Positions 1 to 64,000 of a DNA stretch of 64,000 nucleotides are shown here, piece by piece; positions within the stretch are counted from its first letter, which is position 1, and the number at the start of each line of letters is the position of its first letter. Made by a program: the position numbers and the translations under genes. Where the stretch lies: contig MVQO01000214.1 of NCBI GenBank assembly GCA_002067585.1, positions 1-64,000 on the forward strand, in the 5' to 3' direction. Under the pieces are notes generated by a model. It did no database searches and was not told where the DNA came from. It saw only the letters and a program-made list of their open reading frames with translations. The DNA is from Syntrophorhabdus sp. PtaB.Bin027. Lineage in GTDB: Bacteria; Desulfobacterota; Syntrophorhabdia; Syntrophorhabdales; Syntrophorhabdaceae.

Positions 1-75
1 AACCAACACATTCTATCTGCTCATCTTACCTGCGCTGCATCTGGTGGGGTACCTGTGGCAACAGAAAATGTGGAG
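1..75. repeat. Inverted repeat arm 1 (partner 18869-18943)
   Basis: Bases 1-75 match the reverse complement of 18869-18943 with a single mismatch (near base 33). The match may continue to the left of the window. The arm covers the end of the membrane protein gene at 2-88. Confidence 0.9.
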
Positions 76-88
76 AAAGGGCGTTTAA
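2..88 (+). CDS. C-terminal end of a membrane protein (partial)
   Basis: Only the last 28 codons are inside the window, ending at TAA 86-88. The residues are hydrophobic (YLLILPALHLVGYLWQQ) and then basic (KMWRKGV), as expected for a last membrane helix followed by a cytoplasmic tail. The same peptide, with one residue changed, recurs on the opposite strand near 18.9 kb in what looks like a gene fragment, and the DNA is almost identical there. The family cannot be named from so short a piece. Confidence 0.5.
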   Translation, partial: TNTFYLLILPALHLVGYLWQQKMWRKGV

Positions 89-427
89 CTGAATGAGAAT
101 AACTAACTCACAGGCTCTGTACGTGTCCATTGTGCGAATATGGAGTACGTAGGCAACATATGGTTACATGATGCAGGTTTTGTTTGTAAATATAAGCTCA
201 TTGTCTATTTTTTGTATGGAATATGTCAATATTTGTCTTATTTCTGGAAATTATGCCTGTAAATCAGGGTCTGGCTACAGTAAAAGAAAAGACAAAAAAG
301 GGAATACTCATATATGTAAAGAATAAACATCCCCTCCTGGTGTTGTAAGCTTTGTTCTATTTGCGTAAATTCAAAGAATCATATAAAATTATTTGTAAAT
401 AATAGACTTTAGTCCATGGGAGGGAAC
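89..427. other. AT-rich intergenic stretch
   Basis: No ORF with coding character and no RNA gene is visible in these 339 bases. The stretch is AT-rich and presumably carries the promoter of the secreted protein gene at 428, but no -35/-10 pair stands out. Confidence 0.4.
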
Positions 428-799
428 ATGAAGAAGGGTTTGGCCATACCTTTTTCAGTGACCATTGGTATTTTCTTCTGTCTCGTCTCTCTGCATGTAC
501 ATGGAGACGTTGCTTCGTGTCAAACGCATGATCAGGGGACAATTATATCGTGCATGGAGTTCGCCAGTAGCAAATCGATTCCTGCCTCTATGGAAAAAGA
601 ATGTACCTCGAGAGGCTTAGGGAATAACAAGTGGGTCAAGAGTTCCTGTCCAAGGATTGGATCGATTGGATACTGTGCTATCTTCAGGAATGACACAATT
701 AGCCAGGTTGTCTATTGCTATAAAAGGCAGAGCATACCCGACAAACTGAACCTTGGATTCTGTAAGCAAGCCTGCAAAGGGAGTTTTACTGCCTTCTAA
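428..799 (+). CDS. Small secreted cysteine-rich protein, unknown function
   Basis: The start at 428 is chosen because a GGGAGG ribosome site lies at 419-424 and because the product then begins MKKGLAIPF, a classic signal peptide with a hydrophobic core and a probable cut after HVHG. The mature part, about 100 residues, holds nine cysteines (for example SCQ, SCME, KECTS, SCPR, YCAI, YCYK, FCKQACKG), which fits a disulfide-stabilised exported protein. I do not recognise a family. It stands alone, with long intergenic DNA on the left and a convergent acetyltransferase gene on the right. Confidence 0.65.
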   Translation: MKKGLAIPFSVTIGIFFCLVSLHVHGDVASCQTHDQGTIISCMEFASSKSIPASMEKECTSRGLGNNKWVKSSCPRIGSIGYCAIFRNDTISQVVYCYKRQSIPDKLNLGFCKQACKGSFTAF

Positions 800-902
800 G
801 AGGAAATCTTTTATAGGAGATTGTTAATAACGGTTTAAAAAGGATCAAAGAAATAATATCTTTTTACCCGTGCTAGGAACCATCTGTAATGCACTGAATC
901 TT

Positions 903-1346
903 TTAAATCTTTAGCTCGAGATTGATCATATCGCCTCGTTTGAACCCCATTTTGTCAAAAAATTGCAGAAGATCCCAGTCCTTCCAGTTCACAAAGACAT
1001 AGATTGTATCTACCCCAACCTTTTTAAACATGTTAAACATTTCTTTGAAAAGGATCCGCGCAATCCCCCTTTTCTGATATTCTTTTATCACGCCGAGAGT
1101 ATCTATCCAAGCCACATTTTCAGGGATACCATACTCCCAGCCACTAGCCCTACCAAGAATGAAACCGATGACCTTCCTATCAACTTCAGCAATTAGAGAG
1201 GGAACCCCAGATGTCTCAAGACTTTCAAGTCTTGCTTCCCAGTACCCCCTTCTCTTCGTTCCAAGCAGTCCATAGTCAATTTCAGTCACAGCATCTAAAT
1301 CTTTCATTGTTAACACTCGTAGCTTGACAGGTTCCGTTTGGGCCAT
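903..1346 (-). CDS. GNAT family N-acetyltransferase
   Basis: The product of about 147 residues has the GNAT acetyl-CoA fold: the EYQKRGIARILF segment matches motif A (R/QxxGxG/A), preceded by the strand VAWIDTLGV and followed by FVNWKDWDLLQFFDKMGFKRG, the usual late strand-helix with a Phe-Tyr-like NxxAxxFYxKxGF pattern. The ATG at 1346 has AGAGGA upstream; an upstream in-frame ATG at 1379 has no ribosome site. The acceptor cannot be told from sequence: RimI-like protein acetylation or small-molecule acetylation are both possible. Confidence 0.8.
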   Translation of the reverse strand: MAQTEPVKLRVLTMKDLDAVTEIDYGLLGTKRRGYWEARLESLETSGVPSLIAEVDRKVIGFILGRASGWEYGIPENVAWIDTLGVIKEYQKRGIARILFKEMFNMFKKVGVDTIYVFVNWKDWDLLQFFDKMGFKRGDMINLELKI

Positions 1347-1524
1347 GACAATCCTCTTGTATGTTTTATTTTCTAACATTTGAGTATAGCAAAGAAACAG
1401 GGGTTGTCAAGAAAAGGAAATCTTATGTAACAGGATGGTGTTAACGAATTCCTCACTGCAAGCGATGGGCATCAGAGAAATGAATATATGTATCAAATAT
1501 CATGTGTCTCGAGGGATGGAAACC

Positions 1525-1556
1525 TAGCCCCTAAGCGATTAATTGGTTAGGGGCTA
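1525..1556. terminator. Perfect 10-bp hairpin, possible terminator
   Basis: TAGCCCCTAA (1525-1534) pairs with TTAGGGGCTA (1547-1556) around a 12-base loop. No run of T follows directly on the plus strand, so termination is uncertain; a protein-binding site is an alternative. Confidence 0.4.
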
Positions 1557-1821
1557 TGGAATAACTTTTCTCGCAGGGCGACCGTGAAGGGGGGGATGAC
1601 AGACAATCGATTGAGTTGAGCAGGCGGATTATTACAAAATCCACTCAATTATGTTACAGATAATCTTTTATTTGATTCTATTTTGAGTAGGTATGTAGTA
1701 ATCAGTGAGTCTATTAATCAGCCGGTCACACTGTACAATAAATAAAGTTGGAGGGCAACCTCAAGCAGAAATACAAGGACAGGTTACCATGAGTCTCAGC
1801 AATAGAAACCCCATATTATGC

Positions 1822-1849
1822 TTGAATATTCAATGAAAATTGCTATAAT
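1822..1849 (+). promoter_or_regulatory. Sigma-70-type promoter of ruvX, apparently leaderless
   Basis: TTGAAT at 1822-1827 and a consensus TATAAT at 1844-1849 are 16 bases apart. The ruvX ATG begins at 1855, only five bases after the -10 box, so the transcript should start at or inside the start codon. No ribosome site could fit. Confidence 0.7.
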
Positions 1850-1854
1850 AGCAC

Positions 1855-2271
1855 ATGCGCGTACTCGGTCTCGATGTAGGCAACAAGAAGATAGGTATAT
1901 CTTTGTCTGACACAACCCGAAGCATTGCGCAAGGGCTGAAGGTCTATCGCAGAACAACCTTGGAAAAAGACTTGGAGGAGTTAAAACTCGTTGTTGAGGA
2001 ACATGGCATTGGGAAGATAGTCATCGGTCTTCCAAAAGATTTGAACGGAGCTATAGGCAAAAAAGCTGCTGAAGTTATGGCTTTTGCAGAGGCAGTACAA
2101 AAATATACTTCGATTGGTATTGTTCTCTGGGACGAACGTTTTACCACCAATGAGGCAAATAGGGTTTTTGAGATGGCCCAGATAAGCCATAAAAAGAGAA
2201 AACCTTATATTGACGTGATGGCCGCTCAGATAATACTCCAGGGATATCTTGATGCCCAAATGCGTAAATAG
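1855..2271 (+). CDS. ruvX: RuvX/YqgF-type pre-16S rRNA nuclease or Holliday junction resolvase
   Basis: The 138-residue product is the usual length of YqgF. It has an RNase H-like fold with GLDVGNKKIGISLSD at residues 5-19 (catalytic Asp7), VIGLPKDLNG at 56-65 and WDERFTT at 92-98, with a late acidic YIDVMAAQ. The family processes the 5' end of 16S rRNA in E. coli and has been proposed as a junction resolvase. The gene overlaps mltG, a pairing common in bacteria, so the two are co-transcribed from the promoter at 1822-1849. Confidence 0.93.
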   Translation: MRVLGLDVGNKKIGISLSDTTRSIAQGLKVYRRTTLEKDLEELKLVVEEHGIGKIVIGLPKDLNGAIGKKAAEVMAFAEAVQKYTSIGIVLWDERFTTNEANRVFEMAQISHKKRKPYIDVMAAQIILQGYLDAQMRK

Positions 2272-3256
2272 AAACATTATTGTTACCATAGTTTTCCTTT
2301 TTGTGATAACACAAACGATTATATTTGCAGGTATCCCACAGGAGAATAACAGAGCGCAAATTAATTTAGTTATAAAAAGTGGTACGGGCCTCTGGAATAT
2401 TGCGGAAAAATTGAAGAATGATGGCGTCATTTATTCTTCCATACTCTTTGTCCTTTGCACACTGCCTTATCGGGGCAGGCTTATTGCGGGAGAATATACG
2501 CTGCGAAAAGATATGTCTATTATAGACGTGGTACAAAGATTGGGCAGAGGAGAACGTAATATTTATGCTTTAAAGATCATTGAAGGGTACAACCTTTACA
2601 ACGTTGCTGCTTCAATAGGAAAGACTGCGATCATGGGGGGAGGAGATTTCCTTGCCCTGGCCAGTAACAAGGATTTTCTTCAAAAGATTGGAATTGACGC
2701 CGACTCGCTTGAAGGTTATCTTACCCCTGACACCTATTACTATAGTAAGGAAGTAGAGGCTGATGTTTTCATTGAGGCAATCGTGAAAAAAACCTTCAGA
2801 AATTTGGAAAAAGAGAGTATAAAAAAAAGGATGCAGGAGCTCAAGTTCGACATCCATAAAACTCTTACCCTTGCCTCGATCATTGAAAGGGAGGCAAAGC
2901 TCAAAGAGGAGAAACCAATTATATCAGCAGTTTTTCATAACCGTTTACAAAGGGGAATGTCCCTTGATGCAGACCCCACAGTTATTTACGGAACAAAGGC
3001 ATTCAATGAGCCTATAAAGAAAACTGATCTTACCACCTATACCCCGTATAACACCTATGCATTTGCGGGGCTTCCCAAGGGCCCTATATGTAATCCTGAC
3101 TGGAATTCTATAACAGCTGCACTGTATCCGGCTTCTGTGGATTACCTTTATTTTGTATCAAAAAACGACGGTACCCATGTCTTCTCGCGGGATATGGATC
3201 AACATAACCGATTTGTAACATTGTATCAGCGGAGCAAAAACGCAAAAAAACAATAA
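2252..3256 (+). CDS. mltG: Endolytic murein transglycosylase MltG (YceG-like)
   Basis: The product of 334 residues has one N-terminal membrane helix (about residues 8-28), a LysM-like stretch (IKSGTGLWNIAEKL) and the YceG catalytic domain with EGYLTPDTYY near 154-163 and the catalytic glutamate in TLASIIEREAK near 212. The family cuts nascent glycan strands at the inner membrane. The ATG at 2252 overlaps the end of ruvX by 20 bases; an adjoining TTG at 2249 is a less likely start. Translational coupling with ruvX is likely. Confidence 0.93.
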   Translation: MPKCVNRNIIVTIVFLFVITQTIIFAGIPQENNRAQINLVIKSGTGLWNIAEKLKNDGVIYSSILFVLCTLPYRGRLIAGEYTLRKDMSIIDVVQRLGRGERNIYALKIIEGYNLYNVAASIGKTAIMGGGDFLALASNKDFLQKIGIDADSLEGYLTPDTYYYSKEVEADVFIEAIVKKTFRNLEKESIKKRMQELKFDIHKTLTLASIIEREAKLKEEKPIISAVFHNRLQRGMSLDADPTVIYGTKAFNEPIKKTDLTTYTPYNTYAFAGLPKGPICNPDWNSITAALYPASVDYLYFVSKNDGTHVFSRDMDQHNRFVTLYQRSKNAKKQ

Positions 3257-3270
3257 ACGAAGGAGGAGTT

Positions 3271-4452
3271 ATGGCAAAAGATGTTGCAGTTATTGGTGTA
3301 GGCCAAACTTACTTTGTAAGGGGCTATGAGGGCTCCATCAGAGAGTTGGCCTTCGAGGCCTTTAAAGAGGCTATGCAGGATGCAGGCATAACGCAGAAAG
3401 ATGTCGCTGCATCCATTTTCTGTTCTGCGCCTGAATATGACAAACAGAGATCGCCTGCAGGTGTGCTTGCAGAGTATCTGGGTCTCATTCCACAGCCAAC
3501 GTTCTATATCGAGACCGTCTGTTCTTCCAGCAGTAGCGGGGTAAAGGTAGCATACAGCATGATTAAGGCAGGACTACATGATGTTGTCGTGGTTCTTGGC
3601 TTCCAGAAGATGTCAGAAATTACCTCAGCCGAATCCCAGGAGAGAATGGGGCGTGGCGCTGACATCCAGTGGGAGGCTCCCTTTGGAACCATGATGCCAG
3701 CTTATTATGCCCTTTATGCCCAGGCTTACATGGCGAAAAATGGGTTAACCCATGATGACCTCATGAATGTGAGAGTAAAATCAGGAACCTATGGCCAGAC
3801 TAACGAAAGGGCGGTTTACAGGAAAGGTGTAAAACCCGCAGACTTCGATCCAAACAACCCCGATGCGAGAATGGCTGGAGCAGTAGCGTGGCCACTCAGA
3901 GTAGGTGATGCCTGTGCAAATGCCGATGGAGCATCCTGCGTTATCCTTGCAAACGCAGAGAAAGCAAAAGCATTTTCCAAGAAACCTGTCTGGATTCTCG
4001 GTATAGGTGCTGCCTCTGAAGCAGTGAACATGGCAGCAAGGCCTGATTTTTCGAAAGGCCTCAGTGTTGGTTATGGCGCGGCTGCGGAAGCATACAAGAT
4101 GGCAGGCATAACTGCAAAAGATGTGAAAGTAGCAGAGGTTCACGACTGTTTCACCATTGCTGAGATTATGGCATATGAGGGTCTTGGTTTTGCCCCTATG
4201 GGTGAAGGGAAACAGCTCATTAGGGAAAAAGCTACATACAAGGAAGGGAAGATCCCTGTAAATGTTGATGGTGGCCTTCTTTCCAAAGGACATCCAATCG
4301 GTGCAACAGGTGGTTCACAGATAAGGACCATTGTTCTGCAACTTCGTGACGAAGCAGGCCCTATGCAGGTACCAGGCAGCCCTGAAATTGGTCTGGTTCA
4401 TAATGTTGGTGGCGTTGGCTTGTATGGCAACGTGACAATCTTCGGGAGGTGA
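3271..4452 (+). CDS. Thiolase-family protein (SCP-x-like acyl-CoA acetyltransferase)
   Basis: The 393-residue product starts 14 bases after mltG behind AGGAGG. It has the nucleophile region ETVCSSSSSG (Cys84), a EVHDCFTIAE segment and GHPIGATGG near the C-terminus. The second conserved cysteine of biosynthetic thiolases is replaced (HNVGGVGLYGN), which is typical of the SCP-x/lipid-transfer subfamily. Such proteins normally work with a DUF35 zinc-ribbon partner, found here as the next gene. A role in beta-ketoacyl-CoA cleavage or condensation during aromatic or fatty acid degradation is inferred; the substrate is unknown. Confidence 0.85.
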   Translation: MAKDVAVIGVGQTYFVRGYEGSIRELAFEAFKEAMQDAGITQKDVAASIFCSAPEYDKQRSPAGVLAEYLGLIPQPTFYIETVCSSSSSGVKVAYSMIKAGLHDVVVVLGFQKMSEITSAESQERMGRGADIQWEAPFGTMMPAYYALYAQAYMAKNGLTHDDLMNVRVKSGTYGQTNERAVYRKGVKPADFDPNNPDARMAGAVAWPLRVGDACANADGASCVILANAEKAKAFSKKPVWILGIGAASEAVNMAARPDFSKGLSVGYGAAAEAYKMAGITAKDVKVAEVHDCFTIAEIMAYEGLGFAPMGEGKQLIREKATYKEGKIPVNVDGGLLSKGHPIGATGGSQIRTIVLQLRDEAGPMQVPGSPEIGLVHNVGGVGLYGNVTIFGR

Positions 4453-4456
4453 TATT

Positions 4457-4867
4457 ATGGGATTCGAAAAATTCGGAAGAAGAAGTTTTACAGCTATGAC
4501 AAAAACCGCAAAGTTTGTCGATTTGCTATCTGAGGGAAAGGTTGCAGGTACCGTTTGCAAACAATGTGGGGCCAAGTTCTTTCCACCACGGGCTGATTGT
4601 GCTTCGTGTTTCTCTAATGATATGGACTGGTTCGAGATGCCAGGAAAAGGCAAACTTGAGACCTTCACCATTGCTTACTACGCACCTTTTGGTTTTGAAA
4701 AAGATTGTCCCTACACAATGGGAGTTGTGGATTTTGGGGATATGAAGCTTTTCGCTCGCCTTGCGAGCGACATAAAACCTGAAGATGCAAAAGTCGGCAT
4801 GGACGTCTCCGTCAAACCCCTGAAGTACGAAGACGGCCAAATGTCTTTCGAAATCATCAAAGCATAG
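4457..4867 (+). CDS. DUF35 zinc-ribbon/OB-fold protein, partner of thiolase
   Basis: The 136-residue product has a rubredoxin-like zinc ribbon (CKQCGAKFFPPRADCASC) followed by an OB-fold with the DUF35 pattern (GKGKLETFTIAYYAPFGF). In archaeal and bacterial thiolase complexes this type of protein binds the thiolase and channels CoA esters. It follows the thiolase gene by four bases with its own GGGAGGTGA ribosome site, so the two almost certainly form a complex. A strong bidirectional terminator follows at 4877. Confidence 0.87.
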   Translation: MGFEKFGRRSFTAMTKTAKFVDLLSEGKVAGTVCKQCGAKFFPPRADCASCFSNDMDWFEMPGKGKLETFTIAYYAPFGFEKDCPYTMGVVDFGDMKLFARLASDIKPEDAKVGMDVSVKPLKYEDGQMSFEIIKA

Positions 4868-4876
4868 GAAAATGTT

Positions 4877-4913
4877 AAGAAAGAAGGCTGTCAAGTTGGC
4901 AGTCTTCTTTCTT
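4877..4913 (+). terminator. Rho-independent terminator after thiolase/DUF35
   Basis: A 17-base arm (4877-4893) pairs with 4897-4913 around a three-base loop, with a few G-T pairs; the right arm is T-rich (TCTTCTTTCTTTAT). Confidence 0.8.
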
Positions 4914-5002
4914 TATCACTGTTGGCGCAGCAAATTTGTGTTGACAGGTGAACCTTTCTGCATTAGTTTGGTGTATCAAACATGAGAAAGTAAGGAGGAA
5001 AC

Positions 5003-5224
5003 ATGAAGGAAAGAGTGGCAGCAGCATTAGAAAAAGTCAAACCTGCGCTTAAAGCTGATGGAGGAGATGTTGAATTGGTTGATGTGACACCTGACGGTGT
5101 AGTAAAAGTTGTTTTGAAGGGTGCCTGTGGCGGTTGCCCTATGAGCCAAATGACCCTGAAGATGGGAATTGAGAGAGTGGTTAAGCAGGAAGTTCCTGAG
5201 GTTAAAGAGGTTGTAGCGCTCTAA
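5003..5224 (+). CDS. NifU C-terminal-like Fe-S scaffold protein (Nfu)
   Basis: The 73-residue product is a stand-alone NifU C-terminal domain: LKADGGDVELVDV, then VKVVLKGACGGCPMSQMTLKMGIE with the paired CxxC that holds a transferable [4Fe-4S] cluster. Proteins of this size carry clusters to target enzymes. Start is clear from AAGGAGGA seven bases before ATG. TTGACA at 4941-4946 may be its -35 box, but no good -10 follows. It is flanked by a terminator and by a convergent gene, so it is probably transcribed alone. Confidence 0.9.
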   Translation: MKERVAAALEKVKPALKADGGDVELVDVTPDGVVKVVLKGACGGCPMSQMTLKMGIERVVKQEVPEVKEVVAL

Positions 5225-5274
5225 ACAGCAGAATAGAATTATCTATGTAGTGAGACTGTCTTGGGCGAAAAAAA

Positions 5275-5931
5275 TTAAGATTTCTCTACATCCTGTTCTA
5301 ACACAACAACATTCGGGAGTTCATCTGTATCAGCATCACTTATAGGGAAATATTCCCAGAGGAGCTCGCCTACACCAATAATTGCTTCACATAAGGCGTC
5401 TGAGGCCCGTTTTTCCCTTATGCCTTTTGAAACCATACCTGCAAATTTGTTCAATGTCTGCGGTTGTATTTTGTCATGAATTCCCTTGTCGGCAAGAACC
5501 CACACCTTACGTTCCAATAAAGACAGGAAGAAAAGTACACCTGTGTGTTTTTTTGTTTTATAGAGTCCCCGTTCATAAAATGCTCTGAGGGCCCTTTCTT
5601 TTACCGCTTTTTCTTTTCTTTTTTTGCCTATAAAAACTGCCTTCAGTGCGGGAATCCACCGAAAGATCATGGAGCCTGGGAAAAAAAGGATAAAGGCAAG
5701 GGGTATAAATGCCCAGACAGATCCATTAAAGAATATTGAAGATGCAAGAAGTGATGCAAGGCCTCCAATGAATACCCCGCCCAGAACATCTGCCTCTTTG
5801 TAATCACTGCTTTGATCGATCACCACTGTAACAATCTCTCCGATGGTCCTCGCCTCAACACCTATGGTAGTGACTTTTATCCTTTCCTTTTCATCTTCAG
5901 TAAAAAAAGAGTCTGCTTTTGCCTGATACAT
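5275..5931 (-). CDS. TPM-domain membrane protein
   Basis: The 218-residue product has two close membrane helices (about residues 50-95: VFIGGLASLLASSIFF and FIPLAFILFFPGSMIF) and a TPM-like C-terminal part (HTGVLFFLSLLERKVWVLADKGIHDKI). The family is often found as a second TPM protein after a YgcG-like protein and LemA. It is the last gene of the lemA cluster and starts two bases after its neighbour. Function of this cluster is not established; an envelope stress or repair role is commonly suggested. Confidence 0.8.
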   Translation of the reverse strand: MYQAKADSFFTEDEKERIKVTTIGVEARTIGEIVTVVIDQSSDYKEADVLGGVFIGGLASLLASSIFFNGSVWAFIPLAFILFFPGSMIFRWIPALKAVFIGKKRKEKAVKERALRAFYERGLYKTKKHTGVLFFLSLLERKVWVLADKGIHDKIQPQTLNKFAGMVSKGIREKRASDALCEAIIGVGELLWEYFPISDADTDELPNVVVLEQDVEKS

Positions 5932-5933
5932 CG

Positions 5934-6914
5934 TTACCAGTCCCCCGAGGCTCCCCCGCCGCCAAAGTCTCCGCCGCCGCCAAATCCGCCTCGTGAATCG
6001 AAATCATCATTGCCCCTACCGCGTGAACCAAAGGACCCTCCTCTGGGAAAGAACATGCCGCCTCTGCCCTGGCCAGCCCCTGAAAAAAGAAAGGGTAAAA
6101 AAATGCCCATGATTAGACCAAGAATGCACAAAAGAATAAGGGTAAAGACAGAAGGTTCCAAAACAAAGTATGCGGTAACAGGGAGACCAATCGCCCCTGC
6201 GACACCTCCAAGAACAGGAGAGATATTTCCCAATATTAAAAGGCCTACTGCACCAAAGAGTAAAATGGTAAAAAAGGGTGAAAATGACTCTATTGTTCTG
6301 GAAGGTCTATCATCGTCTGTCTTGAATTCTCCTTTTGTTGCATCGATCAGTGCTGCTATTCCTGCTACAAGACCGCCACTGAAATCCCCCCTCTTGAATC
6401 TTGGCTTCACCACAAGATCAATAATCCTTCCTGCCATGAGGTCTGTCAACTTCCCTTCCAAGCCCCTGCCAACCTCGATGCGTATCTTTCTTTCCTGGTT
6501 TGCAATAATCAGGATGATCCCATTGTCTCTTCCTTTTTTACCAATCTTCCATGCCTCTGCAACCTTAATTGAGTAGTCTTCTATAGTCAACCCTTCGAGG
6601 GATGGGATAGTTAGAATAACAATCTGTGTTGAGTCAGTTCGTTCAAACTCCCTGAGCTCATTTGTCAGCTTTGTTCGAATAGTGGGAGGAATCATGTTTG
6701 CATAATCATTGATGTAACCCTTAAGGGGCGGGATCTCAGTGGCATAGGCCCTGGAAAGAAAATCTATTTCGAAGTTGAAAAGACGAAAAGAGCAAGGCCA
6801 CAAGGCTACAAAAAAAATAAAAATGAGAAACGAATATGGAATTGCACTGAAAATTCTATTACTTTTCTTTTTGATACTGCAGTGGTGTCTCTGAACCCCG
6901 AAATCCAAACTCAT
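5934..6914 (-). CDS. TPM-domain protein, YgcG family, with glycine-rich tail
   Basis: The product of 326 residues has an N-terminal hydrophobic stretch, a TPM domain (GYINDYANMIPPTIRTKL to about residue 190, with GKKGRDNGIILIIANQERKIRIEVGRGLEG), one or two membrane helices near 225-280, and a glycine-rich C-terminus ending GGGGDFGGGGASGDW. This architecture is characteristic of YgcG/Psb32-like proteins. It lies between lemA and another TPM gene on the same strand. The first 40 residues are unusual for a signal sequence, so the start may lie further in. Confidence 0.87.
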   Translation of the reverse strand: MSLDFGVQRHHCSIKKKSNRIFSAIPYSFLIFIFFVALWPCSFRLFNFEIDFLSRAYATEIPPLKGYINDYANMIPPTIRTKLTNELREFERTDSTQIVILTIPSLEGLTIEDYSIKVAEAWKIGKKGRDNGIILIIANQERKIRIEVGRGLEGKLTDLMAGRIIDLVVKPRFKRGDFSGGLVAGIAALIDATKGEFKTDDDRPSRTIESFSPFFTILLFGAVGLLILGNISPVLGGVAGAIGLPVTAYFVLEPSVFTLILLCILGLIMGIFLPFLFSGAGQGRGGMFFPRGGSFGSRGRGNDDFDSRGGFGGGGDFGGGGASGDW

Positions 6915-6928
6915 AAGCAGCCTTAAGC

Positions 6929-7513
6929 CTAGAACTTCACCTTTGGTGCTTTTTCTGCGCCTGCCTCAGCTTTGAAAGCCTCCTTGGGCTTCAGGTGGAG
7001 GAGAATGCTGTTTGTCACACTGTTCGGAAAAATCCTAATAGAAGTGTTAAACTCCTGTACTGCCTTATTATACCTTGTTCTTGCCACATTAATCCTGTTT
7101 TCAGTACCTTCCAACTGAACCTGAAGATCTCTGAAGTTCTGGTTTGCCTTAAGGTCCGGGTACTGCTCAACAACAACAAGCAGTCTGGATAAGGCGTTGC
7201 CTATTGACGCCTGCGCCTCCTGAAACTGGCTGAATGCTTTGGGGTCATTTACTATGTCAGCACCTGCCTGTATACTCCCCACCTTCCCCCGTGCCTCTGT
7301 TACTGCCTGGAGCGTTTCTTTCTCATGTTTTGCATAGGACTTCACAACCTCCACAAGGTTGGGGATAAGGTCATTTCTTCTTTGATAAGTAGCCTCAACA
7401 TCACCCCATGCTGCCTTAACTGCCTCTTCATTAATCTGCATTGTATTGTAACCACAACCTGATAGACTCATTATTACAAATATTCCAAGTGCATAGACCA
7501 AAAACCTTTTCAT
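6929..7513 (-). CDS. lemA: LemA family lipoprotein
   Basis: The product of 194 residues starts with a lipoprotein signal ([12 protein letters not shown], lipobox LSGC) and continues as a long helical LemA domain: [62 protein letters not shown]. LemA proteins sit in the envelope, usually beside TPM-domain genes as here. It is the first gene of a three-gene operon on the minus strand. Confidence 0.93.
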
Positions 7514-7708
7514 TCAACCCTCCAAACAAAATCGTTTTTCAGATTCCAAAACAGTATAGACAAATACTATCATCTCATCAACCTGAAATAAAGGTTATAG
7601 ATCAAGCGATTTCACTGTTTGACCTTTAATCAATCCATATCTAATTTATTGACGACAGAGAAAGATGCATGATACAAATTCCTGAACCATTATACAAGGA
7701 GGATGATT

Positions 7709-8113
7709 ATGGATGAAAATACATTGAAGAAAAGAACGCAGGAAACAGCAAAAAAGTTGTGGACCGGTGGTATTAAACTGGACCCGCCCTATCTTATGTG
7801 GAAGGAATTTGACAGAGACCTTGCCAATGATCTTTCCATGTTCATTACAGGCAATCTATACTCTCGAACAGTCTTAACCCTACCTGAAAGGCAGATGATA
7901 GCATGTGCTATACTCGCAGCATTGGGCGCTGCAGATGAGTTGCGGCTGCATGTGAATGCGGCACTTAATGTTGGTTGTGATCCTAAAAAGCTTGCCGAGA
8001 CCTTTTTTCAGTTAGCACCTTACGGAGGAATGCCTTTAGTCAATAAAGCCCTTGAAGTCTTCAAAGAGGTGCTGAAAGGCCGGGGTGAATGGGAAAGCTT
8101 TCATACAGAATAA
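7709..8113 (+). CDS. Carboxymuconolactone decarboxylase (CMD/AhpD-like) family protein
   Basis: The 134-residue product is a single CMD domain: LPERQMIACAILAALGAADELRLHVNAALNVGCDPKKLAETFFQLAPYGGMP. The usual CxxC of AhpD peroxidase partners is missing (ILAALGA stands where CxxC would be), so a lactone decarboxylase-like or unknown role is more likely than redox. ATG 7709 is preferred to ATG 7703 because AAGGAGG at 7696-7702 abuts the latter. A weak promoter TTGACC (7619-7624) with TAATTT (7642-7647) lies upstream. Confidence 0.83.
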   Translation: MDENTLKKRTQETAKKLWTGGIKLDPPYLMWKEFDRDLANDLSMFITGNLYSRTVLTLPERQMIACAILAALGAADELRLHVNAALNVGCDPKKLAETFFQLAPYGGMPLVNKALEVFKEVLKGRGEWESFHTE

Positions 8114-8125
8114 CGAGTAATCTGT

Positions 8126-8536
8126 CTACAAACGTCCGATGCGCCTCTGAACGTCATCGTCAAAGCGTGTCATCCGGGTGACAAACTCCTGGTTCTTTTC
8201 GGTCTGTTTTTCATCGCTAAGACGTATTGATTGCACCATATTCTTGTTTATGGCTATGAAGCCGACTTTGATATCAACAGCCTTCGTCTCTTCCACGCTA
8301 TTCACAAGAATAATAAAGGGCTTCTTATCGTTGACAACATCACTTACGCGGCTCATATAGTCAGGCACAAATAAATCTCCGGCATAGGTCTTATCTCCTG
8401 TCTTGACCCTGACCCTTATGAACTGGCCTTCTTTTTCCTTCTCAATCTCTTGAAAGTCTGTAAAGCAATACCTGCAAACACGCGCTTCATTCCTTATTGT
8501 TTCTGCGCAATAAGGACATTGTTTCATGTTATCCAT
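8126..8536 (-). CDS. Zinc-ribbon protein of unknown function
   Basis: The 136-residue product has an N-terminal double CxxC zinc ribbon (CPYCAETIRNEARVCRYC) followed by a beta-rich domain (FIRVRVKTGDKTYAGDLFVPD and FIILVNSVEETKAVDIKVGFIAINKNMVQSI) resembling the DUF6812/PilZ-like small domains seen in deltaproteobacteria. GAGGAGG precedes the ATG. It converges with the CMD gene, leaving 12 bases between stops. Confidence 0.65.
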   Translation of the reverse strand: MDNMKQCPYCAETIRNEARVCRYCFTDFQEIEKEKEGQFIRVRVKTGDKTYAGDLFVPDYMSRVSDVVNDKKPFIILVNSVEETKAVDIKVGFIAINKNMVQSIRLSDEKQTEKNQEFVTRMTRFDDDVQRRIGRL

Positions 8537-8678
8537 ATATCCTCCTCATCCCCACATTTTATAAATTCTATCTCACTTGATTTCATCAAGTTGATATGTT
8601 TATCGGACATTTTCTTGAGAACAAAAGTCCCCCGATGCTTTGCAGTAGATTTTTTATTTTCTTTTTGAAAAGAGGGTA

Positions 8679-10880
8679 TTACCGATTTTTAAGCCTTTCC
8701 CTGAGCATGGTATAGCGATTTTGAGGGGTATTGTTTTTAATGGCAATGGCAAGTGCCTTCCAGGTTCCAATCAATATTACAAGCTTCTTTCCTCGTGTAA
8801 TCCCTGTGTAAAGGAGGTTTCTCTGAAGAAGTACAAAATGTTGCGTCAAAATAGGTATGATAACCACAGGATATTCACTTCCCTGGGATTTATGTACTGA
8901 TATGGCATAGGCCAGGCTTATCTCGTCAAGTTCCTGAAATTCGTAATGAACTTTCTTTCCATCGAAATTAATGGTTACTTCCTGAATTTCTTTGTCAATA
9001 GCAACAATCCTTCCGATATCGCCATTGAAAACATCCTTGTCATAGTTGTTTCTCAGCTGAATCACCTTGTCGCCCACCCTGTAAATCCTTCCTCCCCGAA
9101 CTAATTCATCACCCACAGCGTTCAACGCTGATTGGAGGACAGTATTTAGGTTAGTAACTCCAACAGTACCTTTATGCATTGGGGTTAACACTTGGATATC
9201 ATTCATTGGATCATACCCAAACCTCAAATTGATCTTATCTCTGCAAAGGCTTACAATCTCCTCCAACACCTTTTCGGGGTCATCTATATTAAAAAAATAG
9301 AAATCTTTTTTATGTTTTGAGTCATAGAAGGTTGTCGGCATGTGGCCACTATTTATTCTGTGGGCATTTACAATGATCATGCTCTCCTTAGATTGTCGGA
9401 ATATTTCTTTCAGACGGATTGTGGGAAGATACTCTGAATCAATAATGTCTTTGAGAATATTGCCAGGCCCCACGGATGGCAGTTGATCAACGTCCCCTAC
9501 GAGGATGATAGTTGCTCTCATTGACACTGCTTTCAGGAGATGATACATGAGAACTGCGTCCACCATGGACACCTCATCAATAATAATAAGGTCAGCCTCA
9601 AGAGGGTTTGACTCGTTTTTTTTGAATGAAGCTCCTCCAGGACTATACTCAAGAAGGCGGTGGAGAGTCTTTGCTTCATGGCCTGTTGCCTCGGTCATCC
9701 TCTTTGCCGCCCTTCCAGTGGGGGCGGCAAGAAGCACCTTCTGGCCCATCCTACTGTAGATCTTTATGATTGCATTTATTATTGTTGTTTTTCCCGTACC
9801 CGGTCCCCCGGTAATTACCATGGCCTTTGCATGAACCGAAGCTTTCACCGCTTCAACCTGCCTCTCGGAGAGTGTCATCCTCAAGGTCTTTTGCGACCAC
9901 ACGATTGATTCATCTATGTTTATCAATCTCATCTGCTTAGGGTGACTAAAAAGGGCTTTTAGCCTGTTCACTATCCCAAGCTCAGCTATATGAAGGGGGG
10001 TAAGATAAACAGCTCGTGTTTCGCTAGTTCTGAGTTCGGTATTCAGGGTTCCGAGCTTTTCAATGATGGCTTTTTTTTGGTTTGCGATGCTTTCTACCGC
10101 ATAAGTTATGCCAGACTCTTCCACCTGCAAAACATTAGAACACTTTTTGATCAACGAGTCGTAGGGGTAATAGATGTGGCCATCATCGGAAAGCTGGTGA
10201 AGCACGTAGAGAACTCCCGCTTGAGCACGCACCGGCGAGTCCTTGGGGATGCCAAGCTTTTCTGCTATCTTGTCGGCAGTGATAAAGCCTATCCCGAAGA
10301 TATCCATGGCAAGCCTGTACGGGTTTTCCTTTACCACATTGATTGCATCATTACCATAATGTCTGTAGATTCTGACAGCATATGCAGGGCTAACCCCCTG
10401 TCCCTGGAGAAAAATCATCACGTCCCGTATCTCCTTCTGCTCCTCCCAGGCATGCCTGATCATCTCCACCCTCTTCTCTCCTATGCCAGGTACCTCCAAG
10501 ATTTTTTCTATACTATTTTCAATAACATCAAGAGTCTTCTCGGCAAATGAAGATACGAGACGTCTTGCCATAACCGGGCCTATCCCCTTGATCATCCCTG
10601 AGCCAAGATATCGCTCTATCCCTTTCACTGTTGCAGGAAGTACTGACTCATAGCCATATACTCTAAACTGTTCCCCGTACTTTGGGTGCTGATTCCATAG
10701 GCCAGTGAGACGAAGCAACTCACCCGGAGTGACAGAGAACAGATTTCCTGTTACAGTGACCAGGTCCTGTCTACCGGGCACTCTTACTTTTGCAATTACA
10801 TAACCATTTTCCTCATTAGCGTAAGTAATTCTTTCCACCTGGCCTTTTATCTCTACGAGTTCTTTCTTGCTCTTAAGCAT
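8679..10880 (-). CDS. recD2: RecD2-type ATP-dependent DNA helicase
   Basis: The product of about 733 residues has an N-terminal OB-like region (GQVERITYANEENGYVIAKVRVPG), tandem helix-hairpin-helix motifs (GIGPVMARRLV, VPGIGEKRVEMI), Walker A GGPGTGKTT, motif II DLIIIDEVSMVD and the C-terminal UvrD-like YAISVHKSQGSEYP. This is the RecD2/TraA layout: a 5'-3' superfamily 1B helicase not tied to RecBC. ATG 10880 begins right after a TACTAT box and has no ribosome site; an upstream GTG at 10898 is the alternative start. It diverges from the response regulator gene at 11024. Confidence 0.93.
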   Translation of the reverse strand: MLKSKKELVEIKGQVERITYANEENGYVIAKVRVPGRQDLVTVTGNLFSVTPGELLRLTGLWNQHPKYGEQFRVYGYESVLPATVKGIERYLGSGMIKGIGPVMARRLVSSFAEKTLDVIENSIEKILEVPGIGEKRVEMIRHAWEEQKEIRDVMIFLQGQGVSPAYAVRIYRHYGNDAINVVKENPYRLAMDIFGIGFITADKIAEKLGIPKDSPVRAQAGVLYVLHQLSDDGHIYYPYDSLIKKCSNVLQVEESGITYAVESIANQKKAIIEKLGTLNTELRTSETRAVYLTPLHIAELGIVNRLKALFSHPKQMRLINIDESIVWSQKTLRMTLSERQVEAVKASVHAKAMVITGGPGTGKTTIINAIIKIYSRMGQKVLLAAPTGRAAKRMTEATGHEAKTLHRLLEYSPGGASFKKNESNPLEADLIIIDEVSMVDAVLMYHLLKAVSMRATIILVGDVDQLPSVGPGNILKDIIDSEYLPTIRLKEIFRQSKESMIIVNAHRINSGHMPTTFYDSKHKKDFYFFNIDDPEKVLEEIVSLCRDKINLRFGYDPMNDIQVLTPMHKGTVGVTNLNTVLQSALNAVGDELVRGGRIYRVGDKVIQLRNNYDKDVFNGDIGRIVAIDKEIQEVTINFDGKKVHYEFQELDEISLAYAISVHKSQGSEYPVVIIPILTQHFVLLQRNLLYTGITRGKKLVILIGTWKALAIAIKNNTPQNRYTMLRERLKNR

Positions 10881-11023
10881 GTACTTATAGTAGCCCACTC
10901 GATAACTTAAAAAAAGTATAATTTTCCTATTCTCTGCTGCTCAACTCCAACTGGTTGTTAAGTCTATTTTTCATTGTCATTTTTTCATCCTTGTACTATG
11001 ATTAAAAGGTAGGCTTGCTATTT

Positions 11024-12001
11024 ATGGATTTAAGTATCCTTGTAATAGATGATGAGGATGGTATAAGAAGGTCCCTTACCAGGATACTTCGGGAAGATGG
11101 ATACTCCGTTTCGGTTGCGTCCAGGGGCGAAGAAGCTCTCGAGCTCATTCTCAACAATCCGACCAAATACGATATTGTAATCTGTGACCTCCTCATGCCC
11201 GGCATAGGTGGGATTGCAACCATAGAAGAGATCAACAGACTCAATAGCGAAATAACAAAAATTATTCTTACCGGGTATGGTACATTGGAATCATCAATCA
11301 AGGCCATTGAGGCAGGTGTTGATGGGTTCATCACAAAACCATTCGAAAACAAGGAACTTACGTGGAAAGTAAGAGAGTGTTACCTAAAGCGAAAAACGAA
11401 GCAATTTATATCAGACGATATATACAAGGAACTACTCAAAGAGCCCAACCATCTTCTACCGCGTTTATCATTCATAACAATCCTCTTTTCTGATATACGC
11501 GGCTTTACCCAGCTTTCATCCCAAGTTCCTCCAGACGAGCTTGCGTCGCTTCTCAATAATGACTACTTCCACCCCATGTGCGACATCATTATCAAACATA
11601 AGGGAATGATCGATAAGTACATTGGAGACAGTATCATGGCACTCTTTGGAGCACCTGTAGCCAATGAATCTCATGCTGAAAATGCAGTTAACTGTGCTAT
11701 TGAGATGGTGAAACGCATAAAGGATAACAATGGAAGGTTCGGCATGGGAATCGGCATAAGCACCGGTCGGGTAATAACAGGCATATTCGGGTCTGTAAGC
11801 AAGAAAGAATATACTGCCCTCGGTATGCCGGTCAACCTGGCAGCGCGTTTACAAAAACTTGCAGGCCCCGGGGATATCATTATTTCGGACATTACAAAAT
11901 CGAGACTCAATGGGTCAACCCCCTTTCAGAGGGCAGGCACAATCACTTTTACAACTTTGTCAGGACCAACTACATACTTTAAATGGATCTGTGATGGTTA
12001 G
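11024..12001 (+). CDS. Response regulator with class III adenylate/guanylate cyclase domain
   Basis: The product of 325 residues joins a REC domain (about 1-120: LVIDDED, phosphoacceptor Asp in VICDLLMPG, ILTGYG, ITKPF) to a class III nucleotidyl cyclase domain (about 145-325: LFSDIRGFTQLSS with a metal Asp, YIGDSIMALFGAP with the second Asp, GIGISTGRVITG). A two-component signal therefore probably controls cAMP or cGMP synthesis. ATG 11024 is preferred over TTG 11015. The stop overlaps the start of the ppGpp enzyme gene by eight bases, suggesting coupled translation of two second-messenger enzymes. No sensor kinase is adjacent. Confidence 0.9.
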   Translation: MDLSILVIDDEDGIRRSLTRILREDGYSVSVASRGEEALELILNNPTKYDIVICDLLMPGIGGIATIEEINRLNSEITKIILTGYGTLESSIKAIEAGVDGFITKPFENKELTWKVRECYLKRKTKQFISDDIYKELLKEPNHLLPRLSFITILFSDIRGFTQLSSQVPPDELASLLNNDYFHPMCDIIIKHKGMIDKYIGDSIMALFGAPVANESHAENAVNCAIEMVKRIKDNNGRFGMGIGISTGRVITGIFGSVSKKEYTALGMPVNLAARLQKLAGPGDIIISDITKSRLNGSTPFQRAGTITFTTLSGPTTYFKWICDG

Positions 12002-14129
12002 AATCAACGACATTGTTGAGGAAGTTCTGAAATACAACCCCCAGGCTGATGTGGAGTTGCTTCAGAAAGCATATATTTTCTCTGCTCAAGCCCACAAGGG
12101 ACAGGTTAGGTTGTCTGGGGAGCCTTACCTGATCCATCCTTTGGAAGTTGCATACACACTTACAAAGATGAACCTCGATGTACCAAGTATCATTTCAGGT
12201 CTTCTTCATGACACTGTCGAAGACTCTTATGTAAGTAAGGAAGAAATAGAAGACTATTTTGGGAAAGAGATCGCTGATTTAGTGGATGGCGTCACAAAGA
12301 TCAGCAAGATTGAGCTAAAACCGTCTGAAGATTCAAAGGTTGAGAATTTCAGAAAAATGATTCTTGCTATGAGCAAGGACATACGCGTTATTCTTATTAA
12401 GCTCGCAGACAGGTATCATAATATGTTAACCCTCAACTTCCTTACATCCGACAAACAGATTGAGATAGCTCGGGAAACACTGGAGATTTATGCCCCTCTT
12501 GCTCACAGGCTGGGAATTGAGTGGCTCAAAGGGGAACTCGAGGATATTGCCTTTAAATATCTCAACCCATATGAATACAGAAAAATAACCGAGAAACTTG
12601 CAAAAACGAAAAAAGAACGTGAGTCTTACATCAATGAAGTAAAAGACCTGATAAAAGAGAAATTCGAGCAGTTTCATCTAAAGATGGAGGTATCAGGCAG
12701 GGCAAAAAGAATCTTTAGTATCTACAAAAAAATGGTCCAAGAAGAACTCAATATTGATGACATCTATGATCTTATCGCATTTAGGGTAATCGTAGATAGC
12801 GTCAAAAGTTGTTATCTTGCCCTTGGTATTATCCACGCTTCATTCAAACCCATACCTGGAAAATTCACTGATTACATTGCCCTTCCCAAGGCTAACATGT
12901 ACAAATCTCTCCACACCAAAGTAATAGGACCGCATGGGGAAAAAATAGAAATTCAGATTCGAACCCACGAAATGCACAGATTAGCTGAGGAGGGTATTGC
13001 CGCACATTGGAAATACAAAGAAGGCAAGGTATTTGATCCCAAAGAAGACAGGGTCTTTGGCTGGCTCAGAAGGATAATCGAGTCTCAGCAGGAATTAAAG
13101 GATAATAAAGAATTCATGGAAGTGTTCAAAATTGACCTCTTCCCTGATGATATCTACGTGTTCACTCCAAGGGGAGATATCAAAGAGCTCCCGAAAGGCG
13201 CAACACCCGTTGATTTTGCTTATGCCATTCATTCTGATCTTGGTCATAAATGTATCGGAGCCAAGGTTAATGGCAAGCTAGTTCCTCTGAAGCATATCTT
13301 AAAAAGCGGGGATGCCGTAGAGATTCAGACAAGTCCAACCCACAAACCAAGTAAAGACTGGCTCAGTTTTGTTGTAACATCAAAAGCAAAAACAAAGATT
13401 CGACAATGGATTAAATCTGAACAGAGAGAGCGCAGTATCGAACTTGGTAAGGCCCTCATCGAAAAAGAGCTCTCAAAGCATGACCTGAGTTTTTCGAAGA
13501 TGTTGAAGACTGGGGATCTTCTCACTATTGCCAAAGAGTTCAGCTTTGAAACGGCAGATGATCTTTTTGCAGGTGTAGGGTATGGATTATACACGCCTCT
13601 CCATGTCTTGGGTAAGTATATACCGGAAGCTGAAAAACCTACTAAGCTTCAAAAAATAATCAGTACTATCAGGAAAGGCAAAGACACTTCCATACACATA
13701 GAAGGAGTTGATGGTGTTGTTGTTAGATTTGCAAAATGCTGCAATCCAATCCCGGGGGATAAGATTCTCGGCTTTATAACGCGAGGGCGTGGACTTACGG
13801 TTCATACCATTGACTGCCCAAATATCCTGGCCTACGACGACCAGAGGAAAGTGCCTGTTTCATGGGATCTCAACAAACAATACGCATATCCCGTGCGCAT
13901 CAAGGTCCTCGGGGACGACAAGAAAGGTCTTTTATCAGAGATTAGCACAGTCATGTCGACTCACAAAGCCAATATTTTGAGTGCTCAGGCCATGACTTAT
14001 CCTGACAAATCTGCTGCTGGAATCTATGAAATTGAGATAGGACACATGTCTCAGTTACAGAAGATTATCAAATCACTTCAGAAAATAAAGGGGATTCGCT
14101 CAGTAGAACGGGTAAAGGGGAACGCATAA
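11994..14129 (+). CDS. spoT: RelA/SpoT bifunctional (p)ppGpp synthetase/hydrolase
   Basis: The product of 711 residues has the full long RSH layout: HD hydrolase domain (GLLHDTVEDSYVSKEE with the HD metal site intact), synthetase domain (YDLIAFRVIVDSVKSCY, KFTDYIALPKANMYKSLHT), TGS domain (DIYVFTPRGDIKELPKG), a helical middle and a C-terminal ACT domain (VRIKVLGDDKKGLLSEISTVM). The HD residues suggest hydrolase activity is kept, so this is a Rel/SpoT-type enzyme. The ATG at 11994 is inferred from overlap with the cyclase gene; an upstream extension in the ORF is spurious. Confidence 0.95.
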   Translation: MVRINDIVEEVLKYNPQADVELLQKAYIFSAQAHKGQVRLSGEPYLIHPLEVAYTLTKMNLDVPSIISGLLHDTVEDSYVSKEEIEDYFGKEIADLVDGVTKISKIELKPSEDSKVENFRKMILAMSKDIRVILIKLADRYHNMLTLNFLTSDKQIEIARETLEIYAPLAHRLGIEWLKGELEDIAFKYLNPYEYRKITEKLAKTKKERESYINEVKDLIKEKFEQFHLKMEVSGRAKRIFSIYKKMVQEELNIDDIYDLIAFRVIVDSVKSCYLALGIIHASFKPIPGKFTDYIALPKANMYKSLHTKVIGPHGEKIEIQIRTHEMHRLAEEGIAAHWKYKEGKVFDPKEDRVFGWLRRIIESQQELKDNKEFMEVFKIDLFPDDIYVFTPRGDIKELPKGATPVDFAYAIHSDLGHKCIGAKVNGKLVPLKHILKSGDAVEIQTSPTHKPSKDWLSFVVTSKAKTKIRQWIKSEQRERSIELGKALIEKELSKHDLSFSKMLKTGDLLTIAKEFSFETADDLFAGVGYGLYTPLHVLGKYIPEAEKPTKLQKIISTIRKGKDTSIHIEGVDGVVVRFAKCCNPIPGDKILGFITRGRGLTVHTIDCPNILAYDDQRKVPVSWDLNKQYAYPVRIKVLGDDKKGLLSEISTVMSTHKANILSAQAMTYPDKSAAGIYEIEIGHMSQLQKIIKSLQKIKGIRSVERVKGNA

Positions 14130-14194
14130 ATTCTAGTTGTGACCCAAAGGTTTTGCGTTTGCTGAAAAACCAACAAAAAAGTGAGGCGGAAACC

Positions 14195-14386
14195 TTAAAC
14201 AGCTTTCTTGAAATCGCCTTTCTTGATGCATTTTGAGCAAAGCCGTGTTCTTTTCACTGTTCCGTTCTTGACGATCTTTACAGTTTGCAAGTTCGGAAGC
14301 CATTCTCTTTTGGTCTTGTTATTTGCATGGCTTACACCGTAGCCAATCTGTTTTCCTTTTCCGCACATCTCGCATACCCGTGCCAT
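14195..14386 (-). CDS. rpmB: 50S ribosomal protein L28
   Basis: The 63-residue product [20 protein letters not shown] is a zinc-binding (C+) type L28 with CxxC near the N-terminus and CSKC near the C-terminus ([12 protein letters not shown]). AGGAGG sits seven bases before the ATG at 14386. It converges with the spoT gene. L28 is part of the exit region of the large subunit. Confidence 0.96.
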
Positions 14387-14470
14387 TGATGCCTCCTGTA
14401 CCATCTACTGAAAGTCTGAATTTTAAAACATACAAGCCCAAATGTCAATCAAATTCACCACATGAAAATA

Positions 14471-14499
14471 TTGACATGAAATAGGTTTTTCTACTATCT
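14471..14499 (+). promoter_or_regulatory. Promoter of plsY, apparently leaderless
   Basis: A perfect TTGACA at 14471-14476 is followed by TACTAT (14492-14497, 15-base spacer) or CTATCT (14494-14499, 17-base spacer). The plsY ATG at 14506 is six to eight bases beyond, leaving no room for a ribosome site. Confidence 0.65.
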
Positions 14500-14505
14500 T
14501 GTTTC

Positions 14506-15090
14506 ATGCATTCTTACTTTCTCATTGTGTTTGCCTATCTTTTAGGTTCTGTGCCTGTAGGTCTACTTCTTTCGAAAATAAAGGGTGCGGACCCCCGTGC
14601 GGTAGGTAGTGGAAATATTGGTGCGACCAATGTAATGAGGGCTGCGGGCAAAATCACCGGAGCCCTGACCCTCATCGGGGATGTTCTTAAGGGACTTATT
14701 CCAGTAATGATCGCTTTTATGCTGGGAGAGACAAAAATAATAGTGACCGCAGCGGGCCTAGCAGCCTTTCTGGGACATCTTTTCCCTGTATTCTTAAGGT
14801 TTAAGGGCGGTAAGGGAGTGGCCACTGCCCTGGGGGTTTATCTTGGGCTTGATCCTTTCGCTGTTTTGATTGCAATAATCATTTTTGTTCTTACGATAAG
14901 CAAATGGGGCTTTGTGTCCCTTGGCTCGCTTGTCGGGGTAGCAGCCATGCCACTTTTGCTGTATTTTCTCAGCGCACCTGTTCAGTATATCTATCTCGTT
15001 CTGATCATCGGTGCCCTGATTTTCATCAAACACAAGGATAATATCCGAAGGCTTGTTGCAGGGACGGAAAACAAGATAGGGAAATCATAA
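14506..15090 (+). CDS. plsY: Acyl phosphate:glycerol-3-phosphate acyltransferase PlsY
   Basis: The 194-residue product is an integral membrane protein with five or six helices and the PlsY motifs: GSVPVGLLLSK, GSGNIGATNVMRAAGK and GHLFPVFLRFKGGKGVATALG. It transfers the acyl group from acyl phosphate to glycerol-3-phosphate, the first step of phospholipid synthesis, and needs PlsX elsewhere. The length is typical. It is read alone from the promoter at 14471. Confidence 0.96.
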   Translation: MHSYFLIVFAYLLGSVPVGLLLSKIKGADPRAVGSGNIGATNVMRAAGKITGALTLIGDVLKGLIPVMIAFMLGETKIIVTAAGLAAFLGHLFPVFLRFKGGKGVATALGVYLGLDPFAVLIAIIIFVLTISKWGFVSLGSLVGVAAMPLLLYFLSAPVQYIYLVLIIGALIFIKHKDNIRRLVAGTENKIGKS

Positions 15091-15124
15091 AGCAGCTGAA
15101 CACTGACGTCAATTCTCTCCTATG

Positions 15125-16867
15125 TTACACAAACAATGGCATAAGCTGTTTATTCTTTATATCTACCAGCCCCTTATCGGTTATCCTCAGAAAGGGGAGT
15201 CCAGTGAATGAGATGGTCTGTATGGTTAGAAAAGGCTTCTCAAGGTTTGTCCCTATAGATATCATTTTTTCGTCAAACTCCAGGGTCTTGTTCATAGATT
15301 CTTTCATGGTCATAAGCGGAATCAGTCCATAAACCGGCATAGGGAATTCATAAATGACTTTACCGTTCCTGATGATAACAATGCCTCCCTGAATATCGAT
15401 AAGCCTGTTCACTGCATCACGCATCTCTTTCTCGCTGCTTCCGATCGTTAAAATATTACACGTATCCCAGATAAGTGTTGTAGCAACAGCCCCGCTCTTA
15501 ATGCCCGTACCTTTAATAAAACCTTTCCCCATGCCTTTTCCCTGCCTGCGGTTAATCACGGCAATTGGAACAACATCGTTCTCCAGGTCTTTTTCTAGGT
15601 ACCCGTTTTTTACTCTAGCATCCATGACCAGTTCTCTTGTGATAGTTGGATTGGCTATATGGAGGACTCGAATCTGCTTGACTCCTGCGCGGGCTTCTAC
15701 CCTGAAATCATTCTCTGAAAGCTTATTAATCGTAACGGTGCGGGTCATCTCCTCAGGAAAAATAAAAGGCTTTATGTTCTTCAAAAAAGTTTTTCCTGTT
15801 ACAACAACCTCTCCATCGAACATCACTTTTTCAATTATAATATCTTCTATACTCCGGAGAAAAAGAATGTCGGCAAACCTCAAAGGGGCTATAGCGCCTA
15901 AATATCTTAAATGATGGTAATCTGCTGGGTTTATGGTAGCCATCTTGATCGCCTCCATGGGTGTAAATCCGTATTTAATAGCTTTTTTGACAAGGGAATC
16001 CATGTATCCTTCATTCCAGAGCATGGCGGCATCAAAAACATCAGAAACTACCATGATCCTCCGTTTATCAACCTTCATGTCCTTTAATTTTGAAAGTTCA
16101 GGGAGTTCTTTTCGAACAAACCCTTCGCGGATCATAACATATATCCCAAGCCTCAGCTTCTCCATGGCTTCTTCCAGGCTGACCGATTCATGACATGATG
16201 TTATTCCGGTGAGTGCATACTCGGTAAGGCGCTTGCCCCGTGCACCTGAAGCGTGGCCATCGAGGCGCTTGTTCAAAGATTGTGCAAGGGCGGCCTGGGC
16301 GAGGATTCTGTTGTCACCCTCCACAGCTCTGGTCCAGTAAGCTTCGCCAATACCAAGGAAGTCGTCTCTTTTCAGGAGGGTAGAGAATTCTCTTAATGTG
16401 AATGATGCTGCGCTTTCTATTCTTGGAAATGGCGGTGTCATGGGTGGGGCGACGAAAAAACATCTCACCGGGTACCCTTTGGTGCTTTCTATGAAAGATT
16501 CGATACCTTTTATACCACAGGCGCCGGCAGTCATGGCACATTCGGTTATGACTGTTGTGGTACCTCCTCTGAGGGAAAAAGGGGCAAACTCGTGGAATGG
16601 AAACATGTTGTCGATATGGGTGTGGGCATCGATAAAACCGGGGCAGAGGTATGACCCCTCAGCATCAATTTCGGTATTACTCAAAAACGAAGCCTTGCCG
16701 TTATCTTGCTCAACGGAGACGATACGGCCATTCTTTATAACGACAGCAATGTTATCCTCAATGTTCTCGGTAAAAACATTGATGAGTTTCCCGTTTCGTA
16801 TTACCGTATCTGCTGGTGCTGATCCCTGCGCAACATCAAGAAGTTGTCTCATCGTTTCTTTGTCCAT
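15125..16867 (-). CDS. ade: Adenine deaminase
   Basis: The product of 580 residues is an amidohydrolase with the metal-binding DAHTHI near residue 99, the bridging acid in GIGEAYW, LDGHASGARGKRL, and a late TINPADYHHLRYLGAIAP, all typical of Ade-type adenine deaminase (adenine to hypoxanthine). The C-terminal domain (GSSEKEMRDAVNRLIDIQGGI) is also family-typical. AGAGGAGA precedes the ATG. It diverges from an MFS transporter gene 68 bases away, so a purine salvage pair is possible but not shown. Confidence 0.92.
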   Translation of the reverse strand: MDKETMRQLLDVAQGSAPADTVIRNGKLINVFTENIEDNIAVVIKNGRIVSVEQDNGKASFLSNTEIDAEGSYLCPGFIDAHTHIDNMFPFHEFAPFSLRGGTTTVITECAMTAGACGIKGIESFIESTKGYPVRCFFVAPPMTPPFPRIESAASFTLREFSTLLKRDDFLGIGEAYWTRAVEGDNRILAQAALAQSLNKRLDGHASGARGKRLTEYALTGITSCHESVSLEEAMEKLRLGIYVMIREGFVRKELPELSKLKDMKVDKRRIMVVSDVFDAAMLWNEGYMDSLVKKAIKYGFTPMEAIKMATINPADYHHLRYLGAIAPLRFADILFLRSIEDIIIEKVMFDGEVVVTGKTFLKNIKPFIFPEEMTRTVTINKLSENDFRVEARAGVKQIRVLHIANPTITRELVMDARVKNGYLEKDLENDVVPIAVINRRQGKGMGKGFIKGTGIKSGAVATTLIWDTCNILTIGSSEKEMRDAVNRLIDIQGGIVIIRNGKVIYEFPMPVYGLIPLMTMKESMNKTLEFDEKMISIGTNLEKPFLTIQTISFTGLPFLRITDKGLVDIKNKQLMPLFV

Positions 16868-16935
16868 TCTTATCTCCTCTGTGTTTTGTTTTTTTATTTT
16901 ACATATTGCCTCTCCGTTTGTAAAATCCTTAAGGA

Positions 16936-18210
16936 ATGAATACCTCTCAATCCTTTGTCCGTTACCGATGGCTAATCTTCTGGATTCTAGCGGCCCAATA
17001 TCTCGTTGTTTATTTCCACAGGGTTTCTCCTGCTGTCCTCGCGCCTGAACTCGTCATCGCTTTCAAGATGTCCGGCACTAATCTCGGTTTACTTGCCTCG
17101 GCATATTTCTATCCGTATGGAATCATGCAGGCTCCTGTCGGTTTACTTTCAGACTCATGGGGGTCCAGGAAAACTATAACCCTTTTCGCCTTACTTGCTG
17201 CCATTGGTACTCTCTTGTTTGGCCTTTCGCCATGGTTCAGTTTTGCTGTGGGCTCCAGGGTACTCGTTGGCCTCGGTGTCTCAGCGATCTTTATACCCAC
17301 CATGCGACTTTTTTCAGTCTGGTTCAAACCTGCGGAATACGCTAGAATTTCAGGCGCTTTTATGGCCATTGGCGGCTTGGGGTGGTTTACTGCAACAATC
17401 CCTCTTGCCTTTTTAACTGAGATTTTCGGTTGGAGGATATCGGTCATTATACCGGGCCTTGCCACAATCATCCTTTCTATTCTCACATGGTTTATCGTTG
17501 CAGACAACCCTGCTCAAAAAAGGTTTTCCTCAGAAACAAAAGAAAGAGATATCCCTGAAGAGCGCCACAATAACCTGCTGGTCAACCTCTCTGTTGTTCT
17601 CAAAGAAAAATATTTTTGGCCCATTGCCATCTGGTTCATCTTCCGAGGCGGTGCCCTTTTTGGTTTCTTCGGTCTTTGGGCTGGTCCCTATTTAATCGAT
17701 ATCTATGGATTTTCAAAGCAAATTGCTGGTAATATTCTTTCCATGGTTGCTTTTGCCATGATTTTTGTTAGCCCTGTAATGGGCCACTTATCTGATAAAA
17801 CTTTTATGAGCAGGAAGAAGATTCTTGTTAGCACCTCCTTGCTCAACTGCGTCTGCTGGCTCATTTTTGTTTTGTATCAGGAGCACCTCACCTTAATTGT
17901 CATTTACATTAATTTCTTCTTGATGGGAATCACCGTAAGTTCTGTTGGCACTATTGCAATCGTTGCAACGAGAGAACTGTTTCCCCTCCGTATTGCCGGT
18001 ACTGCAATGGGTATGATGAATGTTTTCCCATTTATAGGCGGTGTTTTATTCCAACCTCTGCTTGGGTATATCCTTGACAGAGCAGGTAAAATCCATGGTA
18101 CCTATACGCCCTCCGCGTATAGGCTAATAATCTGGATTCTTTTTATAACGAGTGTTTTAGCCCTTATAAGCATAATGTTCTCAAAAGAAACGTATAAAAA
18201 GGCTCGATAA
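16936..18210 (+). CDS. Major facilitator superfamily transporter
   Basis: The 424-residue product has about twelve membrane helices. The loop 2-3 signature is present (GLLSDSWGSRKT), as is the matching GHLSDKTFMSRKK in the second half. The first helix region (YLVVYFHRVSPAVLAPEL) resembles the sialate/hexuronate-type or nitrate/glycerol-3-phosphate-type anion porters. Substrate unknown. It is divergent from adenine deaminase and followed 39 bases later by an oxidase-like gene. Confidence 0.85.
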   Translation: MNTSQSFVRYRWLIFWILAAQYLVVYFHRVSPAVLAPELVIAFKMSGTNLGLLASAYFYPYGIMQAPVGLLSDSWGSRKTITLFALLAAIGTLLFGLSPWFSFAVGSRVLVGLGVSAIFIPTMRLFSVWFKPAEYARISGAFMAIGGLGWFTATIPLAFLTEIFGWRISVIIPGLATIILSILTWFIVADNPAQKRFSSETKERDIPEERHNNLLVNLSVVLKEKYFWPIAIWFIFRGGALFGFFGLWAGPYLIDIYGFSKQIAGNILSMVAFAMIFVSPVMGHLSDKTFMSRKKILVSTSLLNCVCWLIFVLYQEHLTLIVIYINFFLMGITVSSVGTIAIVATRELFPLRIAGTAMGMMNVFPFIGGVLFQPLLGYILDRAGKIHGTYTPSAYRLIIWILFITSVLALISIMFSKETYKKAR

Positions 18211-18249
18211 CCATCATGTTAGTTGTATGAGAAATTTGGGAGGATCTGA

Positions 18250-18720
18250 ATGCGCAGAATAAAAAAAGAGATAAGGGATAACAAAAGAATAGGTGATCTT
18301 CTGGATACATGCCATGTCGGGAGACTTGGCACGATCGGGAATGACGGTTACCCTCGCATTAAACCACTTAATTTTGTTTACCTCAACGGGATGATTTATT
18401 TTCATTCAGCAAGGGAGGGTGAAAAAATCGATGATATTAGTCGGGATAACAGGGTCGTGTTTGAGGTTGATGAGCCTGCTGGTTATGTGAAAAGCAGTAT
18501 TAGCCCCTGTTCAGCCAAGTATCTGTATAGGAGTGTAATAGTAAGAGGAAAAGCAGTAATAGTTGAGAATGACAGAGAAAAACTTCTGGCCTTGCAATCA
18601 CTCATGGAGAAGTATCAACCAGAAGGCGGCTATGGAGAATTTCAGCCTGAAAAACTTGAGATCATTGCTGTGGTCCGTATCGATATCGAAGAAATTACTG
18701 GCAAAGAAGATGCGGGTTAG
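18250..18720 (+). CDS. Pyridoxamine 5'-phosphate oxidase-like flavin protein
   Basis: The 156-residue product starts MRRIKKEIRDNKRIGDLLDTC and has the split-barrel features of the PNPOx/NimA family: HVGRLGTIGNDGYPRIKPLNFVYLNGMIYFHSA, then VVFEVDEPAGY and YRSVIVRGKAVIVE. Members bind FMN or related cofactors and reduce small substrates such as nitroimidazoles. GGGAGG lies seven bases before the ATG. It may be co-transcribed with the MFS gene. Confidence 0.82.
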   Translation: MRRIKKEIRDNKRIGDLLDTCHVGRLGTIGNDGYPRIKPLNFVYLNGMIYFHSAREGEKIDDISRDNRVVFEVDEPAGYVKSSISPCSAKYLYRSVIVRGKAVIVENDREKLLALQSLMEKYQPEGGYGEFQPEKLEIIAVVRIDIEEITGKEDAG

Positions 18721-18795
18721 ATTTATTTATGGTCAGTTGATTGTATAGCCCTCAGGCGCTGCTAACAAAAAAATGCAATTACACCCCACACACCT

Positions 18796-19023
18796 TTACC
18801 ATAAACCCCTCAAAGCTTTCCCTCGTTTCCTTTCACAGTAAATGCTGCTCATACAGTTTTTAACCCACCTCCACATTTTCTGTTGCCACAGGTACCCCAC
18901 CAGATGCAGCACAGGTAAGATGAGCAGATAGAATGTGTTGGTTGATATAAAAAAAACAGATAGGTGAGCTTTGCCTGCACCTTCCTGTTTTCGTCCAAAT
19001 TCGAAGAACATCAGCTCTCCCAT
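18796..19023 (-). pseudogene. Gene fragment: C-terminal part of a membrane protein
   Basis: The minus-strand reading frame contains FFISTNTFYLLILPVLHLVGYLWQQKMW, split here only by name: its second part is the same peptide as the end of the gene at 2-88 with one change. Upstream of this the frame reads GELMFFEFGRKQEGAGKAHL and then loses any obvious start; downstream it runs on past the point where the other copy stops. It is best read as a 3' remnant left by duplication or rearrangement. Confidence 0.5.
18869..18943. repeat. Inverted repeat arm 2 (partner 1-75)
   Basis: This 75-base block is the reverse complement of 1-75 with one mismatch. The two arms bracket 18.8 kb of otherwise ordinary genes. 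Confidence 0.9.
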
Positions 19024-19350
19024 TCCTGCCTATACGAGTATAAAGCATTTATACCGGTTCTCTTGCTCCCAAGGGATCCATGCCTGAAGAGTAAAAAAAG
19101 ACAGAAAACCTTCTGAAAATAAAGCTTCCATAGGCAGCCATCTTCTTTATCATAAAGGTTATTTTGAATCTGTTTATTTTCATTGCTCCAATAAATTTAT
19201 CTGCATTATTTTCTTCACTATCTTGCCGGATCGATTGTTCAGGAGATAATCGATTCTACTGCAAGGGGGGTCAGGGGATTCCTGAGGGTAAACGGAATAT
19301 TTGGGATAGGCAGTAAAGCATATTATTTTGACCCGAGGTGGGTAGCCCCT
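19024..19350. other. Non-coding or decayed stretch before aldo/keto reductase
   Basis: One plus-strand frame from about 19207 to 19350 reads smoothly (for example SIVQEIIDSTARGVRGFLRV and GIFGIGSKAYYFDP) but has no start or family I know; it may be a leftover of a deleted gene. Nothing else stands out. Confidence 0.3.
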
Positions 19351-20292
19351 TCATTGCTCCTTTGCATAGACTTTTTGCGAGAGGTGATCGAGAAGGCGCA
19401 TATCGGAATCTGTCAGGTTTACACCACCCAGAGGAATATTGTCCTGTACTTGTTGCGCTGAGCGGGCACCTACAATTACAGAGGTTACTGCCGGCTGCTG
19501 GAGTAACCAGACGAGGGCAATCACCCCTGGTTTGACTCCCCTGGATAGAGCCATCTCTTTCATAGCATCAACGAGCTGACAGACCCGTGGCCAGTACCGT
19601 GGTTTGAAGAAACGATAAAAAAAAGATCGGGCATCCCCTGAGGGGAAGCGTTTACATTCCACATACTTACCGGTAAGTATCCCGGCGCCGAGTGAACCGT
19701 ATGAAAGAAACCTAACATCGTTCTTTCTGCACCATGGTAGTACATCAGACTCAACGGTTCTCTCAAGTAAGGAGTAATGAGACTGGAGCGAAAAAAGGGA
19801 CGTGCAGCGCATTACAGCCTCAAGCTCTGCCAATGTGTAATTTGATACACCGATGTACCGTATCTTTCCCTGCTTATGAAAATGCATAAGCGCTGACATG
19901 GTTTCTTCAATGGGCGTCTGTGGGTCTGGCCAATGGCACTGGTACAGATCGATATAATCTGTTCCGAGCCGTTTCAGCGATTCGGCAAGATCACGCTCGA
20001 TATAGGATGGAGAGAGGTTTCGTTGGTACTTGTTGGTATAGATATCGAGTCCACATTTAGTTGCAAGAAATATCTTTTCCCGCTTACCCCGGATAGCCTT
20101 ACCCACAAGCTCTTCGGCGTGACCATCACCGTAAACCGGGGCAGTGTCAATGGTGTTTATCCCGTTATCAATGGCTGTTTCGATTGCCCGGAGAGCATCT
20201 GCATCGTCACATGTGCCCCAGTGGTTTCCACCCATAGCCCATGTGCCGAGTATTATGTGCGAGATGCTGCTGTGAAGGTTTTGTTCTTTCAT
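19351..20292 (-). CDS. Aldo/keto reductase
   Basis: The product of 313 residues is a TIM-barrel NAD(P)H-dependent reductase with the catalytic tetrad in place: Asp and Tyr in DTAPVYGDGHAEELVGKA, Lys in FLATKCG, His in YQCHWPDP. The C-terminal VTSVIVGARSAQQVQDNI binds the cofactor phosphate. It resembles the YajO/Tas-like general aldehyde reductases. The ATG at 20292 follows AGGACAGGGGGC; upstream in-frame ATGs lack ribosome sites. Confidence 0.9.
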   Translation of the reverse strand: MKEQNLHSSISHIILGTWAMGGNHWGTCDDADALRAIETAIDNGINTIDTAPVYGDGHAEELVGKAIRGKREKIFLATKCGLDIYTNKYQRNLSPSYIERDLAESLKRLGTDYIDLYQCHWPDPQTPIEETMSALMHFHKQGKIRYIGVSNYTLAELEAVMRCTSLFSLQSHYSLLERTVESDVLPWCRKNDVRFLSYGSLGAGILTGKYVECKRFPSGDARSFFYRFFKPRYWPRVCQLVDAMKEMALSRGVKPGVIALVWLLQQPAVTSVIVGARSAQQVQDNIPLGGVNLTDSDMRLLDHLSQKVYAKEQ

Positions 20293-20512
20293 GCCCCCTG
20301 TCCTTTTTATATGCGATAGATTGTTCATTATACTATAGAAATATATTCCGTACCTCCACAAAATGAATATCGAACATTACCGGATCATTATATTCTGGTA
20401 GGAAATCGAAAATGAAGTTGAAAAAACAGTGTTTTTGAGGCAGTATTAAATACAACTGCAAGCAACAATAATATGACATTACCTGAATCATCAACCCTAT
20501 GAAGGAGCTACA

Positions 20513-21607
20513 ATGAATAGTAGAAAAGAGTCCATCACAGCTCAAGGAGTTTATGATATTATGCACTTTGAGGCTTTGGGTCCGGAGGCGCAACATCTTG
20601 AAGAAGAAATAGGAAAGGCGAAAGAGCAAAAACAGCTTCCATTAGGCCACACGTATCTTATAACACCAAGTAATCTCCAGGAGTTTCTCAAGGAAAACCC
20701 AGGTCATCCTCTTCCAGACATAATAACAACAAAGACCCACTCAATTCTTCCACACGATTATCTTGAAGGACCAAAAAAGAGTATTATAACCCGAAGCGCT
20801 GGTTACGACCACTTTGAGCACCTTGCAGAAACGGCAAACATTGCTTCTCTCAGGGAATACTGTGTAAATGCTGTGGCGCAGACTGCGATGAAATTTCTCT
20901 ATGCGACAGCAGGTGAATTGAACCATTACACAAAAAATATCGAGACCTTCGAAAGAAAGAACTCAAACGCCTTCATGGAACTCGACAAGCACAGAATTAT
21001 CACCGTTTATGGCGTTGGTAAGATCGGTAGAAAAATTTATGAGCTTGCAGAAGCAAATGGTTTAACCGTCCAGGGGGTGGATATACGAGAGGAAGAACTG
21101 AATGATGTCTATGAGAGGTCTGTCAGGTTTGTCACAAAAGAAGAGGCTGTCATATCGAGCGATATTATGGTAAACGCAATGAACCTTACAAAAAAAAAGG
21201 AGAGCAAGTTTTTCAATGTGGGCTATTTTTCCCGGGAATATCTTTCCATGGCAAAGGACGGGATTATTTTCATAAATGTAACTCGAGGGGAGATTGCACC
21301 AGAATCGGTTTTATTGGAGTTATACCAGTCCGGGAAGATAGCAGGCCTTGGCTTAGATGTTTTCACCAACGAGGCTGAGTTGGCAAAAGTCTTGCTTGGT
21401 GATTCACTGATGGAAAAAGAATTTCTTGCGGCTAAAACCCTTGTCAACATGGCATTGGAAAGAAGAGGGAATGTATATGTTCAACCACACCAGGGATTTA
21501 ATTCTGATATTGCTGCGAAGGCTAAGGCAGTTGAAGCGATAAAACATGTTGTTGCGTGGTATAAGAACAAGGGAAAATGTTTCGATGAGCAATTACCGTA
21601 TTATTAA
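20513..21607 (+). CDS. D-isomer-specific 2-hydroxyacid dehydrogenase
   Basis: The 364-residue product has the NAD-binding motif VYGVGKIGRKIYE, the substrate Arg in FINVTRGEIAPES, the acidic partner in GLGLDVFTNE and the catalytic His in YVQPHQGFNSD. The layout is closest to D-lactate dehydrogenase-like enzymes. A spacer insertion after DVFTNE (a long helical stretch, AELAKVLLGDSLMEKEFLAA) lengthens it compared with the usual 330 residues. AAGGAGCT lies before ATG. Substrate not determinable. Confidence 0.85.
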   Translation: MNSRKESITAQGVYDIMHFEALGPEAQHLEEEIGKAKEQKQLPLGHTYLITPSNLQEFLKENPGHPLPDIITTKTHSILPHDYLEGPKKSIITRSAGYDHFEHLAETANIASLREYCVNAVAQTAMKFLYATAGELNHYTKNIETFERKNSNAFMELDKHRIITVYGVGKIGRKIYELAEANGLTVQGVDIREEELNDVYERSVRFVTKEEAVISSDIMVNAMNLTKKKESKFFNVGYFSREYLSMAKDGIIFINVTRGEIAPESVLLELYQSGKIAGLGLDVFTNEAELAKVLLGDSLMEKEFLAAKTLVNMALERRGNVYVQPHQGFNSDIAAKAKAVEAIKHVVAWYKNKGKCFDEQLPYY

Positions 21608-21881
21608 TCCTGTTTTCTATGGGAGAGCGCATCTGTGTCGGATATTCTCATCAAACACTCTCATTCGTTCCAGTAGCGCAATGCTTGGGGTTCACGTCAC
21701 TCCTTCAGCAAACAAAGCTTTACAGAGCCTCCCCTCTCGCCCGATAAGGGGGCTGATTTCAGTAGAATTGGTCATGTAAAAGACCAAACTTTCAGCGTGC
21801 TGCAAAATTTTTATATGAAACACCCGGCATTCTTGTTCTCATGAGTTAGGTGGGAGTTGTAGATAGGTTTGAGGTAAAATA

Positions 21882-22553
21882 ATGATAAAGGCCCTTATTT
21901 TTGATATTGATGGTACCTTGATTGACAGTTTTGAGGCGTACTACAAGGTTTTTAACGAAGGCATCGCTGATTACAATGTGGAAAAAGTATCCCGCCGCGA
22001 CCTGCGCGATCTCCTTGCAAAGGGTTTGAGTCTTCGTCAAATTCTGGAAAATGTATTTACCTCACCCATCGATAACGTCACATACAGCATGTGCAGGGAA
22101 AAGATCCTCACTCTTTTCAGGGTGGCTCAGTTGGAAAAGATAAAACCTTTTCCGGGGACAGAGGAATTATTCAGGTATCTTATGACGGCGGGGATCAAGA
22201 TTGGGATTGCTACAGGCAGGACATCATCAGCTGAAGATGAAACGTTACGATTCAAAAAGCTTGGCCTCTACAGATACATCAGCGCGATTGTGACATCGCA
22301 GGAGATTGAACATCGCAAACCTGCACCTGATGCGATTATAGAATGTGCAAAAAGAATGGGTATACCGATAGATAAATGCATTGTTGTTGGGGATACAGAA
22401 TCTGATATCATTGCAGCGAAGAGTGCTGGAGCCATCGCCATAGCTGTCACAACCGGGCATGAAGATGAGCAAACGCTTTTAAAGGCCAGACCGGAGATTG
22501 TCCTTAAGAGCATGGTTGAGCTTTTAAGTTACTTGAAGAAAAGGGGATTATAA
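21882..22553 (+). CDS. HAD-superfamily phosphatase (phosphoglycolate phosphatase-like)
   Basis: The 223-residue product has all four HAD motifs: nucleophile LIFDIDGTLIDS, motif II GIATGRTS, motif III Lys in EHRKPAPDA, motif IV VVGDTESDIIAA. An alpha-helical cap follows motif I, as in Gph/PGMB-type enzymes. It would hydrolyse a small phosphate ester in the cytoplasm; substrate unknown. Gene stands alone behind TGAGGT. Confidence 0.88.
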   Translation: MIKALIFDIDGTLIDSFEAYYKVFNEGIADYNVEKVSRRDLRDLLAKGLSLRQILENVFTSPIDNVTYSMCREKILTLFRVAQLEKIKPFPGTEELFRYLMTAGIKIGIATGRTSSAEDETLRFKKLGLYRYISAIVTSQEIEHRKPAPDAIIECAKRMGIPIDKCIVVGDTESDIIAAKSAGAIAIAVTTGHEDEQTLLKARPEIVLKSMVELLSYLKKRGL

Positions 22554-22860
22554 CAAAAAAAAAATTCCTAAAACAGAGCTATGATCTAACTATATATCTG
22601 GTTTTATGTTAAAGAAGCTCTAACAAACTGACAGTCTGTGTATACCTGATTGAGCCCCTACTCTCACTGCACAGATAATTGGAGTGGAACGTCTTCCCCG
22701 AGTGGCTCAGCGGATTATGTACAATGCCACAATTAAACACGTATTGTGACTTGAAACAGATCACGTATTATGGGACAATGTCAAAAAATATAGTTAATTG
22801 TTTCAAAATAATGTCGGTCTTCTTATTCTGTAATTGAAAATGCCATCGAAGGAGTTCTTG
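22554..22860. other. Intergenic region with a short repeat
   Basis: No gene is visible. ACACGTATTGTGAC (about 22737-22750) and TCACGTATTATGGGAC (about 22761-22776) are similar, and the nearby ATGTACAATGCCAC and GGGACAATGTCA look like related ends, so this could be a scar of an insertion sequence. Confidence 0.3.
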
Positions 22861-23670
22861 ATGCCTTTCAAAAAAATTAATGGTTTCAATATTTATTTCG
22901 AAGTACATGGAGAAGGGGATACTATCATTTTTCTTCACCATGGTTTTGGCTGCAGCAAAATCTGGAACCAGATTTATCCTTCATTCGTGGCCGAAGGCTT
23001 CAAGATAGTCATGTATGATCGGCGTGGATTTGGTCAATCAGAGAAAGGGGATGGTTTTTACGGGTTTTACGACAGCGACCGATACAGACCTGAAAGCGTG
23101 GAGGAACTCCGGCTTATCAAAGAATGGCTGGGGATAAACTCCTGTTATCTTATTGGACAGTGTGAGGGAGGGGTGATCGGGGTCGATTATGCCGTCAAGT
23201 ACCCTGAGGAAGTCAAGGCACTTACCATAGCGAGCACTCAGTGTTACAGTGAGGTACCTATGACAGAGCTTAATGTGAAAACACTAGTGAATACCTTTGC
23301 CGAGCTCAGTCCCGAACTACAGGCCAAGATGGTCGAATGGCACGGGGAGCCAGCTGAAAAAATGTATAACCAGTTCGCAAAACAGGGAGGAGCTTATGGA
23401 AAAGACTACTTTGATCTGAGGCCCATCCTACACATGGTTTTGTGCCCCACACTTGTACTATACCCGGACAGGAGTTCAATTTTTGATGTTGAACAGTCCA
23501 TTGCATTCTACCGTCACTTGACTAAGGGCGAACTTGCTGTTTTCCCAAGATGCGGTCACAACACGTATGAACAGCGTACCGAGGACTACATAAATACAAT
23601 CCTTGCATTCCTGAAGCGAATTCGAGATGGCCTAGGGGCAGTGAAGCCGGCTGTGTCTTGTCTAGCATAA
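22861..23670 (+). CDS. Alpha/beta hydrolase with a cysteine nucleophile
   Basis: The product of 269 residues has the alpha/beta-hydrolase fold: oxyanion region FLHHGFG, then YDRRGFGQS, nucleophile elbow LIGQCEGGVIG, acid in LVLYPDRSSIF and His in RCGHNTYEQ. The elbow carries Cys where Ser is usual, as in dienelactone hydrolases. The start at 22861 is preferred because AAGGAGT lies at 22849-22855. Substrate unknown; lactone, thioester or enol-lactone hydrolysis is possible. Confidence 0.83.
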   Translation: MPFKKINGFNIYFEVHGEGDTIIFLHHGFGCSKIWNQIYPSFVAEGFKIVMYDRRGFGQSEKGDGFYGFYDSDRYRPESVEELRLIKEWLGINSCYLIGQCEGGVIGVDYAVKYPEEVKALTIASTQCYSEVPMTELNVKTLVNTFAELSPELQAKMVEWHGEPAEKMYNQFAKQGGAYGKDYFDLRPILHMVLCPTLVLYPDRSSIFDVEQSIAFYRHLTKGELAVFPRCGHNTYEQRTEDYINTILAFLKRIRDGLGAVKPAVSCLA

Positions 23671-23676
23671 AACAAG

Positions 23677-23713
23677 AAGAACCTGGAGTATTTGGTTTTT
23701 CCTCCAGGTTCTT
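23677..23713 (+). terminator. Rho-independent terminator after alpha/beta hydrolase
   Basis: AAGAACCTGGAG (23677-23688) pairs perfectly with CTCCAGGTTCTT (23702-23713). T-rich sequence follows on the plus strand and A-rich sequence on the left, so it can serve both converging genes. Confidence 0.85.
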
Positions 23714-23723
23714 TCTTATAATC

Positions 23724-24410
23724 TCACTGCTTAGGCGGGCGTTGACCTTTAGGTATTTTCTTCATCATCTCTTCAATATTCCCCATACCGCCAAAGCCCA
23801 TAACCTCCTGGACGCTGTTGACCTTCTTGTATCCCGGTGGTACTTCAAACATCGATGCAGTGGCAGCGCCTAACTTAACATCCTTATACTTCATGATCAT
23901 CTTTCCGCCTGATCCGGGATATTTAGGATTGGCTGGTACAGTAACTTCCATTTGGATGGGGAATTCCTTCAGGTCCTGAGCTTCCCAGATTATGGCTTTA
24001 TGCTTTTCATTAGGCTTACTCTTTCTATAATAAACAGTGTCATACTTAACACATGGATGACCATCGATTGTTTCGTTCCCCACTTTCTTTTTTTCGAAAA
24101 CCACATCAGGATCGTACATGTTAGTCATCTGATCCTGCTCCTGAGTGACTTGTTCGCTATATATCTTTGCATTGGTATTCATCATGATCGTTTTTTTTGC
24201 ATCAGCAATGACGATGGTTACAACACCTTTTATAGCAGGGTTCTCCACACGGCTTTTATTTCCCATCTTTGCCATGGGCATCTCCATTCCCTGAGAAACT
24301 ATTGTAGCAGTGAAATTATCTGGTGGGGCGGCGAAAGCCAGGATGCCACTCAAAACAAAACCTACAATACAAGAAACAATGATGGAATACTTCACTTTAA
24401 AAAATCTCAT
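23724..24410 (-). CDS. DUF4412-like secreted protein
   Basis: The 228-residue product has a signal peptide ending near LAFAAPP. The mature part is beta-rich with KSRVENPAIKGVVTIVIADAKK, YDPDVVFEKKKVGNETIDGHPC and FEVPPGYKKV, a pattern known from DUF4412/LolA-like periplasmic proteins that resemble lipoprotein carriers. Function is not known. Gene is preceded by GAGGTCGTA and faces the terminator at 23677. Confidence 0.75.
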   Translation of the reverse strand: MRFFKVKYSIIVSCIVGFVLSGILAFAAPPDNFTATIVSQGMEMPMAKMGNKSRVENPAIKGVVTIVIADAKKTIMMNTNAKIYSEQVTQEQDQMTNMYDPDVVFEKKKVGNETIDGHPCVKYDTVYYRKSKPNEKHKAIIWEAQDLKEFPIQMEVTVPANPKYPGSGGKMIMKYKDVKLGAATASMFEVPPGYKKVNSVQEVMGFGGMGNIEEMMKKIPKGQRPPKQ

Positions 24411-24641
24411 TACGACCTCCTTAACTTTTTATTGCTTAATTTTCCTGCCATCACTTAAAATTGTCAAGGGGTTTTATATTGCCCGACCATGTAATTCAGG
24501 GCAATAAGGGTGATTCGCCTCACTGCGGTGAAAGGGGTGCAGATGGTAGAGTGTTTGAATATTCGTATAGAACTGGTTCGCAAAAGATTATGACAGGTAA
24601 TCCTTGTTGAAAATTGTGTTTTATAAAAAGGAGACAAAGGA

Positions 24642-26624
24642 ATGATACGCGCTGCTTTGGGTTTAATTTTTTTTATAACCTTATTGATCATGCAAGTATG
24701 GGGTTCTGGAATGGTTGATGCTTCAGTAAGCGCACCGGTTCTCAAGTGGCAACATGGGGGGTGCTTTTCCTCCTGGTGCGAAACCGGATGGTACTCATCA
24801 CCTGCCGTCGCTGACCTTGACGGGGATGGAAGGATGGAAGTCATAGCATCAGCATATTCAATTGTTGTTCTTAATGGTGAAACAGGAGCCCTAAAGTGGC
24901 GCGTCAAGTCCGGTCACGATAGAAATGAACCAAACGCAGAAAACGTGGGGCGTACATGGCCCGGAATTATTGTCGCAGATATTGATCATGATGGTGAACT
25001 GGAAATTGTAACTGCCCACGGAGGCGGGTGGGTATCGGTCCTGAGCAGGGATGGATATTTCAAGTCTCGCGGATGGCCGTGGAAAAACCCAGGAGGGCAG
25101 GAGTTTCGGAGTCTGTCAGTGGGAGACCTCGATGGCAATGGTTTTTTGGAGATAATCGTGGGTCGTGCTGCGGGAAGCAAAACAAACACATGGGTACTTG
25201 AGCACACGGGGGAAATACGCCAGGGTTGGCCGAGACTGAAGGCTGGTGACGAAAGCTCTGCCTGGGGTATATACAACGCAAACATCGGCCTCGGTGATCT
25301 TGACGGGGATGGGCTGCCGGAAATTGTTATACCCTCTGACACAATTACGGTGAGCGCATACAAGTCTGACGGCACGCAGCTTTCCACCAACCCCATGTAT
25401 CATGGCAATCCTGGTCACGATATGGATGCCTGGGGAGAAGTTCCAGCCTATGTGGACCTCGAGTATGAAGCTCGTGGCTGGGGGCCATGTTACGATGGGT
25501 TTACAGCACGTGCCAACTTTGCCCAGGGGCCGGCAAATGTTGTAGACATGAATGGTGATGGCGTGAAAGAGGTCGTTGTTGTGGGTTACGTTCACAACTG
25601 CAATACCGATCCCTATACAAACCTGTACAACACCCCTTTCATCTTCAACGCTGACCGAAGCCGGTTCAACAAAGACGGGTTCAACTGGACCACTATACCT
25701 ATCAATACAGGGGCGCCCCTGAGCGATGATTACAATGTGATCGAGAGCGTGCAACCAAACCCGGTGACAGTCGATCTGGATGGGGATGGCCGGGCAGAGA
25801 TTCTCTATCCATCATCAGATGGAAGAATGCACTGCTTTTGGCTTGATAAGACAGAGCGAGGTAACTGGCCGTATTCAGTTTACAATCTGGTGGAGGGATT
25901 CTACCGTTTTGCATCTGAGCCGGTTGTGGCTGACCTCGATAACGATGGACATGCAGAGGTAATATTCGCATCATGGGCCCAGAAAGGCAGCAATGCCACT
26001 GGTAAATTGCATATTCTTGATTATATGGGTTATGTTCTCCACGAGGTTGATCTGCCGTATGCTTTCGGAGGGGTAGACTGGAATGGGGCCCTGGCTGCTC
26101 CAACTCTTGCAGATATTGATGGAGATGGCGAGTTGGAGGTGGTTTTGAACACCGTCCATTCGGGTTTTGTAGCCTATGATCTTCCAGGAACAGCCAGCGC
26201 CCGTGTACTATGGGGGACAGGTAGAGGATCACATCTAAGGGAAGGGAGCAACGGTGAGGTGCCCCCTGTGTTGCTGGGACCTGACCTCGTTGGTGAATGG
26301 AATCAGATCACCCTTACTGGCCCAAATAAAAAAGGCCTATATAAAGTAAAGGGCTCGGTTACTGTGAGCAACCGGGGGAATATGCCTTCCGACGCATGCC
26401 TTATGGGTGTTTATCATACCGATGCTCTCCACATGATGTTGAAGAAGCCACTCAAGGTTAAAAAGCTAAAACCAGGTTTTAACATAATAAAAAAGTTTGT
26501 TACACGGGGTATCGCGCTGAATGCTGGTGATAACCTTTTTACAGTATCTGTTGACCTGGAGAACAGAGTGGCAGAGACAAATGAAGAAAACAATAAGGCC
26601 TCCCGTATCGTGACGATTCCATAA
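24642..26624 (+). CDS. Secreted FG-GAP/VCBS beta-propeller protein with CARDB domain
   Basis: The 660-residue product has a signal peptide (about 1-27), then repeated FG-GAP/VCBS blades with calcium-type DLDGDG loops (ADLDGDGRMEV, ADIDHDGELEI, GDLDGNGFLEI, GDLDGDGLPEI, VDMNGDGVKEV, VDLDGDGRAEI, ADLDNDGHAEV, ADIDGDGELEV), and a C-terminal CARDB-type adhesion domain (VTVSNRGNMPSDA to the end). It should be exported and bind calcium; a surface adhesion or sensing role is inferred. Cysteines in the N-terminal GGCFSSWCETGW may form a disulfide. Confidence 0.83.
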   Translation: MIRAALGLIFFITLLIMQVWGSGMVDASVSAPVLKWQHGGCFSSWCETGWYSSPAVADLDGDGRMEVIASAYSIVVLNGETGALKWRVKSGHDRNEPNAENVGRTWPGIIVADIDHDGELEIVTAHGGGWVSVLSRDGYFKSRGWPWKNPGGQEFRSLSVGDLDGNGFLEIIVGRAAGSKTNTWVLEHTGEIRQGWPRLKAGDESSAWGIYNANIGLGDLDGDGLPEIVIPSDTITVSAYKSDGTQLSTNPMYHGNPGHDMDAWGEVPAYVDLEYEARGWGPCYDGFTARANFAQGPANVVDMNGDGVKEVVVVGYVHNCNTDPYTNLYNTPFIFNADRSRFNKDGFNWTTIPINTGAPLSDDYNVIESVQPNPVTVDLDGDGRAEILYPSSDGRMHCFWLDKTERGNWPYSVYNLVEGFYRFASEPVVADLDNDGHAEVIFASWAQKGSNATGKLHILDYMGYVLHEVDLPYAFGGVDWNGALAAPTLADIDGDGELEVVLNTVHSGFVAYDLPGTASARVLWGTGRGSHLREGSNGEVPPVLLGPDLVGEWNQITLTGPNKKGLYKVKGSVTVSNRGNMPSDACLMGVYHTDALHMMLKKPLKVKKLKPGFNIIKKFVTRGIALNAGDNLFTVSVDLENRVAETNEENNKASRIVTIP

Positions 26625-26808
26625 CCTGTTGCAATCCATTGCTAGTTTCAGTTCATCAAATATAAGCAAGCAATGGAGGCTTGGTTTCCGGCTATCCCCG
26701 CAGAAACGCATCTCTCTTTATCTCTTTTGGTTTGCCAGGAATAACGTGATATTTCTCGCTGAAATCCAATAATCAGTGTGATAACACATTTGGTGAGGTC
26801 TCAAAGCT

Positions 26809-27459
26809 ATGTGTGATCGGGAACACTTTCTGGATGTCCTTGGATTAAAACCAAGCGCGTCTCATGAAGAAATTGTGAATGCATACAGGGTATTGATGGA
26901 ATACTGGAATCCTGATCGAGTCCCGGATTTCTATAAACAGAAAGCAATGGAAGGGCGGGATAAAGTAGAGGTGGCTTACCAGGAATTGATGGGCCTCCGA
27001 AAAAAAGATCAGAAAGGAGCCCCTCCATTAACTCAAAAATTGCCTGAACAAAAAAAAGCAGACCAATCTATAACTGAAAAAGAAGGAATACTCCTCAAGA
27101 AAGACAAGGATGGAACATTAGTTTATTTAGACAAGAAATCAATTGCTTTTAATAAGGATAAAATAGAAATCAGTGTAAACATCTACCCTCCTGAGGGAAG
27201 TACACGATTCAACACTGCACATGGGTATATAAGAAGAGCAGGATATGGAAGTCTTGAATGTATTGCCGAAAAGTGGGGTATTGGCCTTTCAAATAAGGTG
27301 TTTATCCGATACGGGCAATTTTATAAAAGCACATGTGGTCGGTTTGTTGAGGCAACAGCAGATATTCGCAAGGTTTGGAAGCCCATCACACCAGGGACCC
27401 TTGAAGAAATAGCTTGGAAAGTGGTGGATGGAATCTTGAACCGAGAAAAAATGGCTTAA
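26809..27459 (+). CDS. Protein with degenerate J-domain and unknown C-terminal domain
   Basis: The 216-residue product begins like a DnaJ domain: FLDVLGLKPSASHEEIVNAYRVLMEYWNPD, but the HPD signature is NPD, so stimulation of DnaK is doubtful. Residues 65-95 are charged and low in complexity. The C-terminal half (IEISVNIYPPEGSTRFNTAH, CIAEKWGIGLSNKVFIRYGQF) is compact and unlike any family I know. Downstream lies a dead diguanylate cyclase gene. Confidence 0.6.
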   Translation: MCDREHFLDVLGLKPSASHEEIVNAYRVLMEYWNPDRVPDFYKQKAMEGRDKVEVAYQELMGLRKKDQKGAPPLTQKLPEQKKADQSITEKEGILLKKDKDGTLVYLDKKSIAFNKDKIEISVNIYPPEGSTRFNTAHGYIRRAGYGSLECIAEKWGIGLSNKVFIRYGQFYKSTCGRFVEATADIRKVWKPITPGTLEEIAWKVVDGILNREKMA

Positions 27460-27603
27460 CAGGAGACCAGCATAGAATAATAAACCCCATAGAAAACCAG
27501 TTACTTGGTTGTTTGAATACATAACCGCATCCATCAAGTATCATGAAGCGACGGAAAGATTTGCATTGTTGTGTTTGTTCAGTGAATATTTTTCTACTGT
27601 AGC

Positions 27604-28669
27604 ATGAGAAATATTGAGAAAACGATGACTGAAAAAGAATATACACACAATGTGTGAAAACAGCCTGATTAAGAAAGCATACGAGTATTTGAGCATGAAG
27701 TGCCTGTAACGCCAAAGAACTTTGCAGTTTGGTATACGTATAGTTTCAGGGGCAGATAGTAAATTGAGAAACAGCATAGACTCCATACTTGAATAGAAGA
27801 AGCCTTTTTCAGAAGAAACTAATGAATCCCCCTTATAGGTGATATTGTACTGAGACATGAAAATCAATTGAAGAATCTACGAGATAATCTCCAACAGGTT
27901 TTAACCGTTATATTGCAGGAAGTTACTAAATTGATTGGCAAACAAAAAAGTATGTGTCGTTTATCTCAGACTCAACCAGGATATTGTCTGATAATTCATC
28001 TCAAAAAGAGGTTAAATAGATTGTCAGGGCAATCATTGATGAGATGAAGATATTGGAAAATTATGGAAAATCAGTGCAGATGAAGTTAATAGAAACGACC
28101 GATATCCTGAAAAACCTTCAAAAAGATTCCGAGCTTGTCAAGTCTGAAGCGTTGGTTGATTTTCTGACAGATATGCCTAACAGGAAGGCTTTTGCTGAGG
28201 CATTAACTGCTGCATGAACAGACTGGGCTGCGGGAGGCGAGAAAAAAAGCCCTTTGTTGTTAATAGACATGAACCACCTTAAAAATTTCAATGATGAACA
28301 CGATCATCTTCTTATCAGTGGCTATGTTCTGAAGTTTGTGCCGAAAAAGATTAGGGAACCGGCAAAAAATGGACTTTTGACTCGCTTTGAAGGTGAAAAA
28401 TTTGCGGTGATTTTCCCTGTAACCTCTTTGTAGGCCTCTAAGGTTGAAGGAAAAATATGAGAAAGTATTTTAGTCAAGCAACTCTGAAAGAGATAGCAAC
28501 CTTACGAAATATTGGGAAAATAACCGCCTCAACAGGAGTAGCGTACTATTGCTTGAACGAATCTCCAAAGGCATTCTCGTTGTGGTCTGACCCGGCCCTC
28601 TATTTTGTGAAGAATGGAGGAAGAAACAGTATGGCTACAGAGCCTGATATATTTTCAATGCTTCCTTAA
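27604..28669 (+). pseudogene. Diguanylate cyclase (GGDEF) pseudogene
   Basis: Pieces in shifting plus-strand frames line up with one GGDEF protein: EVPVTPKNFAVWYTY, LRNSIDSILE, KPFSEETNE, NLQQVLTVILQEVTKLIG, SDSTRILSDNSSQKEVK, IIDEMKILENYGKSVQ, LVDFLTDMPNRKAFAEAL, LLLIDMNHLKNFNDEHDH, LTRFEGEKFAVIFP and a C-terminal STGVAYYCLNESPKAF then NGGRNSMATE. They are broken by several frameshifts and stops (for example TGA at about 28216 and TAG at about 28431). The signature GGDEF reads EGEKF, so the active site is also lost. Confidence 0.85.
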
Positions 28670-28873
28670 TACTTCTTATTTTCAGGACCACCTGACGGTT
28701 ATAAAGATACCTGACTTGAAGCCAGTCGTGCTTGCAGAGGACTCATGCTTGTGAGTCTATCCATAAGAACTTTGATGAAAAATGAAACGTTGTAACAATC
28801 TGTGAAAAAGTTGAGGGTATTTTTATGCTATTATGTTACGGCAAAACCACACAGTCTTTTACAGGAGCTGATC

Positions 28874-30163
28874 ATGAAACCTCGATACTATCTCTGTCTT
28901 GGCCCTAACAGAAAAGAGTTTTTCTCCCTTTCGAACAGGTGGAACGTCGTGCATTTTGTTGAAAAAGAAAAGAAAGTCTTTATGCCCACCATTGAGGAGA
29001 TGACAGAAAGAGCACTTCTACAGCCCATTGGCAGTCCGTCGCTGGACGAACTTACCGGAAGAGTTTGTCGTGTCGCAATTATCATTGATGATGCAACAAG
29101 GCCAACGCCTGTGAAAAGGATTCTCAATGTGTTGCTCCCTCTTCTTGCCAAGAAAGGAGTCACAAAAGAAAAGATTACCCTCGTTATTGCCCTTGGAACC
29201 CACATGCCCGTAAAGCATGAAGACCTGGAATTACGAATTGGCAGTGATTTGATGTCAGGGTACAGGATTGTTCAACATAATGCCTGGCAGGATAATCTCA
29301 TACCTTTTGTTCTCGATGGCAACCAAATTGTGAAGATCAATCCCCACGTTGTCCAGGCAGACCTGAAAATAGGTATCAGTTCTATCTTGCCCCACCCTAT
29401 GGCAGGGTATGGTGGAGGACCAAAGATTGTCATGCCTGGCATAGCTGACTTTGACTATACACGGGATCACCACATGAGATACACTATCCATCCACAGGCG
29501 CGTGCAGGATTGATAAAAGGAAACCCTTTTCATGAGAAAGTTTTGGAAGTGGCACGAACTGTAGGGCTCTCCCTTACCATTAACTGCGTGTACAATCAAC
29601 AGGGGGAACCAGTTCAGATTATCGCAGGAAGCCCAGAGGCCGCATTTTTTAAAGCCGTTGAGCTATGCTACGAGGAGCTTGGCCACAGATTTCAGGAAAA
29701 AGTTGATATAACAATTAGTTCCACTTATCCCCACACTCATGGCCACCAGTTTGCCAAGGGTTTTAGTGCCCCTGATGCTGTCACCAAAGACACTGGTGCT
29801 ATACTTCTAATGGCACCCCTTGTAACACCGGTACCCGATGAGTTTCGGGACTCCTTCAATGTGGTTCGGGAAAAATCAGAAAATCAACCAGAACGATTTG
29901 TAAGGAATGCTATGGCACAGGGTTTGCCTTTTCTGCCGGAAAAGCCTTTGGAGTTCAATATGGCAATGTCTTGTATGATTCTACGCCGCCCCATACGGAC
30001 CATCTCTGTATCACCAATGATCTCGAGGGAAGATGCCAGTACAATGGGTATGGAATATGCCAGCTCCCTGAAACAAGGATTGCGAGTTCTAGAGAAGGCA
30101 TATCCAGAGGCAACAGTTGCAATATTTCCGTCTGGCGGACTTGTTGTGCCAGTTACGGATTAA
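28874..30163 (+). CDS. LarA-like nickel-pincer racemase family protein
   Basis: The product of 429 residues matches the LarA family: IIDDATRPTPVKRIL, ALGTHMPVKHEDL (metal-site His), HPMAGYGGGPKIVMPG (second His and the Lys that anchors the pincer cofactor in Lactobacillus LarA), and DHHMRY. LarA catalyses lactate racemisation with a nickel pincer nucleotide made by LarBCE; none of those genes is in the window. Many paralogues act on other 2-hydroxyacids. ATG 28874 follows CAGGAG. A dead UxaA-type dehydratase gene follows, which suggests a former hydroxyacid/sugar-acid pathway. Confidence 0.83.
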   Translation: MKPRYYLCLGPNRKEFFSLSNRWNVVHFVEKEKKVFMPTIEEMTERALLQPIGSPSLDELTGRVCRVAIIIDDATRPTPVKRILNVLLPLLAKKGVTKEKITLVIALGTHMPVKHEDLELRIGSDLMSGYRIVQHNAWQDNLIPFVLDGNQIVKINPHVVQADLKIGISSILPHPMAGYGGGPKIVMPGIADFDYTRDHHMRYTIHPQARAGLIKGNPFHEKVLEVARTVGLSLTINCVYNQQGEPVQIIAGSPEAAFFKAVELCYEELGHRFQEKVDITISSTYPHTHGHQFAKGFSAPDAVTKDTGAILLMAPLVTPVPDEFRDSFNVVREKSENQPERFVRNAMAQGLPFLPEKPLEFNMAMSCMILRRPIRTISVSPMISREDASTMGMEYASSLKQGLRVLEKAYPEATVAIFPSGGLVVPVTD

Positions 30164-30225
30164 CAATTACATGATCATCTACATGATCATCGGGATTGAA
30201 GCCTTTCGTGGGATATAAGGCAATA

Positions 30226-31228
30226 ATGATCAACAAAAAAGACAATGTCACAACAGCCCTGACTTCGCGTGCCAGGGGAATACAAATTTTAAAAGAGATA
30301 CAGGAGCGATAGTACTCCATAACGCCGCTTTCAGGTGTCCCAGGGATTACAAATTTATCCTTCAGAACAGGGAAACAAGAGATTCAGAATATCCGCATTG
30401 TGGTCAGTCAGTTAAAAGCTCAGGATAATGAATAGTTTCCAGGGCTATTTAATAGCTTAGAGGAAAGCAGGAACAGGCAATCACGTATCCATCATCCCCA
30501 ATGTTATGTGTTGCTGCATGGGTTATTGTCACGGTATCGAAGGGGGTTTTTCTGCCCAATATTTTGGGTGGAACGGACTATGCTTCAGGCATTGTAGCAA
30601 ATCCGGCAGTCGGGGTCATGTGACTTGATGTTGGTTGCTGAGGGCTGAACAGTGATCCTTTCCGAGATATCAGAGTTAATCGGGGCAGAACATCTTGTTG
30701 TAAAAGGGCGCAGAGTCCTGAGATAGCTAGGCGGATCTTCAGTACAATAAAATGGTGGGAGTGTCAGTCGGTTGTTGCAGTCCAGGACATTCGGGAAGGA
30801 AACCCATCTCCTAACAGCATAGCAGGTAGGGCCCACAACCCTTGGAGAGAAATCACGAGACTGTGTCAACAAAGGAGGAACAAGCCCATAGAAGTAGTTA
30901 TGTCAATGGGCAAGAACAACGAAGAGGGTTTGGTCAACATGAATATCCCGGCCCATGACATTGAGTAACTCACGAGTGTGGCAGCAGGAGACTTACAGAT
31001 TGTCGTGTTTACCACATGATGAAGCACCACCCATAGAAAACCCTAAATCGCCTGTTCGTAAGTTTACTGCAAATAGAGATACCGTACCATGTTAGATAAT
31101 ATGGATATAAATATGAGCTTTGTGATTCGATAAAGCGAAAGAATCCGAGATGCAGGCAACCGAATTTTAAGGAAATAATTTCCGTTGCCTCAGGTGAGAT
31201 TGTCAAAGCAGAGAATTTTGGTGGTTAA
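30226..31228 (+). pseudogene. UxaA-family dehydratase (altronate/galactarate/sulfolactate lyase type) pseudogene
   Basis: An ATG at 30226 begins INKKDNVTTALTSRARGI, like the UxaA SAF domain. The large-subunit motifs follow in mixed frames: RKAGTGNHVSIIPNVMCC, GGTDYASGIVANPAVG, TVILSEISELIGAEHLVV, GPTTLGEKSRD, NKGGTSPIEVVMSMG, MLDNMDINM, ISVASGEIVKAENFGG ending at TAA 31226. At least three frameshifts, several stops (TAG about 30308, TGA in the EG-TVIL segment) and an apparent deletion of about 100 residues kill it. Confidence 0.82.
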
Positions 31229-31339
31229 AGAGGCTTCTGAATATTCATGCTGAACAACAATAATTAGCGGTCTTGTCTTATGGGCGCTGGACAGTGCGTT
31301 CGGTGAAAGAGATGCTTTTTTTGTTAGTCCCTATAAAGA

Positions 31340-31996
31340 TTACTTGACCACCTTGATTCTGGCGTCACAAATTTGTACGCCAGAACCGAGAGAAGATATG
31401 AACAATGGATTAATATCTATTTCTTTAACCTCAGGATGAAGAACAATAAATCTTGAAAACTGAAGCAGAAAATCTTCAATTGCCGGGAGATCAATCGGGC
31501 CACTTCGGGACCTCCTAAGTATGTCATAACCCTTCAGTTCTTCCATCATATCTTTTGCATCAGAAGCGTTAATAGGGATCAATCGAAAAGAAACATCTTT
31601 CATGGCTTCTACGAATACGCCCCCCAATCCGAACATGAGGACAGGCCCAAACTGTAGATCTTTCAACATTCCAACGATTACCTCGATCCCACTACCCTGT
31701 TTCTGCACGATTATGCCATCGAGCCATTTTTCCGGATAAGACGAACTAAAAGAATCAACAAGCTCTCTGAACGCGTGTCGCACTTCTATTTCATCTTTAA
31801 GTGATACCCTGATGCCTCTAGCCTCGGTCTTATGAATCATATCTGGTGAAGAGATTTTGAGGGTCACAGGATAACCGATCTCTAATGAGCGGCTGGCAGC
31901 CTCCTTTTCGTTTTGGGCAAGATAACTTTTAAGCAAAGGAAATCCTTCTTTTTCAAGGAAGGTCAGGGCGTTAATCCCAAGCAATAATGATTCCAA
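31340..31996 (-). CDS. Acyl-CoA synthetase (ADP-forming), beta subunit (ATP-grasp)
   Basis: The 218-residue product is an ATP-grasp domain: GYPVTLKISSPDMIHKTEARGIRVSL, IIVQKQGSGIEVIVG, FGPVLMFGLGGVFVEAMKD and EIDINPLF. It pairs with the alpha subunit four bases upstream. Together they convert an acyl-CoA plus ADP and phosphate into acid plus ATP, a way for anaerobes to save energy. It begins at TTG 31996 with AAAAAGG nine bases ahead; no ATG is available. Confidence 0.87.
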   Translation of the reverse strand: MESLLLGINALTFLEKEGFPLLKSYLAQNEKEAASRSLEIGYPVTLKISSPDMIHKTEARGIRVSLKDEIEVRHAFRELVDSFSSSYPEKWLDGIIVQKQGSGIEVIVGMLKDLQFGPVLMFGLGGVFVEAMKDVSFRLIPINASDAKDMMEELKGYDILRRSRSGPIDLPAIEDFLLQFSRFIVLHPEVKEIDINPLFISSLGSGVQICDARIKVVK

Positions 31997-32000
31997 ATCT

Positions 32001-33395
32001 TTACCTTTTTCTATTCATTAAAAAGCCGACTTTCCACATATTCGCCATTGCCAGCACTGCCCTTTCAGGGGTAGGAAGGGTTACAACCCCTTTTTTCCGG
32101 TCAAGTGCTTTAACTGGTTCATCCCATACGCCCGGGGGGGCCGAAAAACAAGCAATAACAGGTTTTTGAAAAGATTCTATGGATTTCATATATTCTACCA
32201 TACCCTCTACAAGTTTTAGATTAGCAGAGGCATACATGGCCAGGAAGATCACTCCGTCTGTATCTCTGTCCCCAAGCACTGTCTTCAAGATTTCAATGAT
32301 ATTCTTTGGATTGTACCACGCAGGTCCCATATCCACAGGATTTGTACGAATGGCAACAGGAGGTAAAAGCTGATCGATTCTCTCTTGTGTAACTTCGGAA
32401 AAACGGCAGAGTTTCAACCCCGCAGGCTCGAGGGCATCGGAAGCAATCATACCAGGACCGGCTTGACTGGAAAGGATAGCTATGTGAGTACCTCGTGGTA
32501 AAGGGCATGCATCGATAGCTTTTGCTGTATCGAGTAATTCCTCTGCTGTATCAACTTCCAAAATTCCTGCTTGACGAAGGGCACCCTTCCATATCGCATG
32601 GTTTCCGGCAAGGGTACCGGTGTGAAATCGGCTCGCGCTGTCTCCTTTTTCGCTTTTCCCTGCTTTGTATGCGATTACAGGCTTTTTTCCACGCAGCGAC
32701 TCAGCAACCTCAAGCAGCCTTCGTGGTTTATCAAGTCCCTCTATGTAAAGGGCGATTACTCTTGTTGTGCTGTCTTCTTCAACAAGGTAGGATAGTAACT
32801 CAGGGAAATCTACATTACAACGGTTGCCAAGACTCATCAGTTTTGACATGGCGACCCCCTGCTCAATGGCAAGGAAGCCGCAGAGATGACAAATGCCACC
32901 GCTCTGACTTATGAGGGCAACACCCCCTTTCTCGATTCTCGAGAACTCAGAGGTGAAAGAGGCATTTACCCCAGAACTCAGGTTGACAAAGCCGAAGGTA
33001 TTTGGTCCGATGATAGGAAGATTGTAATGTGCCGCAATTTCCCGAATCTCTTCCTCGCGGACACTGCCCCCAGGATCTTCGATTTCTCGAAATCCTGCCG
33101 TAATGAGCACTACCCCTTGCACCCCCTTCCCCCCGCATAAGTGAAGTGCGTCTGGTACCATGTGGGCTGGTACCACAATTACCGCTAAGTCAATATTGTC
33201 AGAGATTGCACCTAACGAAGCATATGAATCTAGGCCCCAGATTTTGTAATCTTTCGGATTTATTGGGTAGATCTTTCCTCGGTAGTTACCGACAAGGCTT
33301 TTCATAACATGATAGCCGAGTTTATCAAAGTTGTTAGATGCACCAACCACTGCTACGGAATGAGGAGAAAAAAGCCGGGCAAGTTTTTGATTCAT
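32001..33395 (-). CDS. Acyl-CoA synthetase (ADP-forming), alpha subunit (CoA-binding)
   Basis: The product of 464 residues has a CoA-binding Rossmann domain (SVAVVGASNNFDKLGYHVMK), two flavodoxin-like ligase-CoA domains and the phosphohistidine motif SRFHTGTLAGN. This is the succinyl-CoA-synthetase-like ACD fold with alpha and beta as separate genes. It is the first gene of the minus-strand pair and is divergent from the bam cluster, 390 bases away. Substrate (acetyl-, benzoyl- or another acyl-CoA) cannot be told. Confidence 0.88.
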   Translation of the reverse strand: MNQKLARLFSPHSVAVVGASNNFDKLGYHVMKSLVGNYRGKIYPINPKDYKIWGLDSYASLGAISDNIDLAVIVVPAHMVPDALHLCGGKGVQGVVLITAGFREIEDPGGSVREEEIREIAAHYNLPIIGPNTFGFVNLSSGVNASFTSEFSRIEKGGVALISQSGGICHLCGFLAIEQGVAMSKLMSLGNRCNVDFPELLSYLVEEDSTTRVIALYIEGLDKPRRLLEVAESLRGKKPVIAYKAGKSEKGDSASRFHTGTLAGNHAIWKGALRQAGILEVDTAEELLDTAKAIDACPLPRGTHIAILSSQAGPGMIASDALEPAGLKLCRFSEVTQERIDQLLPPVAIRTNPVDMGPAWYNPKNIIEILKTVLGDRDTDGVIFLAMYASANLKLVEGMVEYMKSIESFQKPVIACFSAPPGVWDEPVKALDRKKGVVTLPTPERAVLAMANMWKVGFLMNRKR

Positions 33396-33784
33396 AACAC
33401 CATCCGCCCCGGTAAGGTATTAGAAAAAGTTGCTCATATTCTGTACCATAGGTCTGGCAAAAAGACAATGTTATTTCCAAGATATATTGCCAATGTGTTG
33501 CTCAGGAATATCTGTGAAGAGATATTTAAAAATAACTGACTGGATTGAGCACCAAAAGATCATCGGGATTATTGTGTCGTGGTATTCTTAATCTACTGTC
33601 CCACCTGTACTTGGAATGCTGGATGCCTGAAGACAACCTGGTTAAGTGCAAAAATGCACGATCCGGCCATGCACACCCCTCATAAAGTACTGTAAATATA
33701 TCTTTTTGTCTTGACATATATTCCTATTAAACTATAATATTAGTCTTACGAAAAATTTCACAAAATGAAAAGGAGAGGGGCGTT
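33396..33784. other. Divergent intergenic region between ACD and bam clusters
   Basis: It contains the strong bam promoter at its right end. No gene is visible in the rest; several AT-rich blocks exist but no repeat I can support. Confidence 0.4.
33711..33738 (+). promoter_or_regulatory. Strong sigma-70 promoter of the dearomatisation operon
   Basis: Both boxes are consensus: TTGACA at 33711-33716 and TATAAT at 33733-33738, with a 16-base spacer. It predicts a start near 33745 and a 40-base leader to the SDR gene, which has AAGGAGAGGGG before its ATG. A perfect promoter suggests high constitutive expression unless a repressor acts. Confidence 0.82.
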
Positions 33785-34540
33785 ATGGGCAAATTAGAAG
33801 GAAAGAACGCTATAGTTACCGGTGGTGGAAGAGGGGTTGGAAGGGCCATCAGTTTAGCCTTTGCCCAGGAAGGTGCAAATGTTGTGGTGAACTATGCCGG
33901 TAATCAGAAGGCGGCAGACGAAGTGGTGGGCATGATCCAGGCCATGGGACGGAAGGCAGTTGCTGTAAAGGGCGATGTGGGCCAGGAAGAGGATGCAAAG
34001 AGGATTGTTGATGCATGTGTAGAAAATTTTGGATCCATTCATATCTTGGTGAATAATGCTGGAATTTCGAAGCCTGCCATGCTGCACAAATTGACGGTTG
34101 ATGTGTGGGATGAGGTTGTGAATGTTCAAATGAGAGGCCCCTGGCTCATGATTAAAGCAGCATCCAAATATTTCATGGAGCAGAAATATGGAAGAATTGT
34201 GAACGTCACCTCAGTAGCTGGAATGGTAGGAACAATAGGCCAGATAAACTATGCAGCGGCAAAAGGCGGGGTTGTGACTCTGACCAAGTCAGCTGCGCGG
34301 GAACTTGCAAAATTCAACGTTACGGCAAATGTAATATCTCTTGGTATAGTAACAACCGAAATGACAATGACACTCCAAACCGATGACAAGCTGAAAGAGA
34401 TATATGTTAGAAGGATTCTGCTCAACAGGTATGCAGAACCAGAAGATGTTGCCCCGGCCTTTGTGTTTTTTGCTTCTGATGACGCTCGATATATTACAGG
34501 GCAGGTTCTTCCTGTAGACGGTGGTTATGGAATGACGTAA
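33785..34540 (+). CDS. Short-chain dehydrogenase/reductase (FabG-like)
   Basis: The 251-residue product has a classical SDR pattern: NAIVTGGGRGVGRAISLAFA, ILVNNAGISKP, catalytic Ser in NVTSVAGMVG, and YAAAK with the catalytic Tyr and Lys. The C-terminus LPVDGGYGMT is usual. It is the first gene before bamQ-bamA-bamR, so it may oxidise a hydroxyacyl-CoA of the same pathway, for example 3-hydroxypimeloyl-CoA formed after ring opening; that is inference. FabG-like fatty acid synthesis is the alternative. Confidence 0.85.
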   Translation: MGKLEGKNAIVTGGGRGVGRAISLAFAQEGANVVVNYAGNQKAADEVVGMIQAMGRKAVAVKGDVGQEEDAKRIVDACVENFGSIHILVNNAGISKPAMLHKLTVDVWDEVVNVQMRGPWLMIKAASKYFMEQKYGRIVNVTSVAGMVGTIGQINYAAAKGGVVTLTKSAARELAKFNVTANVISLGIVTTEMTMTLQTDDKLKEIYVRRILLNRYAEPEDVAPAFVFFASDDARYITGQVLPVDGGYGMT

Positions 34541-34592
34541 TATGGTAAGGAGGTGGTATTGAAAGTATTTCAAATATATAAGGAGGTGTTGA

Positions 34593-35702
34593 ATGGCAGA
34601 TTTACCTAAGACAATAAAACAGTGGCAGATGACCCAACCTACGGTATACAACAGGGAAACGAAAGAGACAACCCCTGGAAAGCTGGAAATGGTTGAAATA
34701 CCGGTACCTGAACTGAAGGAAGGGGAAGTGCTGATTGAGATAGCCGGCTGCGGTGTATGCCACACAGACCTTGGCTATTTTTATGATGGCGTGCCCACCG
34801 TAAGCAAACCCCCGTTGGCCCTTGGCCATGAGATTTCAGGTACTGTGATAGCTGGAGACCCTGCATGGGTTGGAAAAGAGGTTATCATTCCTGCAGTTTT
34901 GCCATGCAGGAAATGTATCCTCTGTAAAACAGGCCGTGGAAACAGGTGTTTGGCCCAGAAGATGCCTGGTAACAGCATGGGTGTCTTTGGTGGTTTTGCA
35001 AGCCATATTGTGGTCCCTTCTATTGACCTTTGCCTCGTTGCGGATAAAAAGGGTTATGCTCTTGAACAGCTTGCAGTTGTGGCTGATGCGGTTACAACCC
35101 CTTATCAGGCATGCAAGAGGGCAGATCTGCAGCCTGGTGATAACGTAATCGTTATCGGCGCTACAGGTGGTGTTGGTGTTTATATGGCTCAGACAGTTAA
35201 AGCACTCGGTGCAAAGACCGTTATCGGTATTGCCCGGAATCCTGACAAACTGAAAAGAGCACTCGACTATGGCTGTGATTACACAATCAGCACCCTTGAA
35301 AAAGACAACAAGGCTCTTGTAAAAGAGTGGAGGGACTATTGCAAGTCCAGAGGTCTTGACAACACAGGCTGGAAAATCTTTGAGGTTACCGGCACGAAGG
35401 CAGGTCAGGACCTTGCGCTTGATCTCCTATCATTTGTTGGCAAGCTTCTCGTAGTAGGCTTTGGTCTGTCAAGGAGCGAATATATGTTTTCGAGGCTAAT
35501 GGCCTTTGATGCAGAGATTATCGGGACATGGGGTTGTTTGCCAGAATACTACCCGATCGTTCTTGATATGGTCCTGAACAAGAAGATCGTCATCGATCCT
35601 TTTGTTGAGGTTAGGCCCATGAGCACGATCGCAGCAACATTTGATGAGATCCACAAGGCTGGATCCCCTGCAAAGAGGGTTTCCTTAAAGCCAGACTTTT
35701 AA
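34593..35702 (+). CDS. bamQ: 6-hydroxycyclohex-1-ene-1-carbonyl-CoA dehydrogenase
   Basis: The 369-residue product is a zinc-dependent medium-chain dehydrogenase: catalytic zinc GCGVCHTDLGYF and LALGHEISGTV, structural zinc LPCRKCILCKTGRGNRCL, NAD-binding GATGGVGVYMAQTVKALGA. Length and the next gene identify it as Had/BamQ, which oxidises the hydroxyl to the oxo compound before ring cleavage. AAGGAGGTG lies before its ATG. It sits between the SDR and bamA. Confidence 0.88.
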   Translation: MADLPKTIKQWQMTQPTVYNRETKETTPGKLEMVEIPVPELKEGEVLIEIAGCGVCHTDLGYFYDGVPTVSKPPLALGHEISGTVIAGDPAWVGKEVIIPAVLPCRKCILCKTGRGNRCLAQKMPGNSMGVFGGFASHIVVPSIDLCLVADKKGYALEQLAVVADAVTTPYQACKRADLQPGDNVIVIGATGGVGVYMAQTVKALGAKTVIGIARNPDKLKRALDYGCDYTISTLEKDNKALVKEWRDYCKSRGLDNTGWKIFEVTGTKAGQDLALDLLSFVGKLLVVGFGLSRSEYMFSRLMAFDAEIIGTWGCLPEYYPIVLDMVLNKKIVIDPFVEVRPMSTIAATFDEIHKAGSPAKRVSLKPDF

Positions 35703-35746
35703 GCAGTAGTTTGGAGCAACAATAAAATTCTATTTAGGAGGAAAGT

Positions 35747-36895
35747 ATGGGTTTAGAATGGATGCCAAGAGAACATGAGTTGAAAGACCACAGCAGACAT
35801 GGTACACAGTGGTGGGGCACAGAGGCTCCATGTACCGTTTATGAGAAGAGACCTTTGAAGGACCCCAAGGGCAATGTAATACCAGGCCTTTACGTAGCTT
35901 GGGTCACACTCAACAATCCTGCGCAGTTTAACTCTTACACCACAGAGATGGTGAAGGGTGTGATTGCGGGTTTTGAGAACTCCTCAACAGATCGCTCGGT
36001 TGTGGCAACAGTTTTTACTGGAGTAGGACCGTACGCCTTCTGTACCGGTGGCAACACTAAGGAATATTCAGAATATTACAGTATGAGACCGGAAGAATAC
36101 GGTGCATATATGGAACTTTTCAACAACATGGTTGACAGTATCCTTATGTGCAAAAAACCGGTCATCTGCAGGATTAACGGCATGAGGGTTGCGGGCGGCC
36201 AGGAAATTGGAACAGCATGCGACATCAGTATCTCTTCAGACCTGGCAATTTTAGGTCAGGCAGGTCCCCGTCACGGTTCAGCCCCTGTGGGTGGCGCTTC
36301 TGACTTCCTCCCGTGGTATCTGGGTGTAGAAGACGCCATGTGGAGCTGTGTGAGTTGCGAGATGTGGAGCGCCTACAAGATGTGGTGGAAGGGCCTCATC
36401 AGCAAGGCCTTCCCGGTCCTGAAAGATGACAAGGGAAACTGGGTGCGGAATCCCCAGGTCATAACCGACGCGTTCGTCAAGGATGGAGAAATCGTGTACG
36501 GTGAGATGAAAACAGGCCAGGAATTCAAGGATGCACGGGCATGGGTTCAGGATAAACAGAAAAAAGGCGAAGTCGACTTCTCCCTCCTCGATGCAGAAGT
36601 TGATAGAATCGTCTGGATCTTCGCGAATCTGTTCCCCGGCTGCCTGATGAAATCCATCGACGGCGTACGGCAGAAGAAGAAATTCTTCTGGGATCAGATC
36701 AAGAACGACCACAGATACTGGCTGGCAACCAACATGATGGGCGAGGCCTTCCTTGGCTTCGGCGCCTTCAACACCAAGAAGATCACCGGTGTGGACACCA
36801 TCGACTTCATCAAGAACCGCCAGCTCATTGCAGAAGGCAAACTGGTCGATACAGCTTTTATGGAACAGGTTCTCGGGAAACCGCAGGGCAAGTAA
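35747..36895 (+). CDS. bamA: 6-oxocyclohex-1-ene-1-carbonyl-CoA hydrolase (ring-cleaving)
   Basis: The 382-residue product matches Oah/BamA: a crotonase-fold protein longer than usual, with VIAGFENSSTDRSVVATVFTG, GPYAFCTGGNTKEYSEYYSM, and the diagnostic AGPRHGSAPVGGASDFLPWY block. BamA adds two waters and opens the ring to 3-hydroxypimelyl-CoA, and is a marker gene for anaerobic aromatic degradation. The 3' third uses mostly C-ending codons, unlike the 5' part. A terminator follows at 36912. Confidence 0.93.
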   Translation: MGLEWMPREHELKDHSRHGTQWWGTEAPCTVYEKRPLKDPKGNVIPGLYVAWVTLNNPAQFNSYTTEMVKGVIAGFENSSTDRSVVATVFTGVGPYAFCTGGNTKEYSEYYSMRPEEYGAYMELFNNMVDSILMCKKPVICRINGMRVAGGQEIGTACDISISSDLAILGQAGPRHGSAPVGGASDFLPWYLGVEDAMWSCVSCEMWSAYKMWWKGLISKAFPVLKDDKGNWVRNPQVITDAFVKDGEIVYGEMKTGQEFKDARAWVQDKQKKGEVDFSLLDAEVDRIVWIFANLFPGCLMKSIDGVRQKKKFFWDQIKNDHRYWLATNMMGEAFLGFGAFNTKKITGVDTIDFIKNRQLIAEGKLVDTAFMEQVLGKPQGK

Positions 36896-36911
36896 GAAAG
36901 GTAACTTTCAC

Positions 36912-36937
36912 GGGGGGAGAAATCCCCCCTTTTTTTA
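36912..36937 (+). terminator. Rho-independent terminator between bamA and bamR
   Basis: GGGGGGA (36912-36918) pairs with TCCCCCC (36923-36929) around GAAA, followed by eight T. It is a strong but short hairpin, so partial readthrough into bamR is possible; otherwise bamR needs its own promoter within the next 60 bases, where I see none of good quality. Confidence 0.85.
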
Positions 36938-36991
36938 TTTCAAACACCCATCACGTGTCACGCGTTATGGGCTTTAAACAAGGAGAAAACA

Positions 36992-37762
36992 ATGGCTTTC
37001 AATCACATCACTTTTGAAAAAAAGGGTAAAGTTGCAACAATCAGTCTAAATACACCACCATCAAATTGGCTTACAATCTCCATGATGAAGGAGATTAACG
37101 AAGTGCTTGACGACGTAAAAAAGGATGCTTCCATTCAGATGCTGATTTTTGATCATGCAGGCGAAAAAGCCTTCTGTGATGGAGTAGACGTGGCAGACCA
37201 CACCGAAGACAAAGTGGACGAAATGATCGATGTTTTCCACAGAATGTTCAGGCATCTTGCTGAAATGGACCTGACCACCGTGGCGCTTGTCAATGGACGA
37301 TCGCTAGGAGGGGGATGTGAACTTATGGCCTTCTGTGATATCGTAGTTGCTTCAGAAAAGGCAAGAATAGGTCAGCCAGAGATCGCTGTAGGTGTTTATC
37401 CTCCTGTGGCAGCCGCCTGGTTCCCCAAGATCATCGGTCTCCAGAAGACTTATGAACTGCTTTTGACAGGCAAGATAATCAGTGCGAAAGAGGCCCAGGC
37501 AATAGGGCTGGTCACAGCCGTGCTGCCTGTGGAAAACTTCAAGGCAGAAGTAGAAAAATATCTTGCAGACTTCCTGAACAAAAGCAGACCCGTAGCAATG
37601 TGGACGAAAAGAGCTATCAAAGCAGGCTTGAGTCTGGATTTTCTCCAAGCGCTGAAGGCATCCGAGATAATTTACAACAAGGGCTGCATGGCCACAGAAG
37701 ATGCCAAGGAAGGCATCAATGCATTTATGGAGAAACGCAAGGCAGTCTGGAAAGACAAGTAG
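36992..37762 (+). CDS. bamR: Cyclohexa-1,5-dienecarbonyl-CoA hydratase
   Basis: The 256-residue product is a crotonase/enoyl-CoA hydratase family member with the oxyanion pattern LVNGRSLGGGCELMAFCDIV and DHAGEKAFCDGVDVADH. It begins after AAGGAG and is followed 10 bases later by the M24 gene. Position after bamQ and bamA makes it the dienoyl-CoA hydratase Dch/BamR that acts first in the post-reduction steps. General enoyl-CoA hydratase activity is the only alternative. Confidence 0.85.
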   Translation: MAFNHITFEKKGKVATISLNTPPSNWLTISMMKEINEVLDDVKKDASIQMLIFDHAGEKAFCDGVDVADHTEDKVDEMIDVFHRMFRHLAEMDLTTVALVNGRSLGGGCELMAFCDIVVASEKARIGQPEIAVGVYPPVAAAWFPKIIGLQKTYELLLTGKIISAKEAQAIGLVTAVLPVENFKAEVEKYLADFLNKSRPVAMWTKRAIKAGLSLDFLQALKASEIIYNKGCMATEDAKEGINAFMEKRKAVWKDK

Positions 37763-37772
37763 GTTTCACACC

Positions 37773-38945
37773 ATGAAGTATGTCCCCCGGGAGGAAATAG
37801 AGTCACGGATAAGCAAGGTGAAAAAATTGATGGAGGAGGCCTCTCTTGATGGGGCCTTTTTCCATTATAAGATTGACTATTATTATTTGGCGGGTACCAT
37901 GCAAGACTCGCTACTTTTCATACCATCTGATGATGAGCCAATCCTTTTTGTAAAAAGAGAGATATCACGGGCGCGAAGGGAATCGCCCATCAAACAGATA
38001 ACTCCTTTTCGATCCATAAAAGAAATTTTTACCCACATCAAGCCCATGAAACGCGTCGGACTCCAACTCGACGTTATACCTTACAATGATGTTATCAGAG
38101 TAAAGGAGTATCTGGGTGACGCGGAAATGGTGAATGTTTCACCAATGATCCAGGAAATAAGGAAAGTAAAATCTCCTTTTGAGATTGGGCTCATGGAGAG
38201 GGCTGCAGAGATTTCAAAGAGAGTATATGAAAAAATACCTGAGCTTCTAAGAGAAGGTATGACAGAGATCGAGCTCGGCGGGATTCTTGAAGCCTACGCT
38301 AAAACACATGGGCACGAAGGGCTTCTCCGTGTTCGTTCTCTTAACTATGAAGCCTATACATGGCATATTTTAAGCGGCAGAACAGGAAGCATTGTAAGCC
38401 AGTCAGACTCTCCCATGGGTGGCTTGGGGCTTTCCCCGGCCTTTCCAGTTGGAGCAAGCATCAAAAAGATCAAGAAAAATGAACCGATCCTTGTGGATTT
38501 TGGCATAAGTTACCACGGGTATCACATGGACCAGACAAGGATGTATGCCATTGGCTCTATGCCTGACCTTTTCATTAAAGCCTATGAGGCATGCAAAGAG
38601 GTCCATTATCGGGTCCTCGACAAAATTATTGAAGGTGCTGTCAGCAAAGATATCTTTGAGTTTTCCAAGCAACTCGCGGAAAAAATGGGCTATGCCGAGT
38701 ATTACCTTGGCTATGGACATCACAAAGTTAGGTTTCTTGCTCATGGCATAGGCATTGAACTCGCTGAGTATCCTTATATTGCTGCCAATCATAATTATTC
38801 CATCAATGAGGGAACGGTCATGGCGATTGAGCCAAAGATGGTCTTTCCAAAAAAAGGTTCTTGTGGTATAGAAAATACTGTGCTTATTGAAAAAGGAAGT
38901 TATAGGGTCCTTACAAACACTGATGAGCATATCATTATTGTATGA
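37773..38945 (+). CDS. M24 family metallopeptidase-like (Xaa-Pro aminopeptidase/creatinase fold)
   Basis: The product of 390 residues has an N-terminal creatinase-like domain and a C-terminal pita-bread fold with all five metal ligands: two Asp in LVDFGISYHGYHMDQTRMY, His in FLAHGIGIELAE, Glu in MAIEPKMVF and Glu in CGIENTVLIE. It should be a two-metal aminopeptidase; its role beside aromatic catabolism genes is unclear. ATG 37773 is chosen because it lies after bamR's stop; no strong ribosome site is visible. Confidence 0.85.
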   Translation: MKYVPREEIESRISKVKKLMEEASLDGAFFHYKIDYYYLAGTMQDSLLFIPSDDEPILFVKREISRARRESPIKQITPFRSIKEIFTHIKPMKRVGLQLDVIPYNDVIRVKEYLGDAEMVNVSPMIQEIRKVKSPFEIGLMERAAEISKRVYEKIPELLREGMTEIELGGILEAYAKTHGHEGLLRVRSLNYEAYTWHILSGRTGSIVSQSDSPMGGLGLSPAFPVGASIKKIKKNEPILVDFGISYHGYHMDQTRMYAIGSMPDLFIKAYEACKEVHYRVLDKIIEGAVSKDIFEFSKQLAEKMGYAEYYLGYGHHKVRFLAHGIGIELAEYPYIAANHNYSINEGTVMAIEPKMVFPKKGSCGIENTVLIEKGSYRVLTNTDEHIIIV

Positions 38946-39742
38946 AGATTCTTTTTTCAACGGGCTGCCTTTACTACCTCCCCACCAAAGATGTGTTCCT
39001 CCTCGCCAAAGAAGCAGGTTTCGATGGTTGTGAACTGGTCATAGACAGGAGATTCAACGATAGTCGCTCCATCGATACAGCGTTGCAATGTCGCGAAATC
39101 CTTCCTATCCTTTCAATACATGCCCCTTTCATGAAGATGGCCACTTGGGGTAACCAAGTTTGCTCTTTGCAAAGATCCGTTGAGGTTGCCAAGACTCTTG
39201 ATGCTGAAATCGTCAATTTTCACCCCCCCAATTGGTTTTCCATGGAAGTTGCATTCTTCCGTTGGTTTAGAAGCGTTCAGGATTTTCAGTCAAAACTCGG
39301 CGCTGATAGAGTAATCCTTGCAATTGAGAATATGCCTCGCATAGGAAAAAGGGTTTTACTTGCACCTTACATTTTGAATAGCTTCAAAGATCTCATTGAG
39401 TTCGGTGTAAGCAAGAACCTCTACTTCACCTTTGATACTACTCATTTGGCCACCTTTGGTAATGATGTTATTGATGCTTTTCTCAAATTTTTTAAGACGA
39501 AAAGGCTCAAAAACATTCATATCAGTGACTTCGGTGATTACGAGAGCCACCTTTTTCTCGGTTGCGGAGAGTTGCCCATGGTCAAACTTCTCAATACTAT
39601 AGGAAGATTAGGTTACGAAGGGATGGTTACCCTCGAGATTTCACCGCATGAACTCCCTCGTACAAGAGAGTGGTTAGTTAGGATGCTTAAGTACCAAGTG
39701 GCATTTATGAGAAGGCATCTGAGGAAGGACTTCAATGGCTAA
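38942..39742 (+). CDS. TIM-barrel sugar phosphate isomerase/epimerase-like protein
   Basis: The 266-residue product is of the xylose isomerase-like/AP endonuclease 2 family: ILSIHAPF, EIVNFHPPNW, VILAIENMPRIG, YFTFDTTHLATFG, IHISDFG and VTLEISPHE give the usual His/Glu/Asp metal ligands. Its ATGA start overlaps the M24 stop by four bases and its end overlaps radA by eight bases, so it is translationally coupled on both sides. Substrate unknown. Confidence 0.82.
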   Translation: MKILFSTGCLYYLPTKDVFLLAKEAGFDGCELVIDRRFNDSRSIDTALQCREILPILSIHAPFMKMATWGNQVCSLQRSVEVAKTLDAEIVNFHPPNWFSMEVAFFRWFRSVQDFQSKLGADRVILAIENMPRIGKRVLLAPYILNSFKDLIEFGVSKNLYFTFDTTHLATFGNDVIDAFLKFFKTKRLKNIHISDFGDYESHLFLGCGELPMVKLLNTIGRLGYEGMVTLEISPHELPRTREWLVRMLKYQVAFMRRHLRKDFNG

Positions 39743-41069
39743 AAAGACAGTTTTTTCTTGTGAGGCCTGCGGACATGAAACCTTTAAGTGGATGGGTAAG
39801 TGTCCAAAATGCGGTGGTTGGGACACAATTAAAGAATTTCGTATTGAGAAGGAGGAACTATCACAGCAGGAAAAGCCGATTTTTGTTTCAGAGGAAGATC
39901 TTCCTGAGGAAAGAATAATTCTTGGAATAAACGAGATGGATAGGGTATTGGGAGGAGGGATTACGTGTGGTTCTTCCATTCTTCTTGGGGGAGATCCTGG
40001 AATTGGCAAGACAACCCTTTGTTTCGAGATAGCTTCGAAAATGGTGGAGCTTGGATTTGATGCGCTGTATGTATCTGGCGAAGAATCTCTCCGACAATTG
40101 TCTTCACGAAAAAAACGGTTGCACCTTAAGGGTTCCTTTCCAATACTTGCAACGAATCATGTTGAAGATATCCTGAGGGCAGTCAGCGATAAACATTACA
40201 AATTTGCAGTGATAGATTCCATCCAGTCAACATACAATTCGAGGCTTCCAATGCTTCCAGGAAGCGTCAGTCAGATCAAGGATGTCTCCACGCGGCTCAT
40301 AATGGAGATGAAGAGGTCTGAGACTGCCCACGTATTTATTGGCCATGTGACGAAAGAAGGAGCTATCGCAGGGCCTAAAATCCTTGAGCACATGGTCGAC
40401 ACTGTCCTGTATTTTGAAGGCGATAAGACGCTCCCCTATAGAATGCTGAGAGCCATTAAGAACCGTTATGGACCTATAGATGAAGTGGGAATATTCCAGA
40501 TGCGCACCGAAGGGCTCGTGAGCGTTGAAAATCCCTCTGAATTTTTTGTGGCAGATCGAGGCGATATCAGTTCAGGAAGCACTCTTTTCCCATACGTTAC
40601 TGGTTCTCGACCCATTGTTCTCGAGGTTCAGGCGATTACGCCAAAGACAACATTTTCGATGCCGAAACGGCTTTCCTTAGGTTATGACATTAATAGATTG
40701 TTTATCCTCATAGCAGTGCTTGAGAAGGTACTCGAAAAACCCTTCTTTGACAGAGATATATATATCAATGTAACAGGAGGGATGAAAGTTGCTGACCCAG
40801 CCATTGACCTTGCAGTGGCAGGATCAATTTTGTCAAGCTATAATGATATGAACATTGGAAAAGATACCGCACTGTTTGGTGAGATAGGACTAACAGGTGA
40901 AATCAGAAAGGTTATTAATATGGAGGCACGACTTAAAGAGTGTGAAAGGCTTGGTATCAAAAGGGTCTTATGTCCCCGGGGAGCAGAAAGAATCCCTGGA
41001 GTTGAAACAATTCCTTTAAAAACTATTCGGGATCTTCACAAGCAACTCGTTGAAAAAAACGATGCGTAA
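39735..41069 (+). CDS. radA: DNA repair protein RadA (Sms)
   Basis: The 444-residue product has the full RadA layout: zinc finger CEACGHETFKWMGKCPKC, Walker A LGGDPGIGKTTLCF, the RadA motif KNRYGPIDEVGIF and a Lon-like C-terminal domain (INVTGGMKVADPAIDLAVA). It is a branch-migration helicase used in recombination. It is at the end of the bam transcription unit by overlap, an odd place for a repair gene, and probably has a further promoter. Confidence 0.95.
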   Translation: MAKKTVFSCEACGHETFKWMGKCPKCGGWDTIKEFRIEKEELSQQEKPIFVSEEDLPEERIILGINEMDRVLGGGITCGSSILLGGDPGIGKTTLCFEIASKMVELGFDALYVSGEESLRQLSSRKKRLHLKGSFPILATNHVEDILRAVSDKHYKFAVIDSIQSTYNSRLPMLPGSVSQIKDVSTRLIMEMKRSETAHVFIGHVTKEGAIAGPKILEHMVDTVLYFEGDKTLPYRMLRAIKNRYGPIDEVGIFQMRTEGLVSVENPSEFFVADRGDISSGSTLFPYVTGSRPIVLEVQAITPKTTFSMPKRLSLGYDINRLFILIAVLEKVLEKPFFDRDIYINVTGGMKVADPAIDLAVAGSILSSYNDMNIGKDTALFGEIGLTGEIRKVINMEARLKECERLGIKRVLCPRGAERIPGVETIPLKTIRDLHKQLVEKNDA

Positions 41070-41109
41070 CCTGTTTGCAAAAAAGATTCTATAAAAATGA
41101 AGGAATAAA

Positions 41110-41532
41110 ATGAAGATCAATACGCAAATCAGGTATGGTGTCCGGGCTCTTTGTTATATCTCATTCAATTCAAATGGTAATCCTATTCAGGTTAAACACA
41201 TCTCAGAACATGAAGGGATTTCTCCACGTTACATAGAGCAAATCTTTCAAAAATTCAAGAAAGCAGGCATTGTTAAAAGCATCAGGGGGCCTTGTGGGGG
41301 TTACTACCTAGCCAAAGATCCAAGTGAAATCAGAATAGGCGATGTGATACGGGCAACTGAAGGGGGTGATTTTAAGCTTGTATTTTGCGATGGCCTGAAG
41401 AAGAATGCTGCGAAAACTTGTGAACGGCTCAATTACTGCATAGTGCAGGAGTCTTGGGAAGAGGGTTCACGCAAACTCATGGCATACTTTGACTCCATCA
41501 GCATAAATGATCTCTGCAAGAAACCAGAATAG
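41110..41532 (+). CDS. Rrf2 family transcriptional regulator
   Basis: The 140-residue product begins MKINTQIRYGVRALCYI and has the winged helix pattern ISEHEGISPRYIEQIFQKFKKAGIVKSIRGPCGGYYLA. Three cysteines follow the recognition wing (FCDG, KTCERLNYC), the usual site of an Fe-S cluster in IscR-type members, so it may sense Fe-S or redox state. It lies 40 bases after radA with AGGAATAAA ahead. Confidence 0.87.
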   Translation: MKINTQIRYGVRALCYISFNSNGNPIQVKHISEHEGISPRYIEQIFQKFKKAGIVKSIRGPCGGYYLAKDPSEIRIGDVIRATEGGDFKLVFCDGLKKNAAKTCERLNYCIVQESWEEGSRKLMAYFDSISINDLCKKPE

Positions 41533-41619
41533 GATCAAAAACAAAGCAAAAGGAACATGCTAAATAGGCTCGAGGCATGACCTATGATTTCCCTTTTCTC
41601 TTGGACCTTATACCTTGGT

Positions 41620-42066
41620 CTAAAAGGTTTTACTCTTGGGGCGAACTGTTAGCACGGGGCAGGGTGACTTCCTGACCACCTTTTCCGCAACACTTCCAAT
41701 GAGGATGTGTTCTATACCGCTCCGGCCATGAGTACCCATCACAACAAGATCAATGCCCTGTTGTTTAATGTAGTCAATGATTTCAACAGAGGTTACCCCG
41801 GTTTTAATTATTCTTTTAAAAGGAAAATCGAGTTTTTTAGTAATCTTGTCAAAATCCTTTCCTACCTCTCCTTCAATATTTCTTTCAATTGCCACTAGGT
41901 TTTCAGGGGTGAGGAAGGATTCGTAAGGGGTGAAATAGCTAAGGTTTGGTATGACATGAATCAGGTGGAGCTCTGAATCAAAACGTTTGGCAATAATTTC
42001 AGCATAAGAAAGTATTTCGTCTGTAAACTCTGAAAAATCAACAGGGCAGAGTATTTTCTTAAACAT
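41620..42066 (-). CDS. Universal stress protein (UspA family)
   Basis: The 148-residue product has a UspA fold with the ATP-binding pattern VMGTHGRSGIEHILIGSVAEKVVRKSPCPVLTVRP (written here in two parts: VMGTHGRSGIEHILIG and SVAEKVVRKSPCPV). Start is ATG 42066 behind AAGGAGGTTCTT. It converges with the Rrf2 gene and diverges from rpoD. Confidence 0.92.
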   Translation of the reverse strand: MFKKILCPVDFSEFTDEILSYAEIIAKRFDSELHLIHVIPNLSYFTPYESFLTPENLVAIERNIEGEVGKDFDKITKKLDFPFKRIIKTGVTSVEIIDYIKQQGIDLVVMGTHGRSGIEHILIGSVAEKVVRKSPCPVLTVRPKSKTF

Positions 42067-42152
42067 AAGAACCTCCTTGTAACATCTTATATTTCTTATA
42101 TGCCTTCTCCGAGTTCAAGTCAATCCATAAATATTTTATTCATTCGTGTTGC

Positions 42153-42182
42153 TTGACAAAATCCCCTTGCCATTGCTATACT
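42153..42182 (+). promoter_or_regulatory. Promoter upstream of rpoD
   Basis: TTGACA (42153-42158) and TATACT (42177-42182) are 18 bases apart. The predicted start near 42189 gives a leader of about 75 bases that contains a long hairpin. Confidence 0.78.
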
Positions 42183-42210
42183 TAATAGCAGTTGGATAAA
42201 GCATATCAAT

Positions 42211-42253
42211 AAATGTAAAAAATGCCCTTAGGAAAAGGGCATTTTTTACATTT
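42211..42253 (+). promoter_or_regulatory. 17-bp perfect hairpin in the rpoD leader, candidate attenuator
   Basis: The 17 bases at 42211-42227 pair without mismatch with 42237-42253; the loop is TTAGGAAAA. The right arm contains six T in a row after GGGCA, so it resembles a Rho-independent terminator placed between promoter and rpoD. The only ribosome-like GGGG (42255-42258) lies immediately downstream of the stem. Confidence 0.75.
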
Positions 42254-42264
42254 CGGGGTCATAA

Positions 42265-43779
42265 ATGAGCGTAAAAAATTTCACAGAAATAAAACACCTT
42301 GTGGACATGGGGATGGAAAAGGGTTACCTTACCCCAGACGAAATAAATGATGTTCTTCCTCAAAATCTTTTTTCTCCTGAGGACATAGAAGACATATTCG
42401 ATTTTCTCACAGAGTCAAACATCGATATTGTCGACACAATGAAGGAAAAGACTGAAGCCCCTGCAGAGGAAAGCCAAGAATGGGGAGAAAGCGAGCGATT
42501 CCCCTCCGAGAGAGCTGACAACATTATCTGGGCTTATTTAAAGGATATTGGTAGGGTGTCTCTTCTCACCTCTGATGAGGAGTTCATGATAGCAAAAAGA
42601 ATTGAAGAAGGAGAAAGGAAAACAAGAAATCTTCTCTTTGACCTGCCTTATGCGATCAGGGAACTCCAGGAGCTTGGGTCGCTCATTAAGAAAGAGTCTA
42701 TAAATATCATCGATGTGGTCAAGAATATCGATGAGATGAACTACACGAAAAAAGATGAGGAGAAATACAAGAAAAAAACCCTTTCTTTAATTAATACTAT
42801 CAAGTCTCAATTCGAAAAAAAACAAGAATTCCGCAAATCAGTTCCCAAGGGTGATGAAGCTGCCAAAAAACAAATTGAAAGAAAGATTAAAGGTACAGAT
42901 CAAAAGATCGAGGAATCCTTATCAAACCTTAACCTGAACAAGAAGGTTCTTGAAGAGATGATCAGGAGAATGACAAAGCAGGTTCGCTACCTTGACGATA
43001 AAGAGGCAAAGACGATAAGGAAAAGACTTAATGAAATCAGTGAAATTGAAAATAGCCTTAAGATAGTCAAGAACAGGCTTATTCAGGCGAATCTTCGCCT
43101 TGTTATCAATATCGCCAAGAAGTACCTTAACAGAGGGCTATCCTTTCTTGATTTAATACAGGAAGGCAACATGGGGCTTATGAAAGCTGCCGAGAAGTAT
43201 GATTACCAGAAAGGCTATAAATTTTCAACATACTCCACATGGTGGATCCGTCAGGCCATAACTCGTGCAATAGCAGATTATGCAAGGACGATTAGGGTGC
43301 CTGTCCACGTCCTTGAAACAATGAACAAGATCACGAAAGTAACTATATCCCTATATCAGGAATTGGGAAGAGAACCCAACCTTGAGGAGATATCCAATAA
43401 AGCAGGGCTCCCCCTGGAAAAAGTTCGTAAAATTATGAAGGTTTCCAATGAACCAATTTCAATTGAGACGCCTATTGGCGATGATGAGTCCAAACTTGGA
43501 GATTTTATCGCTGACCCAAAATCACCCTCACCCTTCATGGAGCTTGTTGGTATTTCCCTAAAGGAGGAGATTGACAAAGTCCTTTCCACGCTCACCCCAA
43601 GGGAGGAGAAGGTCATCAAGATGAGGCTTGGTATTGGAGAAAAGACTGATTACACCCTGGAGGAAGTGGGCGAGGTTTTTGGCCTCACAAGAGAGAGGAT
43701 TCGTCAGATTGAGGCGAAAGCACTCCGTAAGCTGAAACATCCATCTCGTAGAAAGAGGCTCGAGAGCTTTCTTGAATAA
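42265..43779 (+). CDS. rpoD: RNA polymerase primary sigma factor RpoD (sigma-70)
   Basis: The 504-residue product has region 1.1 ([20 protein letters not shown]), region 1.2 ([18 protein letters not shown]), region 2 ([37 protein letters not shown]), region 3 and region 4 ([20 protein letters not shown]). All housekeeping motifs are intact. The leader hairpin at 42211-42253 is unusual. The usual dnaG neighbour is missing upstream. Confidence 0.96.
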
Positions 43780-43799
43780 ATAGGGTCGACATAGATAAT

Positions 43800-44570
43800 T
43801 TATTTACTGTCCGCACGATCTGGTTTTAATATTTTTTCGCGAAACTTAATAATCCGCTCTTCTGGTTTTATACCGGTGACTCTTATTTGCTGGACATTCT
43901 TGTCCATACGCTCAAAAACATCTTTCGGGAAAGGCTGTACGTTCAAGAAGGACCTATCAATACATTGTCTCGGTTTAAACTCCTGGAGAAAAAACTTATC
44001 AGATGCCCTCAGGTACTCGGCAACCTGGTATACATCTTCCTCGCGATGCAGGGATGGGACAACGGTCATCCTGAACTCATAATCCACATTTCCTTCCATG
44101 ATAAAGCGGATACTTTCCTCAATCTTTTTAATGTCAACCTTTGTTCCACACCACGTATCGTAGCGTTCAAGAGGCCCTTTAACATCCATAGCAATATAAT
44201 CAACGAGCCCTTCAGCTACAAGCCCTCTCAGAACTGAGGGAGAAGAGCCATTTGTGTCGAGTTTCACCTGTATGTCTTCTCGCTTAAGATAGCCGAGTAC
44301 GTTGTAGAGACCCATGTGAATGGTCGGTTCTCCGCCAGTGACAACCACTTTGTTCACCCACTGTTTATATTTCCTTAATGTGAGGATGATGTATTCTAGA
44401 TGAACGTCACTTAGGGTATCCCAGCGAAGAACAAGGTCGCTATTATGACAGAAAGGACACCTGAAGTTACAGCCTGCGAAGAAAATGACTGATGAAAGTT
44501 CTCCCTTCCAGTCAAGAAAGCTTGTCTCAATGAAACCCTTGATGGGGAACTTATGCATTCCTGAAGGCAT
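43800..44570 (-). CDS. nrdG: Anaerobic ribonucleotide reductase activating protein NrdG (radical SAM)
   Basis: The product of 256 residues begins IKGFIETSFLDWKGELSSVIFFAGCNFRCPFCHN; the CNFRCPFC is the radical SAM Cx3Cx2C. It activates NrdD by making the glycyl radical. ATG 44570 has GAGGTTTT ahead and overlaps the redoxin gene by 20 bases. It is the third gene of the nrdD operon. The longer length (others are 160-230 residues) fits the pyruvate-formate-lyase-activase-like group of NrdG. Confidence 0.9.
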   Translation of the reverse strand: MPSGMHKFPIKGFIETSFLDWKGELSSVIFFAGCNFRCPFCHNSDLVLRWDTLSDVHLEYIILTLRKYKQWVNKVVVTGGEPTIHMGLYNVLGYLKREDIQVKLDTNGSSPSVLRGLVAEGLVDYIAMDVKGPLERYDTWCGTKVDIKKIEESIRFIMEGNVDYEFRMTVVPSLHREEDVYQVAEYLRASDKFFLQEFKPRQCIDRSFLNVQPFPKDVFERMDKNVQQIRVTGIKPEERIIKFREKILKPDRADSK

Positions 44571-44814
44571 TCAAAACCTCATCAATTCGTGGTACACTGC
44601 CTCTCCATTCACCGATTCCATTCTCATCTTCATCTTCCACCAAAATGGTAGGGAGAGCCATAACGTGATAGAACGTAGCCTCCGCAAGGCCATCGGCTGT
44701 TTCCACATTATAATGTTGAACACCAATATTTTCCGCAGCAAGGTGCTCCCCAAGTTTTTTTGCCACTGGACACATTGGGCAATCATCCTTATAAAAGATT
44801 TTTACAATACCCAT
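44551..44814 (-). CDS. Thioredoxin/glutaredoxin-like redoxin in nrd operon
   Basis: The 87-residue product MGIVKIFYKDDCPMCPVAKKL has a CPMC active site, and VMALPTILVEDED with the cis-Pro. It lies between nrdD and nrdG on the same strand. The redoxin may reduce NrdD directly, as known for the class III subtypes that take electrons from thioredoxin/glutaredoxin rather than formate. ATG 44814 is chosen because GGGGTAAGC precedes it; the longer upstream start is less likely. Confidence 0.85.
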   Translation of the reverse strand: MGIVKIFYKDDCPMCPVAKKLGEHLAAENIGVQHYNVETADGLAEATFYHVMALPTILVEDEDENGIGEWRGSVPRIDEVLNAFRNA

Positions 44815-44915
44815 TTCGCTTACCCCTTCCCATAAAAACAATTTTAATTTTTAATGTTGGATTATAAGCTATGAGCCTAGAACTCAAAATTAATGATTCA
44901 AAATCCAATATTGTT

Positions 44916-47000
44916 TTATCCATTTGCCACTTTCTGCTGTTCGTTAAAATATTCACCTACCCTATGTCTGTCTTTTAATTCTCCGAGCTTGCCTTTATTC
45001 CAACTTGAAACCTTGGTAAAATAGCCTGTAATTCTTGTGATACCGTCCACATCTGATGAACCACAGTATGAACAGATATCATCAAGCCCTCTTGATGTGC
45101 GGTGACATTTATTACATGTTGTGAATTCTGGCGAGAAGGCGATCTGATCGTTCGTTGTATGGCGAAATGTTTTGATAACAAAATCAGCAAGGGCCTGTTT
45201 GTATGGATGCGATTCACCCAGCCATACATGGGAGATGGATCCAGCTTCAATAAGAGGATGAAAGATACCTTCGTTTGTAACCCGTTCAATGGGATTCATG
45301 GGGTAGCCAACATTAAGGTGTGTCGAGTTAGTATAGTAGACTTCGCCAGATGCAATGTCACCTTTAACAACTCTCCCGGAGGAGGGAGAAAAATAATGGA
45401 GATCTAAACGAGCAAACCGGTAACTTGTGCTTTCAGCCGGGGTCTGCTCAAGAACTATTTTAAACCCTTCCTGACGCTGTATTTTATCCGTAAGAAGTTT
45501 CATATGGGCCATTATCTTGAGGCCAAACTTAAGAGCCTGTTTGGATTCGTGCATCTCTTCGCCCGTATGTATCTGAACCATCTCATTGAGACCCACCATG
45601 CCAATCAAATGGGCTGCCCTGTCAAATCTCAGGTAAGGCATACCGTCTCTATTCATGGTGAGAAGAGCGAGAGGTCCATCTTCCCCGTGTGCAAGTAGTT
45701 TTTCAAGGAAAGCCCTTTTTTCTTTGTGGGCTTTAGTGGCAAGAAGAAACCTCTGGGTAATGAGATCCATGAGTTTTGTGTCATCATGTTGAGCAGTATA
45801 GGCTATGCGAGGAAGGTTGAGTGAAACATTCTGAAGGGCACAGTATCTCATGCGCCACGGCTCCATTGCATCTCTGAGATCAGATTTCTCAAGTTTGAAG
45901 CTAAGACGACAACATTCTGATATCTTAGCCGTTTCTCCTCTGTCAAAGACATAATAAGTATTTCCCTTGTCTGCTGATACGTCTGCAATATGGTTCAGGA
46001 AATCCATATGGCCTTCAGTTCTAAAAAACTTTTCTGTAATATGTACGAGGGGTTTTGGGAAGAAAAAAGGTCTTCCAGCACCATCGCCTTCTTTATAAAC
46101 CTCAAAGAGTTTCCAGGCGAACCTCTGGGATTCTTTTTCGTAGTCTCCGTATTTTTTACCTGTAAACTGACCGCCTGGCCCAATGGCCGAAACATTCTCA
46201 AAGTGTTTTGGTACTTCCCAGTAAAGGTTGATGTCAGAAAAAATTGCCTGCCCTCCCCGGGCAACTGCCTGCTGGGAAAACTCAAAAATAAGCATTTGGG
46301 CAAACTGTTTCATCTCATCGTCGGATAGGCCTTCCAAGTACGGGGCAAAAAAGATATTGACAGCATCCCATCCAATTGCTCCTGCAAAGTTGCTTTGAAG
46401 TGCTGCAGCAAATTTTACAAGATGGGCAAGAAGAACTTCAGGATGTTTTGCCGGTTTTGCCATGGAAAGAGAATGCGGTAGATCAAGACCGAATTTTTTT
46501 ATGTATTCTAAGGACTGGCCACTACAATATGGTCTGTCGATGAAACCCAGGTCATGAAGGTGGATGTCCCCATTCATGTGTGCGTCTGCAACATCTTCAG
46601 AGAAAACACAGAGAAGTGCATATTCTTTCTTGATCCTTTCTGCGAGGGTGAGGTTTGTTGCCTCAGGGCCATGAGGAACATTGGCGTTTTCTTTGTTCGG
46701 ATGGAGGATGAGACTATCCACATCGAAAACAGGCATACCGAGCCTTGTGTGCATCTTTCGAGCACCTTCAAGGCCTCTTTCAATCAGCTTTGCGTTAACA
46801 AGTTCCCTGATGAGAGGGGCTGTAACAACTCTGACCCCTGATCTTCTGATCATCAGCTCTGTCTCCTCGCTGATCTGGTCTGCAGTGTCCTGATCAATGA
46901 GTGTTTCCCGGATCAATGCATCGGCAATTTTTGACCTGTCCCAGTCAGATATTGTTTCTTCAGAGGTTCTTACGAAAAGATTTAAATCAGTAGTCTCCAT
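44916..47000 (-). CDS. nrdD: Anaerobic ribonucleoside-triphosphate reductase NrdD (class III)
   Basis: The product of 694 residues has an N-terminal ATP-cone-like region (SKIADALIRETLIDQDTADQ), the ten-stranded barrel (DLGFIDRPYCSGQSLEYI, SNFAGAIGWDAVNIFFAP) and the C-terminal zinc site (CNKCHRTSRGLDDICSYC) with the glycyl radical in RITGYF. It makes deoxynucleotides in the absence of oxygen and requires NrdG. GGGGGGATTA precedes ATG 47000. Two NrdR boxes lie upstream. Confidence 0.95.
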   Translation of the reverse strand: METTDLNLFVRTSEETISDWDRSKIADALIRETLIDQDTADQISEETELMIRRSGVRVVTAPLIRELVNAKLIERGLEGARKMHTRLGMPVFDVDSLILHPNKENANVPHGPEATNLTLAERIKKEYALLCVFSEDVADAHMNGDIHLHDLGFIDRPYCSGQSLEYIKKFGLDLPHSLSMAKPAKHPEVLLAHLVKFAAALQSNFAGAIGWDAVNIFFAPYLEGLSDDEMKQFAQMLIFEFSQQAVARGGQAIFSDINLYWEVPKHFENVSAIGPGGQFTGKKYGDYEKESQRFAWKLFEVYKEGDGAGRPFFFPKPLVHITEKFFRTEGHMDFLNHIADVSADKGNTYYVFDRGETAKISECCRLSFKLEKSDLRDAMEPWRMRYCALQNVSLNLPRIAYTAQHDDTKLMDLITQRFLLATKAHKEKRAFLEKLLAHGEDGPLALLTMNRDGMPYLRFDRAAHLIGMVGLNEMVQIHTGEEMHESKQALKFGLKIMAHMKLLTDKIQRQEGFKIVLEQTPAESTSYRFARLDLHYFSPSSGRVVKGDIASGEVYYTNSTHLNVGYPMNPIERVTNEGIFHPLIEAGSISHVWLGESHPYKQALADFVIKTFRHTTNDQIAFSPEFTTCNKCHRTSRGLDDICSYCGSSDVDGITRITGYFTKVSSWNKGKLGELKDRHRVGEYFNEQQKVANG

Positions 47001-47101
47001 TAATCCCCCCTTTTCAATAGAATGGAATGGCGGGCGCGCTTCAAGAAGGTTGGGCATAAACAATAAATTGTTCGCAATAATGACCCCTTAATGATTACAC
47101 A

Positions 47102-47148
47102 CCCCTATATTTAGTAGGCTAACTAAACATCAATACTATATCTAGTAA
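47102..47148 (-). promoter_or_regulatory. Tandem NrdR boxes upstream of nrdD
   Basis: CCCCTATATTTAGTAGG (core CTATATTTAG 47105-47114) and ATACTATATCTAGTAA (core CTATATCTAG 47136-47145) both fit the NrdR consensus ACACWATATATWGTGT; their cores start 31 bases apart, the spacing seen for NrdR pairs. Together they predict NrdR repression of the nrdD operon. Confidence 0.8.
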
Positions 47149-47356
47149 AAAACGTTGTCAAGAGAATTCTTAAAAAATATTTATATGCTGGTGAAAGTGT
47201 ATCTTATGGGCTTAAAATGTATACAAATATATAACAGCTTGTATACCATCGTTTGTATGTTGCATATGGATAATCCTCGTTCTGTCTTTCCCATGTAGTA
47301 TATTGGTTTCTACTTCTTGTTCGTAAAATGCTACATACGATATACTATATACAAAT
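47149..47356. other. Intergenic region between NrdR boxes and ABC-F gene
   Basis: It is AT-rich with recurring GTATAC-like words (for example CTTGTATACC and TTTGTATGTTG). The ABC-F promoter lies at its right end. No gene is visible. Confidence 0.35.
47317..47346 (+). promoter_or_regulatory. Putative promoter of the ABC-F gene, short or no leader
   Basis: TTGTTC (47317-47322) and TATACT (47341-47346) lie 18 bases apart. The ATG at 47357 is ten bases after the -10 box, giving a leader of at most a few bases and no ribosome site. Confidence 0.55.
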
Positions 47357-49231
47357 ATGATCACAGTAAGCAGTCTCAGCAAAAGTTACGGCAGCCAAGT
47401 CATTTTTGATAGGATTAGTTTTACAATTGGTGCAGGTGAGCGCGTTGGCCTTGTGGGTCGAAATGGTTCAGGGAAGACCACTCTTTTTCGGTTGATTCTG
47501 GGAGATGAGGCTCATGACGGGGGAACAATAACCATTCCACGCCATTATAAAATCCGCCACCTGTCACAACATATCCGTTTCAAAAATTCAACCGTTCTTG
47601 GTGAGGCAAGCAGGGAACTTCCTATACATGAAGACGGTATAGATCAATCATACAAGTCAAAAAAAATACTGATCGGGCTGGGTTTTTCAACTGATGAATT
47701 TGGGCGGAATCCCCATGAATTGAGTGGAGGTTTTCAGGTACGCCTCAACCTTGCGAGAGTACTTCTCTCGGAACCAAACCTTCTTCTCCTCGATGAACCG
47801 ACAAATTATCTTGATATTGTATCTATAAGGTGGTTGACCCAGACCCTCCGTGATTGGAAAGGCGAATTTATCCTCATTACCCATGATAGAGAATTTATGG
47901 ATAATGTCACGACACACACAATGGGGATCCACAGATCAAAAATCAGGAAAATAGCTGGCTCTACCCACAAACTTTATGACCAAATCCTTCAAGATGAAGA
48001 GGTATATGAACAGACGCGAATCAATGAGGAAAGAAAGCGTAAGGATGCCGAAGGGTTCATAAGTCGTTTCAGGGCCCAGGCAAATCGTGCCCGGGCTGTT
48101 CAGTCGCGCATCAAAGCCATAGAGAAGATGGGCAAGCTCGAGAAAATGCCCGAAGCTAATAACCTTGATTTCCAATTCAGTTCAGCACCATTCCAGGGAA
48201 AATGGCTTCTTGAAGCTGAAAATATGTCTTTTTCCTTTCAATCGGATAGTCCACGCCTTATTAAGGAGTTAAGTTTTGCCATCAAGAAAAAAGACAGAAT
48301 TGGTGTGATTGGAAAAAATGGAAAAGGTAAAACCACGCTCCTTAGACTCCTTGCTGGCAACCTTATGCCTGTTGAAGGCCGTGTTATTGTCCATAAGAAT
48401 GTAGAGCTTGCTTATTTTGGTCAGAGTAATATAGACCTTCTTGATCCGGCAAGAACTGTAGAAGAGGAAATCCTGGGTGTTCTACAGGATTACAACAAGA
48501 ATGCAGCGCGAAATATCTGTGGCGCGATGATGTTTGAGGGCGACAATGCCATGAAAAAAGTAGCAATCCTCTCAGGCGGAGAGAAAAGCAGGGTGTTGCT
48601 AGGAAAACTGCTTGCAAGGCCTTCAAACCTTATCCTTCTTGATGAGCCTACCAACCACCTCGATATGGAATCAATAGATTCCCTAGTCGAAGCAATAGAT
48701 AACTTTCCAGGTGCGGTTGTTATTGTAACTCATAGTGAAATGATTCTGAATGCTGTTGCAAAAAGGTTGATAGTATTCGATGATGGGAAAACATCCGTTT
48801 TCCAAGGAACATACAGGGATTTTCTCGAACGGGTTGGGTGGGAGGATGAAGATAAGAACATGGCTTTTGAAAGAACCGATGAAGAAGAACGAGAAAGGCC
48901 AAGTATAAAAAAGAAAGAGCAAAAAAGACTGCGGGCAGAATACATACAGGTCAGATCTAAAGCCCTAGGCCCTCTAGAACAGAAGATGGCCTCAGTTGAG
49001 AGGGAAATTATGGATCTTGAAAAGAAAATCGGGGATTACAACCAAACCCTGATTCGGGCCACAACGTTGGGTGACGGGAAATCGATAGCATCATTATCGA
49101 TAACCATTCATAATATGCGAAAAGAGATTGACCAACTTTTTGAAGAGCTTGATCGTTTTACCAAAGAACATATTGCCAGGTCAAACGATTTGGAGAAAAA
49201 GTGGGGTGAGATTACCTCAACTATTCAATAA
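47357..49231 (+). CDS. ABC-F family ATPase (Uup/YheS-like)
   Basis: The 624-residue product has two ABC ATPase domains: first Walker A LVGRNGSGKTTLF, signature ELSGGFQVRLNLARVL, Walker B LLLLDEPTNYLD; second IGKNGKGKTTLLR, LSGGEKSRVLLGKLL, LILLDEPTNHLD. There are no membrane helices; a long charged linker and a coiled-coil C-terminus (MASVEREIMDLEKKIGDYNQ) complete the ABC-F plan. Such proteins act on ribosomes, in translation control or antibiotic protection. The exact subgroup is not assigned. Confidence 0.9.
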   Translation: MITVSSLSKSYGSQVIFDRISFTIGAGERVGLVGRNGSGKTTLFRLILGDEAHDGGTITIPRHYKIRHLSQHIRFKNSTVLGEASRELPIHEDGIDQSYKSKKILIGLGFSTDEFGRNPHELSGGFQVRLNLARVLLSEPNLLLLDEPTNYLDIVSIRWLTQTLRDWKGEFILITHDREFMDNVTTHTMGIHRSKIRKIAGSTHKLYDQILQDEEVYEQTRINEERKRKDAEGFISRFRAQANRARAVQSRIKAIEKMGKLEKMPEANNLDFQFSSAPFQGKWLLEAENMSFSFQSDSPRLIKELSFAIKKKDRIGVIGKNGKGKTTLLRLLAGNLMPVEGRVIVHKNVELAYFGQSNIDLLDPARTVEEEILGVLQDYNKNAARNICGAMMFEGDNAMKKVAILSGGEKSRVLLGKLLARPSNLILLDEPTNHLDMESIDSLVEAIDNFPGAVVIVTHSEMILNAVAKRLIVFDDGKTSVFQGTYRDFLERVGWEDEDKNMAFERTDEEERERPSIKKKEQKRLRAEYIQVRSKALGPLEQKMASVEREIMDLEKKIGDYNQTLIRATTLGDGKSIASLSITIHNMRKEIDQLFEELDRFTKEHIARSNDLEKKWGEITSTIQ

Positions 49232-49685
49232 TAAAATCCCACGCTGAATCATTGATCCAAAGGGCAATATAACCCCTACCTAACAGTTCTTTCGGTTTTA
49301 CCACGTACAGGTCATCTGACTTTTTTTTGAGATCGAAGGCAATGTCTTTGCCGAAGATATAACGTTGTTTGCCGAGGGGGGACGGCTGAAAGAACAACAA
49401 GGGGTTCAAGGTAAGGACTTTCGTATCATACTTACCATGAATGACAAAAAACTGAATATCTTTTAAAAGAAAGTGAGAAGGATTGTTTGGTTCAACAAAA
49501 AGAACGCCTTTTTCATTAAAAACGATATTTGGTACAAGTCTTTTCAAGCCTTTATCAGTTTTGACATAGACACCTAATTCCTTCGGTTTTGTAAAATCAT
49601 CCTTGGCATGTAATGGCATGATGATAAGCAGACAAACAGATATTACCCAAAAAGTTTTAGATGTGAGCCTCAAGACATGTTTCAT
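49221..49685 (-). CDS. Hypothetical secreted protein
   Basis: The 154-residue product has a signal peptide (FWVISVCLLIIMPLHAKDD, cut after HAK or HA) and a beta-rich mature part with no family known to me (LGVYVKTDKGLKRLVPN, KDIQFFVIHGKYD). The tail overlaps the end of the ABC-F gene by 11 bases. GGAGG lies before ATG. It starts just after yjbQ and iscU on the same strand. Confidence 0.62.
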   Translation of the reverse strand: MKHVLRLTSKTFWVISVCLLIIMPLHAKDDFTKPKELGVYVKTDKGLKRLVPNIVFNEKGVLFVEPNNPSHFLLKDIQFFVIHGKYDTKVLTLNPLLFFQPSPLGKQRYIFGKDIAFDLKKKSDDLYVVKPKELLGRGYIALWINDSAWDFIIE

Positions 49686-49728
49686 TCACAACCTCCAGAG
49701 ATTTCACGCATTAGCTGAACCCCTTTAT

Positions 49729-50112
49729 TCAAACAAGGGTAATAAAGACCTTTCTTTCTCTTGGACCATCGAATTCCATGAGGAAAATACCCTGCCAAGT
49801 ACCTAATGCAGGTGCCTCATCAGAAAAAGGCACTGTTACGGAACAACCAGTAAGGATCGATTTAATATGGGCATCAGCATTTCCTTCCATATGTGTGTAG
49901 GGATAGTTACGAGGCACCATTCGGTCAAGGGCTTCCATAATATCCTCCATCACATGGGGGTCGGCATCTTCATTGATAACAATTCCGCATGTTGTGTGAG
50001 GAGTGTAGATATGGAGAATTCTGCCAGATTTTCCCTGAACAGCGCTTATAATTTCATCAGTGATGTCTCTTGACTCCACTCTTTTGGAGGTCTTGACTCG
50101 TATCTCGAACAT
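49729..50112 (-). CDS. YjbQ/UPF0047 family protein (secondary thiamine-phosphate synthase-like)
   Basis: The 127-residue product matches UPF0047: VQGKSGRILHIYTPHTTCGIVINE, ADPHVMEDIM and EGNADAHIKSILTG, a small beta barrel with conserved His and Glu. Members have been shown to give weak thiamine-phosphate synthase activity in E. coli. It lies 15 bases after iscU on the same strand, with no clear ribosome site. Confidence 0.9.
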   Translation of the reverse strand: MFEIRVKTSKRVESRDITDEIISAVQGKSGRILHIYTPHTTCGIVINEDADPHVMEDIMEALDRMVPRNYPYTHMEGNADAHIKSILTGCSVTVPFSDEAPALGTWQGIFLMEFDGPRERKVFITLV

Positions 50113-50127
50113 TGCATTAGCGTCCGT

Positions 50128-50511
50128 TTATACACCCTTTCTTTTTCGGTAATCTTCAATGGCTGACCTGACCGCTTCCTCTGCCATAATTGAACAGTGT
50201 ATCTTAGCCTCAGGTAATCCCCCCAAAGCTTTTAACACTTCACTATTCGTCAGATTAAGGGCATCATCAATGCTTCTTCCCTTCAGAAGTTCTGTCATCA
50301 TGCTGCTCGACGCAATCGCTGCACCACAACCAAAGGTCATAAATTTCGCGTCTTGGATTTTGTCATCCTCTATTTTTAGATAAAGCGTCATGGAGTCACC
50401 GCATTGGCCACTACCAGCCTCTCCTACGGCATTAGCATCTTCAATCTCTCCAACGTTTCGTGGGTTCATAAAATGATCCATCACAATCTCATTATAGGGA
50501 CCTTTAGCCAT
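50128..50511 (-). CDS. iscU: Fe-S cluster scaffold IscU/NifU N-terminal domain protein
   Basis: The 127-residue product has all three cluster cysteines: GSGQCGDSM, TFGCGAAIASSSM, AKIHCSIMAEEAV. It is the scaffold on which [2Fe-2S] clusters are built. ATG 50511 follows GTGAGG; a GTG one codon earlier is possible. No cysteine desulfurase gene is adjacent, although yjbQ follows. Confidence 0.92.
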   Translation of the reverse strand: MAKGPYNEIVMDHFMNPRNVGEIEDANAVGEAGSGQCGDSMTLYLKIEDDKIQDAKFMTFGCGAAIASSSMMTELLKGRSIDDALNLTNSEVLKALGGLPEAKIHCSIMAEEAVRSAIEDYRKRKGV

Positions 50512-50658
50512 CACGATACCTCACTATCAGTAGGTTTATATGATTGCATTATACCATGTTCAGAGCATTTTTTCATGTATTTGTGATTTTATCATTTTTC
50601 TTGTATTTTTAACGCTCATTTGATAAAAAATGTACATTTATCAATAAGGAGGAATACA

Positions 50659-51798
50659 ATGCAGAAAAGATACTTGCTTGCTCCAGGTCCAACACAGATT
50701 CCACCAGAAGTGCTGCTTAAGATGGCAGAACCAATTTTACACCATAGGAATCCTATGTTTGAAGAAATTGTAGCCGAAGTGAGAGAAGACTTGAAATGGC
50801 TTTTTGGCACGAAGAATGAGGTCTTGTTTTTTGCTTCATCAGGTACGGGTGCGATGGAAGGCGCTGTTACTAACATGCTTTCACCAAACGATAAGGCTAT
50901 TGTCGTGAGAAGTGGTAAGTTTGGTGACCGGTGGGCAAATATTTGCAAAGCCTATGGAATACAGACAGTTGAGATAAATGTTCCGTGGGGTGATGAGATA
51001 GATCCAGCGCTCGTTGAGAAAGCCCTAAAGGAAAATCCTGACACTAAGGCCGTGTATACCCATGCAACAGAAACCTCTACAGGCGTTCGTTACCCTGTTA
51101 GAGAAATTGCAACTATTGTCAAGAATTATCCCAATACAATCTGCGTTATAGATGGTATTACCGGGGTTGGTGTTTTTGAACTTCCCATGGATGAGTGGGG
51201 GATAGACATCCTCGTTGCAGGTTCCCAAAAGGCATTTATGTTGCCCCCGGGTCTTGCCTTCGCCGGCGTGAGCGACAAGGCTTGGGCCATGAACAAGACC
51301 TCGAAAATGCCCAGGTTCTATTTCAATTGGACAAAAGAACTGACAAATCTCCAGAAAAACCAGACTAATTTCACGCCTGCCATCTCCCTTATTGTGGGGC
51401 TAAGGGAGTCCCTCAGAATGATGAAGGAAGAGGGACTTGAAAAGATATACAAAAGAGCAGAAATACTCGCAAGAGCTACCCGTGAAGGGGCTATTGCCCT
51501 TGGGTTAAAACCCTTTGCCAAGAACCCAAGTCCAGCAGTAACAGCTATTTATGCCCCTGAGGGAATTGACGGACAAGCAATCTACAAGTCATTGTGGAAA
51601 AAATATGGTGTTACCGGTGCAGGCGGTCAGGATCATCTGAAAGGCAAAATCTTTAGGATAGCTACCCTTGGCTATGCTGATAAATATGATGTGGTTACAG
51701 CTATGGCTGCGCTTGAGTTTACCCTGAAGGATCTTGGACATAAGTTCAAAATGGGGTCAGGTGTGGGCAGAGCGCTCGAAGTATTGCAGGAACTGTAA
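50659..51798 (+). CDS. Class V aminotransferase (alanine-glyoxylate/serine-pyruvate type)
   Basis: The product of 379 residues is a PLP enzyme of aspartate aminotransferase fold class V: LLAPGPTQIPPEVLLKMAEP, FFASSGTGAMEGAV, the PLP lysine in VAGSQKAFMLPPGLAF. Proteins of this type are commonly next to serA and supply phosphoserine or interconvert serine/glyoxylate; here serA follows but is broken. AAGGAGGAATACA precedes ATG 50659. Confidence 0.88.
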   Translation: MQKRYLLAPGPTQIPPEVLLKMAEPILHHRNPMFEEIVAEVREDLKWLFGTKNEVLFFASSGTGAMEGAVTNMLSPNDKAIVVRSGKFGDRWANICKAYGIQTVEINVPWGDEIDPALVEKALKENPDTKAVYTHATETSTGVRYPVREIATIVKNYPNTICVIDGITGVGVFELPMDEWGIDILVAGSQKAFMLPPGLAFAGVSDKAWAMNKTSKMPRFYFNWTKELTNLQKNQTNFTPAISLIVGLRESLRMMKEEGLEKIYKRAEILARATREGAIALGLKPFAKNPSPAVTAIYAPEGIDGQAIYKSLWKKYGVTGAGGQDHLKGKIFRIATLGYADKYDVVTAMAALEFTLKDLGHKFKMGSGVGRALEVLQEL

Positions 51799-51809
51799 GG
51801 GGATAGCAC

Positions 51810-52744
51810 CTGGTTTTAATCGCGGATGCTCTTTCAGATATGACAGTCGAAATTTTGAAAGTCTGCCAATCTGATCGTGGATACAAAGACAGGCCTGAGG
51901 TCAGAAGAACTACAGGCCATTATACGCGATTAAGATGTGCTGATTGTGAGAAAGACCACCAAAGCAACGAAGGACATTATTGGCAAGGGAACAAAACTAA
52001 AGATCATCGGTAGGGCAGGGATAGGTGTTGACAATGTTGATGTAACTACATCGGCGGAACAGAGTATCGTAGTTATGAATACGCCCCAGAGGAATGCCCT
52101 TGCCGTTGCAGAGCACTCTGTTACCCTCGTCATGTTTGCCGGGGTATGAAAGATCTCTCAGGCAGATACGACCATGAAAGAAGATATGTGGGAAAAGAAA
52201 CCTCTCACAGGCATGGAGCTTAACGAAAAACCCCTGGGGGTTATAGGAATTGGTAATATCGGCACCATTGTGGCCGAAAAAACAGATACCCTTGGGATGC
52301 GTGTTATTGCATAGCGCCCTTATATTTCAGAGGAATTTGCCCAAAACATTGGCGTTAAACCGGTTGATTTCGATACACCAGTGAAGAAAGCGATTTTGTT
52401 ACAAAACATGTCCCATTAGTCAAAGAAACAAAGGGCATGATCAATAAAACAGCTTACAGCCGAAATAAAAAAGCGTGACTATTATTAATGTAGCGAGAGG
52501 GTCTATTTTTGTAGAGAAAGGTTTATTGGATATCCTCGATTCTGGCCAGGTTGGATTTGCTTCCCTTGATGCCTTTGATGAAAATCCCTCTCTAAAAGAG
52601 AACCTCCTTGTTTTATCACAAAAAACAATCTGTATGCCCCATCCTGAAGCATCCACAAAAGAAGCACAAGATAAGGTGAACAACATCTATTTTAAGACTG
52701 ACCTCAGAGGACACATGCTTTTTATTTACAATTATGATAAATAA
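51810..52744 (+). pseudogene. serA (D-3-phosphoglycerate dehydrogenase) pseudogene
   Basis: Plus-strand pieces give VLIADALSDMTVEILK, then in other frames KLKIIGRAGIGVDNVDVTTS, QSIVVMNTPQRNALAVAEHS, KPLGVIGIGNIGTIVAEK, TIINVARGSIFVEKGLLDIL and ASLDAFDENPSL, all of the SerA NAD-binding half. It is broken by frameshifts near 51860, 52150 and 52440 and by stops such as TGA at 52147 and TAG at 52312, and ends at 52744 without the ACT domain. Confidence 0.88.
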
Positions 52745-53009
52745 GGTGTTATTGCCAGCAGAGCAAATGTATTTTATATCAGGAGAATCAACATAAGAGG
52801 TATGCACTTTGACCGTGAAAACGTGGCTGGGCGGCAATTTGCTTATTGGACCTTAATAAGCACGCATAGGAGAACGTAATAAGGGAGATTCAGTCTTTGA
52901 CAAACATTTTTGCGATCAAAAAGATAGAACTGCCGAAAAGGAGAGTTGTTTACAAAGGTAGGTTATGGCATTGAAAGCATATTATATGGTTTAATAAATA
53001 AAGGATATT

Positions 53010-53660
53010 ATGATAAAGGGTGTAATTTTTGACTTTGATGGAACACTCACGGAATTAACCATAGATTTCCCACTTGTCCGTGGTGAGATTGAAAAAGTAG
53101 CACGAAGATATATGGGTGATGATGAGATTAAAGCCCAAGAGGGACAGTATATCCTTGAAATGATAAATGGTGTTGAAGAAAAACTCGGCGGCTTGGTTCC
53201 AGATTTTAAACGAGAGGCCTTTGAAGAGTTGAGGAGACTTGAGTTGATGGCCTCAGAGGGTAAGGACGTCTTCCCATATACCAGAGAAGTGCTGACAAAA
53301 TTGAAAGATAAAGGTATTAGAGTGGGAATCTTTACTCGTACCCATCTCGATGTAGTGCTTCAGGTCTTCCCTGATATAGGGGATTTCGTTGAAGCCATAG
53401 TAACCCGAGATGATGTAAAGAAAGTCAAGCCCCATCCAGACCATGCCTGTGAAGTCCTGCGGTTGATCGGAGTCCGGCCTGAAGAGGCACTTTTTGTAGG
53501 AGATCACCCGACAGACATCCAGTCTGGCCTTGCAGTTTCGGCAAAAAGCGCTGCTGTTCTCACTGGTAGGATTACGAGGGAGACATTCGAAGATGTTGGG
53601 GCGACTTATATACTCAATGATGTGCGTGGTATCCTGAATGTTCTGGATAAAGATAGATAA
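53010..53660 (+). CDS. HAD-superfamily hydrolase
   Basis: The 216-residue product has HAD motifs: VIFDFDGTLTELTID, GIFTRTHLDVV (motif II, Thr), the Lys in KKVKPHPDH and VGDHPTDIQSGL. The cap is helical. It resembles small phosphatases of the phosphoglycolate type; substrate unknown. It begins 60 bases before an acyl-CoA ligase gene on the same strand, and AAAGGAT lies before ATG. Confidence 0.85.
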   Translation: MIKGVIFDFDGTLTELTIDFPLVRGEIEKVARRYMGDDEIKAQEGQYILEMINGVEEKLGGLVPDFKREAFEELRRLELMASEGKDVFPYTREVLTKLKDKGIRVGIFTRTHLDVVLQVFPDIGDFVEAIVTRDDVKKVKPHPDHACEVLRLIGVRPEEALFVGDHPTDIQSGLAVSAKSAAVLTGRITRETFEDVGATYILNDVRGILNVLDKDR

Positions 53661-53720
53661 GTAGTTGACGCATACGATCGAAGATCGGATATATCCATTT
53701 TTTTCAGCGGAGCGAGAAAA

Positions 53721-55265
53721 GTGATTGAGAAAATGGTGCTAAATATTGGTTGTTGGATAGAGAAGTGGGCCAGAATACAGCCGAAAAAGATAGCCCTCAT
53801 TTCAGAGGGCGTACCTTATACATACCGTAATCTAAACCAGCGTATTAATCGTCTTTCCAATTTTCTTCTCTATATGGGGATGGAGAAGGGTGACCGTGTT
53901 GCAGTGTTACTTCGTAACTGTAGGCAATATATCGAAATTTTTCTTGCACTTTCAAAGACTGGGGGTATCCTTGTTCCCCTGAATTGGCGTCTTGCATTAC
54001 CCGAGACCGAGTTTATCGTGCGCGATAGCAGTCCTCGATTCATCATTTTCGATGAGGAGTTTATGAGAAACGCTGCCATGCTCCGCGAGAAACTCCCAGT
54101 GTTTAAGGAAATATTTTGCACTTCCGGGGAGAATAAAAGAGTTTGTGAAGTGCCAACCTGGGCCATTGACTATGAAAGCTCAATCATGACCTACCCTGAT
54201 TCAGAGCCAAACATACCCTGGGAATCCGGGGCACAAGATCCACACATCATTATGTATACATCCGGTACAACAGGGCTGCCCAAAGGGGCTATCCTCTCTC
54301 ATCAGAAAACCTTCTTTAATGTCCTGAACGCTGGAATCTATTTTGATCTTACAAGTCATGATATTGTTATGGTTGCAAGGCCCATGTTTCATTCAGGGGG
54401 ACTCATAGTTGAACTTGCTCCCATTCTTTACCGTGGAGGAACAGTTATTGTAAGGAAGAGATTCAGCCCCCAAGAAATACTGGAAACGGTGGAAAATGAG
54501 AGAGTTACAGTCCTTGAGTTACCGGCAACGGTCTACAACATAATTCTTAATGAGTGCGATATATCAAAATTCGATTTATCAAGTGTCAAATGCTTTTTCA
54601 CGGGCGGGGAACGAATACCCGTTGCACTGCTCAAAGCCTATGCCGAGAAGGGGATCATTATTTCTCAGATCTATGGTCTTACAGAGGTATCAACTATCTT
54701 CTGGCTTCCTGCAGGTAGAGCCATTGAGAAAATGGGTTCTGTGGGCCAACCTGCTTTCCACGGGGAGGTAAAGATAGTGGATGGCAAAGGCAAACCAGTC
54801 ATGGCAGGGGAAATTGGAGAAATTGTTGTCAAAGGTCCCATAGTGATGAATGGTTACTGGAAAAGGCCTGATCTGACAAGACAAGTCATGAGGGGGGGTT
54901 GGCTTCAAACTGGTGATCTTGCGAGATTTGATGAGGATGGTTTTGCGTACATTGTTGATAGAAAAAAGGACATGTTCATAAGTGGCGGAGAGAACGTTTA
55001 CCCTGCAGAAGTGGAAAAGGCTCTTTTCAGTCACCCGTCGGTGCTTGATGCGGCAGTGATTGGTGTAACCGATAAGAAATGGGGGGAAGTTGGCAAGGCA
55101 TTTATCGTGCCCAAAGAAGGTTGTTCAATCTCGGCTGACGAGATCCGTTCATTTCTTGAAGATAAGCTTGCCCGATACAAAATCCCACAACATATTGAGT
55201 TTATTAAAAAACTTCCAAAAACAGCATCGGGTAAAATCAAAAAAAATCTTTTGAAATCGTTTTAA
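53721..55265 (+). CDS. AMP-forming acyl-CoA synthetase
   Basis: The 514-residue product is an ANL-superfamily ligase: P-loop IMYTSGTTGLPKGAIL, the A5 motif YGLTEVSTIFWLP, the A7 motif GWLQTGDLARFDEDG and RKKDMFISGGENVYP, and the C-terminal Lys in LPKTASGKIKKN. It activates a carboxylic acid with ATP and CoA; an aromatic or fatty acid is possible. It begins at GTG 53721 behind GGAGCG. Confidence 0.9.
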   Translation: MIEKMVLNIGCWIEKWARIQPKKIALISEGVPYTYRNLNQRINRLSNFLLYMGMEKGDRVAVLLRNCRQYIEIFLALSKTGGILVPLNWRLALPETEFIVRDSSPRFIIFDEEFMRNAAMLREKLPVFKEIFCTSGENKRVCEVPTWAIDYESSIMTYPDSEPNIPWESGAQDPHIIMYTSGTTGLPKGAILSHQKTFFNVLNAGIYFDLTSHDIVMVARPMFHSGGLIVELAPILYRGGTVIVRKRFSPQEILETVENERVTVLELPATVYNIILNECDISKFDLSSVKCFFTGGERIPVALLKAYAEKGIIISQIYGLTEVSTIFWLPAGRAIEKMGSVGQPAFHGEVKIVDGKGKPVMAGEIGEIVVKGPIVMNGYWKRPDLTRQVMRGGWLQTGDLARFDEDGFAYIVDRKKDMFISGGENVYPAEVEKALFSHPSVLDAAVIGVTDKKWGEVGKAFIVPKEGCSISADEIRSFLEDKLARYKIPQHIEFIKKLPKTASGKIKKNLLKSF

Positions 55266-56504
55266 GATGCAATAGAGTGAGGTGTTGTGGATGGAAGCAA
55301 AAGTTAACACACCTTCATACCATTTTTCTGTACCGAATAAGGCATGGCAAAAATTCGCGATAAACTTCATATCGTGGGAGTTCCACCAACAGGTAATAGG
55401 GACGTGAGGCAGTGGATGTCTGCATTTGCAAGAGTGCATAAAATCAAGCCTTTGCACAAACCGTTTATTACTCTATGTAAAGGGCTGAAAATGTTGATGG
55501 AAAAGATCGTATTTTGTAATTGTACACGGAAATATCCATGATTATAGTGCAGAATTATATCGTAATTATTGATGAATTTGTTGCGCATTTATTCTATTCA
55601 TATTAGAAATATGGTAATAATATCAGGAAGCACATGCTTCACATCCTCATGTTGTACACAGGTTTTCCACAATTTTTGTTTAAAACTTCAAAAAAACAGA
55701 CAGGTTGACAACTTTTTGAAACGGTATATGGACTAAAATCGAGCATTAAATACGTTATACGATTGATAAGGAGGGAGACTGATTTTGAATGAGGTAGATA
55801 GATGATGATAACCATACAAAACGTCGAAGAGACGACACTATTCGTCAATAACATCAAAAATTGAATAGTTTTTTCTGATTATGATTTTTAAGCGTTACAT
55901 TTGCACTAAATAGCCATCCAATCACTCAATACAATCCCGTAACTGCTGGATTATAATGGATTTAACTATAACGCGGCTTTCTTGGCATTGTCTTTTTGAG
56001 TGACCTGACAACATACCAGTGTTTGCCCAGTTTCACAAATGCAAGACATCTTTATTATGAGTCTATGCATTGTCAGATTGTAACGTCGAGACCTGTTTCT
56101 GGATCATTTCATTCCTGTGGTGGGAAAGCTGCTGAGATTGTAATGAGCTCATATCCTCTGATATCAAATAATTAACATGAATGGTTAGGAAGCGCTTGGA
56201 AGATTTATGCACAAGCAACGCCCAAAAAAACCACTTGACAAGTTTCCACCCCCAGCGATACACTATGACAAATACGGTAGGTCGCAAGCAGGGGTAACAT
56301 TTACAGGAAGGGTGTTGCCAGACCGTGTCACCAATAAGACTAAAATAATCAAACGGTTCTGCCCAATTCACAAAAGTTGTCTGGTTTTGCGCCCACTGAG
56401 GTATATCAATCATTCTGGTTATACAGGAAAGAAGCAGGGCGGTGGCGATTAATAAAGCGGAAATGTTGATTTTTCCTGATAGCAAGAACAGGGAGGTAGA
56501 GTTC
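55266..56504. other. Long stretch without a clear gene
   Basis: About 1.2 kb with only short ORFs. One plus-strand ORF at 55344-55541 (65 codons) and AAGGAGGG at about 55770, followed by very short frames, may be leftovers of decayed genes. A minus-strand frame around 56063-56475 has a hydrophobic start and an amphipathic end but no convincing start codon. I see no RNA gene. Confidence 0.35.
56063..56476 (-). other. Possible membrane-protein ORF or remnant
   Basis: The frame reads NISALLIATALLLSCITRM, DIPQWAQNQTTFVNWAEP and ends SSLQSQQLSHHRNEMIQKQ, which looks like a helix, a loop and a coiled coil. There is no ribosome site and no ATG; a TTG near 56476 is the only start. It lies opposite the start of the 56505 gene. 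Low confidence that it is real. Confidence 0.25.
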
Positions 56505-57323
56505 GTGAAGAAACACATAAAAATAACTGTCGCCGTGCTAATCAGTATCATTTTTGCCTCCACAGGTTTTGCATTCTCCAAAGTGCCTCCTGAAAAATCA
56601 AGCAAAGAAAATTTAGTGACCGAGAAAGTACCAGCACCACAGGCGCCAGGCACTTCAGAAAACACAGCAACTCTGAAAAAGATTATGACGGAACCGAAAA
56701 TTTCAGGGTTTGTAGGAACAGCAACGCTTATTGAAGAAAACCTGATGCAGGTGAAGGATAAAAAAGAGGTAGTAACCTTTGATACCAGTAACCCGGTACT
56801 AAAGGGCTACAAAGACTTGAGTGATGTAGTCGTTGGAGATACAGTAGCTGTTGAGTATACAAAAGATGGTATTAAGATCACGAAACTGAGGGGAACAACG
56901 AAAGCAAAAGTACTTGTGAAGAAGAAGGCTGAAAGGGTAAAGAAGAGCCCCAAAAGGATAGCACTAACAAAAATAATAGCAGAAACAAAGGGTTCAGGGT
57001 TTGTGGGAACTGTAACAATGGTTTATTCGAACTTGATAGATGTCTTGAGTAAAAAGGGAGAGGTAGTAACCTTTGATACCAGTAACCCGGTACTAAAGGG
57101 CTACAAAGACTTGAGCGATGTAGTCGTTGGAGATACAGTGGCTGTTGAGTATACAAAAGATGGTATTAAGATCACGAAACTGAGGGGAACAACGAAAGCA
57201 AAAGCACTTGTGAAGAAGAAGACTGAAATGGAAACTAAGTCCCCAAGGAAAACAGTTGTCACTCGGGTCACTTGCACAGGCAAAGGACCGTGTGCAGTTT
57301 CTGTTGACAAGAAGGCAGATTAA
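56505..57323 (+). CDS. Exported protein with two near-identical repeat domains
   Basis: The product of 272 residues begins at GTG 56505 with GGGAGG ahead and has a signal peptide (KITVAVLISIIFASTGFAFS). Two copies of a domain of about 77 residues follow (SGFVGTATLIEENL and SGFVGTVTMVYSNL onwards), each ending in a lysine-rich linker. The DNA of the last 56 codons of each is almost the same. It resembles small beta-barrel proteins of the periplasm. The tail has CTGKGPCAVS. Function unknown. Confidence 0.68.
   Translation: MKKHIKITVAVLISIIFASTGFAFSKVPPEKSSKENLVTEKVPAPQAPGTSENTATLKKIMTEPKISGFVGTATLIEENLMQVKDKKEVVTFDTSNPVLKGYKDLSDVVVGDTVAVEYTKDGIKITKLRGTTKAKVLVKKKAERVKKSPKRIALTKIIAETKGSGFVGTVTMVYSNLIDVLSKKGEVVTFDTSNPVLKGYKDLSDVVVGDTVAVEYTKDGIKITKLRGTTKAKALVKKKTEMETKSPRKTVVTRVTCTGKGPCAVSVDKKAD
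56766..56934 (+). repeat. Direct repeat copy 1 within exported protein gene
   Basis: These 169 bases match 57060-57228 with about four differences. The offset is 294 bases, 98 codons, so the frame is kept. Confidence 0.9.
57060..57228 (+). repeat. Direct repeat copy 2 within exported protein gene
   Basis: Second copy of the 169-base block. The flanking parts of the two domains are clearly diverged, so the identical core points to recent duplication or gene conversion. Confidence 0.9.
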
Positions 57324-57607
57324 GCACTTACTTCTTGATTTCTTTTGTTATATTAAATAAGTTTTATTCTTTGTTATTGGAATAGCCATCACAATTACTG
57401 CAAGACTGCCATCTTTTTTTGACAGGGTCGATAGTTATTCAGCAATCCTCTTGTGTCTATAAATTTGACAACCAGCCGTTTCGTTAGTTCGTCATATTCT
57501 GAACTACGCACTGGAAATTCTCGGCTCCCGAAAATTGAAAGTTACAGCTGAACATGCGTTCAAAACCCATTGACAATTCAAAGGTTTATTGATATAAAAA
57601 AAGCAGT

Positions 57608-57683
57608 GGGGCTGTAGCTCAGTTGGGAGAGCGCATGACTGGCAGTCATGAGGTCGAGGGTTCGACCCCCTTCAGCTCCACCA
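57608..57683 (+). tRNA. tRNA-Ala (anticodon GGC)
   Basis: The cloverleaf is complete: acceptor GGGGCTG/CAGCTCC with the alanine identity pair G3-U70, D arm GCTC/GAGC, anticodon stem CATGA/TCATG with loop CTGGCAG (anticodon GGC at 57641-57643), T arm GAGGG/CCCTT with loop TTCGACC, discriminator A and an encoded CCA at 57681-57683. An integrase gene ends 24 bases downstream on the other strand. Confidence 0.97.
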
Positions 57684-57706
57684 GTTATTTCAAGCAGTTA
57701 CAACCA

Positions 57707-58780
57707 TCAGCCATTCTGAACAATCTCTAAATTGTGCACTTTTTGTGCAGTAGATTCTTGTGTGAGTCTTTCAGCAAGGATATCTACTGCTTTCACTTTA
57801 TGTGAAGGAGCAAGGTGAGCATATCTTAAAGTCATTGTGAGGGTTTTATGCCCAAGAAGCTCCTTAACTGTTGCCAAATCGACTCCAGCCATTACAAGGT
57901 GACTGGCAAAAGTGTGCCTTAAGTCGTGGAAATGAAAGTCCTTGATACCTGCTCTTCTGCAAGCCGAGGCAAAAGAATGTTTAATGTCTTGATATGGTTG
58001 ACCATTCCTGTTGTCATAGAATACAAATGGTACATCCAATCGTCTTGTCTGCCTCTGAAACATTTCCTGTAACGGCTCGTTGATAGGAACTTCTCTCCTC
58101 TCACCATTTTTAGTTATTTCGAGCAGTATAAATCCATGCTTCAAATCTACTTGATTCCAACAGAGATTTAGAATCTCTGCCTTTCTCATTCCAGTGTGTA
58201 AAGCTGTAAAAACAATGGGCTTTAAATGATTGTCACATGAATTGAGAAGTAGTTGGCATTCTTCTTTTGAAAGGAATCTGAGCCTCTTATTGTTTTCTTG
58301 CAGAAGCTTTACTTTTCTTATCCCTTTCAGCACACTCTCTTCAACCATGTTCCAATCGACTGCTTTGGTGAACATATGCTTCAGGGTTGCCAAGAACCGG
58401 TTAATCGTTGCAGGTTTGTTTCCCTTCTGCATCCTTTCAGTCTGGAACTGCTCCACAAGCATCGTGTTAAATCTTCTGAGAGGAAGGTTGCCAAACTTGT
58501 CAACTAACTGTTTTATAAGATATTTTTTGCCATTGAAACATCTTTGCCTTTCAGCCCAGACAAGATAGGCATCGGCAAGTTCCCTGAAAATATGGTTTTC
58601 AATCTTGTGTATCTCAGGTAGCTCTCCTTCCTTAACTTCCTTCCTACGATCAATCAGTTTTGATTCGGCATCTTTTATTTTAGACGAACCCGTAGATTCT
58701 CTGATGATCCTACCATCAGGGCCAGCATACCGAATCCAATAGATGTTGCCTCGTTTGTAAATTCCTTTTGTTTTAGCCAT
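57707..58780 (-). CDS. Tyrosine recombinase/phage-type integrase
   Basis: The 357-residue product has an N-terminal SAM-like core-binding domain and a catalytic domain with the residues R-H-R-H-Y: HTGMRKAEILNL, HDLRHTFASHLVMAG, LGHKTLTMTLRYAHL. The DUF-type AP2-like start (KGIYKRGNIYWIRYAGPDGR) is common in deltaproteobacterial islands. It lies beside the tRNA-Ala 3' end, the classic location of an integrase next to its attachment site. Confidence 0.95.
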   Translation of the reverse strand: MAKTKGIYKRGNIYWIRYAGPDGRIIRESTGSSKIKDAESKLIDRRKEVKEGELPEIHKIENHIFRELADAYLVWAERQRCFNGKKYLIKQLVDKFGNLPLRRFNTMLVEQFQTERMQKGNKPATINRFLATLKHMFTKAVDWNMVEESVLKGIRKVKLLQENNKRLRFLSKEECQLLLNSCDNHLKPIVFTALHTGMRKAEILNLCWNQVDLKHGFILLEITKNGERREVPINEPLQEMFQRQTRRLDVPFVFYDNRNGQPYQDIKHSFASACRRAGIKDFHFHDLRHTFASHLVMAGVDLATVKELLGHKTLTMTLRYAHLAPSHKVKAVDILAERLTQESTAQKVHNLEIVQNG

Positions 58781-58782
58781 AG

Positions 58783-58992
58783 TTACTGTTCACCTTCCTT
58801 TTTGTTTTGTCCTTGTAGTTCTGCTTCAATACGATCCAAAAGTAAACACAAAGTTTTTGATGGAGTTCTATCACCTCCTTCTAACATGTAGATGTAGTTC
58901 CCGGCAACACCAGTTAGTTTACCCAGGGCTGTCTGGGATAGCTTAAATTGTTTCCTCAAAGTCTTGATTCTTTCTGGTGTCCACGAACGCAT
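58783..58992 (-). CDS. Small helix-turn-helix repressor of the island
   Basis: The 69-residue product MRSWTPERIKTLRKQFKLSQ is an XRE-type HTH: LSQTALGKLTGVAGNYIYMLEGG. ATG 58992 is seven bases after a TATAAA box, so the message should be leaderless. A perfect palindrome lies in its own promoter. Its stop is two bases before the integrase start, so it and the integrase form an operon. Confidence 0.82.
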   Translation of the reverse strand: MRSWTPERIKTLRKQFKLSQTALGKLTGVAGNYIYMLEGGDRTPSKTLCLLLDRIEAELQGQNKKEGEQ

Positions 58993-58999
58993 AACATAC

Positions 59000-59028
59000 T
59001 TTATACATCTAACATTGTTAGAAGTCAA
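59000..59028 (-). promoter_or_regulatory. Promoter with internal operator for the HTH repressor
   Basis: On the minus strand TTGACT (59028-59023) and TATAAA (59005-59000) lie 17 bases apart, and the perfect palindrome TCTAACAATGTTAGA (59022-59008) fills the spacer. This suggests self-repression by the downstream HTH protein. Confidence 0.72.
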
Positions 59029-59117
59029 GTAAAAGAATGAAGTGCACAATTTGGTGCACAGTACCATCCAACATACTGATATCTTAAAACCTATTTTCCG
59101 TGGAACTTGATAAATTA

Positions 59118-59480
59118 TCAAGAGGCCTTCCCCCCTTTAAGCAGATTTAGGCCATTTTTTGATTGGCTAATTTCTGGTACACTATTCCGTTCAAGCCAAG
59201 CATCAATTGCACTCCTCTTAAAGAGTACCTTGCCAGATGTTGTACCATTTGACCTTTTACCCTGCTGGCTGGGGAGTTTAATGAAGGGTATCTCGTTGAG
59301 ATGGGTTCTCTCATATACCCAACTTTTGGAAACATGGAGATATTCAGATAGACTCTTAACATCCAGATATTCATTATCAGACGTATAGGATTGTTTGGAC
59401 AAAAGATGTCTCAGTCGTTTTTCAAGCTTATCGACAATGGAATCAATGTCTTGATCAGATAATTGAAAATCAATGTTCAT
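59118..59480 (-). CDS. Excisionase/AlpA-like winged-helix DNA-binding protein
   Basis: The 120-residue product begins at ATG 59480 with AGGAG ahead and has the MerR/Xis-like helix-turn-helix YLDVKSLSEYLHVSKSWVYE then VLFKRSAIDAWLERN. Such genes near integrases are recombination directionality factors or regulators. An unusual hairpin lies 24 bases upstream. Confidence 0.78.
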   Translation of the reverse strand: MNIDFQLSDQDIDSIVDKLEKRLRHLLSKQSYTSDNEYLDVKSLSEYLHVSKSWVYERTHLNEIPFIKLPSQQGKRSNGTTSGKVLFKRSAIDAWLERNSVPEISQSKNGLNLLKGGKAS

Positions 59481-59503
59481 ATTTTCTCCTAATAAATCCT
59501 GTG

Positions 59504-59540
59504 AATACCTTGGGGGGGGGTATACACCCCCCAAGGTATT
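59504..59540 (-). terminator. 14-bp perfect hairpin upstream of excisionase-like gene
   Basis: AATACCTTGGGGGG (59504-59517) pairs with CCCCCCAAGGTATT (59527-59540). It may end transcription from upstream genes or sit in the leader of the excisionase-like gene. Confidence 0.7.
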
Positions 59541-59737
59541 TGTTTGTATTTCAAATAAGTTCAGATGCCGTTTGTTTCTCAAAAAAATGAAAAAGCATCG
59601 TTTTACTTCAGCCAACCATGTCTGTTGAGGCCTGTGCAGGTCCTATGAGCAGATGAAAAAAAACCGGGCAATAAAGCATCTCCTGGCTATTCCAATGTGC
59701 TTAAAGGACCTGTAGAGCCTCTATGGGAAACAATCAT

Positions 59738-59755
59738 TGACGGTTTAAACCGTCA
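59738..59755. promoter_or_regulatory. 18-bp perfect palindrome
   Basis: TGACGGTTTAAACCGTCA reads the same on both strands with no spacer. It lies just past the stop of the Cys-rich gene at 59769. A dimeric DNA-binding protein site is more likely than a terminator because there is no loop or T run. Confidence 0.6.
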
Positions 59756-59768
59756 GTGGATTATGTTT

Positions 59769-60014
59769 CTAATCCAATCCTCTGGCCTTTTTCATGTACT
59801 CCTTATTGTAGAGATGAAAAGGGTAGAGGGTACATTCAAGATTTTTACAGTCCCAAGGTTCAGGATTTGTATAGTACCTTGTGCAGTCGTAACAGTGAGC
59901 CTTAACAGCTTCCCAAATAGTGAGATTTTCTCCTCTCAGATGTTTCAGTAATTTAGATTTTCCGTTTGCCTTTCTGCCGATTTCCTTTACTACTTTGATT
60001 CGATTCTCACTCAT
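59769..60014 (-). CDS. Small Cys-rich protein (island), paralogue of next gene
   Basis: The 81-residue product MSENRIKVVKEIGRKANGKS has a lysine-rich N-terminus and a C-terminal metal-binding-like pattern: AVKAHCYDCTRYY, then WDCKNLECTLYPFHLYNK. ATG 60014 follows GAGGGGG and overlaps the upstream gene by eight bases. The cysteine pattern recalls small proteins common in phage and mobile DNA, of unknown function. Confidence 0.72.
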   Translation of the reverse strand: MSENRIKVVKEIGRKANGKSKLLKHLRGENLTIWEAVKAHCYDCTRYYTNPEPWDCKNLECTLYPFHLYNKEYMKKARGLD

Positions 60015-60249
60015 GGTGTTCGGCCCCCTCACGTTTACTTTCCTTGTATGGCATGAACTGGTAGAGTGGACAGTCGGGTATTTCACAGTCACAAAGACCA
60101 TCCGTGTATCCGCCCATGCATTCGTAACAATTTGCCAGGACCGCCTCTTTCAGCGTTAACCTCTCACCTCTGCGGTGTCTTACGAGTTCACCTCTTCCTT
60201 TTGCCTTTTTCCCTATGCCACTATTGGATTTGATCTCATTCTTAATCAT
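60007..60249 (-). CDS. Small Cys-rich protein (island), paralogue of previous gene
   Basis: The 80-residue product MIKNEIKSNSGIGKKAKGRG has the same plan: VRHRRGERLTLKEAVLANCY, ECMGGYTDG, CDCEIPDCPLYQFMPYK. The start overlaps the upstream gene's stop by eight bases. Six or so conserved cysteines fit zinc or Fe-S binding. It is translationally coupled on both sides. Confidence 0.72.
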   Translation of the reverse strand: MIKNEIKSNSGIGKKAKGRGELVRHRRGERLTLKEAVLANCYECMGGYTDGLCDCEIPDCPLYQFMPYKESKREGAEHHE

Positions 60250-61114
60250 TGTTTGCCTCCATGGATTCTTTACGTTGCTCCATAACTTTTTTGTAAAGAG
60301 GTGTTTTTACTTCTGGTTTGTTAAAATGCTGGAAGGTATAGGCAGCAGGATCGTCATACGCTGTCCGTGTGTATTCAATAAGCATTTCTATTATGATTTT
60401 GTCATCATCGATTCTCACAGTTTCATTACCATCTGAACAGATCGGAAGTTCTGCCTCTAACTTACTGAATTCAGACAGTGTGAGTTTTGGATGGTCTTTG
60501 CCTGTTTTAAGGCGGAACAGAGAAACCATAAGTTTAACCGGAGAACCAAGAAACGCTGAAGCGCAGTAATCTTCTAAAGTAATGAGCTGGTTAGGGTCCA
60601 TCTCTTCGGCCATTGAATATACATCTCCAGGCCAATCATCAACATCCATAGGCTCAGTTTCGGTATATATGCCTGGTTCCAGTTCGGTTTCGTTAGTGGT
60701 ATGGACTTTCTGGCTCTCTATGAATTCTTGAAAAGCCGTCCGGAATCTTCTGAAGTTCACCTTATAGTGTGTTGTTGCATGGCCATTCGCCATGTGGAGT
60801 TCTGTCTCTATGATCCCAAGTTTCCTAAGATGTTTTCTCGCTTTCATCATGGTGTACCTGGATAAGCCAAGTTCTTCCCTCCATTCCCTGTCTGATTTGT
60901 AGACCAATCTTTTGGGGTTTGTAGTCTTGTCAGCCCAGTATAAGAGTTGGCAGAGAAAAAGGGCCATTTCTGGATCGCCCAGAAATCGAATCATCTCCTG
61001 GTGGACAGATATTTGATATCCATTTCCAGAAACTCTGCTGATAAACTCAAATACCATATCCTTAAAGCTTGGTTTACCATCTTCAGTTTTTTGTTCAGCA
61101 CCACTTAATTTCAT
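60242..61114 (-). CDS. Winged-helix replication-type protein of the island
   Basis: The 290-residue product has a helix-rich N-terminal part with LGDPEMALFLCQLLYWADK and WREELGLSRYTMMKARKHLRKLGIIE, a winged helix of the type found in phage replication organisers and DnaD-like proteins. The C-terminal half (LLIEYTRTAYDDP region and FNKPEVKTPLYKKVMEQ) is less clear. AAGGAGG lies before ATG 61114. It is the first of three overlapping genes. A replication or regulatory role is inferred. Confidence 0.6.
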   Translation of the reverse strand: MKLSGAEQKTEDGKPSFKDMVFEFISRVSGNGYQISVHQEMIRFLGDPEMALFLCQLLYWADKTTNPKRLVYKSDREWREELGLSRYTMMKARKHLRKLGIIETELHMANGHATTHYKVNFRRFRTAFQEFIESQKVHTTNETELEPGIYTETEPMDVDDWPGDVYSMAEEMDPNQLITLEDYCASAFLGSPVKLMVSLFRLKTGKDHPKLTLSEFSKLEAELPICSDGNETVRIDDDKIIIEMLIEYTRTAYDDPAAYTFQHFNKPEVKTPLYKKVMEQRKESMEANND

Positions 61115-61202
61115 ACTTGTCCTCCTTGAGAAACTTTCTATACGCTTTAGCCTGGAGAATTAAAATTCGATTTTCTCCAGTAGTACTTTTTTTACCCCCT
61201 CA

Positions 61203-61320
61203 CTATACTCAAAACGTGTTTCTAATTTTGACAAGGTCACAGAACATTGATTGAAAAGATAGTGAGCCTCAAATTTATAGGGGGGGTAAAATTTATCCCT
61301 CCTACTATACTCCAAATGTG
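61203..61320. repeat. Two copies of a 16-base motif, 102 bases apart
   Basis: CTATACTCAAAACGTG (61203-61218) and CTATACTCCAAATGTG (61305-61320) differ at two places. On the minus strand each contains GAGTATAG. They lie upstream of the gene at 60242-61114. Confidence 0.6.
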
Positions 61321-61556
61321 AATGTTAATAAGAATGGGACCCTGGATGGACGGTTTAGATACTCAGGTGAGAGTATTTTGTAGGTAACTATTTGAATTGG
61401 GGAAGCGTTGGCATTTGAAGGAATCCTTCCCAAGCGATTGATATGCTATAATGCTCTGTAGGATTTCAAACTATGACTCATGTCAGCTTTTCTCGAAATC
61501 ATTGAGGGTTTTTAACTCGGACATCCTGTTTTCTTACTATCACCAGGTTTAATTCT

Positions 61557-61620
61557 GAAATCGACCAACTTAGCTGCTTGAAATGAAACAACTTAGCTGT
61601 TCGAAATCGGGCAACTAATA
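61557..61620. repeat. 23-base tandem repeat (about 2.5 copies)
   Basis: CAACTTAGCTGCTTGAAAT (61565-61583) and CAACTTAGCTGTTCGAAAT (61588-61606) repeat at a 23-base period, with a partial third unit (GAAATCGGGCAACTA). Either the end of the adjacent insertion sequence or iterons. Confidence 0.7.
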
Positions 61621-61801
61621 ACATAGAATACACATATAATACACATAGACTACTAAGATTAATTAGTATTGGTCCAATCTCAATTTATCTCCGTTGGGAG
61701 ACTTCGATAAATTTCAATTGTCCCTCTAACCAAATGCCCAGAATATACTAAACACCTTAGCATGGCGGCGGCACGTTCAAGCCGCCTACTATAGCCAAAG
61801 A

Positions 61802-63040
61802 TCAAAAACCACACCGGCTGGCGGCGAGCCAACCTGGTAAGTTCAGAAACACATTGGCGGCGGGTGGGTAAATTTCTAATCGATACAAGCATTTGAGAGT
61901 ACGATGCCAGTATTGGTGATGTGACAAATAATGTCCCTCTATAGGATGCCTTACCGGGGCAGCACCTCCGTACAAGGTTTCCCTAGGCTTTTTCAGGGAT
62001 GTATCATAAAAGGGTATATAGAAACTATCAATCACACCAGAGTTATGCAGGGATATCGTTCGGTAGGCATCAACAGTTCTCTCGATACGTACACAAAATA
62101 TATCCTTAACAGATTCAAGTTGATAGTTATACCGGTCAAGCTCGTGACGAAGAACCGCTCAACCATGATTGATATCCGTAATGTTCTCCCGTACACAGGT
62201 TCGAATCAGTCTATCCTGTAACCAGCCGTAGGGTCGTTCAATCTTCCCTTTTGCCTGAGGAGAGAGCGCATAGGTAACTTTCACATTACAATCATCGAGC
62301 ACCTGCTTCCACTGTGGGGTTGACCCATCGGTAAGAGAAAAATGCTTTTGCCAGAACGAATCCCGTCCTCGTACAAAACGAAAAATAGAATGGGAATCCA
62401 CGTAGTAAGAGAAGGGCATCCCGTGTCGTAATATGACTGATTCGAGACTTGTAATATGTGCCCATGAAGTCTCTCGTTCAACGAATGCCGCATAGAGGAT
62501 AAACCGGCTGTAATCATCCAGTGAAGTAAGAAGATACCACTTCTTCTGTGCCGGAGGAGACCAGAGGTGGTGCGAGGCATCATGCTGGATGAGTTCGCCA
62601 ACTTATCGGGTCATAACTTCCCGGACATGGATGGCCTTGCGGGGATGCTTTCGATAGAATCCGTTCTTTTTGACCCGATCAATAATGGTGGGGAGGGAAA
62701 CCCGCTCGTGGTAGGTACTGTCCAGCCTGTCTTGGATGTAGCTATAGTTGTATCTTCGTATCGGAACATCGGGATCATCAATCAACGCTTTATCAACAGC
62801 GAGTTCTTCGAGGATGTGGCCCTCAATGAGAGGAGGGATACCCCTGGTTTTCTTATGCCTGGTGTAGGCAATGGAAAACCCCTCGGGGTCTTCCCGGCAT
62901 CTCTGCAAAAGTATAAAGAACCTGGATTTCCCCATACCCAGCATCTGCTGAATATAGATTTGGTCTATTTCATGGTGGATGTACCGCTCAATGAACTCTT
63001 TGACCTGATGATCAGAAAAACGTATGTGTACCTGTGTCAT
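61802..63040 (-). pseudogene. DDE transposase (integrase-core) with two in-frame stops
   Basis: One minus-strand frame of 413 codons from ATG 63040 to TGA 61802 encodes an HTH part (DHQVKEFIERYIHHEIDQ), LIQHDASHHLW and LTSLDDYSRFILY (DDE aspartates), YVDSHSIFRFVRGRDSFW, and PQAKGKIERPYGWLQDRL (the glutamate). It is cut by TAA at 62603-62605 and TGA at 62159-62161 but has no frameshift. It is closest to the ISNCY-like DDE transposases. Confidence 0.88.
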
Positions 63041-63070
63041 ACTCAAAAACCTCTTTATATGTTTTTGAGT
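63041..63070 (-). promoter_or_regulatory. Hairpin holding the transposase ribosome site in its loop
   Basis: ACTCAAAAAC (63041-63050) pairs with GTTTTTGAGT (63061-63070); the minus-strand loop is ATATAAAGAG with an AAAGAGG-like site, and the ATG at 63040 touches the stem. Confidence 0.6.
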
Positions 63071-63388
63071 AATCTGTACCCCAGGTGTCCACTTTTAAAT
63101 CTTAAATGACAATATACCGATACAGGTTGACATCTCAGTAAAAGGTGCTATATCAAAATAAGAGAACAGCATAATAGGACTCGCAATCGGTATTATCGAA
63201 ACTTTTAATGAAGGGCTGTGAATTTAATATGAAATTACTCACACTAAAGGTAATAAGGAAGATAAACAGGGAGGGCCGTATAAAGAGATGGCAATAGGAT
63301 TGTTCAGCCTGTCTTATAAGGCCCAAACCACGAAACAAAAGCACTTAGGTTTTATTGTTCTTTGACAATTGAAGAGAGGTAATCCTCT
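63071..63388. other. Intergenic region between two transposase remnants
   Basis: It holds ACCCCAGGTGTCCACTTTT at about 63079-63097, which resembles an insertion-sequence terminus. Otherwise no gene is visible. Confidence 0.35.
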
Positions 63389-64000
63389 TTATGCAACAAT
63401 GGAGAGGATTATTATCCACTTGCATTGTATGGTGGCGATTCCATCCAATTCATTCAGAGGGATGGTCGCCTGTCCTTTGAAAGAAGTATGGGACCTCAGG
63501 AAATTATAATGGGTAACAAACAGGATGACGAGAGCTATTGCACCGTTTAGCTGTTTAACCCATGTGATGGTTTCACATAATGCTTGAAGATCCTATTCAA
63601 CCATTCAATGAGCTGTTTGAATGTCTGGTAAGCTTCCGACTCGCGATCTAAGTTCTTAAACCCGATGACTTTCTTGTGGCAAATTAACACTTCTCTCCTT
63701 TCGCTGGAGAAGTGCATACCTACGTGGATGCCAACAGGGGGCGAAGGATTCCCGTTGGTCACGATGGCTATCGGCTGACTTTGATCTGCCGTCCTGATCG
63801 CCTCCTTCATGGCAATAATGCCGTGCACTGTCTCCCTGGTATCGACAAGATGATATGCGGTGATCTTCAGATTTTTTGAAGAGATGAAGAAGAAACATAG
63901 TGCTGTTTTCCCTCGATTTTGATATACACCACATCGCCAGCACTGATCTGATCGATTAGTTCTTTATGGTTCAGATTGAAGAATAACAGGAAAAACAGCT
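63389..64000 (-). pseudogene. Partial DDE transposase pseudogene, runs off window
   Basis: Minus-strand pieces in different frames give VVYIKIEGKQHYV, then AYHLVDTRETVHGIIAMKEA, IVTNGNPSPP, IGFKNLDRESEAYQTFKQLI, WLNRIFKHYVKPSHG, then ALVILFVTHYNFLRSHTSFK and ATIPLNELDGIATI, ending at TAA 63389. Frameshifts lie near 63900 and 63555. It is a different DDE family from its neighbour. Confidence 0.8.

Follow-up and report, generated by a model that had tools for sequence, protein, structure and literature searches.

A hairpin with an embedded T run in the short leader of a sigma-70-type gene of Syntrophorhabdus sp. PtaB.Bin027 is probably a cis-acting premature intrinsic terminator, that is, an attenuator through which a factor would control the second group-1-type sigma gene of this organism. 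The gene lies in a 64,000-nucleotide stretch of DNA that was analyzed as a whole (hereafter the window). The order of promoter, hairpin, ribosome-binding site, and start codon recurs among relatives, as does a fixed distance from the hairpin to the ATG; the stem shows covariation and is under purifying selection, and the element is nearly confined to the window sigma gene and its paralogs.

Layout of the leader and identity of the sigma gene

The leader opens with a TG-extended sigma-70-type promoter on the + strand (42153..42182), comprising a TTGACA -35 box (42153-42158), an 18-nt spacer, and a near-consensus TATACT -10 box (42177-42182); with a promoter-scan score of 11/12, it is the top-scoring match within 5 kb. 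From the position of the -10 box, transcription is predicted to start at 42188-42190 or thereabouts, giving a transcribed leader (42189..42210, + strand) that runs up to a hairpin beginning approximately 28 nt past the -10 box. Folding and covariation place the 5' arm of the stem at 42211..42229, with the core TGCCCTT at 42223-42229, followed by the loop AGGAA (42230..42234), which was identified by folding and varies in length and sequence among relatives, and by the 3' arm at 42235..42253, which has the core AAGGGCA and contains a T6 run (42242-42247) as the predicted termination zone, all on the + strand. The arms pair perfectly over 19 bp (AAATGTAAAAAATGCCCTT, 42211-42229; AAGGGCATTTTTTACATTT, 42235-42253). 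A Shine-Dalgarno (SD)-like GGGG (42255..42258, + strand), represented by GGAG or GGGG in most relatives, begins 1 nt past the stem, and the sigma ATG is at 42265. The predicted folding energy of the leader is -27.7 kcal/mol (z = -4.4), a stability reached by none of 200 shuffled sequences. An intrinsic-terminator hairpin with its U run is thereby interposed between promoter and start codon, as in an attenuator.

The original prediction, of a TTGACA/TATACT promoter followed by a perfect stem with a T run, could be located coordinate by coordinate, with one small correction: the stem is perfectly paired but is two pairs longer than the 17 bp first given. The attenuator geometry proposed at that time is borne out at the level of sequence by the order of promoter, terminator, SD, and ATG and by the conserved, covarying stem. 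A transcription start beyond 42253 would bypass the hairpin, but the 11 nt from there to the ATG appear to leave no room for one, and no conserved promoter is found there. A near-leaderless start from a TACATT within the stem was also considered and was rejected, since TACATT is not conserved and the SD is.

The universal stress protein (Usp) gene upstream (41620..42066, - strand) is divergent from the sigma gene, as is the nearest upstream gene in most relatives, and the hairpin therefore cannot serve an upstream gene. The gene that follows the sigma gene is convergent.

A simple terminator scan missed the hairpin, whereas a wider scan, run over 401 kb of PtaB.Bin027, recovered it as one of 34 terminator-like sites, its core being of middling energy (rank 21/34). 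The arrangement as a whole is rarer: the 328 open reading frames (ORFs) in these 401 kb gave 13 loose matches, with the window site as the only clear case of promoter, terminator, SD, and ATG in succession. Two other strong hairpins in the window (23678-23713 and 59505-59539) have the look of ordinary terminators, the first being readable on both strands.

The sigma gene (42265..43779, + strand) encodes a protein of 504 amino acids that Pfam, NCBIfam, phmmer, and a tree assign to the group-1-type sigma-70 factors; it carries regions 1.1, 1.2, 2, 3, and 4 (Pfam) and keeps the -10 and -35 recognition residues, RQAITR among them. The canonical dnaG-linked rpoD was rejected as host gene of the hairpin. 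That gene (L149, 4914-6473) lies on another contig (C123), directly after dnaG and without the hairpin, and in the PtaB.Bin027 genome its residue corresponding to sigma70 Thr440 is Ala. A tree of 88 proteins, one of them a distant sigma factor (L003) on a very long branch, separates the clade of the dnaG-linked RpoDs (support 98) from that of the window sigma family (99).

Across the same ten genomes, the mean identity of the window sigma is 85.6%, versus 63.6% for the dnaG-linked RpoD, and the window sigma is the more identical of the two in 45/45 genome pairs. Such slow evolution suggests that housekeeping falls to the window sigma, which may be a second, slower-evolving group-1-type sigma that has taken over housekeeping in Syntrophorhabdaceae. 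The designation "primary sigma factor" given to it earlier is uncertain, since the dnaG-linked rpoD is another gene, even though the window sigma evolves more slowly than that one; the two-sigma arrangement raises the question of which sigma is the housekeeping one in this family. Region 1.2 in the window sigma family departs from the usual DPVRMYLREMG type, and the window sigma aligns over its full length with the MzaA sigma model NF041931, at a score below threshold (378 bits; cut-off 800).

Conservation and selection in Syntrophorhabdaceae

All readable leaders of window-type orthologs in the Syntrophorhabdaceae, an anaerobic family, consist of a strong promoter, some 20-50 nt, a hairpin with a T run, an SD, and an ATG, and the same order is found in several paralogs, down to approximately 60% protein identity. 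In a set of 48 leaders, which includes close relatives, 46 have, at a comparable distance, a promoter scoring 10/12 or more, and all 48 have at least five T within 10 nt past the core; the end of the GGGC core lies 20-26 nt from the ATG, and the SD 5-8 nt before it, in every leader. Core letters are replaced in two leaders of the family (L015 and L009), which retain both the pairing and the T run, and three order-level relatives (L056, L059, and L121) have a different hairpin sequence in the same place, again with the T run kept. The hairpin is conserved at orthologous genes independently of the upstream gene, as expected of an attenuator. Most of the relatives are represented by draft assemblies from metagenomes, and the PtaB.Bin027 genome is itself a draft; a close ortholog is absent from the assemblies of 4/37 family genomes. 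Some paralogs have lost the hairpin or have a degraded one. The protein search also matched acidobacterial sequences, which appear to be ordinary RpoDs lacking this leader.

Several genomes (G003, G004, G014, and G016, among others) each carry several more window-sigma paralogs (L116-L147; 50-75% identity); the leader hairpin is present in many of them and degraded or missing in some. At approximately 70-100 nt before the start codon, one paralog group (L067, L068, and L070) carries a terminator-like hairpin unrelated to this one, with GGCAGGC..GCCTGC followed by TCTTTCTCTTTTT.

In an anchored alignment, 14 of 18 stem pairs have changes on both sides, the kind of compensatory change in relatives that had been put forward as a check on the hairpin, and the stem itself is conserved. 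The covariation score of the stem is 0.264, compared with 0.167 for shuffled alignments (0/500 reaching the observed value), and slid controls are all lower. Because the alignment has anchored arms and an N-padded loop, the pair counts lean somewhat towards structure; shuffles, slid controls, and the raw alignment of one genus (g5) nevertheless agree with covariation. In the eight leaders of that genus, the 5' arm (10/10 columns) and the 3' arm with the U run (14/14) are invariant throughout (24/24), as is the -35 box (6/6), versus 5/29 columns in the leader (17%), 3/12 in the loop (25%), and 11/99 third codon positions (11%). Invariant arms and U run beside a freely varying leader and loop are, in sequence terms, the pattern of a selected terminator.

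A covariance model of the hairpin matches only the window site in the PtaB.Bin027 genome. Its strong matches in relatives precede window-type sigma genes or their paralogs, and two leaders outside the training set (G035:C145 and G039:C33), found by the model, also precede window-type sigma genes. Matches in relatives away from sigma genes score low, and the ones examined resemble ordinary terminators.

Proposed premature termination and alternative explanations

In the mechanism that we propose, which would resemble that of the rimP-nusA and greA/GraL leaders, RNA polymerase would start at the strong promoter at approximately 42189, make about 20 nt of unstructured leader, and then transcribe the GCCC/GGGC hairpin and U run, where a fraction of the complexes would release an RNA of some 55-60 nt lacking the SD; the SD and the sigma mRNA would come from read-through complexes only. 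As only one promoter is visible, no transcript would contain the SD unless polymerase had passed the terminator. Sigma output is therefore expected to follow read-through, and the sigma level is probably set by how often RNA polymerase escapes from the stop, as predicted from sequence. Read-through would in turn be set by a trans-acting factor on the elongation complex, be it one resembling NusA or NusG or, under autogenous control, the level of sigma itself. We infer a trans-acting factor, rather than an alternative RNA fold, from the lack of a conserved antiterminator.

The RNA switch entertained in the original prediction did not survive the comparison of leaders. Their sequence is hardly more conserved than third codon positions, and no conserved alternative pairing that would sequester the 5' arm was found (mean 0.35, versus 0.36 in shuffled leaders). 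No leader peptide is conserved among the 48 leaders: the ORFs that begin at ATGs in the stem are unrelated and mostly tiny, and where a possible start codon (ATG, GTG, or TTG) close to the hairpin shares the sigma frame, as in approximately one-quarter of leaders, it does so by chance. An Rfam search of the leader gave nothing over the cut-off, the weak matches being low-complexity hairpins. None of the conserved features by which a riboswitch, T-box, or leader-peptide attenuator would be recognized as a two-state switch, whether antiterminator, aptamer, or leader peptide, was found.

Their absence is also what would be expected of a fixed partial terminator that answers to no signal or regulator and merely scales down a strong promoter, giving constant output or less noise. 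The core hairpin, being of middling strength, could be leaky and unregulated, and a strong promoter is always paired with the terminator. A weaker promoter would achieve the same more cheaply, however, and the arms, U run, and ATG spacing have been kept over long divergence, and we regard an unregulated terminator as unlikely. The short RNA from the same promoter that was envisaged earlier is implied by any premature terminator, the promoter and terminator necessarily yielding an RNA of about 60 nt, and in Escherichia coli greA/GraL does both (PMC6829880); that a GraL-like trans-acting RNA is the main product, with the sigma mRNA as its read-through, is nevertheless very improbable, as the sequence that might pair with a target is almost unconserved within the genus (17%), and the loop likewise, leaving no sign of a seed.

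Slighter still is the chance that the hairpin is no terminator and acts after transcription, by protecting the 5' end, as an RNase III site, or as a gate on access to the SD. The stem does end 1 nt before the GGGG in PtaB.Bin027, ATG spacing is fixed, and in several lineages covarying pairs extend the base of the stem past the U run (outer pairs 5-10 exceeding the shuffles), but this extension is lineage-specific, and the T run is present in 48/48 leaders, even where the stem sequence has been replaced. The perfect palindrome in PtaB.Bin027 scores on both strands, as would a repressor-bound DNA site or an ordinary terminator of upstream or antisense transcription. This explanation is largely contradicted, and we give it almost no weight: usp is divergent here, as is the upstream gene in most relatives, which leaves no + strand gene to read into the hairpin; the loop differs in length among leaders, which sets it apart from an operator; and the A run on the opposite side falls to 2/10 while the T count on the sigma side is never below 5/10. 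Since the T run is always kept and the A run is not, the terminator should act on the sigma strand, and a minus-strand terminator is not conserved.

A bolder form of factor-dependent premature termination would make the hairpin an autogenous attenuator of the acting primary sigma: the second sigma would have displaced the dnaG-linked RpoD from housekeeping and would feed back on its own level by way of termination close to the promoter. The sensor would be sigma retention, or the loading of NusA, on the elongation complex at an early stage, and no RNA switch would be involved. We offer this as speculation and consider it quite unlikely in full.

Comparison with known leader terminators

Control of primary-type sigma genes is usually described at the level of the promoter or the operon. 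In E. coli, the internal terminators of rplL-rpoBC and rpsU-dnaG lie within operons and set the levels of RNA polymerase subunits or sigma; these are intergenic, whereas the window terminator is in the first leader of the sigma gene. The classic attenuators, riboswitches, and ribosomal-protein leaders (e.g., trp and T-box) share with the sigma leader premature termination in the 5' leader, regulated in those systems and putatively so here, but neither an antiterminator nor an aptamer nor a leader peptide is conserved among the window-type leaders. Among titles and abstracts on sigma- and polymerase-gene leaders in the open-licence literature, none that we found describes attenuation of a primary sigma gene, and the words sigma and rpoD are absent from the main text of a 2010 survey of premature terminators (PMC2965389); as only open-licence papers are covered, this is weak evidence of novelty.

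The rimP-leader (RF01770) of the rimP-nusA-infB operon is a conserved short terminator without an antiterminator, for which a response to NusA is suspected (Naville and Gautheret 2010, PMC2965389). It resembles the sigma leader in being a short hairpin with a conserved GC core and a U run near the start codon, in a core transcription operon and with no visible antiterminator. Its core is GGGC..GCCC, however, the reverse in polarity of the GCCC..GGGC in the sigma leader, and the gene downstream of the window hairpin is a sigma factor; the RF01770 covariance model does not match the window leader and found nothing over its cut-off in the genomes searched, which places the leader outside this family. 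Just before rimP in PtaB.Bin027, a GTGGG-CTTGA-CCCGC-TTTTTT hairpin can be seen by eye (L258, approximately 1914-1935, G000:C199) that is rimP-leader-like and below RF01770 detection.

The E. coli greA leader has a terminator approximately 20 nt past the start site that yields RNAs of 49-59 nt, terminating about two-thirds of transcripts and letting one-third read through, with feedback by the encoded RNA-polymerase-binding GreA (PMC6829880). In both leaders a promoter is followed by an intrinsic terminator shortly past the start site, here as predicted from sequence. They differ in that greA starts approximately 90 nt past its terminator and the window sigma gene approximately 12-20 nt, their sequences are unrelated, and GraL also acts in trans; the window gene, encoding a sigma-70, does not belong with greA/GraL. 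A conserved leader terminator would provide a simple system for testing feedback that needs no RNA switch, and would set the sigma gene beside nusA and greA as transcription-machinery genes controlled by early termination.

Follow-up and report, generated by a model that had tools for sequence, protein, structure and literature searches.

A probable leaderless XRE autorepressor, and a possible integrase-based feedback, at the promoter of a tRNA-targeted integrase operon

How might an integrated mobile element set the dosage of its own integrase, and what part might be played by a perfect palindrome lying inside the predicted promoter of the integrase operon? This question is raised by a locus in a stretch of 64,000 nucleotides from Syntrophorhabdus sp. 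PtaB.Bin027 (contig MVQO01000214.1, positions 1 to 64,000; here called the window), where a small XRE regulator gene, xre, is followed by a tyrosine integrase gene, int (Table 1). Here, we propose that the XRE protein is a leaderless, or nearly leaderless, autorepressor that throttles its own integrase operon, and that the elements of this family carry privately matched operators, a reading that we hold with considerable confidence. Autorepression by the XRE protein is, in our judgement, very likely. We also consider whether the integrase itself might act at the same promoter.

Table 1. Features of the xre-int locus and its surroundings in the window, in order of position
Feature	Position	Strand	Basis
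tRNA-Ala (GGC), integration site, convergent with the integrase	57608..57683	plus	ARAGORN
attL core, anticodon arm of the tRNA (5-7-5)	57634..57650	unstranded	inferred from attR of three relatives
Tyrosine integrase, 357 aa, gene two of the putative operon	57707..58780	minus	Phage_integrase, E 4.8e-36
Arm-type pair TGCACA-N5-TGCACA, end of int (attL side)	57733..57749	minus	pattern and locus comparison
xre, 69-aa HTH_3 regulator, without Shine-Dalgarno sequence	58783..58992	minus	Pfam HTH_3, Shine-Dalgarno energy, structure model
Shine-Dalgarno sequence AAGGAAGGTGA of the integrase, within the xre tail	58790..58800	minus	duplex energy -8.2
-10 hexamer TATAAA	59000..59005	minus	sequence and locus comparison
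Operator-like perfect 15-bp palindrome TCTAACAATGTTAGA, filling the promoter spacer	59008..59022	unstranded	sequence, shuffles, locus comparison
-35 hexamer TTGACT	59023..59028	minus	sequence; same place in 12/12 related loci
Inverted arm-type pair TGTGCACCAAATTGTGCA upstream of the -35	59043..59060	minus	pattern and locus comparison
att mimic, 5-N7-5, CTTGA-TAATTTA-TCAAG	59106..59122	read on the minus strand; unstranded	arms resemble a tRNA-Ala anticodon stem; overlap differs
xis, excisionase-like HTH_17 protein, upstream of the operon	59118..59480	minus	HTH_17; excise domain TIGR01764 above cut-off

The sequence-only reading had described TTGACT, a spacer of 17 bp and TATAAA, followed by seven bases and an ATG. 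This is exact to the base, with correct coordinates; the minus strand had been left unmentioned. The seven bases are GTATGTT, the xre ATG lies at 58992-58990 (minus strand), and two bases separate the xre stop codon (58785-58783) from the integrase ATG (58780-58778), as had been claimed. The perfect palindrome said to lie between the two hexamers is likewise present in the 17-bp spacer. How unusual is it? The window has 9 odd palindromes with arms of at least 7, and 15 shuffles gave 1-9 of them (mean 4.3); the palindrome is thus unremarkable by itself. Only one of the 39 promoter-like sites of the window (score of at least 10/12, both strands), namely this one, has a spacer palindrome with an arm of at least 6, and for a spacer palindrome at this locus taken singly the shuffle p is 0.007. 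(A promoter scan that requires T as the sixth base of the -10 misses the xre promoter, whose -10 is TATAAA.) Taken singly, the arrangement has weak significance; with the twelve related loci, the case from sequence comparison becomes convincing.

Where do these relatives occur? A search with the single XRE protein gave matches in 5/395 genomes of the phylum, a profile search in 14 of 46 class genomes (E 1e-8), and a larger profile in 6/395 phylum genomes at E 1e-14, with the window's own genome included in each count. The profile search returned 24 matches, of which 12 weak ones (E above 1e-13) were set aside; nine of these twelve, inspected by eye, were classed as MqsA-like or other phage-type regulators. 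The 12 strong matches consist of 11 xre-int pairs and one solo gene (G401), and G047 was added from the phylum searches. In total, xre followed by a related integrase is found at twelve loci in 8 genomes, which are Syntrophales-like. The solo homologs G369, G401 and G294 were kept apart from the twelve-locus counts, and L043, L044 and L045, which share their upstream sequence with G396, G201 and G421, were treated as copies of these, each locus being counted once. Copies of related loci occur in a Syntrophus sp., a Syntrophaceae bacterium and a deltaproteobacterium. Searching the order of G047 (5 genomes) and that of G369 (11 genomes) yielded no further xre-int pairs. Among viral contigs no relatives of the XRE protein were found and relatives of the integrase had 53% identity or less; in plasmid and phage records no XRE match was better than E 9e-4.

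All twelve loci have a promoter score of 9-11/12 with the -10 ending 7-12 nt ahead of the xre start; shuffled upstream sequences reach a score of 9 in 6% of cases and of 10 in 1%, and 3 of the 75 other window ORFs reach 9. At the xre start, the best duplex of the preceding 20 nt with the anti-Shine-Dalgarno sequence ranges from +1.5 to -3.1 in 11/12 loci (-0.5 in the window), with a possible Shine-Dalgarno sequence (-6.1) in G421, and at the best integrase start from -8.2 to -13.6 (11 loci located; G201 left out). The leaderless start claimed in the sequence-only reading is thus better worded as leaderless or nearly so, as the short gap in 12/12 loci and the want of a usable Shine-Dalgarno sequence in 11/12 would predict; G201, G397a and G396, where the gap measures 10-11 nt, may have leaders a few bases long. 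Could transcription instead come from further upstream, with the palindrome as part of an RNA leader? The window xre frame is open upstream to -147, as such a reading would allow, but in 8/12 loci the xre frame is closed by a stop 6-36 nt ahead of the start, and both the missing Shine-Dalgarno sequence and a promoter positioned alike at every locus speak against it; we regard an RNA leader as highly improbable.

The palindrome itself recurs on a common plan, (N)AAC-N3-GTT(N), with at least 5 contiguous pairs in 9/12 loci; those of G397a and G397b are imperfect and G397d has none. Summed over the 12 loci, the contiguous arms come to 71; 5000 shuffles averaged 23.7 and never exceeded 38. The operator arms vary among elements, yet each arm co-varies with its partner and with the XRE recognition helix. 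With the centre set by the core alone, 30/36 outer pairs match; re-pairing the arms between loci 200,000 times gave at most 29. As for the helix, residue 32 is N where the operator reads GTTAG (window, G097, G047 and G396), E with GTTCA (G000:C219 and G397a), I with GTTTA (G201 and G397c), V with GTTAT or GTTTAT (G421 and G397b) and R with GTTAC (G423), the exception being the solo homolog G369, which has I with GTTATA. The full operator of C219 reads GTGAAC-TTA-GTTCAC. A partial Mantel comparison of operator with recognition helix, which omits G397d for its lack of AAC-N3-GTT, gives r 0.43 (p 0.004, n=11), dropping to r 0.27 (p 0.02) when G369 is added; since the remainder of the XRE protein shows a correlation with the operator as well (r 0.42), common descent is part of this signal. 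The G369 palindrome, ATATAAC-AAT-GTTATAT, is located downstream of the best -10. Solo G401 and G294, with no integrase after them, are without such a palindrome, and none was seen by eye at G342 and G412, which are integrase-linked but without xre.

The spacers differ even among elements of one genome, with two such elements in the genome of the window and four in G397. If every element carries a private operator fitted to its XRE helix, co-resident elements would not need to silence one another. Does the XRE protein have other targets? The sequence-only reading had proposed looking for further copies of the palindrome, and the window operator occurs once, at 0 mismatches, in the window's genome. 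Within the flanks of 11 elements, some of them short, no second operator with up to two changes was found other than one two-change site in G397b. This points to a dedicated autorepressor rather than to a master repressor acting at several promoters. The "self-regulated switch" put forward earlier is thereby retained in part, in that an operator-like palindrome lies inside the putative promoter of the xre-int operon, whereas the claim that the repressor would control its own exit finds no support, with a single exact operator site in the genome and flanks searched and with the excisionase-like gene outside the operon. The reach of evidence of this kind, drawn from sequence, is control of integrase dosage.

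What kind of regulator is the XRE protein? It scores 31.5 bits with Pfam HTH_3 (cut-off 23) and so belongs to the XRE / HTH_3 regulators. An MqsA- or HipB-type antitoxin was considered and rejected, the scores being below the curated NCBIfam cut-offs (TIGR03830, 31.4 vs 61.8; TIGR03070, 28.2 vs 71.65). The AlphaFold model (pLDDT 88.7) has four helices in a helical HTH fold and is nearest to C.Kpn2I and to DNA-bound P22 c2, the latter also ranking high in a profile search of solved sequences. The XRE protein might then be an activator, like the C proteins of restriction-modification systems, since it resembles C.Kpn2I in fold and small size and since C operons are, according to the available text of the C.Csp231I study, leaderless and bicistronic (PMC4824078). 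A single operator in the spacer of a near-consensus promoter, rather than two tandem boxes, argues against activation, which we consider very improbable indeed.

Under autorepression, xre and int would form one operon behind a near-consensus promoter of the sigma-70 type, with the mRNA 5' end at, or a few bases ahead of, the xre ATG, so that xre would be translated leaderless and int from its own Shine-Dalgarno sequence in the xre tail. A dimer of the 69-aa XRE protein would bind the spacer palindrome and keep RNA polymerase out. As polymerase would be excluded at the spacer, XRE would repress itself and the integrase jointly, a negative autoregulation of integrase dosage, and the match of operator to helix would make this repression specific to each element. 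Sequence and comparison show the promoter, the palindrome, the gene order, the co-variation of the two operator halves, the association of operator with helix and the missing Shine-Dalgarno sequence; from these we infer binding, repression, start site and private specificity.

Would the XRE protein be alone at this promoter? The sequence-only reading of the promoter region had overlooked integrase-type sites that adjoin it. Pairs of the form T[xx]ACA-N5-T[xx]ACA, with an 11-bp period, are found at the end of int in 12/12 loci, and an inverted TGT[..] pair, with a 12-bp period, lies upstream of the -35 in 10/12 loci by regular pattern and, in degenerate form recognised by eye, in G423 and G397c. 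The variable letters fall into classes (TC, AT and GC), and the class at the int end is the same as that on the promoter side in all 10 loci with regular pairs at both. A class-matched arm pair also lies about 100 bp inward of attR in G097, G047 and G000:C219. Two integrase residues sort with the class in 15/15 labelled loci, residue 17 (A or C vs R) and residue 27 (R vs Y, F or L); these rank first and fifth among all columns, and the structure prediction places them in strands 2 and 3 of the N-terminal sheet. The integrase model, of modest confidence (pLDDT 71.3), begins with a three-stranded sheet followed by a helix, which we take to be the fold of the arm-binding domains in lambda and Tn916 integrases. 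Columns 40, 54 and 66 sort with class too, so descent may account for part of the association, and columns 345-350 overlap the arm site itself. Outside the labelled set, the integrase of G369 fits the class rule and G412 has a mixed arm class. A viral contig, L081 (IMG/VR), carries an integrase of the same family at 53% identity, with GC-class arm sites, no xre upstream of the integrase and, by eye, a terminase-like gene downstream.

Further upstream lies the att mimic, 129-166 nt ahead of the xre start in most loci and 247 nt ahead in G000:C219, which looks like a decoy-like copy of the predicted target of the integrase. A whole-tRNA match upstream of xre put the element's own tRNA on top in 4/12 loci, and an anticodon-arm test was used instead. 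At 102/120 positions the mimic arms agree with the anticodon stem of the tRNA that the element occupies, against a permuted maximum of 101 in 100,000, with guessed bases in 2/12 cores; with those two cores removed and G306 added, the count is 96/110 (permuted maximum 94 in 200,000), as compared with 31/77 for the 7-nt overlap. The window's own mimic has the arms of the tRNA-Ala stem of its relative G396, not those of its host (tRNA arm, 57634-57650), and the G397d mimic mismatches its own tRNA. At G306, which is without xre, a mimic matching at 10/10 positions and an arm pair are retained, and it is possible that another regulator has replaced xre there; no mimic was found in the stretch searched at G369 and G412, both without xre. 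At this locus (L164), about 520 nt upstream of the integrase, the mimic and arm pair precede a promoter unlike that of xre, TTGACA-16-TATAAT (recognised by eye), which lies inside a longer inverted repeat.

As a bold yet testable extension, these predicted sites suggest a second feedback, in which the integrase too would bind the inverted arm pair and the mimic and regulate the operon, adding to XRE autorepression and not replacing it. The agreement of arm class between the two ends, its sorting with the integrase residues, the fidelity of the mimic arms to the occupied tRNA, and the persistence of mimic and arm pair at G306 all point this way; the ill-fitting mimic of G397d, the lack of one at G369 and G412 together with the mixed class of the latter, and the sorting of further integrase columns weigh against it. 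We put its chance just short of even, and any effect of the integrase on the promoter could run in either direction. The most economical reading of the mimic would be that of a non-recombining integrase-binding site retained for feedback. The whole picture, that of a tRNA-targeted, satellite-like family with two nested feedbacks at one promoter, XRE at its private operator and the integrase at the mimic, we advance more tentatively still.

Might the core-like copy be instead the attR of a 1.5-kb mobile unit consisting of xre and int? The core-like copies are directly oriented with inverted arm sites inside, as such a unit would require. Against this, xis homologs are kept in place just beyond the mimic in 7/8 loci examined, which makes the mimic internal to the element; attR, with the tRNA loop, lies 7-10 kb off in three elements; and the mimic arms are conserved while the overlaps differ. 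The small unit was accordingly rejected as the least probable of the readings considered here. The three bounded elements, G097:C42 (L016; 7.1 kb), G047:C84 (L019; 8.8 kb) and G000:C219 (L171; 9.8 kb), have tRNA repeats at their ends, and in each attR repeats the tRNA sequence as far as the anticodon loop.

In the window, attR was not found in the contig, hence the element may be decayed; it has an O-like replication protein. Two adjacent small cysteine-bearing proteins (59769-60014 and 60007-60249), paralogs of each other by appearance, matched no family in Pfam or PHROGs. To the right of the element, at 61900-63950, broken frames resemble, by eye, remnants of transposase genes.

How does this family compare with known systems? 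A literature search, with most subscription journals outside it, found nothing on att mimics at integrase promoters or on this xre-int family. The relatives G097 and G000:C219 resemble phage satellites of the PICI or P4 type. Like these, they carry int, xis, primase-type genes and the terminase small subunit in their 7.1 and 9.8 kb; the element of the window differs in that its attR was not found in the contig and that no terminase is among the window proteins scanned.

With the C operons of type II restriction-modification, as far as the available text on C.Csp231I describes them (PMC4824078), the locus shares a small XRE regulator, an effector gene in second place and a palindrome in the regulator's promoter. 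The xre-int sequence is compatible with a leaderless bicistronic mRNA like that of these operons. The C-protein operons have a restriction endonuclease downstream where here there is an integrase; they have two tandem operator boxes, whereas here one operator-like site was found in the flanks searched, inside the spacer; and C proteins activate and then repress, whereas repression alone is expected of xre-int. In mycobacteriophage BPs, with its integration-dependent immunity, the repressor and integrase genes are likewise adjacent and co-expressed from the repressor promoter, to judge from the available part of the study (PMC4557955). However, attP of BPs lies within the repressor gene and its repressor acts on several promoters, whereas here the att core is formed by the anticodon arm of the tRNA gene past int, and a single operator was found.

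If our reading is correct, the integrase dosage control of a mobile element is compressed into one 40-bp promoter. The family also offers natural matched variants, of XRE recognition helix with operator and of integrase N-terminal sheet with arm site, as test sets for DNA-binding specificity. Integrase autoregulation has been proposed where attL overlaps the integrase promoter, and the available text of that work predicts none for the convergent layout, of which two cases were tested and found not to be self-regulated (Panis et al. 2010; PMC2951348). The same text describes self-repression via attL at the promoter for KplE1 intS and, as cited there, for P4 int (PMC2951348), a precedent for the integrase-based feedback proposed here. 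As in those systems, predicted integrase-type sites adjoin the integrase operon promoter. Unlike in KplE1, attL here is at the 3' end of int and does not overlap the promoter, the loci are convergent, and the promoter-side sites are not attL but a mimic within the element, whose overlap does not match. If the mimic binds the integrase, a non-recombining copy of the attachment site would act as operator, and gene-order predictions of integrase autoregulation would need revising; if the nested feedbacks hold true, autoregulation would extend to loci where integrase and tRNA gene converge, a layout predicted to lack it.
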